A DNA stretch of 32,087 bases, from the NCBI GenBank assembly GCA_013329415.1, contig DUKH01000041.1, positions 11,036 to 43,122 of the forward strand, written 5' to 3'. Positions 1 through 32,087 of this stretch are shown one piece after another. A model generated the notes under the pieces. That model saw only the letters and a list, made by a program, of their open reading frames with translations. It ran no database searches and was not told where the DNA came from. Position 1 is the first letter of the stretch. Each line of letters begins with the position of its first letter. This DNA is from Methanosarcinaceae archaeon. Lineage in GTDB: Archaea > Halobacteriota > Methanosarcinia > Methanosarcinales > Methanosarcinaceae. A program made the translations under genes and the position numbers.

Positions 1-147
1 ACTGTAAAGCTTGAACTGTAAAATCCGTATCAATCCCCCGGTCGCAAAATGCAGGCTTAAACATTTCCTCTATTAAGGCGCTGCTTCAGGAAGCAGGAAT
101 GTGGGGGAATTACTTTTAAAGAAAAACGGCAGTAAAAGGGTATTATA
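1..147 (+). promoter_or_regulatory. Leader upstream of wtpB with a small hairpin
   Basis: No gene can be assigned with confidence here. A short inverted repeat, CTGCTT-CAGG-AAGCAG, lies at 81-96 (6-bp stem, 4-nt loop). Hairpins between a binding-protein gene and the following permease gene are common in ABC-transporter operons, so this may separate an off-window wtpA from wtpB. That is inference. A weak purine-rich ribosome-binding site, AAAAGGG at 133-139, precedes the wtpB start. Confidence 0.3.
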
Positions 148-966
148 ATGAAGGCCATGATCCGAAGCAAGAGAAATATCGAACCACTGATCTTCGTCTT
201 TTCCCTTTTATTGCTTTTGCTTTTCTCTTTTATTTTTGTGACCCTTGCAAACATGATCTTCGGGCAGGTTCTCAACGATTTTCCTGGCCTGGTCAGAACT
301 GCAAAAAACAGTTCGGTTATGAGCTCAATTTTTCTCTCTCTTTATGCAGGTTTTCTTGCCACTCTTATAGCCCTCTTTCTCGGGGCTCCCACAGGCTATA
401 TCCTGGCAAGGTTTGATTTCCCGGGAAAGAGGCTGGTCGAGAGTATCATCGATGTGCCGGTTGTGGTCCCTCATACGGTTGCAGGAATTGCCCTGCTGAC
501 AGTTTTCGGGTCCCGTGGGCTTATAGGCGGCCCGCTCGAACCCTATGTCCAGTTCAGGGATGCGCTTCCGGGCATAGTGGTTGCCATGCTCTTCGTATCC
601 GTGCCCTATCTTGCCAATTCTGCAAGGGAAGGCTTTAAAAGTGTTAACCCGAGGCTTGAGAACGCCGCCCGTTCCCTGGGGGCTCCGCTCTGGAAAGCCT
701 TTCTTTTTGTAACCCTCCCGCTTTCCGCAAGGCACCTCCTGGTGGGGGCTGTCATGACCTGGGCCAGGGCTATCAGCGAGTTCGGGGCTGTTGTGATGAT
801 TGCCTACTACCCGATGATCGGGCCCACGCTTATCTATGACAGGTTTCTTTCCTACGGGCTTTCGGCATCAAGGCCTGTTGCAGTCCTCCTGATCCTTATA
901 ACCCTTACCATCTTTATAGTAATTAGAATTCTTTCCGCAGGCTGGAGTATATATGATAGAGATTAA
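148..966 (+). CDS. wtpB: Tungstate/molybdate ABC transporter permease (WtpB/ModB type)
   Basis: A 272-aa integral membrane protein forming the channel of an oxyanion ABC importer in the cytoplasmic membrane. Hydrophobic segments lie near residues 13-35, 60-88, 100-122, 140-156, 196-220 and 244-262. The cytoplasmic EAA coupling loop, which contacts the ATPase, is at about 172-192 (ENAARSLGAPLWKAF). Length and segment pattern fit the ModB/WtpB/CysT permease family. The gene overlaps the ATPase gene by 14 bases, so the two are translationally coupled. A binding protein (wtpA) would be expected just upstream, outside the window. Tungstate versus molybdate specificity cannot be read from the permease; the Wtp name rests on archaeal family likeness and the ModE-like gene downstream. 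Sulfate-type permeases are the main alternative. Confidence 0.87.
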   Translation: MKAMIRSKRNIEPLIFVFSLLLLLLFSFIFVTLANMIFGQVLNDFPGLVRTAKNSSVMSSIFLSLYAGFLATLIALFLGAPTGYILARFDFPGKRLVESIIDVPVVVPHTVAGIALLTVFGSRGLIGGPLEPYVQFRDALPGIVVAMLFVSVPYLANSAREGFKSVNPRLENAARSLGAPLWKAFLFVTLPLSARHLLVGAVMTWARAISEFGAVVMIAYYPMIGPTLIYDRFLSYGLSASRPVAVLLILITLTIFIVIRILSAGWSIYDRD

Positions 967-1999
967 GGCCCTTTCCCGAAAATGGAAGTCTTTTGCCCTG
1001 GATTCCCTGGACCTGACTATCCGGGACGGGGAGTATTTCGTTATCCTCGGGCCTACAGGTTCCGGAAAAACCCTGCTCCTTGAACTTATAGCAGGTTTCC
1101 ACCGTCCGGATTCGGGAAAAATCCTGATCAACGGAAAGGACGTCACGGACTTATCGCCGGAAAAACGTAACCTGGCTTTTGTGTATCAGGACTATTCCCT
1201 GTTCCCGCATATGACCGTTAAAAAGAACATCGAATTCGGGCTGAAGATGAAAAAGTTTAAGGCTCCCGAAAAGTTCAGGGAAATTTCGGAATACCTCAAT
1301 ATTTCCCACCTGCTGGAAAGGTATCCGCTAAACCTTTCTGGAGGGGAACAGCAGCGGGTGTCCCTTGCCCGGGCTCTTGTTACAGACCCTGAAATTCTCA
1401 TGCTGGACGAACCTCTGAGTGCTCTTGACCCGAGGACGCAGGACAGTGCCCGAGAGATGCTTTTGAATGTGCACCGGAAGGGTAAGCTTACCGTGCTCCA
1501 CATTACCCACGACCAGACCGAGGCCCGGATCATGGCAGATAAGATCGCGGTGGTGATGGATGGGAAGCTAGTACAGGTGGGTACGCCGGAAGAAGTCTTT
1601 GAAAAACCTGCAAACGACATGATCGCTGATTTCGTAGGTTTCGAGAATGTCCTGAAAGGCAGGGTACTTTCTCGTGAAAAGGGCCTTCTCCGGATCGAAG
1701 CCGAAGGAAAGGTGCTTGAAGCTGCCGGGGAGGTGGAGGTAGGGGACATGGTACATGTCGGACTGAGGCCGGAAAACATAGTTTTAAGTAAGACCTTCAC
1801 ACAATCCAGCATCAGGAACTCACTGAAAGGTACGGTGATAGAGGTTCAGAGCCTGGGCGCACTTGTGAGGGTGCGGATGGATTGCGGTCCCCTCCTTAAC
1901 GCGCTGGTAACCCGGCAGTCTGCCGAAGAAATGGAGCTAGCTCCCGGGGTGCCTGTTTATGCCCAGTTCAAAGCTTCTTCTATCCATGTGCTCCGATAA
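953..1999 (+). CDS. wtpC: Tungstate/molybdate ABC transporter ATP-binding protein (WtpC/ModC type)
   Basis: A 348-aa cytoplasmic ATPase that powers the oxyanion importer. Visible motifs are Walker A GPTGSGKT at 33-40, Q-loop near Q79, signature LSGGEQQR at 128-135, Walker B LMLDEP at 149-154 and the H-loop histidine at 186. A C-terminal accessory/TOBE-like region runs from about 235 to 348. In some ModC proteins this kind of domain binds the oxyanion and inhibits transport. The start overlaps the permease stop region, and the regulator gene begins 12 bases after the stop, so all three genes look like one transcript. Related families (sulfate, thiamine, putrescine ATPases) look similar; the oxyanion call relies on context. 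Confidence 0.87.
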   Translation: MIEIKALSRKWKSFALDSLDLTIRDGEYFVILGPTGSGKTLLLELIAGFHRPDSGKILINGKDVTDLSPEKRNLAFVYQDYSLFPHMTVKKNIEFGLKMKKFKAPEKFREISEYLNISHLLERYPLNLSGGEQQRVSLARALVTDPEILMLDEPLSALDPRTQDSAREMLLNVHRKGKLTVLHITHDQTEARIMADKIAVVMDGKLVQVGTPEEVFEKPANDMIADFVGFENVLKGRVLSREKGLLRIEAEGKVLEAAGEVEVGDMVHVGLRPENIVLSKTFTQSSIRNSLKGTVIEVQSLGALVRVRMDCGPLLNALVTRQSAEEMELAPGVPVYAQFKASSIHVLR

Positions 2000-2010
2000 G
2001 GTGGAAATTT

Positions 2011-2679
2011 GTGAAAGCGAAAACAAAGCTCTGGTTTACGGAAGACGGAAAGCCCGTAATGGGGGCCGGAAAAGCCAGTTTGCTCAAAGCTATCGACGAG
2101 GAAAAGTCCCTCCGGAAAGCCTGTGAAAAACTGGGAATTTCCTACAAACATGCCTGGCTCATGTTGAAAAAAATGAACGAAAGGCTCGGAGATCCCGCAG
2201 TGCTCACAGTGCGCGGGGGAAAAAACCAGGGGACCTTCCTTACGGAAGTGGGTCGAAAAATGCTGGCCGAATATGAAACCAGCAGGCAGCTTATCAAAGA
2301 GGCTGTAGGAGACGAAACCGCCTGGGAAAACGTTGGCTTTAAAATCTCAGCCCGAAACAGGCTTCCGGGAAAGGTCCTTGAAGTCGAGAAAGGGGGCCTG
2401 GTCTCGAAGATCACGATTGTAATGGAACCCTCAATCCTGACCTCCGTTGTCACCGAAGAGGCTGTGGAACAACTCGACATAAAGCCCGGAGACCGGATAT
2501 ACGCGGTCATCAAGTCCACGGAAGTAATGGTTGCAAAGAGACCGGAGCCGGAGTGTTCTGACGAAAATAAACCTGACGAAAATAAACCTGACGAAAATAA
2601 ACCTGACGAAAATAAACCTGAAGATAAGAAATTGAAAGTTAATAAATCGAAAGAAAAGAAGTCTGAAAAAAAGAATTAA
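2011..2679 (+). CDS. ModE-like regulator: winged HTH plus one Mop/TOBE domain
   Basis: A 222-aa protein starting at GTG 2011, preceded by AAGGTGG at 1998-2004. Residues about 20-90 resemble the LysR-like winged helix-turn-helix of ModE (SLRKACEKLGISYKHAWLML is the helix-turn-helix core). Residues about 114-176 form a single Mop/TOBE module that in this family binds molybdate or tungstate; E. coli ModE has two in tandem. The tail from residue 183 is highly charged and contains a four-fold DNA repeat. Its position at the end of the transporter operon suggests a metal-sensing repressor or activator of molybdenum/tungsten genes. Targets are not shown by sequence; the dyads upstream of fmdE are candidates. 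Confidence 0.85.
   Translation: MKAKTKLWFTEDGKPVMGAGKASLLKAIDEEKSLRKACEKLGISYKHAWLMLKKMNERLGDPAVLTVRGGKNQGTFLTEVGRKMLAEYETSRQLIKEAVGDETAWENVGFKISARNRLPGKVLEVEKGGLVSKITIVMEPSILTSVVTEEAVEQLDIKPGDRIYAVIKSTEVMVAKRPEPECSDENKPDENKPDENKPDENKPEDKKLKVNKSKEKKSEKKN
2560..2619 (+). repeat. Four perfect tandem 15-bp units inside the ModE-like gene
   Basis: The unit GACGAAAATAAACCT occurs four times without change, followed by a diverged fifth unit. It encodes repeated DENKP. Units are a multiple of three, so copy-number change would lengthen or shorten the charged C-terminal tail without a frameshift. Confidence 0.97.
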
Positions 2680-2979
2680 GAAAATAATCCTTTTTTAATA
2701 TCCGGTAAATAAACAGTTTTACCCTTCTTCTTCTTCTTCTTCTTCTTCTTATTCAATCTGTCCATCAATCAGATCGATCAATTGTTTTACTCCATTAGAT
2801 AAATCAATCAGATCCTGATGATACAGAAGAAGATGTGTTACAAAAAAAGTGTAACCATTCCTGGTTGAGTTAAGTCCTCAAGCAGTATGGTTACGTCGGG
2901 TTTTTTAGATCTGGCTTTTTGAGCCTTTCCCGTTTGAGTCCTTTCTGTTCCAGGGCTTGCCTTTCATCAGGCCTTAACT
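2680..2979. other. Intergenic region between convergent genes, with T-run and simple repeats
   Basis: No gene seen. TTTTTT at 2691-2696, twelve bases after the ModE-like stop, is a probable archaeal T-tract terminator. Nine perfect CTT units occupy 2724-2750. A 12-base direct repeat, ATCAATCAGATC, occurs at 2764-2775 and 2803-2814. Confidence 0.7.
2724..2750. repeat. (CTT)9 microsatellite
   Basis: Nine uninterrupted CTT units in the non-coding gap after the ModE-like gene. On the plus strand it is pyrimidine-only and could add to transcription termination. Such tracts can vary in length by slippage. Confidence 0.95.
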
Positions 2980-4038
2980 TTATTCCTGCTGTCTTTTCCT
3001 GTATAGGACGAAACAGGCTGCAAGAGCCATGAAACCTATTCCTGCACCAATCTGGTATCCGGGAAGGCTTTTTTCTGCGGACAGGACTTCCGTGTTGATC
3101 TTGACGCTGTCCGAGGTCTGGTCATGTCCGTCGGTGTCTTCGTAAAGGATCTCGCTGTTCAAGGAGTAGGGCTTTGGGGTTGCGTCTTCGTCCACGTCCA
3201 TGTCAAAGACGGCAACTGAGCTTTCTCCCGGGTTCAGGGTTCCCAGGTAGGCCTGGTCGTCCGTGGTACTGAAAGGATCGCCTGCGCTGACTCTTACGGT
3301 GGCATCCTTTGCAGGTTCTTCTCCTGTGTTTTTATAGGTGACGTAGAGCATACCGCCCTCTTCGGGGTAGAGGTCCCCTTTCACTTCCGTTACTTCGAAG
3401 TAGGGTTCTTTTTTGACCTTTACTTCCAGGGTCTGGGTCTGGGTCTTGTTTTCGTACCAGATTCCAACCTCGTGGTTTGTTACCAGGCCTGTAGTGCTGT
3501 CATATTCATCTCCGCCCACCTGCACGTTATTCTGGTATTTGTATGAAAGCTCAAGGGTTAAGGGATACGTTCCGGCAGATGCGTTCTTATTGATTTCTAT
3601 AGTGAACTTTGTGGGGCTTGAGCTGTCCTTCCCCTGTTTGAGGGTGCCTGCTTCCTGAGACCCGGATTTTACCTTGATGTTCGGGTCGTCGGACTTGAGG
3701 GTTGCAAGGATGCCAATCGCGGTCACGGTCTGGGCTTCGTATTGCATTTCCGTCTGCTGGAGCACCTGGTCTTCGTAGTCCCCTATGTCTGCTTCGTCTT
3801 CAGATTTGAAGCCGGAAATTGCACCCTTGTTCATCATCTCGATGTTGAGGGTCACCGTGTCTCCCCTTGAATATTCGTTGTCCCCGAGCAGGGTGGCGCT
3901 GAGGTCCGGACCTCCGTAGACGGTATAGTAATTGCTACTGATATCAAAATTTTCGGGTAAGGCTGCTTGTGCGGGCAGGGCTGCAAGGCCCAGGATCAGA
4001 AGGACAGTGGCTGCAGCAAAAATTCCTTTTTTATTCAT
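2980..4038 (-). CDS. COG1361-type secreted, membrane-anchored envelope protein
   Basis: A 352-aa protein of the archaeal COG1361 group (S-layer-like/CARDB-like beta-sandwich repeats). It has an N-terminal signal peptide (hydrophobic core about residues 6-22, ending PAQAA) and a C-terminal hydrophobic segment (YQIGAGIGFMALAACFVLY) followed by basic residues, so most of it faces outside. Motifs such as YKNTGEEPAKDATVRV are typical of these beta domains. The start at 4038 is chosen because GGTGA lies five bases ahead; an ATG at 4062 would enlarge the overlap with the upstream gene. It overlaps the upstream COG1361 gene by 8 bases and is the last gene of the RND operon. Molecular function is unknown; a periplasmic partner or adaptor for the exporter is inferred from linkage. 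Confidence 0.8.
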   Translation of the reverse strand: MNKKGIFAAATVLLILGLAALPAQAALPENFDISSNYYTVYGGPDLSATLLGDNEYSRGDTVTLNIEMMNKGAISGFKSEDEADIGDYEDQVLQQTEMQYEAQTVTAIGILATLKSDDPNIKVKSGSQEAGTLKQGKDSSSPTKFTIEINKNASAGTYPLTLELSYKYQNNVQVGGDEYDSTTGLVTNHEVGIWYENKTQTQTLEVKVKKEPYFEVTEVKGDLYPEEGGMLYVTYKNTGEEPAKDATVRVSAGDPFSTTDDQAYLGTLNPGESSVAVFDMDVDEDATPKPYSLNSEILYEDTDGHDQTSDSVKINTEVLSAEKSLPGYQIGAGIGFMALAACFVLYRKRQQE

Positions 4039-5176
4039 TATCATCACCTGACGAATTCTCATTATTTTGATTCCTTTTCCGGTGCATGTTTATGATCTGG
4101 TATAGAGCGATAAGGATTATCAGTATGATTGCTATGCCCGTTATGCTGATTTTTTTCTCGGATGCTTCAAGGGGCACATTTACTTTCAGGTTTTTTGAAA
4201 AGGAGGTTTCTCCTTCTTCGTCAATGTACTTTATTTCACTGTCAATCCCGTATTTTTTCACAACTGCTTCCTGGTCTGCTGAAATTTCAAACAGGGCGGT
4301 CTTGCTTTCTCCGGGTCCGATGTCCCCGAGCCTGACTATGGACTTCTCCGTGCTCAGGGGGCTCATGACTATAATGCGGGCCATAGCATCTTCAGCTGTG
4401 ATTTCCCTGGTGTTTGTGTAGGTTACCTCAACGACTTTTGTTTCTCCCTGTTTAAGGTTCCCGGAAACTTCCGTCACCTCAAATTTCGGTTCGCTCTCAA
4501 TAGAGATTGGTAAGCTGAGGACTGTGTTTTTTGTTTTATATTCTCTTGTGAATTCCGTATCTGTCAGACCAAGGTTAATTACTGCAGGAGTTACTGTCCT
4601 TACATTTGCCTGGTACTCGTAGCTTACGGGTAGGAGGAGTTCGTAGTTTCCTGCAGGCGTGTCTCCATCGATTTTTATAGTGAACCGGAGAGTTTCCGTG
4701 TGCCCGGTTTCAATCTCTTCCACACTCTGTACACTGGTTGCGGAATCAACATCCATATACTCCGTTTCCGAGACAAGGGTGGCTTTGAGGTTTTTTGTAG
4801 TTGTGCATTCTTCTTCTTCTTCCAGCTCTGCCACTGCAAGCAGTTCCTCAGTGGAGTTGTCTCCTCCCTGGTTTCCATTCAGCCGTTTGAAACCTTCTAT
4901 ATACCCCTTGTTCACTATTTTTACCTGAAGGCCTGCAATCTCCCCTCTCTTGAATTCGGGGTCTCCGACAATAGATGCCTGGATGATAGGCTCTCCATAG
5001 CTCCGGTAGTAGTCCACGGTGTACCCGTACTCAGGAATGATAAAGTTCACTTCGTCATCATCGTCATTGTTTCCAAGGGCCGGGGCTGCGGTTATTGAGA
5101 TAACTGCAAAGAGTACTGCGATTATAGCGAATGTTTTTATTATCTTCTGTGTAGCTTGATTTCCGGGCTCTTTCAT
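4031..5176 (-). CDS. COG1361-type secreted, membrane-anchored envelope protein (paralogue)
   Basis: A 381-aa protein with an N-terminal signal-anchor (about residues 13-35), a long extracellular part rich in Asp/Glu, and a C-terminal membrane segment (ITGIAIILIILIALYQII) followed by an Arg/Lys/Asn-rich cytoplasmic tail. It shares with the downstream protein the order of motifs (KRGEIAGLQVKIVNKGYIEG, TYTNTREITAEDA), so the two are tandem duplicates. Its ATG shares one base with the TAA of the RND gene (TAATG), a coupled arrangement. The pairing of two COG1361 proteins with an RND/MMPL exporter suggests an envelope complex, but no activity can be assigned. Confidence 0.8.
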   Translation of the reverse strand: MKEPGNQATQKIIKTFAIIAVLFAVISITAAPALGNNDDDDEVNFIIPEYGYTVDYYRSYGEPIIQASIVGDPEFKRGEIAGLQVKIVNKGYIEGFKRLNGNQGGDNSTEELLAVAELEEEEECTTTKNLKATLVSETEYMDVDSATSVQSVEEIETGHTETLRFTIKIDGDTPAGNYELLLPVSYEYQANVRTVTPAVINLGLTDTEFTREYKTKNTVLSLPISIESEPKFEVTEVSGNLKQGETKVVEVTYTNTREITAEDAMARIIVMSPLSTEKSIVRLGDIGPGESKTALFEISADQEAVVKKYGIDSEIKYIDEEGETSFSKNLKVNVPLEASEKKISITGIAIILIILIALYQIINMHRKRNQNNENSSGDDNE

Positions 5177-7529
5177 TAGATATCAGCCCCTCGAACTTGT
5201 TTGTTGGGTTGGTTTTGTATTGTTTGTGCGCCTCTTCTTTTATCCCGCCAGGTGTCCAGGACGACGATCAGGGGCGGGAATACTACAAATGTAGCGATTA
5301 GGGCAAGCAGGACATCGATGACCGTCACGATCCCGAAGTCACTTATCATGCCAAACGGGGAGGCGATCAGGGCCGAGAAACCGAAGACCGTTGTGGCCCC
5401 GGAGGCAATAATTGCAGTCCCTATTTTCGTGCTTGCTTTATGGATAGCTTCTATTGGGCTTGCACCCGCTTCTTTCTCTTCGAAGTAGCGCTCCATCATG
5501 AGAATTGCGTACTCGGACCCGACCCCCAGGATCAGAGCCCCGAGGGTTGCAGTCATGGGGTTGTAGTCAAGGTTCAGGTAGTCCATAACCCCTCCAGACC
5601 AGCCAATCACGATAAACATGGGAATGACCGGAGTCAGGGCCTTTAGCCAGTCCCGGTAGACTATGAAAAGCCCGGCAAGGACCAGGGAAAGCCCGAGGAA
5701 AGTCATCTGCACCCTGCCGCTTGTAAGCGCGGTTATGACCTCTATAAAGACCACGTTGTTTCCCGTAATCGTGATAGATGTGCCGGGGGGCGCCTCCATC
5801 CACCGGATATCCTCTCTTACAATGTTGGTCAGCTCTTTGATCCCTGTTACTTTTATGTCAGAAACGGCGTTTCCGATGTTAAAGTTCAGGAGAAGCATAT
5901 TTTCCCCGTACATGTAGCGGTCTTTCTGGTAGTCCGGGATTTCTTCGTAGATTGCCTCAATTTCCTGCGAACTGTCCGGAATCGTACCGCCGTTTAGCTC
6001 TTTTACGAGGGGTACGATGCTTGATGCACTGTATATATGTCCTCTTCCGTCCACCTCATGTTCGCTGAACTCGTCGATCCACTTCAGGGTCTCGGGGTTG
6101 GCAGTATCTTTTACCTTTATAATGATGTTCAGCTGGTCGTCCCCGCCCATTATATCGCCCATATGTTCCAGGTCGACAAGTGCGGGCATGTCCTGGGGGA
6201 CAAAGGTTGTAACGTCCGTCTGGATGCCCACGGACTGGTCGGCATAAATGCCTCCGAGACAGAGAAGGGCTGCAATCCCGAGCACAATCACGTCGTATTT
6301 TATTGTAAAGTCGGTAAGTTTGTTCAGGCCATTTTCAACTTTCTGGGTTTTTGCATGCCCTTCCAGGGTTTCCCCTGTTTTTGCCCGGCCAGATCTGATT
6401 TTGCTTTTCATTTTCCCGAACAGGTTATTTTCCGAAACTCCGTCAAAGAGGGATATTGTAATGATGCCTACAAATATGGCCGCGAGATAACACATGATTA
6501 TCCCTATCAGGAGGAGTTTTCCAAAATCCCTTATCATGGGAACTGAGGAGGTGAACAGGGACACAAAGCCAAGAGCTGTCATCCCAAGGGCGACAAGGAC
6601 CGCAGGGCCTGTATTTTTTACGGTAGCCACAATTGCGTGGGTTTTGTTTTTGTTTTCCTGCAGTTCTTCTTCTATTCTGTTATGAAACTGGATGGCATAA
6701 TCTATGCCAAGCCCTATCAACACCGGGAAAGCGGCCATGGAAACCATGGAGAGGGGAATTCAAAAGTATCCCATAGCCCCAAAAGTGAATATTATTCCAA
6801 TCAGGACAATAGGTAAGGGCAGGAGTCTCCAGCGGACGTGCCGGAAAACAAGGTTTAGCACAATGAGCATAAAAAAGGCAGAAATCCCGAGAAGAGGGCC
6901 CATGCTTGAATTCATTTCATCGTTCATTGAAATCTGGAACGCCGGGTCACCTGTTAATGTGATCCCGTATGAGGGGGGGGGAATTCCGAAAATGTGATTG
7001 CTTCTTCGGTTGCGTACAGGATCTCTTTCTGTTTTGCTTCCGTGGTTGAACCCGCCATTACCACCGAGATGAGCATGTGCGTATCGTCAGGGGTAAGCAT
7101 CTCAAAAGTGTCCGGGTTGCCGTCGATTATGGCCTCAATTTCTTCATCGGTGTCCGGGATCACGTATCTGCCGGTCATCTGGTAATTTATGCCTTTGATA
7201 ATCGATGCAGGACTCATGGTCTCGATGACGCCTTCCGTGGACTGGAGCTGGTGTTCGAGTCGGTCCACAGCTTTCATAAGTTCCGCCGTTTTTACCTCAT
7301 TTCCCTCCACCATAACCACAATGGACTCTGTCTGGAAAATGTTCAGGAAAAGATGGTCGAAATCCTGATACATTCGTGAGTCTTTCCCGACAAAGGTTTC
7401 GGTGCCGGATGCCATTTCGATTTTCTGTGCGCCCTGCATTGCTATGATTACGAAAAGGAAAAAGACCAGGAGTATGGTCAGACGGTTATTCTGGATAAAA
7501 ATTCCTAGTTTTTCAAAAATGTTCTTAAT
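5176..7529 (-). pseudogene. RND/MMPL-family exporter, interrupted by a frameshift and an in-frame TGA
   Basis: Joining all pieces gives a protein of about 784 aa, normal for the archaeal RND exporters of the hydrophobe/amphiphile type: two halves, each with one membrane helix, a large outer domain and a bundle of helices. Lesions going 5' to 3': (1) the expected start is ATT at 7529-7527, preceded by GAGGGG, with no ATG, GTG or TTG in frame before 7439, although the reading frame upstream clearly encodes the first membrane helix; (2) a run of nine C on the minus strand near 6971-6979 where seven or ten are needed to stay in frame; (3) TGA at 6762-6760 in the sequence GYF-stop-IPLSM, where a glycine is expected. 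The rest reads normally, including LIGLGIDYAIQFHNR and the second-half GVGSEYAILMMERYF. Either a decaying gene or sequence errors; a one-base correction at the C-run and one at TGA restore it. Confidence 0.8.
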
Positions 7530-7680
7530 GGCGAATTCCCCTCATTTCGATTGTCTCGAGCATAAACAGGTTCTGAAGCTGGGTCTCGCTTTTTGAGGCG
7601 CAGGGGCCAGTAATGTAAACCCTGGTTTTTAAGCTTAAATCTGTAAACATTTGTATCTGATTAATCTATTTTCTATTCAT

Positions 7681-7690
7681 TTATATAATT
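7681..7690 (-). promoter_or_regulatory. Probable TATA box for the RND/COG1361 operon
   Basis: On the minus strand TTATATAAAT is a good archaeal TATA-like sequence. Transcription would begin near 7655, giving a leader of about 125 bases before the RND start region. It lies in the divergent spacer shared with the TrmB-type regulator gene. Confidence 0.45.
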
Positions 7691-7746
7691 ACTTGATACT
7701 GTTCTCTCTACATTGAGGGTATATTGAAAGAAAAGATTTAAATCTA

Positions 7747-7767
7747 TTGTTACTTTAGGGGTAACAA
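7747..7767 (+). promoter_or_regulatory. Perfect dyad abutting the TrmB-type gene start (candidate operator)
   Basis: TTGTTAC at 7747-7753 and GTAACAA at 7761-7767 are perfect inverted 7-base arms around a 7-base spacer, ending one base before the ATG. A TATA-like TTTAAAT lies at 7736-7742, so the dyad would cover the predicted transcription start. This is the classic placement of an autorepression site. Confidence 0.7.
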
Positions 7768-8541
7768 ATGTATCCTGCGATAAATCCGGGGCTTGTCCGC
7801 AATCTTGAGAAGCTGGGGCTTACCGAAAATGAGGGTAAGACCTATGCCGGGCTGGTAAGTTTGAAAGAAGCCACCGCAAGGGAAGTCCATGGACTGACAG
7901 GAGTGCCCAGGGCTAAGGTTTATGATATCCTCAAAACACTGTCCAGGAAAGGTTTTGTGGAAGTTCGGCAGGGTTCGCCTGTTTATTTCAGGGCGGTCGA
8001 TCCGAAACATGTAATTGGCAGGATCAAGGACGATCTTTTCACCTGTGCCATCGAGGCTCTGGATCAGCTTAACGAGTTGAGTTACGAAATTCCCAGGTCT
8101 TCTCCTGTCTGGTGCATCCAGAGCGAATGGGGTATCCGAAAAAGGGTCCGTGAGATCCTCGATAATGTCAGGGATGAACTGATAGTTTTCTCTACCAACC
8201 CGGAATTTTTGGGCGAGTTTGAATCAGACCTGAAAAAGCTGGAAAAAAACTGCCGGCTAATTCTCATTGTAGATGATCTTAAAAAGTTCCGAGAAATGCC
8301 CTTCGACTTCAAGGAGACCGGTAAAGAGTTCGGGGACTTTGTCCGGAACCTGTTCATTGATGGAGTCCAGTACACTGAAGACTGCTTCATTATTGCGGAT
8401 GGAAAGGAGTCCATAGCTGTCCACACGGCCGGAGACCAGAGGGAGGCGGTGGTAATCAGGCTGCCTGTGGTCTGCCACCTGCAGAAGTTGATTTATAACT
8501 GGCTTGTTGAAGGCGGTTTTACAATAGGTACCCATCTATAA
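7768..8541 (+). CDS. TrmB-family transcriptional regulator
   Basis: A 257-aa cytoplasmic DNA-binding protein. Residues about 8-80 form the TrmB winged helix (LEKLGLTENEGKTYAGLV, then GVPRAKVYDILKTLSRKGFV as the recognition region). The rest resembles the PLD-like effector part of shorter TrmB proteins (WGIRKRVREILDNVRDELIV near residues 113-135), with no sugar-binding extension. No Shine-Dalgarno sequence is visible and the TATA-like box is only about 26 bases from the ATG, so the message is probably nearly leaderless. It is divergent from the RND/COG1361 operon with a perfect dyad at its start, suggesting control of itself and perhaps of the exporter operon. The ligand is unknown. Confidence 0.88.
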   Translation: MYPAINPGLVRNLEKLGLTENEGKTYAGLVSLKEATAREVHGLTGVPRAKVYDILKTLSRKGFVEVRQGSPVYFRAVDPKHVIGRIKDDLFTCAIEALDQLNELSYEIPRSSPVWCIQSEWGIRKRVREILDNVRDELIVFSTNPEFLGEFESDLKKLEKNCRLILIVDDLKKFREMPFDFKETGKEFGDFVRNLFIDGVQYTEDCFIIADGKESIAVHTAGDQREAVVIRLPVVCHLQKLIYNWLVEGGFTIGTHL

Positions 8542-8612
8542 AGTGCTGCAGGGACGCTACATATGATGAAGGCGTTCTATAATAGATCTCAATCTATAAA
8601 GTGCTGCAGGGA
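8534..8612 (+). repeat. Pair of 21-base direct repeats at and after the TrmB-type stop codon
   Basis: A perfect 21-base sequence containing CTATAAAGTGCTGCAGG occurs at 8534-8554 and again at 8592-8612 (58 bases apart). The first copy includes the last codons and TAA of the regulator gene, so the repeat probably arose by duplication of the gene end. Confidence 0.95.
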
Positions 8613-8874
8613 TTGTGGAATGATTACTACTTGTGATTACTGCAGAAGGTTTAGTTTATTTCATCCTAAACTCTTCTAAATATATCGGTATGTCTTCTCA
8701 ATTTGTCCATTTTTGTTTGAATATATACTTCTGATCTGTCGTTTATCTGTCCCTATTTTATATATTGGGTTCTGATCTTAATTAGATTCCACTTTTATCA
8801 GTCCTGGCAGTTTTGCAGGATTTTGATTAAATTTCGTTTCTCTATTACAAAAAAACCCTGGGAGGTTTAATTCT
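8542..8874. other. Intergenic region with probable promoter for the MBL-fold gene
   Basis: No gene seen. Besides the second 21-base repeat it has a weak inverted repeat, GTTTAG/CTAAAC, around 8650-8676 and a TATA-like TTTTATATATT at about 8756-8766. The latter would start transcription near 8790, about 85 bases before the hydrolase gene. Confidence 0.5.
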
Positions 8875-9537
8875 ATGAAAAGTGTAACAATCGGAGGCGT
8901 GAAGATAAGCTGGCTCGGGCATGCCGGCTTTTTGCTGGAAGGGGAAGGTAAAAGGATTTACATCGATCCATTTGAGCTTGCAAAAGAGCCCGAGTTTGAC
9001 GAAAAGGCTGACATTCTCCTGATCACCCATGAACACTTCGACCACTGCAGCCCTGATGATATCCGGAAGGTCAGGAGGCCCGATTCCACAACCCTTGTCC
9101 CTGAGGCCTGTTCTCTGAACTTCAAAGGGGATGCAAGGAGGATTGCCGAAGGCGATATCCTGGCTGAGGGGCTTGAGATCAAGGGGACAAGGATCGAAGT
9201 AGTGCCTGCTTACAATCCTGACAAACCTTACCATCCGCGGGGACTTGGGGTAGGGTACATTGTCGAACTTGAAGGGCTGCGCATCTATCATGCTGGGGAC
9301 TGTGACTTTTTCCCGGAGATGGAGGATATCAGGGCTGATGTTGTCCTGCTGCCCATAGGAGGGACCTATACCATGGATGAAGAGGAAGCTGCCAGGGCAG
9401 TTGAGGTCATCTCCCCGAAAGTTGCAATCCCCATGCACTACGGGAAATTTGAGGGGACGGCCGGAAACCCGGAAAAGTTTAAAGCCCTTGTTAAAGGCAA
9501 GAAACCCGATGTCGAAGTAATTATTTTCGATCCCTGA
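8875..9537 (+). CDS. MBL-fold metal-dependent hydrolase
   Basis: A 220-aa single-domain protein of the metallo-beta-lactamase superfamily, close to the UPF0173/YtkL-like group. Metal-binding motifs in order are WLGHAGF near residue 12, THEHFDHC near 59-66, HAGDCDF near 139-145 and PMHYGKF near 185-191. The start is supported by GGGAGGT at 8861-8867. Family members hydrolyse ester, amide or phosphodiester bonds using two metal ions, but the substrate of this subgroup is not known. It stands alone on the plus strand with no obvious functional partner. Confidence 0.9.
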   Translation: MKSVTIGGVKISWLGHAGFLLEGEGKRIYIDPFELAKEPEFDEKADILLITHEHFDHCSPDDIRKVRRPDSTTLVPEACSLNFKGDARRIAEGDILAEGLEIKGTRIEVVPAYNPDKPYHPRGLGVGYIVELEGLRIYHAGDCDFFPEMEDIRADVVLLPIGGTYTMDEEEAARAVEVISPKVAIPMHYGKFEGTAGNPEKFKALVKGKKPDVEVIIFDP

Positions 9538-9632
9538 GTTTTCTTTTTTCCTGCAACAGGTCACAGGACCTTAAAGGGAGGTTCAGGCCAAAAGAGAAGG
9601 GTTATAAGATAAATTGCAGAATCTATCCCATC

Positions 9633-10001
9633 ATGTCGCGAATTCCCAGGAAAAAACAGAAAAATATGCTCCGAAGCGTTGCAACCCAGCGCATGTGGCG
9701 CCTCTTTGAGCTTGCGGAAAAGGAGTTCGAGGAACATCCCGAACGAAGCGAACGCTACGTTCAGCTTATCCGAAACATCTCAATGCGAAACCGGATGAGG
9801 ATCCCCAGGGAAATAAAGCACCGGATTTGCAAGCACTGCTATGCTTTCCTCGTTCCCGGGATCAATGCGCACCACCGGCTGAAGGGAGGGTATCTCGTAA
9901 TCTCCTGTGAACGCTGCGGAAAGGAAATGCGATATCCCTATAAAGGGTTGAAACCTTCCCGAAAAAAAGGCAATAGCAGTAAGGACAGGGAGAATGCGTG
10001 A
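9633..10001 (+). CDS. rnp4: Ribonuclease P protein component 4
   Basis: A 122-aa archaeal Rpp21/Rpr2 homologue, a protein subunit of RNase P, which trims the 5' leader of precursor tRNAs. The N-terminal half is basic and helical (RIPRKKQKNMLRSVATQRM), and the zinc-ribbon cysteines are visible as CKHC near residues 69-72 and CERC near 95-98, followed by MRYPYK. Length and motif spacing are normal. No ribosome-binding site is evident, and TATAAGAT-like sequence lies at about 9602-9611, suggesting a short-leader message. Confidence 0.93.
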   Translation: MSRIPRKKQKNMLRSVATQRMWRLFELAEKEFEEHPERSERYVQLIRNISMRNRMRIPREIKHRICKHCYAFLVPGINAHHRLKGGYLVISCERCGKEMRYPYKGLKPSRKKGNSSKDRENA

Positions 10002-10026
10002 CCTTAGGGAAAGGCGCCGGGAAAGG

Positions 10027-10320
10027 TTATGTTAACCCTGCTGAAAGCACAGTCAAAATTCTCTGCGCCACAAAAGTCCCAAGAATTATCACAACTGCAA
10101 TTGAGAGGTAGATGGCAACGTTTCGGTATACGACGTCTTTTTCGGACCCGATTTTTATTCCCAGGGCTCCACCGCAACCCTTGCAGGGCGTAGAGCAACA
10201 TCCGCACCCTAGCTGAATTTCATGGTTAGGGTTGGAGGGGGTTTTCCTGGACGGAGAGTGCTGGTTTGAACTGGATGTTGGATTTATTACAGGCAATATT
10301 TTTTTATTGGTTTCGGACAT
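10027..10320 (-). CDS. Small Cys-rich membrane protein of unknown function
   Basis: A 97-aa protein. The start at 10320 is chosen because GGAGTG lies about 12 bases upstream; a longer reading to 10386 exists but lacks such a site. It has a polar Ser/Pro/Asn-rich first half, a cluster of cysteines and glycines (GCGCCSTPCKGCGGALG, about residues 37-53), and a single membrane helix near the C-terminus (NVAIYLSIAVVIILGTFVAQ). The Cys cluster could bind metal or form disulfides. It converges with rnp4, with 25 bases between the stops. I do not recognise a family. Confidence 0.6.
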   Translation of the reverse strand: MSETNKKILPVINPTSSSNQHSPSRKTPSNPNHEIQLGCGCCSTPCKGCGGALGIKIGSEKDVVYRNVAIYLSIAVVIILGTFVAQRILTVLSAGLT

Positions 10321-10457
10321 AAGTGTTTTTTTCACTCCTAACTGATATAAACATTGTTTTTCCTTCCGGAAACTTTGTAAGGTCATTTCAGGCCTGACAG
10401 TTTTTTGAAAGGTAATGTGGAACGGAGGAAGGGCCGGGGCCTCTAAACTTTTGAGCT

Positions 10458-10751
10458 TTACCTGGTTCGAGTCTTTTTTATGCCTGCCGAGATTTGTTTT
10501 GCAATCACGGATTTAGGGCCCTTGTTGTCTACAAGCACCCTGCCGCTCACTTCCCACCAGGCCTTGGGATAAGCTTTTTCAGGTTCAACTTCAGGGTTAA
10601 GGCCCAGTTCAAGGGCTGCCTCTTTTATTTCATTGAGCTGAGGCTCTTTTACCGAACTTTTCCGGGAGATGATTCTTCCGTTGCTTCTGGACCTGGTCTG
10701 GTCTATATATACGGGCCAGATTACAAGTTTTCCCTTGTCTTTCATCATCAT
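10458..10751 (-). CDS. srp19: Signal recognition particle 19 kDa protein
   Basis: A 97-aa SRP19 homologue, which binds the tips of helices 6 and 8 of 7S RNA and helps SRP54 assemble, acting in co-translational targeting to the membrane. Recognisable features are the start of the fold (KLVIWPVYIDQTRSRSNGR), the conserved RKSSV loop, and the basic tail KKTRTR. Three consecutive ATG codons (10751, 10748, 10745) could each start translation. There is no Shine-Dalgarno sequence, and a TATA-like box about 32 bases upstream suggests a leaderless message. Confidence 0.92.
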   Translation of the reverse strand: MMMKDKGKLVIWPVYIDQTRSRSNGRIISRKSSVKEPQLNEIKEAALELGLNPEVEPEKAYPKAWWEVSGRVLVDNKGPKSVIAKQISAGIKKTRTR

Positions 10752-10781
10752 ATGCTATCTATTTTCTAGATTGTTTTCATG

Positions 10782-10791
10782 AAATTTAAAA
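10782..10791 (-). promoter_or_regulatory. Probable TATA box of srp19
   Basis: On the minus strand TTTTAAATTT lies about 31-40 bases before the triple ATG of srp19. This spacing fits archaeal leaderless transcription, in agreement with the lack of a ribosome-binding site. Confidence 0.5.
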
Positions 10792-10880
10792 CTGCCCCGG
10801 AAATACCCTGAGGGCAGGCGGACCCGCTGCCCTGTAAAGTGTGAATTTTAATGGGCCTTCCGAATCCTGTGCATGGAATT

Positions 10881-10968
10881 AATTCAGCCAATCCTTCTGA
10901 ACCCTTTGCACAAACTGAATTCAGCCAATCCTTCCGGGTCCTGTTGGGATAAATTCAACCGGTTCTTC
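10881..10968 (+). repeat. Three-copy tandem repeat, period about 34-37 bases
   Basis: AATTCAGCCAATCCTTC is perfect at 10881-10897 and 10918-10934, and a diverged copy (AATTCAACCGGTTCTTC) lies at 10952-10968. It occupies the divergent spacer between srp19 and the 85-aa gene. No coding potential is evident. Confidence 0.85.
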
Positions 10969-11029
10969 GGGAATCCCACAACCTTCAGTTATTTATATTT
11001 TTCAGACAATCTCTGCTCCGGTGTTTTAA

Positions 11030-11287
11030 ATGATTCCGGGATTTGCAATTGATGAAAAAGTCAGGGCGTATGTCCGGAAAAGCGGGCAGGACTTCAGGCT
11101 CTCGACTTCTCCTGAGGGTCCGGTGTTGATGCCGCTTGGATCTGTCTCTGCGAAGCCTTCTGACCTGAAAATTCTTCTCGGAGGCAACGTCCTTTATGTC
11201 TCAAAGCTTCAGGCCAAATATATTAAAAAGATAGACTGGCCAATGGTGGAACGATATCTGGATTCCGGCGGAGATGCCGGGGTCTGA
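11030..11287 (+). CDS. Small conserved-looking protein of unknown function (85 aa)
   Basis: An 85-aa soluble protein with no signal peptide or membrane helix. It has alternating charged and hydrophobic segments (MIPGFAIDEKVRAYVRKSG, then VLMPLGSVSAKPSDLKILLG), consistent with a small alpha/beta fold. A TATA-like ATTTATATTT at 10991-11000 is 30-39 bases upstream of the ATG and no Shine-Dalgarno sequence is seen, so the message probably has a very short leader. The promoter and coding composition support a real gene. I cannot name its family. Confidence 0.65.
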   Translation: MIPGFAIDEKVRAYVRKSGQDFRLSTSPEGPVLMPLGSVSAKPSDLKILLGGNVLYVSKLQAKYIKKIDWPMVERYLDSGGDAGV

Positions 11288-11522
11288 GTTTTCCGGATTT
11301 TTCCGTAATCTTTTCTACTTCGGAGGGTTCGGATAGTTGTTTTGCCGTTCATTTCAGGCCGTCGCATTCAGGCCGGGTATCCGTTTTGTTTATTAAGATG
11401 AGGACGCATAGGATAAAAGCTGACATTTACCCTGGCCCTGCAAAGTCCTCTTTTCCGGAGGAACCGGAGATTGCCGCAAGTTGAAAATATACGCACTCTA
11501 AACTGAATGGGAGAAGTTGTCC

Positions 11523-12389
11523 GTGAAAATGAGAACTAAAGCTTTGTTTGTGCTCCTGGCCCTTCTGGTGGTCTTCGTATCGGGCTGTATCGAAGAAACG
11601 GAAGAAATTGTCCTTGATGAGCCGGGGAACGCTTCTTCCTATGAACTTGAAGTTTTTGTGGATGAAGGCGGGACCGGAATTCCTGCAAATACCACCACGT
11701 ACTATCCCCTTGGAAACACTACGGAAGTCCGGGTTGTCCATATGGTCATAGATGCCAGCAAGCTGGAGATTTTCCCCACCGAATCCTTTGGCGGAAGTCC
11801 CGAGGAAGTGCCCATCGAAAACCTCGTACTTCTTGTAGAGCCTTCTAATGTAACAGAGGCAGACTCCGAAACCTTCATGAAACTTTCCGGGAGGAGTGAG
11901 CTTTCGGACCTCAATTATACCCTTACCAGGGAAAACCGCCGCAATATGAAGGTCATAAACCTGGATTTCGAGGAAAATGTAACGGGTTTTATTGCTTATA
12001 CCCTTAATATGCCGGGGACCCAGAATCTCGCTATCATGAGGCCTGATTCGGAGTTTATCCGTGTGGTCATCCCGGAAGGTTATGCAACAGGCAACCGTGT
12101 TTTCGGAATACCCCGGCCCGAGCCTTATGCCTCGGAAGAGGATGACCTGGGCAGGCAGACCTTCCTCTGGATAGCCTCGGAAATGGATGAAAGGGAGCAG
12201 ACTATCCAGGTGAAGTATTACCGTGAGTCTTCTCCTCTGTACTTCTTTGCGGCAATAGTTGCCCTTCTCTTCGGGGTTGTGATGGTTTTCGTGCACTACT
12301 CAAGAAGCAAGAAGGAACTCCTGAAGGTCAGGGAAATTTTTGAACTTGAAAAGGAATACGAGGAAAAAGAAAAGCGCAAAAGAAAATAA
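11523..12389 (+). CDS. Lipoprotein-like membrane protein, possibly DUF5803 family
   Basis: A 288-aa protein. The GTG at 11523 is preferred because GGGAG lies about nine bases upstream; TTG at 11517 and ATG at 11529 are alternatives. The N-terminus is a signal peptide ending in a lipobox-like VFVSGC (Cys about residue 22). The extracellular part is acidic, and a membrane helix near the C-terminus (PLYFFAAIVALLFGVVMVFV) is followed by a highly basic, helical tail (KELLKVREIFELEKEYEEKE). So it is anchored at both ends with a charged cytoplasmic coiled-coil-like tail. The arrangement resembles archaeal DUF5803 proteins, though I hold this loosely. Function unknown. Confidence 0.75.
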   Translation: MKMRTKALFVLLALLVVFVSGCIEETEEIVLDEPGNASSYELEVFVDEGGTGIPANTTTYYPLGNTTEVRVVHMVIDASKLEIFPTESFGGSPEEVPIENLVLLVEPSNVTEADSETFMKLSGRSELSDLNYTLTRENRRNMKVINLDFEENVTGFIAYTLNMPGTQNLAIMRPDSEFIRVVIPEGYATGNRVFGIPRPEPYASEEDDLGRQTFLWIASEMDEREQTIQVKYYRESSPLYFFAAIVALLFGVVMVFVHYSRSKKELLKVREIFELEKEYEEKEKRKRK

Positions 12390-12471
12390 CCTTCTCCTCG
12401 ATTTATAGACTTTAATTTATATTTATGGGAATCACCACTCATTTATTGCAGTTCGTCTATAAATCCTTATA

Positions 12472-13158
12472 ATGAAAGCCTGCATACAAGTTCGGTTTAA
12501 ATCCTTTTTTTCGTCAAAGTCGGGATCAAATGCTGCCGTTCAGGTAATAGGCTCCCTGATTCTTTTGATGATTTTGTTCATACTTGTGGGGTTAGCTGCG
12601 TCCAGTTTCTTTGACAACTCCCGGGGGGGCGCAAATTTCCAGTCACCTGTAGCAAAAATCGATCTTGAATTCTATGAGGGGGGACTTCCCTGGGGGCCTA
12701 AGGATGAAAAGGCAAAGTTCAAGGAAAACTTTATCGTGCTTGAACATAATGGGGGCGACTCCCTACCTCTGAAATCTACATCTATTAGAATCAGCGGGTA
12801 CGGTAATGCCTTCACGGGCAACATCTCTGACGGCAGTGGAACACGCTTGGAAGGGGATACTTTGGTCTTTTACCACGACCTTAGTCCCGAAAAGAAAAAT
12901 ACTGCCTACGAAACCCGAAACGAAGCAGTCCTCAAAGACGGTTTCTGGGACGTTGGGGAAAGGCTGGTACTTTGCGGGGACGACAGTGCGATTGGCACTT
13001 CTGATTCCAGCGTCAAGGTGAGTGTGGGGGGAGTAGAGGATACATCTGATAACTACGGTTTCAAGGCAGGGTCTGAAATTAGCTTAAAGGTCATTGACAG
13101 TGAAGGCCGGAACGTTATTGCGGACAGGACGGCTGTTGTGGAGGCCGTGAATAACTGA
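12472..13158 (+). CDS. Archaeal type IV pilin-like protein
   Basis: A 228-aa protein whose N-terminus matches the archaeal pilin/flagellin class III signal: a basic leader of about 20 residues, then SGSNAAVQVIGSLILLMILF, a single long hydrophobic helix. The usual archaeal pilin motif is SDxAVSPVIG; here Gln-Val replaces Ser-Pro. The preceding residues suit prepilin-peptidase cleavage. The rest is a predicted extracellular beta-rich domain (about residues 60-228) with few cysteines. A TATA-like AATTTATATTTA lies at about 12414-12425. No secretion ATPase or platform gene is nearby, so assembly would depend on genes elsewhere. It may be a minor pilin or adhesin. Confidence 0.8.
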   Translation: MKACIQVRFKSFFSSKSGSNAAVQVIGSLILLMILFILVGLAASSFFDNSRGGANFQSPVAKIDLEFYEGGLPWGPKDEKAKFKENFIVLEHNGGDSLPLKSTSIRISGYGNAFTGNISDGSGTRLEGDTLVFYHDLSPEKKNTAYETRNEAVLKDGFWDVGERLVLCGDDSAIGTSDSSVKVSVGGVEDTSDNYGFKAGSEISLKVIDSEGRNVIADRTAVVEAVNN

Positions 13159-13219
13159 GTCACATAGAAAAAGATAAGAGCTCCTTTCCTGGCATCCTGT
13201 TGAGCGGGAGTTCTGTCTT

Positions 13220-13325
13220 AAAATATTTTCAGATTTATTTTTGTTTTGCTGTTTTTGTTTTGTTGTTTCCGTTTACTGATTTTGTTTTACTGTTTTTGTT
13301 TGCTACTTTTTTCTTCTTGTTTTAT
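13220..13325 (+). terminator. Long T-rich tract downstream of the pilin-like gene
   Basis: About 100 bases made mostly of T with scattered G and C (repeated TGTTTTTGTTT-like units) start about 60 bases after the pilin-like stop. T-rich stretches on the coding strand are the main archaeal termination signal. This one sits between convergent genes and serves the plus-strand gene. Confidence 0.6.
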
Positions 13326-13388
13326 GTTTCTCTCTGGCTCAGGGTCCCTTTAACTCTGACTTTTGATGTACATTTCAGGGTCCAGGAA

Positions 13389-14987
13389 TTACCCGTGCAC
13401 CGTGGTATCGAAGACAAGGCCCTTGACCGAGTCTTTCCTGGCCACCGCACAGCCGTAGTAGCAGACGGGGACGATGGGCTGTTCTTCGTGCACATATGCC
13501 TGGACCTCATCGAATTTCGAATAGCGCAGGTCGGGGTCTGCGATTCCGTTTGCCTCTGTGATCATGGCATCAAGTTCGGGGTTTGAGTACCCTCCCCGGT
13601 TACCGTCTCCGCCTGTCATGTACATGTCGTTGAAGACGTAGCTCGGGTCCGCGACATTCGAGACTCCCATGGTCGAGAGCAAGAGGTCCCAGTCGCCTTC
13701 TTTCAGCCTGTCCGAGATCCCGCCCCATTCCATCACTTCATACCTTACGCCAATTCCAAGTTCCCTGTACTGGGCTGCCATTGCTTCCCCTATGGGTGGA
13801 AGCCCCGGGCGGTTAGGGTAGGTCAGAAGGCTCAGGGTCAGGCTCTCTCCGGCTTTATCCCTTATCCCATCCCCGTCGGAATCGGTCCATCCGGCTTCGG
13901 AAAGCAGCTCTTTCGCTTTTTCGGGGTCGTAGGGATAGGGTTCAAGGTCCCGGTTTACCCAGTGCATCTCCGGGAGGAATATTCCTGTGGCAGGTCTCCC
14001 TACCTCAAAGAGCACGTTTTCAACCATTTCTTCCCTGTCAATCCCGTAAGAGAGAGCCTGCCTGACCTTTTTGTCGGAAAGAGCTTCTCGCTTTGCGTTC
14101 ATCTCCAGGATGTACTCGTTGGCCGTGTTGAACCTCTCAACCGTGATCCCGGGAAGGGCGTCCAGTCGGTCCACTTCGTTGTAGGGGACATCAAGAGTGT
14201 AATCGATTTCCCCGCTTTCGATTGCCATTGCCCGGGTATTCGGGTCTTCCACTGTCCTGAAAATGACCCTGTCCAGCCCGGGTTCCCCTCCCCCCCAGTT
14301 TTCGTTCTTAACAAACACGAGGGTATAGTCCAGGTCGTCATAGGACTCGATTTTAAAAGGCCCTGTCCCGATCGGCACTCCCATCTCCCCGTTTTCTATG
14401 GATTTCGGGCTGAAGATTGCGGCTTTTGAATAGTGCAGGGTTTCGGGCAGAACGGGATTTGTCTCTGTTGTGCGGATTTGCAGGGTATGCTCGTCCAGCA
14501 CGTCAATGCTTTCGATCTTTGTCAGCTGGGCGAGTTTGTTATTGTGCTCGATGTCCCATCTCAGGGAAAACTTCACGTCTTCGGCCGTAAACGGGTTTCC
14601 GTTGCTGAAGAGCACGTCTTCTCTCAGTTTGAATTCCCAGGTATTGCTGTCAACTGCTTCCCAGGAGGTTGCAAGGTAGGGTTTTAAGGAGAAGTCGTTA
14701 TTGCATTTTACCAGGTACTCGGTAACAAGTTCGTTTGTCTCTTCGCAGACGAGGGGGTCAATGCTCTGGACTGCCCACATAACTCCCATTGTAAGGGTTT
14801 TTTCTCCGCCGTCTTCGGGTGAAGGTGAGGATTTTGATTCTCCTGCCTCGCCTTCCCCCTCCCCGGCCGAACCCGTGCAGCCCGAACTGCAGAGGGATGC
14901 GGTCAGGATGAAGAGGGCAAGCATAAGCGTAAGGATTAAAGTCCCTTTTTTCGAAGGTCCTGTTTTCGCGGTTTTCACTGTTTTCAT
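13389..14987 (-). CDS. ABC transporter substrate-binding lipoprotein, nickel/peptide family (second copy)
   Basis: A 532-aa binding protein of the SBP_bac_5 family (NikA/DppA/OppA). The signal peptide ends in a lipobox (SLCSSGC, Cys37), so it is lipid-anchored outside the cell. Family signatures include the EPNTRAM-like region (FRTVEDPNTRAMAIESGEID) and VRQALSYGIDREEMVENV. A DSDGDGIRD loop resembles an EF-hand-type calcium loop. It is the last gene of the transporter locus, preceded by a 125-base repeat-rich spacer and a clear GGGAG ribosome-binding site. It is paralogous over its length to the binding protein at 19503-21089. Substrate (nickel, cobalt, metal chelate or peptide) cannot be settled from sequence. 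Confidence 0.88.
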   Translation of the reverse strand: MKTVKTAKTGPSKKGTLILTLMLALFILTASLCSSGCTGSAGEGEGEAGESKSSPSPEDGGEKTLTMGVMWAVQSIDPLVCEETNELVTEYLVKCNNDFSLKPYLATSWEAVDSNTWEFKLREDVLFSNGNPFTAEDVKFSLRWDIEHNNKLAQLTKIESIDVLDEHTLQIRTTETNPVLPETLHYSKAAIFSPKSIENGEMGVPIGTGPFKIESYDDLDYTLVFVKNENWGGGEPGLDRVIFRTVEDPNTRAMAIESGEIDYTLDVPYNEVDRLDALPGITVERFNTANEYILEMNAKREALSDKKVRQALSYGIDREEMVENVLFEVGRPATGIFLPEMHWVNRDLEPYPYDPEKAKELLSEAGWTDSDGDGIRDKAGESLTLSLLTYPNRPGLPPIGEAMAAQYRELGIGVRYEVMEWGGISDRLKEGDWDLLLSTMGVSNVADPSYVFNDMYMTGGDGNRGGYSNPELDAMITEANGIADPDLRYSKFDEVQAYVHEEQPIVPVCYYGCAVARKDSVKGLVFDTTVHG

Positions 14988-15012
14988 GGAATCTCCCTTC
15001 CAGAATTTTTCT

Positions 15013-15112
15013 CCTCAAGTTCTTCCAGAATTCTTTTTCTCCTCAAGCTCTTCAGGAATTCTTTTTTCCTCAAGCTCTTCAGGAATTCTTTTTTCCTCAA
15101 GTTCTTCCGGGA
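15013..15112 (-). repeat. Four 27-28-base tandem repeats between methyltransferase and binding-protein genes
   Basis: Units anchored by CCTCAAG (plus strand) start at 15013, 15041, 15068 and 15095, each followed by CTTC...GAATTC-like sequence. On the transcribed minus strand every unit contains CTTGAGGA, a Shine-Dalgarno-like GAGG. They fill nearly all of the spacer before the second binding-protein gene. Confidence 0.9.
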
Positions 15113-15874
15113 TTATTTTTCCCCGTAGATCAGATGATATTTGTAATCGAAGGCTATCCGTTTCCTGAAAGGCATCGTCCTTTTCTGGAGATCGATAATA
15201 TCTTTCAGGTCCAGGTCCCCTACATTTTTGAAGCTGGCTGCCCTGAAGTAATCAAGCGTTTTTTCCGGGGGAGCCCCGCGAGGGTTTGGCAGCTCGCTGT
15301 TGATCTCCCTTGAGTAGTACCCTTTCCGGGGATTTCTCTTCTCGACTAGCAGGGTGCAGAGGTCGCTTGCAAGTCTCCTCATTTTGGTTTCGAGTGAGCC
15401 GTCGTTCCAGACCCCATCGACTACCAGAAGCACTCCCCCCTCCTTTAGCACCCTTTTCCAGTTTTGAATCGCGATGTCCGGATGCGGAAGGGTCCAGAGG
15501 AGGTGGCGGTTGACAACGACGTCGAATGTTTGCGCCTCAAAAGGCGGAATTTCGGCATCTCCCTTCCTGAAGGTGGTGTCAAACCCTTTCACGGTTGCCT
15601 TTACCCTCGCTTTTTCAAGCATTTTTTCCGAAAGGTCAAGCCCTGTTACGCGGTGGCCCATTTCCGCAAACATGAGTCCTATTTCACAGGTCCCGCAGCC
15701 CACGTCGAGCACCTCCAGCCGGCCGGGGGGAAGGAGGTTTTTGAAGAGCTGTTTCCAGGCTTCTTTTTCTGTTTCGGTCTGGATCCCATGTCCTTCGTGG
15801 CTGTCGTATGTTTCGGACGAGACGTCCCAGATCCGGGCAATGTTCTGTTTGATCTTATTTTCTTGAACGGGCAT
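15113..15874 (-). CDS. Class I SAM-dependent methyltransferase (second copy)
   Basis: A 253-aa cytoplasmic enzyme. The start at 15874 is chosen because AGAGGT lies eight bases upstream and because the paralogue at 21150-21917 begins at the same aligned position. Motif I is VLDVGCGTCEIG (about 55-66), where the usual third Gly of GxGxG is Cys. The acidic motif II is GLDLSEKM, followed by GDAEIPP and NRHLLWTLPHP. It overlaps the upstream ATPase gene by 20 bases, so it is translated as part of the transport operon. The methyl acceptor is unknown. Linkage to a metal/peptide importer suggests it modifies an imported chelate or peptide, or makes a metallophore; that is inference. Confidence 0.85.
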   Translation of the reverse strand: MPVQENKIKQNIARIWDVSSETYDSHEGHGIQTETEKEAWKQLFKNLLPPGRLEVLDVGCGTCEIGLMFAEMGHRVTGLDLSEKMLEKARVKATVKGFDTTFRKGDAEIPPFEAQTFDVVVNRHLLWTLPHPDIAIQNWKRVLKEGGVLLVVDGVWNDGSLETKMRRLASDLCTLLVEKRNPRKGYYSREINSELPNPRGAPPEKTLDYFRAASFKNVGDLDLKDIIDLQKRTMPFRKRIAFDYKYHLIYGEK

Positions 15875-16583
15875 GTTTTGATACCTCTTTTTTCCTGACA
15901 TCTTCAATAGAAGCTATGTTTCCGTTTTCCAGGTAGGCGATCCTGTGGCAGACCTTCCTCAGGACGTCGAGGTCGTGGGAGATCAGCAGGTAGGAGACTC
16001 CCGTTTCCCTCTGGACTTTTTGCATGAGGCGCAGGATCTGGGCCTGGACCGAGACGTCGAGCATGGAAGTGGGTTCGTCAGCAACCACAAAATCCGGAGA
16101 TAGGGACATAATCCTGGCAAGTACCACCCTCTGGATCTCTCCCCCGCTGAGCTGGTTCGGGTAGCGGGCCAGGTGTTCCGGGCGAAGTCCGGTCAGCTCT
16201 GCCAGCTCCTCGCCCTTTTCCAGGAGTTCGGCTTTTTTGAGCCCGGTCCGGACCCGGAGAGGTTCTACCAGGCTGTCAAAGGCTTTCATCCTGGGGCCAA
16301 GGGACGTTTCCGGGTGCTGGAAAATCATCTGGATTTTCGGGCGCAGGTCCCGGAACTCTTTTTTGCCCATGGACAGGATATTTTTCCCGTGGACAAGGAT
16401 TTCCCCTTCCGTGGGTTTCTCAAGTCCGACTATACACCGGCCGATAGTGGTCTTTCCGGACCCGCTTTTCCCGAATAGCCCCATGGTTTCTCCGGGAGCT
16501 ACCGAGAAACTGATGTTTTTGAACACCTCGGCAGCTCCAAAGCTCATTTTCAGGCCGTTTACTGCAAGGACCGGAGATGGCAC
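15855..16583 (-). CDS. Nickel/peptide ABC transporter ATPase (NikE/OppF type)
   Basis: A 242-aa ATPase with an intact motif set: Walker A GKSGSGKTT near 39-47, Q-loop IFQHPETSLGPRM, signature LSGGEIQRVV, Walker B FVVADEPTSMLD and the H-loop in LLISHDLDVL. It lacks the C-terminal oligopeptide-type extension that carries a Cys-rich motif in many OppF proteins, so it resembles shorter NikE-type subunits. It overlaps the broken ATPase gene by 25 bases and the methyltransferase gene by 20. Normally it pairs with the other ATPase to drive the two permeases; with its partner interrupted, the complex may not form. Confidence 0.87.
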   Translation of the reverse strand: MPSPVLAVNGLKMSFGAAEVFKNISFSVAPGETMGLFGKSGSGKTTIGRCIVGLEKPTEGEILVHGKNILSMGKKEFRDLRPKIQMIFQHPETSLGPRMKAFDSLVEPLRVRTGLKKAELLEKGEELAELTGLRPEHLARYPNQLSGGEIQRVVLARIMSLSPDFVVADEPTSMLDVSVQAQILRLMQKVQRETGVSYLLISHDLDVLRKVCHRIAYLENGNIASIEDVRKKEVSKHARSRK

Positions 16584-17500
16584 CTGATCCCTCCCCCTTT
16601 ATGGTTTTGCATTTCCGGATGCCTCCTGGAACACTCAACGGCTGCGTACCTGCACCGCTCATGGTAAAAACAGCCTTCCGGAAGCTTTATGCGGCTCGGG
16701 CTCTGCCCGCTCAGGGGAACAAGCCCGTTTCGGGGATGAGCCCGGATAAGCCCTTTTGTGTAGGGGTGCCCCGGAGAATGCAGGATTTTTGAAGCTTCGT
16801 CCAGCTCCACGACCTCCCCTGCATACATTACAGCCACCCTGTCGCAGACCTCATGGGCCAGGTCAAGGTCGTGGGTGATCAGGAGCATGGTCTTACCGTA
16901 TTCGTTTTTTATTTTCGTGAACAGTTCCACGGCTCCTGCCCTGGCTTCCGGGTCCAGCCCTTTTGTAGGCTCGTCCGCGATCAAAAGTTCGGGCTCGAAG
17001 GAAAGGGACATGGCCGCAATCAGCCGCTGCCTCATCCCTCCCGAAAGCTGGTGGGGGTAAAGGCCGCAGAGTTTTTCCGGGTCCTGCAAAAAGAGTTTTT
17101 TCATGAGGCCAAGGGCTTTTTTCATTCCCTCTTTTTTCTCAATCCCTCACCTCTCAAACACTTCTCCTATCTGAAGCCCGTTTTTCAGGGCCGGGTTCAG
17201 GGCTCCTGCGGGGTTCTGGGGCATCAGGGATATACGTTTTCCCCGGATTTTCCGGAGTTCGGAGGGCTCCAGGGAAAAGATGTCCTTTCCGACAAAGCAA
17301 ACGTTTCCGGAAATCCTGGCATTTGCCGGGAGGAGCCTGAGCAGGGCAAGCCCTACAACGGATTTTCCTGATCCGCTTTCCCCTATTATCCCGAAGGTTT
17401 CCCCTTCCCTGATGTCAAAAGATACTCCTGAGACTGCTTTTACGCTGCCTTCCCCGGCGGGAAATTCCACGGAGAGCTCTCTTATTTCAAGCAGGTTCAA
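16559..17500 (-). pseudogene. Nickel/peptide ABC transporter ATPase (NikD/OppD type) with in-frame TGA
   Basis: A single reading frame of 313 codons, normal for NikD/OppD, apart from TGA at 17149-17147 (context GEVFER-stop-GIEKKEG). The first part has Walker A GESGSGKS (40-47) and the Q-loop (SLMPQNPAGALNP). The second has the signature LSGGMRQR, Walker B LLIADEPTKGLDP, H-loop LITHDLDLAHE and the C-terminal oligopeptide-transporter region with cysteines. The stop falls in the variable helical subdomain, so any of several sense codons one change away (CGA, TGG, GGA, AGA) would restore it. Translation begins at TTG 17500, overlapping the permease stop by four bases, with GGAGGGGAG ahead. The second half could start at ATG 17125, but only with its own initiation. 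Either a true nonsense mutation, split translation or a base error. Confidence 0.8.
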
Positions 17501-18402
17501 TACATCTCCCCTCCTTCATGATGCGGGTCCAGGATGTCCCGGATACCGTCTCCCAGGATGCTGAATATTACAACAACGAAGGTGATGGCAAGCCCCGGGA
17601 AGATAGTCTGGTGAGGGGCCGTCCTCATGAACTCCTTTCCTGCGGAAAGCATTGCCCCCCATTCCGGAATATCGGCAGGCAGCCCGATCCCCAGGAAACT
17701 TAAGGTGGCGATGGAGAGGATGACGTGCCCCAGGTCGATTGTGGCAAGCACGAGGAGGGGGGCGATGGCATTGGGCACGATATGCCTCCGGATTATGTGA
17801 AAGTCCCCCGCACCGCTTGTCACGGCGGAAAGGACAAATTCCTGTTTTTTGAGGGTGAGGACCTGTCCCCGCATCAGCCGTGCGTACCTTGCCCACTGGA
17901 CAATCGAGAGGGCAAGCATCAGGTTAAAAACCCCGCTTCCGAGCACTCCCACGATGGTCAGGGCAAAGATTACGCCCGGGAAGGAGAGGAAGATGTCTAT
18001 GACTCTGGAGACGCTTTCGTCCACAAGCCCCCCGTAGTAGCCTGCCGCACAGCCCGCGGCAATTCCCACGAACAGGGAAATGAGGACCACCCCGAAGGCG
18101 ATGGAGAGGGAAATCCGGGCTCCTATGAGTATCCTGCTCAGGAGGTCTCTTCCCAGGTAATCCGTGCCCAGCAGGTGGCCTTCGGAAGGGCCGAGGTTCT
18201 TGTTCTTGAGGTCGATTGCATTTGGGTCGTAAGGAGAGAGCAGGGGGGCAAAAAGGGCAACTCCTGCAAAAAGCACAAGCGCGGCCAGGGCAAAAAGCAT
18301 GTCCTTTCTCTGGAAGACTCTTTTTACAAAATCGCCGCCGTATTCCCCAGGTTGCGGCAAAAAGTCTTCTCTCCTGAATCTGTCAGCAAAAACGTTATCC
18401 AT
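17497..18402 (-). CDS. Nickel/peptide ABC transporter permease (NikC/DppC type)
   Basis: A 301-aa permease with an N-terminal cytoplasmic extension, a first helix (LFALAALVLFAGVALFAPLL), the conserved HLLGTDYLGRDLLSRI motif after it, about five further helices, and the EAA loop around SGAGDFHIIRRHIVPNAIAP. The C-terminus (GDGIRDILDP) is typical of the DppC/NikC group. It starts four bases after the upstream permease stop and ends overlapping the next ATPase start, so it is part of one tightly coupled operon. Intact. Confidence 0.9.
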   Translation of the reverse strand: MDNVFADRFRREDFLPQPGEYGGDFVKRVFQRKDMLFALAALVLFAGVALFAPLLSPYDPNAIDLKNKNLGPSEGHLLGTDYLGRDLLSRILIGARISLSIAFGVVLISLFVGIAAGCAAGYYGGLVDESVSRVIDIFLSFPGVIFALTIVGVLGSGVFNLMLALSIVQWARYARLMRGQVLTLKKQEFVLSAVTSGAGDFHIIRRHIVPNAIAPLLVLATIDLGHVILSIATLSFLGIGLPADIPEWGAMLSAGKEFMRTAPHQTIFPGLAITFVVVIFSILGDGIRDILDPHHEGGEMY

Positions 18403-18406
18403 GGTA

Positions 18407-19348
18407 TCAACCGTACCTTATCCGCGGGTCAAGACGCGTATAGAGCATATCTATAAGGAAATTTACGAAGAGGAACATGCTTACGATTGCAAGCACGCAG
18501 CCCTGGACAACAGGCAGGTCCCTGGCTGAGATCGAGTCCACAAGGAGGCTCCCTATCCCCGGCCAGGCGAAGATCTTCTCGATCTCAATGGTTCCCCCAA
18601 GCAGGTTTCCCATCTGGAACCCGATTACCGTGACCACGGGAAGCATGGCGTTTTTCAGGGCATGCCGGCTTATGATCTTCCTCAGGGGGAGCCCCTTGGC
18701 TTTTGCAAACCTGATATACTCCTGCCCCAGGGTCTCGAGCATGCTTGTCCGGGTGACCCTCATGACCGCTGCCATGGAATGGAGGGAAAGGGCTACTGCC
18801 GGCAGGAACAGGTTTTCCAGGCTCCCGTACCCTGCCACCGGGACAAGTTTCAGTTTCAGGGAAAATACCAGGATTAAAAGCAGGGCTACCCAGAAACAGG
18901 GCATGGAAACCCCAAAGAGGGTCGCAACCCTGAGAATGTGGTCGGAAATCCTGTTTTCCCGAAGCGCCGAATATATCCCGAGGCTCACTCCCGCCAGCAC
19001 TGCGATTGCCATACTTGCCCCTGCAAGCTGGATGGTTGCCGGCAGGCGCAGGGCCAGGAGGTAAAGGACCGGTTTCCTAAAAACGTAGGAAGTCCCGATA
19101 CCCTCCCCTGCGATAGCGGCCTTCACCCACCTGAAAAACTGCAGGTAGAGGGGGTCGTCCAGGTTGTAGCGGCTTGAAATCTGGTTAAGCTGTTCTTCGG
19201 TTGCGCTTTCTTCCAGGCCCACGAAGGTGTGCTTCAGGATCAGTTCGGCGGTACCCCCGGGAATCACGTTCATAAGGAAAAAGGTCAGGGCACAGGCCGC
19301 AAAAACAGTTAGCGCCATGAACCCGAGCCTTTTCAAAAAATATCTCAT
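18407..19348 (-). CDS. Nickel/peptide ABC transporter permease (NikB/DppB type)
   Basis: A 313-aa permease with the family N-terminus (MRYFLKRLGFMALTVF), a large outer loop (about residues 30-95) containing the conserved YNLDDPLYLQFFRWV stretch, about six helices, the EAA loop around AKGLPLRKIISRHALKNAML and the end DMLYTRLDPRIRYG. A strong ribosome-binding site, GAGGAGGA, precedes the ATG. It lies 154 bases downstream of the first binding-protein gene and immediately before the partner permease. Intact. Confidence 0.9.
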   Translation of the reverse strand: MRYFLKRLGFMALTVFAACALTFFLMNVIPGGTAELILKHTFVGLEESATEEQLNQISSRYNLDDPLYLQFFRWVKAAIAGEGIGTSYVFRKPVLYLLALRLPATIQLAGASMAIAVLAGVSLGIYSALRENRISDHILRVATLFGVSMPCFWVALLLILVFSLKLKLVPVAGYGSLENLFLPAVALSLHSMAAVMRVTRTSMLETLGQEYIRFAKAKGLPLRKIISRHALKNAMLPVVTVIGFQMGNLLGGTIEIEKIFAWPGIGSLLVDSISARDLPVVQGCVLAIVSMFLFVNFLIDMLYTRLDPRIRYG

Positions 19349-19502
19349 GCTTCCTCCTCAAGGCCGGCAGGTTGCATCAGTGCCCCTGCCCGCCCGCATG
19401 GTTCTTTTTGGAGTTCTGGTCCGGGGGACTGAAAAAAGAGGCAGGCATGAAACCTCGTGCCCGCAGTTTCTTTCCCTTTCCTCCGGCTTTGCTTTTCGAG
19501 TT
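19349..19502 (-). promoter_or_regulatory. Spacer between binding-protein and permease genes, possible attenuator
   Basis: No gene is seen. Read on the minus strand, a short GAGG/CCTC inverted repeat ends at 19438 and is followed at once by six T (19437-19432). This could lower transcription into the permease genes relative to the abundant binding protein, as is common in ABC operons. The stem is only four base pairs, so support is weak. Confidence 0.3.
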
Positions 19503-21089
19503 TTACTTTTCGATGTACATGTCCGCATTTATGCGGTAGTCGTGAGCGGTCGGGTCAAAGACATAGCCCTTCACATAGTCCTTCTTCACGATGGCACAGC
19601 CGTAGTAAGCCACGATGATCATCGGCTGTTCTTCGTACACGATTGCTTCTACCTCGTTGAACTTTTGATAACGCTCTTCAAGGTCGGTAAGCTTCCTTGC
19701 GTCCATTATCAGGGAGTCGACCTCAGGGTTGGAATACCCCGGACCGTTGTCAGGCCCTCCGGTCATGTACCAGTTGCTCAGGACATATTCGGGGTCAGGG
19801 ACCATTGCTATGTTATAGGCTGCAAGGTAGAGGTCCCAGTTTCCTTTCTCTCTTCTGTCGTATATGGCCCCCATCTCGAGAACCTCGGTTTCCACATCAA
19901 TACCAGCTTCTTTTAGCTGGGCGGCCATTGCCTGGGCCATGGGGGGCAGCCCCGGTCTTGCAGAGTATGTCAGGAGGTTAAGTCTGAGGGTTTTGCCGTC
20001 CTTATCCCTGATCCCATCTCCGTCCGTGTCCACCCAGCCTGCTTCCGTGAGGAGCTCGTCGGCTTTTTCAAGGTCCCTGGTATAGGGCTGAAGGTCCTTA
20101 TTTGCCCAGACCATTGACGGAAGGAAGGGGCCGGCGGCAGGTTCCCCCACTTTGTAGAGGATGTGTTCCGTTATTTCATATCTGTCAATGGCACAGGACA
20201 TTGCCTGTCTGACCCTGACGTCCTCAAGAGGTTCGTTTCCGAGGTTTACGTCTATTTTGTACACTCTCGGGGTCTTGTATTTCTCCACATTGATGCCCTC
20301 AAGCTTGTTTATCCGGTCAGTTTCACTGTAGAGCACGTCCACGGTAAAATCCAGTTCCCCGTTTTCGATTGCCATTGCCCGGGTGTTCGGGTCTGGCATC
20401 CCTTTCAGGACCATTCTGTCAAGGCCCACTTCTCCTCCCCACCAGTTTTCGTTCTTCACGACTGTGAGAACCCGGGTCTGTTCGTCAAAGGACTCAAACT
20501 TATACGGGCCTGTCCCAACAGGTTTTACGTATTCCCCGGCTTCGTTAAAGGACGAGGGGCTTATTACGGCAGTGTCCGGGTAGTGCAGGACTCCTGGAAG
20601 GATGGGGTTGAGTTCGGAAGTTTCGATCCTGAGGGTATAGTCGTCAACAACTTCCATGGAAGCGATTTTGAGCATTGAATCGACCCTCGGGTTTTCTGCA
20701 ATAACGTTTTCCAGGGAGTCCTTGACTTCCTCTGCAGTCATTTTGCTGCCGTCATGGAAAAATACGTCATTTCTGAGCTTGAATTCCCAGATGTTTTCGT
20801 CGAGCTGTTCCCAGGACGTTGCAAGTCCGGGTTTTAAGGAAAAGTCGGGTTTTGCTCCAACCAGGGTTTCGGTAATGGCAGCCTTTTCACAGATCAGGGT
20901 CCCGCCATCTCCGTCCGCGGCGTTGATCGAGTCGATTTCCCACATCTCTCCGAGCACCAGCGTATTCGAACCGGGGTTTTCTTCTGTTACCTCGCTTCCT
21001 TCCGTGCCGGTGCATCCGGAGCTTAGCAGTGAGGCGCAGACCAGTAAGGTTATAAGAAATATACACAGGGGGGTGTTTTTTTCCTTCAT
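19503..21089 (-). CDS. ABC transporter substrate-binding lipoprotein, nickel/peptide family (first copy)
   Basis: A 528-aa SBP_bac_5 protein with a signal peptide and lipobox SLLSSGC (Cys26), then a Glu/Ser/Thr linker and the two-lobed binding domain. Family signatures are PDPNTRAMAIENGELDFTVD and VRQAMSCAIDRYEITEHI, and it has the same DTDGDGIRD loop as its paralogue. It follows a methyltransferase gene by 60 bases that contain three ribosome-binding-site-like units. Being next to the permeases, it is the likely primary binding protein. The ligand is unresolved; NikA-like, metal-chelate and peptide uptake all fit the family. Confidence 0.9.
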   Translation of the reverse strand: MKEKNTPLCIFLITLLVCASLLSSGCTGTEGSEVTEENPGSNTLVLGEMWEIDSINAADGDGGTLICEKAAITETLVGAKPDFSLKPGLATSWEQLDENIWEFKLRNDVFFHDGSKMTAEEVKDSLENVIAENPRVDSMLKIASMEVVDDYTLRIETSELNPILPGVLHYPDTAVISPSSFNEAGEYVKPVGTGPYKFESFDEQTRVLTVVKNENWWGGEVGLDRMVLKGMPDPNTRAMAIENGELDFTVDVLYSETDRINKLEGINVEKYKTPRVYKIDVNLGNEPLEDVRVRQAMSCAIDRYEITEHILYKVGEPAAGPFLPSMVWANKDLQPYTRDLEKADELLTEAGWVDTDGDGIRDKDGKTLRLNLLTYSARPGLPPMAQAMAAQLKEAGIDVETEVLEMGAIYDRREKGNWDLYLAAYNIAMVPDPEYVLSNWYMTGGPDNGPGYSNPEVDSLIMDARKLTDLEERYQKFNEVEAIVYEEQPMIIVAYYGCAIVKKDYVKGYVFDPTAHDYRINADMYIEK

Positions 21090-21092
21090 CTT

Positions 21093-21136
21093 GGAATCTC
21101 CTTTTTTGGGATCTCTTTTTTTGGAATCTCTTTTTT
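21093..21136 (-). repeat. Three tandem units each carrying a Shine-Dalgarno-like core, before the first binding-protein gene
   Basis: On the minus strand three units of 14-15 bases read A-run then GAGATTCC, GAGATCCC and GGAGATTCC (plus-strand 21123-21136, 21108-21122, 21093-21107). The last unit is at a normal spacing from the ATG. The other binding-protein gene is also preceded by GGGAGATTCC and by longer repeats. Confidence 0.85.
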
Positions 21137-21149
21137 ACATCACTGAGTC

Positions 21150-21917
21150 TCATTTCCTGCCGTGGACCAGGTAGTACTGGAAGTTGAAGGAAATCCTCTC
21201 CCGGAAAGGCATGTTCTGTTTCTGGATCTCCAGAATTTCTGTGAGCGGCAGGTTTCCTATGCCGCTAAAACCTGCATTTTCCAGGTACATTTCCACCTTT
21301 TCGGGGGGAGGTCCTCTGACATCCGGGAGCATGGACTTGAGTTCCTCCGAATACCCGCAGTGCCCTTTTCGCGGATCTCTCCTTTCTATGATCAGGGTTC
21401 CCAGGCAGCCTGCAGCTCTGCGGAGCTTGGTGCCTGGTGTCCCGTCGTCCCAGATCCCGTCAATAATGACGGCCATTCCCCCTTCCCTGAGCACTTTTTT
21501 CCAGTTAGCTACCGCAAGCCGGGGGTTAGGAAGTGTCCAGAGGAGGTGGCGGTTTATCACCACATCAAAAGAAGCGGGTTCATAGGCCGGAGATTCGGCA
21601 TCTCCTTTTTCAAAAACCAGGTTCATTCCGCGGGCCCGGGCTTTTGCTTTCGCCTTTTCAAGCATTTTTTCCGAAAGATCGATACCTGTAACCTCATGCC
21701 CCATCTCAGCGAAGAGCAGGCTCAACTCTCCGGTACCGCACCCTACATCCAGGATTTTCAGGCGGCCTCCAGGGAATACTTTTTTGAGCGTGTTTTTCCA
21801 GGCGTTCCTTTCCCTTTCACTCTGAATCCCATGACTGGCGTGCGTGTCGAATGTTTCTGAGGCGAGGTCCCATCTATGGGCTACAAGTTCCTTGATTCGT
21901 GTTTCAGGTATGGACAT
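21150..21917 (-). CDS. Class I SAM-dependent methyltransferase (first copy)
   Basis: A 255-aa cytoplasmic methyltransferase with a standard fold: motif I ILDVGCGTGELS (about 55-66), GIDLSEKMLEKAKAKA as motif II with the acidic residue that holds the SAM ribose, GDAESPAYE, then NRHLLWTLPNPRLAVANW and a C-terminal region shared with its paralogue (MPFRERISFNFQYYLVHG). It is the first gene of the transporter locus. No ribosome-binding site is seen before its ATG. The two paralogues keep an unusual conserved NRHLLWTLP block and the start region (ETxDxHxxHGIQ), pointing to the same substrate class. Acceptor unknown. Confidence 0.87.
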   Translation of the reverse strand: MSIPETRIKELVAHRWDLASETFDTHASHGIQSERERNAWKNTLKKVFPGGRLKILDVGCGTGELSLLFAEMGHEVTGIDLSEKMLEKAKAKARARGMNLVFEKGDAESPAYEPASFDVVINRHLLWTLPNPRLAVANWKKVLREGGMAVIIDGIWDDGTPGTKLRRAAGCLGTLIIERRDPRKGHCGYSEELKSMLPDVRGPPPEKVEMYLENAGFSGIGNLPLTEILEIQKQNMPFRERISFNFQYYLVHGRK

Positions 21918-22202
21918 TAAAAAAGAGATGCAGATCTTTTGATTAATAATTTTCTATTTTGTAGCAAATAATGCAATTAAATTCTATTTATTTAACATTT
22001 TATCATAGGATATTTCTAATATTACTTATCATATCTTCTTTATACCCATGTTTGTATTACTAATTTGAGGTATTTTCGGCTTGATTGGCCAGGCTTAAAA
22101 TTGAATGTTTTATTTTTCTGTTTTCCCGGGGAATGGATTTCCCATCGATAATTTTATAATTGATATGTTTATATTATTCAATCTGTTTAATGGAGATTTT
22201 GC

Positions 22203-22297
22203 GTTTGCCGTCATGTTGGCACAAACATATCCGTCTGCGGCAAGTTTGCCGTTTTGGGCGATTTTGGGCCTTTCAAATGGTCCATGAACCCTCATGG
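22203..22297 (+). repeat. GC-rich leader element A (possible structured RNA)
   Basis: Contains CTGCGGCAAGTTTG (22235-22248) and CTCATGG (22291-22297), both also found in element B. CGGCA-AGTT-TGCCG (22238-22251) forms a hairpin, while the nine-base GTTTGCCGT occurs twice (22203-22211 and 22244-22252), so either copy can pair with the same CGGCAA: mutually exclusive pairing. Confidence 0.4.
22212..22229 (+). promoter_or_regulatory. Dyad 1 of TATGTT-N6-AACATA type (candidate operator)
   Basis: Reads CATGTT-GGCACA-AACATA. Five inner arm bases on each side are perfectly inverted, and it differs from the consensus only in the first base. It lies just after the TATA-like sequence at 22168-22175. 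Confidence 0.5.
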
Positions 22298-22417
22298 CCT
22301 GAAGTTGAGTCTCCTATCTTCTACACGTACTAGCAAAAAATCTCAATAATTGTCTACAAAAGTTCACTCCGTTTATTCCAGAAAATTATCTCTGTGGCAT
22401 AGCATATTTTTTTGTGT

Positions 22418-22435
22418 TATGTCGGAATTAACATA
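22418..22435 (+). promoter_or_regulatory. Dyad 2 of TATGTT-N6-AACATA type (candidate operator)
   Basis: Reads TATGTC-GGAATT-AACATA, one arm base off the consensus. It matches dyad 3 at 16 of 18 positions, including most of the spacer. Confidence 0.55.
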
Positions 22436-22479
22436 TTGGTTATTTGTAAAATAATTCCCTGCTTCGGACTTTCCTTTGC

Positions 22480-22527
22480 CTGCGGCAGGTTTGTGTGATT
22501 GTTCAATCGAACCGGGCATCCTCATGG
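22480..22527 (+). repeat. GC-rich leader element B (possible structured RNA)
   Basis: Contains CTGCGGCAGGTTTG (22480-22493), 13 of 14 identical to element A, and CTCATGG (22521-22527). TGCC-TGC-GGCA at 22477-22487 can form a small hairpin. The spacing between the two shared blocks is shorter than in element A. Confidence 0.4.
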
Positions 22528-22535
22528 ACTCCTGA

Positions 22536-22553
22536 TATGTTGTAATTAACATA
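22536..22553 (+). promoter_or_regulatory. Dyad 3 of TATGTT-N6-AACATA type (candidate operator)
   Basis: Reads TATGTT-GTAATT-AACATA with perfect six-base inverted arms, 92 bases before the fmdE start. This is the best copy of the motif. Confidence 0.6.
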
Positions 22554-22644
22554 ATGAGTCTGGCATAATGGATGTGGCCTGCGTGGTGCCCGCTAAAGAA
22601 TATCTCGGATTTGAATTCCGGATTTAGATCCTGTGAGGCGTCCC

Positions 22645-23214
22645 ATGGAAACGATTATAAAACAAATAAAGGACCCTGAACTGCTTTCCCAGATCGAGAA
22701 GCTCGTCCCCTTTCACGGCTACCTGACTTCCGGGGCTTTCATCGGCCTCCAGATGCTCAACATTGCAAGGAAAATGCTCGATGTCAGGGACGGGGAGCGT
22801 ATATACGTGACCTGTGAAACCCGAAATTGCGTGCCTGACCCTTTCCAGATCCTGGGCGGGGCAACCAGCGGGAACAACGGGCTGAAAATCAAGGACCTGG
22901 GGAAAATGGCAGTTACCGTGAACAAGCGAGTTCCTGATGGTGAAGATACTGTTAGAGGGGTCCGCATTATGCTCGACCCTGATAAAACAAAAGCGTATCC
23001 GACCCTTCACGCCTGGTACCTGAATACCGCAAAGTTCCCCCATACCGAAGTCCTGCCAGACCTGCTGGCTGCCGGGGAAAAGGTGTACACCTGGAAGTTT
23101 GTGGACCTCGAAGTCCCGGTTAAGGGGAAAAAACGGATACAGCGCTGTGAAAACTGCGGTGAGATGTTCATTCGGTATAATGATGAGCTGCTGTGCGGCG
23201 AATGCACAGAATAA
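22645..23214 (+). CDS. fmdE: FmdE, formylmethanofuran dehydrogenase operon protein
   Basis: A 189-aa protein beginning the fmd operon. The ATG at 22645 is chosen over a GTG at 22633 because GAGG at 22635-22638 is correctly spaced. The FmdE domain occupies about residues 1-150 (LVPFHGYLTSGAFIGLQML, then CETRNCVPDPFQILGGATSG with conserved cysteines). The C-terminus is a zinc ribbon with CENC and CGEC pairs. It is encoded with formylmethanofuran dehydrogenase in Methanosarcina but is not a core catalytic subunit; a role in metal-centre handling or assembly is suspected in the family. The next gene starts 19 bases later. Confidence 0.93.
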   Translation: METIIKQIKDPELLSQIEKLVPFHGYLTSGAFIGLQMLNIARKMLDVRDGERIYVTCETRNCVPDPFQILGGATSGNNGLKIKDLGKMAVTVNKRVPDGEDTVRGVRIMLDPDKTKAYPTLHAWYLNTAKFPHTEVLPDLLAAGEKVYTWKFVDLEVPVKGKKRIQRCENCGEMFIRYNDELLCGECTE

Positions 23215-23233
23215 CGGTTTAGAGGTAAATAAA

Positions 23234-24271
23234 ATGCAAGATGACAGAAGATTGTCGGTCTTTTCCGAAAAAAAAGACAAGCAACTGGTCTACCTGCCTG
23301 AGAAATGCATAGGCTGCGGGACCTGTGTGCAGGCCTGCCCGAAAGGGAGCCTTGCAATCGGGGCCGTGGGTGCCGTGGCAAGAGGCCTGTTTGATGCGGA
23401 TTTTCTTGAACCGAAAGGTGAAGACTGCCTTGTCTGCGGGATCTGCGCCAGGGTCTGCCCCACAGGTGCCCTGGAACTGAGGCAGGAAGGAAAGTCCCTG
23501 AAAGATGCTTCTTACCTATCAGGAGCCCTGAAACCCACTTCCGTGAACGAAAACTGTGTCCACTGCGGGCTCTGTGCGGAAGTCTGCCCCAGGGACTGCA
23601 TTACGGTTACAAAAGAACTTGCCGGAGACGGAAGCCTGAAGCTGGTCGGAAAGACCCGCATTGATACGGAAAGCTGCGTGCACTGCGGCTGGTGTGCGGC
23701 GGTCTGTCCCATGGATGCCATTTCCGTGGAAAAGCCCTTCGAAGGCCGCTGGGAATGGGAAGAGAACGTCTGCCAGACCTGCCACACCTGTGTGGAAGTC
23801 TGCCCTGCAAATGCTCTTTTCAACAAAGAGTGGAATGCCGGGGAAAGGGTCGAAAAGCTTGCGCACCGGCCTGATGCCTGCATCTACTGCGGGGCCTGTG
23901 CCGTGTCCTGTCCCGTGGACGCCATTGACGTCCGCAAGACGGCTATCCTGCCGGAAATGGAGAAGAAAGGACCCCTTGAGAAAAAGCTGCTTGAGGCCCC
24001 GGTCCCGGAAGCCCTGCTCCGCACTCGCCTGGAAACAGACGATGCGAGTTGCCTGGGGTGTGGAAACTGCGTAATTGTCTGTCCGGTAAACGCCTTCGGG
24101 GACAGGGAACTTGCCGTAGGGCACCTGAATAACCTGGACGAGAAGGCTATCCTCGAGGTTAAAGACGGAAAGGTAGGAGTCGTGGACCAGGAACTCTGCG
24201 GAGGAGACGGCACTTGTGCCCTTATCTGTCCCGTGGACGCGATCAGGCTTGTGAAAAGGGAGGTGGAATGA
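23234..24271 (+). CDS. fmdF: Polyferredoxin subunit FmdF of molybdenum formylmethanofuran dehydrogenase
   Basis: A 345-aa electron-carrying subunit. The ATG at 23234 has AGAGGT at 23221-23226. Eight ferredoxin-type motifs are visible, in pairs. Seven are canonical CxxCxxCxxxCP (first CIGCGTCVQACP, last CLGCGNCVIVCP). The eighth reads CGGDGTCALICP, with Asp in place of the second Cys. M. barkeri FmdF is known as a polyferredoxin with eight [4Fe-4S] clusters. It passes electrons from ferredoxin to the FmdB active site. The gene ends one base before fmdA. Confidence 0.95.
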   Translation: MQDDRRLSVFSEKKDKQLVYLPEKCIGCGTCVQACPKGSLAIGAVGAVARGLFDADFLEPKGEDCLVCGICARVCPTGALELRQEGKSLKDASYLSGALKPTSVNENCVHCGLCAEVCPRDCITVTKELAGDGSLKLVGKTRIDTESCVHCGWCAAVCPMDAISVEKPFEGRWEWEENVCQTCHTCVEVCPANALFNKEWNAGERVEKLAHRPDACIYCGACAVSCPVDAIDVRKTAILPEMEKKGPLEKKLLEAPVPEALLRTRLETDDASCLGCGNCVIVCPVNAFGDRELAVGHLNNLDEKAILEVKDGKVGVVDQELCGGDGTCALICPVDAIRLVKREVE

Positions 24272-24272
24272 T

Positions 24273-26027
24273 ATGGCAGGAACAATTGCCATCAAGAACG
24301 GGTACGTCTTAGACCCCCTGAACGAGATTAACGGGGACGTCATGGACATCTTCATCAGGAACGGAAAAGTCGTAAAGGAACTTTCCGCTGCTGAAATGCA
24401 GGACGCAAAAGTAATCGATGCCACGGGCAGGACGGTCATGGCTGGCGGGGTTGATTCCCACTCCCACGTAGCAGGGGCAAAGGTCAATGCCGGAAGGCAG
24501 ATGCGCCCTGAGGACCACTACAAATGCAACACCGTGAAAACCGAACTAACTCATTCGGGTTCCGGCTACACTGTCCCTTCGGTCTACAAACAGGGCTACG
24601 ATTACGCAGCAATGGGCTACACCACGGTCTTTGAAGCCGCGGACCCCCCGCTTGAAGCCAGGCATACCCATGAGGAAATGCGTGCCACTCCCCTGCTTGA
24701 CATGGGCGGGTACCTGGTGCTCGGGAACAACTGGTTTTTGATGCGCTACCTGAGGGATGGCGAATTCGATAGGGCAGCAGCCTATGTTGCCTGGATGATG
24801 AAAACCCACAAGACCTACGGGATCAAGTGCGTCAACCCCGCAGGGGTTGAGAACTGGGGCTGGGATGAAAACGTAAACAACCTGGACCAGGCCAACATCC
24901 ATTTCGAAATGACCCCCAGGGAAATGATCAGGGGCCTGACAGAAGTTAACGAAATGCTGGGAATGCCCATGCCCCTGCACCTGCACGCCAACAACCTCGG
25001 GCATCCGGGCTGCTATGAGATCACAAAAGACTCCCTGAAAATCCCGGACGGGGTAAAGGCTAAACAGAAAATGGACGTGGAATGGGCCGAAACAAAAATG
25101 GACCCTTCCCGGGACCGTTCGGTCTACCTCACACACCTGATGTTCAACAGTTTTGCAGGCACAAGCTGGGGGGACTGTGAGTCCGGAGTGAAAGACATTG
25201 CGGATTACATTAACAATAAGGACCATGTGGTTATCGACAGCGGCTGCACTCCTTTCGGGGAAGCCACGGTCATGACCGGGGACGACCCTGCAATCCACGA
25301 CCTCTACACCCTCACAGGTAACAAATGGTCGAACGCTGACATTGAGCTGGAATGCGGATCAGGGGTTATTCCTTTTACCTACCTCAAGTCCAACCCCGTG
25401 CACAGTTTGCAGTGGGCAATGGGGCTCGAGACTCTTCTCCTTATCAAAGACCCCTGGAAAACCATCATGACCACGGACAGCCCGAACGGCGGGCCGTTTA
25501 CGAAATATCCCGAAGTCATGACCTGGCTCATGTCTGAGGCTTCCAGGAAACAGACCTTTTCGGAATGCCATAAATGGGCCAACGACAGGAGCGAGCTTGG
25601 CGGCGTGAACCGGGAACTTTCCCTCTACGACATTGCAATCCTGACCCGGGCCAACCCTGCCCGGACCATAGGTATGGCGCACAGGAAGGGGTCCCTGGGC
25701 ATCGGGGCGGACGGGGACGTTACGGTCTACAACCTTAACCCGCAGAAGCTTGATTCAAACAACTACGAGGAACTCATCCGGACCTTCAGGCGGGCCGAAT
25801 ACACCGTCAAGGCCGGAGAAATCGTGGCAAAGAACGGGGAAATCGTCTCAGTGCCCGAAAAGCGGACTTACTATTCCGAGGTGCACGTGGAAGACGAAAA
25901 GGAAAAAGAGATGCTGGTTGACGTGAAAGAGTGGTTCAGGTACTACACACTAGGTTTTGCCAACTACCCGACTCCTGAAAAGTACCTTGCAAACCCGACC
26001 CCGATACAGATAAACAACGAGAGGTGA
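24273..26027 (+). CDS. fmdA: Formylmethanofuran dehydrogenase subunit A (formyl-hydrolase subunit)
   Basis: A 584-aa amidohydrolase-fold subunit. In the Methanothermobacter enzyme this subunit joins formate, delivered through an internal tunnel, to methanofuran at a two-zinc site. Metal ligands visible are HSH at 63-65 (DSHSHVAGAK), a lysine expected to be carboxylated in GIKCVNPAG (about K185), later histidines such as PLHLHANN, and the catalytic aspartate in TTDSPNGGPFT. Length is normal and the chain is uninterrupted. It starts one base after the fmdF stop and is followed by fmdC after four bases. Confidence 0.96.
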   Translation: MAGTIAIKNGYVLDPLNEINGDVMDIFIRNGKVVKELSAAEMQDAKVIDATGRTVMAGGVDSHSHVAGAKVNAGRQMRPEDHYKCNTVKTELTHSGSGYTVPSVYKQGYDYAAMGYTTVFEAADPPLEARHTHEEMRATPLLDMGGYLVLGNNWFLMRYLRDGEFDRAAAYVAWMMKTHKTYGIKCVNPAGVENWGWDENVNNLDQANIHFEMTPREMIRGLTEVNEMLGMPMPLHLHANNLGHPGCYEITKDSLKIPDGVKAKQKMDVEWAETKMDPSRDRSVYLTHLMFNSFAGTSWGDCESGVKDIADYINNKDHVVIDSGCTPFGEATVMTGDDPAIHDLYTLTGNKWSNADIELECGSGVIPFTYLKSNPVHSLQWAMGLETLLLIKDPWKTIMTTDSPNGGPFTKYPEVMTWLMSEASRKQTFSECHKWANDRSELGGVNRELSLYDIAILTRANPARTIGMAHRKGSLGIGADGDVTVYNLNPQKLDSNNYEELIRTFRRAEYTVKAGEIVAKNGEIVSVPEKRTYYSEVHVEDEKEKEMLVDVKEWFRYYTLGFANYPTPEKYLANPTPIQINNER

Positions 26028-26031
26028 GGCA

Positions 26032-26853
26032 ATGGCAGAAGTAGTGCTTATACCGAAAAAGGAAATTGACATCAAACTTGAGGCAGAAGTCATCACCCCT
26101 GACGCTTTTGCCGGCAAGAGCGCCGAAGAAATCGGAAAACTGGAAATCTGGCAGGGGCCAAAGACCTATCTCCTTTCAGAGTTTTTCGATGTGGAAAGAA
26201 ATGAAGAGGATTTTTCCGGGGAAACTGCCGAAGATACCTTGATCCGCATAAAAGGGGACATGCTCCGGGTCAAAAAGATCGGGGAAGGCATGACCGCAGG
26301 CAGGATCGAGATCGAAGGTTCCGCAGGCATGCATGTGGGTACCGGGATGAAAGGAGGCGAAATCCTGGTCTCGGGAGATGTGAATTCCTGGGCAGGAATG
26401 GAAATGGAAGGCGGGCTTTTGCAGATCAAAGGCAACGCCGGAGACCACGTCGGCTGCGCTTACCGCGGTTCCTGGCACGGGATGAAAGGCGGGCGCATCG
26501 TCATAGAAGGCTCGGCCAGGCACCAGCTCGGAGGCGGCATGGACGGCGGAGAAATTTTCGTGGAAGGAAATGTGGAAGGTTTCTGCGGGATCCGCCAGAC
26601 AGGCGGGCTTATTGCTGTCCGCGGCGGTGCCCTTCGCACTGTCGGGGTTGAAATGAGTGGGGGCACCCTGCTCATCGGAGGCCGGATCGAGCGGTTTTCC
26701 CCGGGCTTCGAATGCGTAGGGTCGGAAACGGGCCCCGCTTTCGGAGACTTCGAGTACGCGGGCGAGTTCAAGAAATTTGCAGGGGACTTTGCGATCAGCA
26801 AGCGGGCAAAAGGTGTGCTCTATGTGGCTGCGGACGCAAACCCGGGGCTCTGA
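26032..26853 (+). CDS. fmdC: Formylmethanofuran dehydrogenase subunit C
   Basis: A 273-aa structural subunit with a beta-helix made of repeated G-G-containing turns (GMKGGEILVSGDVNSWAGM, GMKGGRIVIEGSARHQLGG), like the C-terminal domain of glutamate synthase large subunit. It scaffolds the catalytic subunits in the FwdABCDFG complex. Normal length. SD-like GAGAGG lies before the ATG. It ends ten bases before fmdD. Confidence 0.95.
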   Translation: MAEVVLIPKKEIDIKLEAEVITPDAFAGKSAEEIGKLEIWQGPKTYLLSEFFDVERNEEDFSGETAEDTLIRIKGDMLRVKKIGEGMTAGRIEIEGSAGMHVGTGMKGGEILVSGDVNSWAGMEMEGGLLQIKGNAGDHVGCAYRGSWHGMKGGRIVIEGSARHQLGGGMDGGEIFVEGNVEGFCGIRQTGGLIAVRGGALRTVGVEMSGGTLLIGGRIERFSPGFECVGSETGPAFGDFEYAGEFKKFAGDFAISKRAKGVLYVAADANPGL

Positions 26854-26863
26854 GGTGAGAGGA

Positions 26864-27253
26864 ATGGAAGTATTACTCATTACCGGAAGTACGATTGAGG
26901 AAGGCAAACTTGCCAAGGGAGGAGACAAGCTGACCGCCGAATACCAGGCGGAATGTGCGGTCTGCTGGATTTCCCCTGAAGATTTTGAAGTGCTCGGCTC
27001 TCCTGAAAAGGTGAAGGTCACAAGCAGGAACGGCAAACACACCGTTGCAGTCAACACGAAATGCACGGATGCGGTCCGGGAAGGGCATGTGTTTATGCCA
27101 AGGGCCATCTGGTCCAACGTGGTTATTGATCCCGATACCCTTTCCACGGGCTCTCCCCTCTACAAGGGCGCTCCGGTAAACATCGAGCCCACGGAAGACG
27201 AGGTCCTGAGCGCCGAAGACGTTGTTTTGAAAGTTTATGTCGGAGGGCTGTGA
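26864..27253 (+). CDS. fmdD: Formylmethanofuran dehydrogenase subunit D
   Basis: A 129-aa molybdopterin-dinucleotide-binding subunit; with FmdB it encloses the pterin cofactor. The ATG at 26864 is preferred to an upstream ATG inside fmdC because GAGAGG precedes it. Recognisable features are LLITGSTIEEGK at the N-terminus and the barrel strands FMPRAIWSNVVI and GSPLYKGAPVNI. The stop is three bases from the fmdB start. Confidence 0.94.
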   Translation: MEVLLITGSTIEEGKLAKGGDKLTAEYQAECAVCWISPEDFEVLGSPEKVKVTSRNGKHTVAVNTKCTDAVREGHVFMPRAIWSNVVIDPDTLSTGSPLYKGAPVNIEPTEDEVLSAEDVVLKVYVGGL

Positions 27254-27255
27254 AT

Positions 27256-28563
27256 ATGGTTTCCAAAAACATAGTATGTCCTGTCTGCGGGGCAGCCTGT
27301 GATGATATCCAGGTCGAGCTCGGGGACGGAACGATTGAAGTAAAGAACGCATGTAGGATGGGAAGTGCCAAGTTCAGGGAAGTTGTAAGTTCCCACAGGC
27401 TCAGGGACCCCCTCATTAAAAAGGAAGGGGACAGCAAACCCATGCCCGTAGCCTGGGACGCTGCTCTTGAAAAGGCTGCCGACATCCTGGTTTCGGCAAA
27501 GCGCCCCCTGCTCTTTATGGGAAGCGAGACCTCATGTGAAGCCCACGAAGTAGGGCTCCATATCGGGGAATACCTGGGGGCAGTTGTCGACTCCAACGCC
27601 ACGATCTGCCACGGGCCGACAGCCATGGGAATCCAGGAAGCAGGAAAAGTCGGAGCAACGGAAGGGCAGAAGAAAAACAGGGCAGATCTTGTGGTATACT
27701 GGGGGACCAACCCTCTCGAGTCCATGCCCCGGCAGATGTCCAGGTACGGGGTCTTTCCCAGAGGCTACTGGACAAAGCGCGGGCGTTTTGACAGGACTAT
27801 CATCACCATTGACCCGAGAAAGACTCCCACCGCAGAAGCTTCCGACCTGCACATCCAGCTCAAACCCAATTCCGATTACGAACTGGCAAGCGCCCTCCTA
27901 ACCCTCCTGCACGGGAAAGAGCCCCACCCCTCGGTAGAAGAAATTACAGGGGTCCCCATCTCCACCATGAAAGAAATGCTCGAGATGATGAAGAACTGCA
28001 AGTTCGGCACCATCTCCGTGGGCCTCGGCCTTTCCTCCTCCATAGGCAAGCACAGGAACGCCGAGATTGCCATGAACCTGGTCAAGGAGCTGAACAATTA
28101 CTCAAAGTTCACCCTGGGCGCTCTCCGGGGTCACTGCAACGTCGCAGGCTTCAACCAGATTGCCTCCTACCTCTACGGCTACCCCTTCGGGCTTGACTTC
28201 ATGAGGGGCCACCCCCGCTACAACCCCGGAGAATTCACAACCGTAGACCTCCTGAGGGAAAAGGATGTCGACGCAGCCCTGGTTATGTGTGCCGACCTTG
28301 TCTGCCACATCCCCGCCGACTGTGCCTCCTATCTTGCCGAAATCCCCATGGTCTGCCTGGACATCGCTCCCTGCCCGACCACAGTAGCATCCGACGTAGT
28401 GCTCCCCGGAGTCATCGACGCCATGGAATGCGACGGGACCTTCTACAGGCTGGACGACGTTGCCGTGCACTTCGAACCCTTCACAACTTCCCCCTTCGAG
28501 TTCACGCAGAGCAACGAAGACACCCTGAAGCAGCTCTTTGCCAAGATCAAGGAAAGGGTGTAA
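27256..28563 (+). CDS. fmdB: Formylmethanofuran dehydrogenase subunit B (CO2-reducing, molybdopterin site)
   Basis: A 435-aa catalytic subunit that reduces CO2 to formate at a pterin-bound metal. The ATG at 27256 is preferred to GTG 27250 because GGAGGG is eight bases upstream. With this start the metal-ligating cysteine in NATICHGPTAMG falls at residue 118, the same number as in the structurally known tungsten enzyme FwdB. The N-terminal [4Fe-4S] cysteines are C8, C11, C15 and C33 (CPVCGAAC and NACRMG). It uses Cys, not selenocysteine. Assignment to the molybdenum form rests on the fmdEFACDB order; the tungsten isoenzyme usually has another operon layout. Final gene of the operon. Confidence 0.95.
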   Translation: MVSKNIVCPVCGAACDDIQVELGDGTIEVKNACRMGSAKFREVVSSHRLRDPLIKKEGDSKPMPVAWDAALEKAADILVSAKRPLLFMGSETSCEAHEVGLHIGEYLGAVVDSNATICHGPTAMGIQEAGKVGATEGQKKNRADLVVYWGTNPLESMPRQMSRYGVFPRGYWTKRGRFDRTIITIDPRKTPTAEASDLHIQLKPNSDYELASALLTLLHGKEPHPSVEEITGVPISTMKEMLEMMKNCKFGTISVGLGLSSSIGKHRNAEIAMNLVKELNNYSKFTLGALRGHCNVAGFNQIASYLYGYPFGLDFMRGHPRYNPGEFTTVDLLREKDVDAALVMCADLVCHIPADCASYLAEIPMVCLDIAPCPTTVASDVVLPGVIDAMECDGTFYRLDDVAVHFEPFTTSPFEFTQSNEDTLKQLFAKIKERV

Positions 28564-28629
28564 GAGAGCTTTTCTTTCCCGCGGGTTCATTTGAGAATGC
28601 TGGGAAATAAAGTGATTGAATGCTTAAAT

Positions 28630-28662
28630 GAGGGTGATTAAAGCCCTCTCCTTCTTTTTTTT
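28630..28662 (+). terminator. Hairpin plus T-run terminator of the fmd operon
   Basis: GAGGG (28630-28634) and CCCTC (28644-28648) form a stem with a nine-base loop, followed at 28655-28662 by eight T. Located about 70 bases after the fmdB stop. It has the form of an intrinsic terminator. Confidence 0.65.
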
Positions 28663-28870
28663 GGATTTTCAATTTCCAGCGGTTCGATTTTCTAGTTTTC
28701 AGTTTTCCTTCGATTTGCTTTTCTGGTTTTTCAATTTCCAGCGCCATTATACGATTTCCTGGCTTTTCAATTTCCAGTGCCGCAATGCAATTTTTTCAGC
28801 TTTTCAGTTTCCTGTGGCGCTATGTAATCTTTCTGGCTTTTCACTTCCCAGTGCAGCAGTTGTCTTTATA
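28663..28870 (+). repeat. Six-copy degenerate tandem repeat, 31-37-base period
   Basis: Copies anchored by GGCTTTTC/GGTTTTTC-like sequence begin near 28663, 28694, 28725, 28761, 28798 and 28835. The usual continuation is AATTTCCAGYGC. The early copies have a 31-base period, the later ones 36-37. No gene is seen between the fmd operon and the hypothetical secreted protein. Confidence 0.8.
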
Positions 28871-28892
28871 GAGATCGAACCAAGGGAACTCA

Positions 28893-28912
28893 CCGGTTGC
28901 GCAAGCAACCGG
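28893..28912 (+). other. Stable hairpin with GCAA tetraloop
   Basis: CCGGTTGC-GCAA-GCAACCGG: perfect 8-bp stem with a GNRA-type loop. It lies between the degenerate repeat and the gene at 29062. Not followed by a T-run, so it may be an RNA-stabilising or processing element rather than a terminator. Confidence 0.7.
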
Positions 28913-29061
28913 CCTTTCCTGAAAAATATATTATGAAAATAAACAGAATCATTGAAGTTTCAACATGACAATAATTTTTAGATGCACTCTTATACAACGT
29001 GGCATTTTATTACAATATGCATAAATTAAAATTGTAACGTACTTACTAAGGTTTGATCCAA

Positions 29062-30069
29062 ATGTTCAAAAGAATCAATATTGGCAAATGGCTGCTGCTT
29101 ATGATATTTGTTTTTATTTTATCATCTGGTTCTGCAGGTGCCGATGATGATGAATTGAACGATTCCGAATATAATGAAATCTCCGATTCTATAACGGAAT
29201 TTGCAAATGATTCCTCGTTCATAGCCTACAGGGGAACCGTACCGGAAACAATTGATCGGGAATGGAAAAATTCAATTGTAGATTGCTGGCTAAATCTTAA
29301 CCGTATAGGGCCGTCATATTCCGAATTTGACAGCTCTATAACAAACATTGCTGTCAGTCATGTACTAATAATTGAATTGGGTTCTGAATATCAAGGAGAA
29401 GTAGATGACTCCAAAATTGACGAGATCTATCAGAAAATTGAGGATTACTGCGAAGAGCAGGAAGGTATAAGCGAAATCCCTGTTGTCTTTTTGTGGGATC
29501 AGGATGAGGAGGACCCATTACCGGACTATGGGCAAGAGATGTTTGAAAAGGCCGAGAGCAGTTCCGGGTTCGTAGCTGCTAGAGGAACAATGCCTGTACT
29601 TACAGATGCCAGTGAAAAAAGGGAGTGGACAGATTCACTTGTTCATTGTAGTCGGGCACTCTCTAGTCCTTCTCATCCTGATGCAGGAATTGGCGCGTAT
29701 TTTGTTGAATTCGATGGCCCTGTGGATAGTTTTGGAACCTCCATTAATGGATATTTAGAAGTAGGTTTCCAGGGATACAGTTCAGAAAAAGTAAATGAAT
29801 CTCTAATTGATGAAATATATCAAGTAATTGATGAACAATGTGAGCAGGAAGGTATAAGTGACGTACCTGTCGTTTTTATATGGCAAGGAGTGACTGTACT
29901 GGATGAAGAAGAGTGTGAGGCGCCGGTACTGGATGAAGTTGATGATCCTGACTTGTCAGATGAGAGGGAAGAAGTCGCAGATAATGAGACAACCAATCAA
30001 ACACCTGGCTTTACTTCAATAATGGTCATTTTAGGGCTTTTGATTATAGTGAAGGTAAAGCGGAAGTAA
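29062..30069 (+). CDS. Secreted two-repeat protein with PGF-CTERM-like anchor, function unknown
   Basis: A 335-aa protein. ATG 29062 is preferred over TTG 29053 because AGGT lies nine bases ahead. It has a signal peptide (WLLLMIFVFILSSGSAGA), then two homologous halves of about 130 residues. The first contains SSFIAYRGTVPE, DEIYQKIEDYCEEQEGIS and IPVVFLW. The second contains SGFVAARGTMPV, DEIYQVIDEQCEQEGIS and VPVVFIW. An Asp/Glu-rich linker leads to TPGF, a hydrophobic helix and KVKRK, the pattern recognised by archaeosortase for C-terminal lipid attachment. The gene is visibly richer in A and T than its neighbours and is flanked by repeats and hairpins, suggesting a later insertion. Each half has a Cys pair pattern but no recognised catalytic motif. 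Confidence 0.75.
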   Translation: MFKRINIGKWLLLMIFVFILSSGSAGADDDELNDSEYNEISDSITEFANDSSFIAYRGTVPETIDREWKNSIVDCWLNLNRIGPSYSEFDSSITNIAVSHVLIIELGSEYQGEVDDSKIDEIYQKIEDYCEEQEGISEIPVVFLWDQDEEDPLPDYGQEMFEKAESSSGFVAARGTMPVLTDASEKREWTDSLVHCSRALSSPSHPDAGIGAYFVEFDGPVDSFGTSINGYLEVGFQGYSSEKVNESLIDEIYQVIDEQCEQEGISDVPVVFIWQGVTVLDEEECEAPVLDEVDDPDLSDEREEVADNETTNQTPGFTSIMVILGLLIIVKVKRK

Positions 30070-30141
30070 TTTTTTCTGGGAAGAGTTTTCCAGTTAATGC
30101 TTCTGTCTTCTAGCCTATGTTCGAAAAACGGCTACTCCGTA

Positions 30142-30171
30142 TTTTTTTTCAATTTCTTTTTTTATTTTTTT
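30142..30171 (+). terminator. T-tract terminator after the secreted-protein gene
   Basis: Three closely spaced T-runs (eight T at 30142-30149, seven at 30157-30163, seven at 30165-30171) on the coding strand, about 75 bases after the stop, fit archaeal T-rich termination. Confidence 0.6.
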
Positions 30172-30180
30172 CTGGAAAAG

Positions 30181-30201
30181 CCGGTCGTCTTCGACGACCG
30201 G
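30181..30201. other. Strong 9-bp-stem hairpin
   Basis: CCGGTCGTC and GACGACCGG are perfect inverted arms around TTC. It directly follows the T-runs and lies between convergent genes. It resembles the hairpin at 28893-28912 in size and its CCGG ends. Confidence 0.7.
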
Positions 30202-30280
30202 TGAGAGCGTGGGGATCAGAAATCTATACGATTTAACTTTCCCGGGAAATGAAATCCTGTGTCAATAAACGGCTAGTCTG

Positions 30281-31105
30281 TTACGTTTTCCTGAAAGCCA
30301 CTTTTTCGCCACAGCACCGGTGTAACTTCTTGGTTCCTCCTGCCTCGCTGAGCACGGTAAGCATATTCTTCGAATCCGTAATTTTTGTCCCCATTACTGC
30401 CGTAACCCCGCGTTCAAAGAAAGGCTTCGGGTACAGGGGTGCACTCGGGCCAAGCAGTATAACTTCTCTTGCCTCCCCGGAGGCTGCAAAGTTCAGGAGC
30501 TCGTCCAGTGTGCCGTTGGCAAGGGTGCTGGCGCTGAGGATGATCACGTCGGATGCGGGAAGGACTTCATCTGCCTTTTCCGAGGACAGGGTTTTTACTT
30601 TAGGGGATTCGATTTCTCGCTTTTCAAGGACGGTCAGGCTCCCTGCTTTTTTCGAAATACTCGGGACCATGGGGGCGAAATATCCCACCATTGCAACCCT
30701 GTCTCCGGGATTTATGAGGTCAAGGACGTCAAGGTCCGTGTCAGGTCCTGAAGCAGGGAAGTTTTCGGGGTTGCGGTCCAGGAGCATGTGGGAAAGGGCG
30801 TTTGCGGCTGCGATTCCTACGGCTGCTTCAAGATGGTTTTTTGAGAGAGCCAGTTCAAGCAGGGTGTCTGCGGAGCTTCTTTTCAGCCTGCCTGCAAAAC
30901 CCAGGGCCGGGCAGCCGGAAAAATCGTAAAGTGGAGTGCAGGCCACGCCTCCATAACCATCCGAGAGCATGACTCATGTGTAGGCAAGGCCTATGCGGAC
31001 GTCTTCGGCTTTTATATCTTCAAGGGCAGGCCCGAAGTTCTGCCTGAGTTCGTTTACGAGGGCAGCTACGGCTTCGGTTTCATACTTTTTTTCGTTGCCT
31101 GTCAT
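30281..31105 (-). pseudogene. DUF4213/DUF364 protein with in-frame TGA
   Basis: The frame runs 274 codons from ATG 31105 (AAGGTGA eight bases before it) to TAA at 30281, broken only by TGA at codon 44 (30976-30974; context GLAYT-stop-VMLSDGYGG). The upstream part (EAVAALVNELRQNFGPALED) is the DUF4213 N-terminal region. The rest is DUF364, a proposed heavy-metal-chelating domain (INPGDRVAMVGYFAPMVPS; PSAPLYPKPFFERGVTAVMG). The gene follows modD by 29 bases on the same strand, so both are probably cotranscribed and tied to molybdenum or another metal. Translation from the ATG at 30970 would give a DUF364-only product of 229 aa. Either pseudogene or base error. Confidence 0.75.
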
Positions 31106-31134
31106 GCGGTCACCTTCATCTTTTTCCTTTTACT

Positions 31135-31932
31135 TTAATTCCCTATCCTTTCGATCTTCGTTGTAAAGTCAAGGGGCTGTGCATAATACGGGGCACTCGA
31201 AACTATGATGTCCACGAAAGGCGCATATTCGGGAATCTTTTCTGCCTTTATGCCTCCAACGGCAAGTTCCAGTTTCGGGTTGAGTTTTTTGAGCTCGGGT
31301 CCCAGTTCCCTGAGCTCTTCGGGGGAAAGGTGGTCAAGGAGCATGATGTCGGACATTTCGGCGAATTTGAAGGCTTCTTCCCTGGACCTGGGTTCGATTT
31401 CTATCTTTTTCAGGGCGCGGAGTTTTTCCAGTTCCCCTGCCACTTCCAGGTGGTTCTGGCTGAGCTGGATGGAATCGCTGAGGGAATTCCTGTGGACGTC
31501 TCCTCCTCCTGCCCTTATGGCTTTTGTCTCGAACCTGCGGGCTCCGGGGTGGGTTTTCCTGCTTGCTGCGATTATTACGTCCGGGTTTTCTTTTCTGGCT
31601 GCGTTTACAAAAGTTGAGGTTTTGCTGGCTATGGCACACATGACGGTGAGGAAGGTCTGGGAAACCCTCCAGAATTTGAAAAGGGTCCTGAGATCTCCTT
31701 CGGCTTCGAATATGCTGTCCTGGGGCTCGAATTTTTCCCCGTCCCTGAGGTATTTCAGGATCTTCAGGCCCTTTTTTTCGTAATATTCGGCCAGGTCTTC
31801 TGCACAGGCGCAGATTCCGGCTTCCCGGGTAAAAATCTTGAGTGTTCCTTTTCCTTCAAGCTTTAACAGTTCCGCACTTTCATCCTGATAGGGGCAGTCC
31901 TCAAAAAAGTACAGTTCAAAAAGATCGATCAT
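31135..31932 (-). CDS. modD: ModD-type protein (quinolinate phosphoribosyltransferase fold), molybdenum-linked
   Basis: A 265-aa homologue of ModD, found in bacterial and archaeal molybdate-transport loci and related to NadC and nicotinate phosphoribosyltransferase. The core motif RKTHPGARRFETKAIRAGGG followed by DVHRNSLSDSIQL is the family's phosphoribosyl-binding region. The end (VDIIVSSAPYYAQPLDFTTKI) forms the last barrel strands. A Cys-containing segment near residues 40-45 (ICACAED) is an added feature. The ATG at 31932 is preceded by AAGGAG. The real reaction of ModD is not known. Neighbouring DUF364 and the wtp/fmd genes elsewhere in the window support a metal role. Confidence 0.85.
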   Translation of the reverse strand: MIDLFELYFFEDCPYQDESAELLKLEGKGTLKIFTREAGICACAEDLAEYYEKKGLKILKYLRDGEKFEPQDSIFEAEGDLRTLFKFWRVSQTFLTVMCAIASKTSTFVNAARKENPDVIIAASRKTHPGARRFETKAIRAGGGDVHRNSLSDSIQLSQNHLEVAGELEKLRALKKIEIEPRSREEAFKFAEMSDIMLLDHLSPEELRELGPELKKLNPKLELAVGGIKAEKIPEYAPFVDIIVSSAPYYAQPLDFTTKIERIGN

Positions 31933-31975
31933 GGTCTGGCTCCTTGCTCCTTTGTTCTTGACATTTTATTTTTGC

Positions 31976-31985
31976 TTTTTATAGT
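31976..31985 (-). promoter_or_regulatory. Probable TATA box of modD operon
   Basis: ACTATAAAAA on the minus strand, about 45 bases before the modD start, gives predicted initiation near 31950. A second AT-rich GGTTATAAAG lies farther upstream at about 32010-32019. Confidence 0.45.
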
Positions 31986-32018
31986 CCCTGAAGTAAGTAT
32001 TTACACTTGCTTTATAAC

Positions 32019-32087
32019 CACGGAAGACACGGAAAGCACGGAAGGATTGTGCCCTTATTTCCTTTATTCCGTGTTTTCCGTGCTTTC
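32019..32087. repeat. CACGGAA tandem and inverted repeat, cut by the window end
   Basis: Three 9-base units, CACGGAAGA, CACGGAAAG and CACGGAAGG, at 32019-32045, are followed after about 21 bases by their inverted form at 32067-32087 (18 of 21 positions complementary to 32024-32044). The element continues beyond the window. It can fold into a long imperfect hairpin and resembles an interspersed repeat rather than a gene. Confidence 0.8.

Follow-up and report, generated by a model that had tools for sequence, protein, structure and literature searches.

Formylmethanofuran dehydrogenase catalyzes the CO2-fixing step of methanogenesis and requires either molybdenum or tungsten. To our knowledge, the choice that methanogens make between the Mo and the W isoenzyme is poorly understood. 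In Methanothermobacter, transcription of fmd has been reported to be Mo-dependent, and the protein Tfx, present at the fmd promoter, is thought to regulate the operon. The usual logic of the ModE regulator is the activation of Mo-enzyme operons, as holds for some of these operons in E. coli. The published consensus of the ModE box is ATCGNTATATA-N6-TATATANCGAT (PMC545781). The element is conserved in Archaea, going by the title of Studholme & Pau 2003 (BMC Microbiol 3:24; cited in PMC9765008 and PMC545781), and according to PMC9765008, the text of which does not mention fmd, ModE controls modABC and the nitrogenases in the Methanosarcinales.

The stretch of 32,087 nucleotides that was analyzed (the window) does not come from Methanosarcina itself but from another genus within the Methanosarcinaceae (g1, of which three sister genomes were compared; Methanosarcina is g13). 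It carries the operon fmdEFACDB and most of a wtpABC-modE cluster, of which wtpA and its promoter lie just outside the window, upstream of wtpB (Table 1). The original prediction described three 18-bp dyads upstream of fmdE and no other copy in the window. The letters and coordinates of all three could be verified, and a pattern scan that allowed up to two mismatches returned these three only. The first gene, fmdE, most likely starts at the ATG at 22645 rather than at the in-frame GTG, which places the first positions of the dyads at -433, -227 and -109. For fmdF the true start is probably located downstream of the first position of the open frame. In dinucleotide-shuffled versions of the window the dyad count averaged 0.58, with at least three in 2 of 100 shuffles. 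Given the 15 other places that were found with at most one mismatch in the 3.86 Mb of the own genome, around 0.003 dyads are expected within the 728-bp intergenic region, so that three in this region alone are far less likely by chance than three in the window.

Table 1. Position of the relevant genes and predicted regulatory elements within the window.
Feature	Position	Strand	Remarks
wtpB and wtpC, tungstate/molybdate ABC transporter genes	148..1999	+	
modE, proposed dyad binder	2011..2679	+	HTH and one Mop/TOBE domain; closes wtpABC-modE
Conserved element ATCGATAATTTTATAA	22144..22159	+	before fmdE
Dyad 1, distal predicted ModE box	22212..22229		CATGTT-GGCACA-AACATA; letters CATGTTGGCACAAACATA; matrix score 16.7, rank 2 in window
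Dyad 2, predicted ModE box	22418..22435		TATGTC-GGAATT-AACATA; letters TATGTCGGAATTAACATA; matrix score 14.6, rank 3
Dyad 3, promoter-proximal predicted ModE box	22536..22553		TATGTT-GTAATT-AACATA; letters TATGTTGTAATTAACATA; matrix score 18.2, rank 1
fmdE, first gene of the operon	22645..23214	+	PF02663; in-frame GTG at 22633
fmdF, polyferredoxin, open frame	23099..24271	+	eight Fer4 stretches
fmdA	24273..26027	+	PF07969
fmdC	26032..26853	+	GXGXG
fmdD, open frame	26777..27253	+	PF01568
fmdB	27250..28563	+	TIGR03129, 632 bits

The form of the site had initially not been recognized, but TATGTT-N6-AACATA is in fact the core of a known site, the ModE box. In NC_000913 the modA operator of E. coli reads CGTTATATT-GTCGCC-TACATAACG; the inner arms of this operator are, in the inward direction, TATATT and TATGTA, and together with its N6 spacer they match the form found in the window. 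Both show CGNTATATA-type half-sites whose arms, six bases long (TATRTW), flank an N6 spacer at identical spacing. The differences concern the arms, which in the window read TATGTT/AACATA and not TATATA, the outer CGTTAT arms, which are mostly missing there (the outer CG being partly kept), and the occurrence of the site in triplicate in front of a formylmethanofuran dehydrogenase operon. Dyad 2 retains the outer GTTAT of the consensus on its left side, and the promoter-proximal site of Methanosarcina, the equivalent of dyad 3 (CGTTATGTT-N6-AACATAACG), has the outer CGTTAT arms with the CG fully kept. Dyad 1 has one degenerate arm in the window; two of the sister genomes (TATGTTTAATTAAACATA and TATGTTTAATAAAACATA) have this arm in perfect form. 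To compare the sites independently of fmd, a 24-bp weight matrix was derived from 15 training sites near genes for molybdate transport, the V/Fe-nitrogenases and FecCD-type transporters, none of them at fmd. With this matrix the three dyads ranked on top in the window, the next best match scoring 3.7, and the modA operator ranked first in a 4-kb locus of E. coli with a score of 9.4, followed by -0.04. Going by these comparisons, the three dyads are very probably ModE boxes that control fmd. They would be the same kind of site as the archaeal ModE sites predicted by Studholme & Pau 2003; new here are the fmd box in triplicate, the conservation of its architecture, and the box at fwd described below, although some may already be listed in that study.

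Conservation of the dyads in orthologous fmd promoters, by which the original prediction was to stand or fall, was evaluated in the upstream regions of 30 fmdE loci with a close FmdE (at least 70% identity), allowing at most two mismatches within 900 bp. The dyads were clearly conserved, with at least two in 27 and at least three in 19 of these loci, against a background of 0.11 per kb expected from mononucleotide shuffles. The arms remained constant while the N6 spacers varied: within g1 the spacer was GGCACA, TAATTA or TAATAA at dyad 1 and GTAATT, AGGCTT or GGAATT at dyad 3, all with unchanged arms. The position of the last dyad was especially regular in Methanosarcina, where it started 77-80 bp before the fmdE ATG in 23 of 25 loci. 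Compared by hand, the distances between successive dyads amounted in the window to 206 and 118 bp, and most loci of Methanosarcina had around 164-185 and 79-85 bp. DNA looping between the dyads was considered as well, but the spacing gives it no support, as no common helical phase is apparent. Four genera had dyads before fmdE, namely g2 and g4 alongside g1 and Methanosarcina. No such dyads were found before fmdE in g3, g6, g9 and g14, despite the presence of both ModE and fmdE, and therefore the link between ModE and fmd is lineage-specific.

The genome-wide frequency of the motif, also put forward originally as a check, depended on how strictly the motif was defined. With at most one mismatch the pattern occurred at 18 places in the own genome and at 17 for the reversed control, and so showed no enrichment; this pattern is too lax for a genome-wide test and a stricter motif is needed. 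Enrichment did appear with the strict motif TATGTW-N6-WACATA (3 versus 1 control match in the own genome, 18 versus 4 for the reversed control in M. acetivorans, which we take genome G074 to be on the basis of its gene content) and with the extended motif GTTATGT-N8-ACATAAC (134 versus 2 for the reversed control in 112 family genomes). The strict sites of M. acetivorans included some at fmd, at modABC, in the region of the anf and vnf nitrogenase genes (between as well as beside them) and at genes for FecCD-type ABC transporters, those at modABC and in the anf-vnf region being in agreement with PMC9765008. One further strict box (L073:4224-4241) preceded two genes, the first of unknown family and the second for a Vut_1 uptake transporter; these possibly encode a new transporter, for a metal or a cofactor, that belongs to the Mo regulon.

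In the own genome, boxes were found at several operons of molybdenum metabolism, namely modABC, wtpABC-modE and fwd. The box before modABC (C191:46430; L065:6428-6451) directly follows the TATA-like CTTTATTAA and is situated 13 kb beyond fmd, at a window coordinate of ~35392 and thus past the end of the window. The box before wtpA, CGTTGTATTCATGATGACATATCA at C191:9549-9572, directly follows GTTTATTAA; it is weak (score 5.4), and counterparts of it occur in five further genomes. A single box precedes one tungsten-type fwd operon in G000, G001, G002, G003 and M. acetivorans (L161:615-638; L162-L165), and in each case the TATA-like TAATATATAATA, which is invariant, comes immediately after it. 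In M. acetivorans, none of the further FmdB/FwdB loci inspected showed a strong box. Two further box-like sites of the own genome were left out of the regulon because of the lack of a Mo link: one before the mtrEDCBA operon (L064:5320-5343, C191:5320; score 14.1), which has a weaker counterpart in G001 and is possibly a chance occurrence, and one before the gene of a 7TM histidine kinase (L067:2503-2526, C175:10505; score 17.8).

The candidate binder that had been proposed, the ModE-like protein encoded in the window, held up well: the core of the site is that of the ModE box, the motif marks the molybdate regulon in related genomes, and ModE relatives were recovered from 31 of the 32 family genomes tested, including those that carry the boxes, which makes this protein the best candidate as judged from sequence. 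It has a LysR-type HTH followed by a single Mop/TOBE domain with the SARN motif, whereas ModE of E. coli has two Mop domains. Its score against the NCBIfam model ModE_repress (59.7 bits) stays below the cut-off of 98.5, and that for Mop is above the cut-off. In an alignment of the window protein, five relatives from the Methanosarcinaceae and E. coli ModE, the HTH segment ISYKxAW (GISYKxAW), the turn GGK and ARN (SARN), the motif for molybdate, were invariant between the archaeal proteins and E. coli ModE, at an overall identity of 22% between the window protein and the latter. Tfx, the regulator named as the alternative in the original prediction, can be ruled out in the Methanosarcinaceae tested: unlike in Methanothermobacter, its domain (TFX_C, PF14601) was absent from all eight family genomes searched, while the control genomes were positive.

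Based on the sites, their conservation and identity, the shared regulon and the conserved recognition motif of ModE, we infer binding, ligand and sign of control as follows. A ModE dimer would occupy each of the three boxes, probably more tightly when carrying molybdate or tungstate, and transcription of fmdEFACDB would thereby be tied to the intracellular level of the oxyanion. The same protein would govern modABC, wtpABC-modE itself and one fwd operon. Since the three fmd sites match the site of ModE, it is probable that these archaea adjust Fmd directly to the molybdenum supply, using a Mo-sensing switch they have in common with bacteria such as E. coli. This would be a clear example of a transcription factor conserved together with its operator across Bacteria and Archaea, although the core promoters of the two domains differ. 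Now that the proposed regulator has been named along with its precise sites and the other operons involved, the isoenzyme question has become directly testable in the genetically tractable Methanosarcina.

The sign of this control can be approached via the geometry of the promoters, where TATA assignments were made by eye and with simple patterns. In Methanosarcina a conserved TATA2, CTATAAATA, is followed by dyad 2 at a center-to-center distance of 31.5 bp in 15 of the 16 loci in which the pair was found, and dyad 2 is thus expected to cover the transcription start, which would be a repressor-like position at fmd. The boxes of modA and wtpA, being located between TATA and start, likewise appear to be in a repressor position. 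For these reasons we lean, by a modest degree, to the view that fmd is repressed or throttled by holo-ModE. If molybdate repressed a Mo enzyme, this would run contrary to the usual ModE logic and to the Mo-dependent transcription of fmd reported for Methanothermobacter. The papers searched did not yield a transcription start site for fmd, and within the genus of the window no clear TATA box was found that is placed as in Methanosarcina.

Two other conserved elements occur in these promoters. The element ATCGATAATTTTATAA is present in 27 of the 30 loci, spread over three genera. Where a locus has this element as well as dyad 1, the element nearly always lies 69-78 bp before the center of the dyad, and in Methanosarcina it is in many cases followed by the TATA-like TTTATATAT. 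It may represent a distal, second promoter (P1) or the site of another regulator. Around 20-36 bp before the fmdE ATG the block ATTGCATAAAAATTC is nearly invariant in Methanosarcina (L024 to L049), even where dyad 3 is lacking, and may be a leader element or a TATA-like box.

The same boxes and the same ModE could also act with opposite sign, an alternative that competes with the leaning towards repression and not with the identification of ModE. Here, holo-ModE dimers would activate fmd by recruiting TBP/TFB to a promoter nearer to the gene when molybdate is present, and the single fwd box would act differently, resulting in a Mo/W isoenzyme switch. We consider this quite possible, though short of an even chance: Fmd is a Mo enzyme like the E. 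coli enzymes whose operons ModE activates, dyad 3 of Methanosarcina is the most regularly placed and nearest to the gene, and the fwd box, directly before its invariant TATA-like sequence in five genomes, is positioned as for an activator or a blocker of TFB. There is, however, no convincing TATA box at a suitable distance after dyad 3, and the position of dyad 2 over the expected start and those of the modA and wtpA boxes argue against activation. More speculatively, and to our mind somewhat doubtfully, ModE could be a dual regulator that balances the Mo (fmd, three boxes) against the tungsten-type dehydrogenases (fwd, with a single box immediately before TATA) and that replaces the Tfx-type control of other methanogens.

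It is very unlikely that another regulator, such as Tfx or the TrmB/MreA-like protein encoded at 7768-8541, couples fmd to substrate use via the dyads. TrmB-family regulators do control methanogenesis genes in Methanosarcina and a TrmB-like gene is present in the window, but the genes found with the motif are those for molybdate transport, V/Fe-nitrogenase and metal transporters and not those of methylotrophy, the motif matches the operator of E. coli ModE, and Tfx is absent. Even less probable are RNA hairpins in a transcribed leader. Dyad 3 would indeed give a stem within a long fmd leader, yet an Rfam search of the window was without match, the palindrome is found directly beside the TATA in the case of modA and wtpA and ahead of it in the case of fwd, where there would be little or no transcription, and asymmetric changes of the arms (TATGTT/TACATA) weaken the stem while the site is kept. 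That the dyads are chance AT-rich palindromes, as the lax count in the own genome might suggest, is hardly credible in view of their conservation in related loci and the family-wide count of the extended motif.

Some other genes in and around the fmd region deserve mention. Between fmd and modCBA the window contains a DUF364 heavy-metal chelation gene (30281-30970) and a ModD/QRPTase-like gene (31135-31932). On the reverse strand an HAE3-family RND transporter is encoded by two open frames of 523 and 161 amino acids (5176-7439). As the sister genome G001 has a single frame of 753 amino acids at the matching place (L069:10196-12457), the copy in the window is broken or misassembled.
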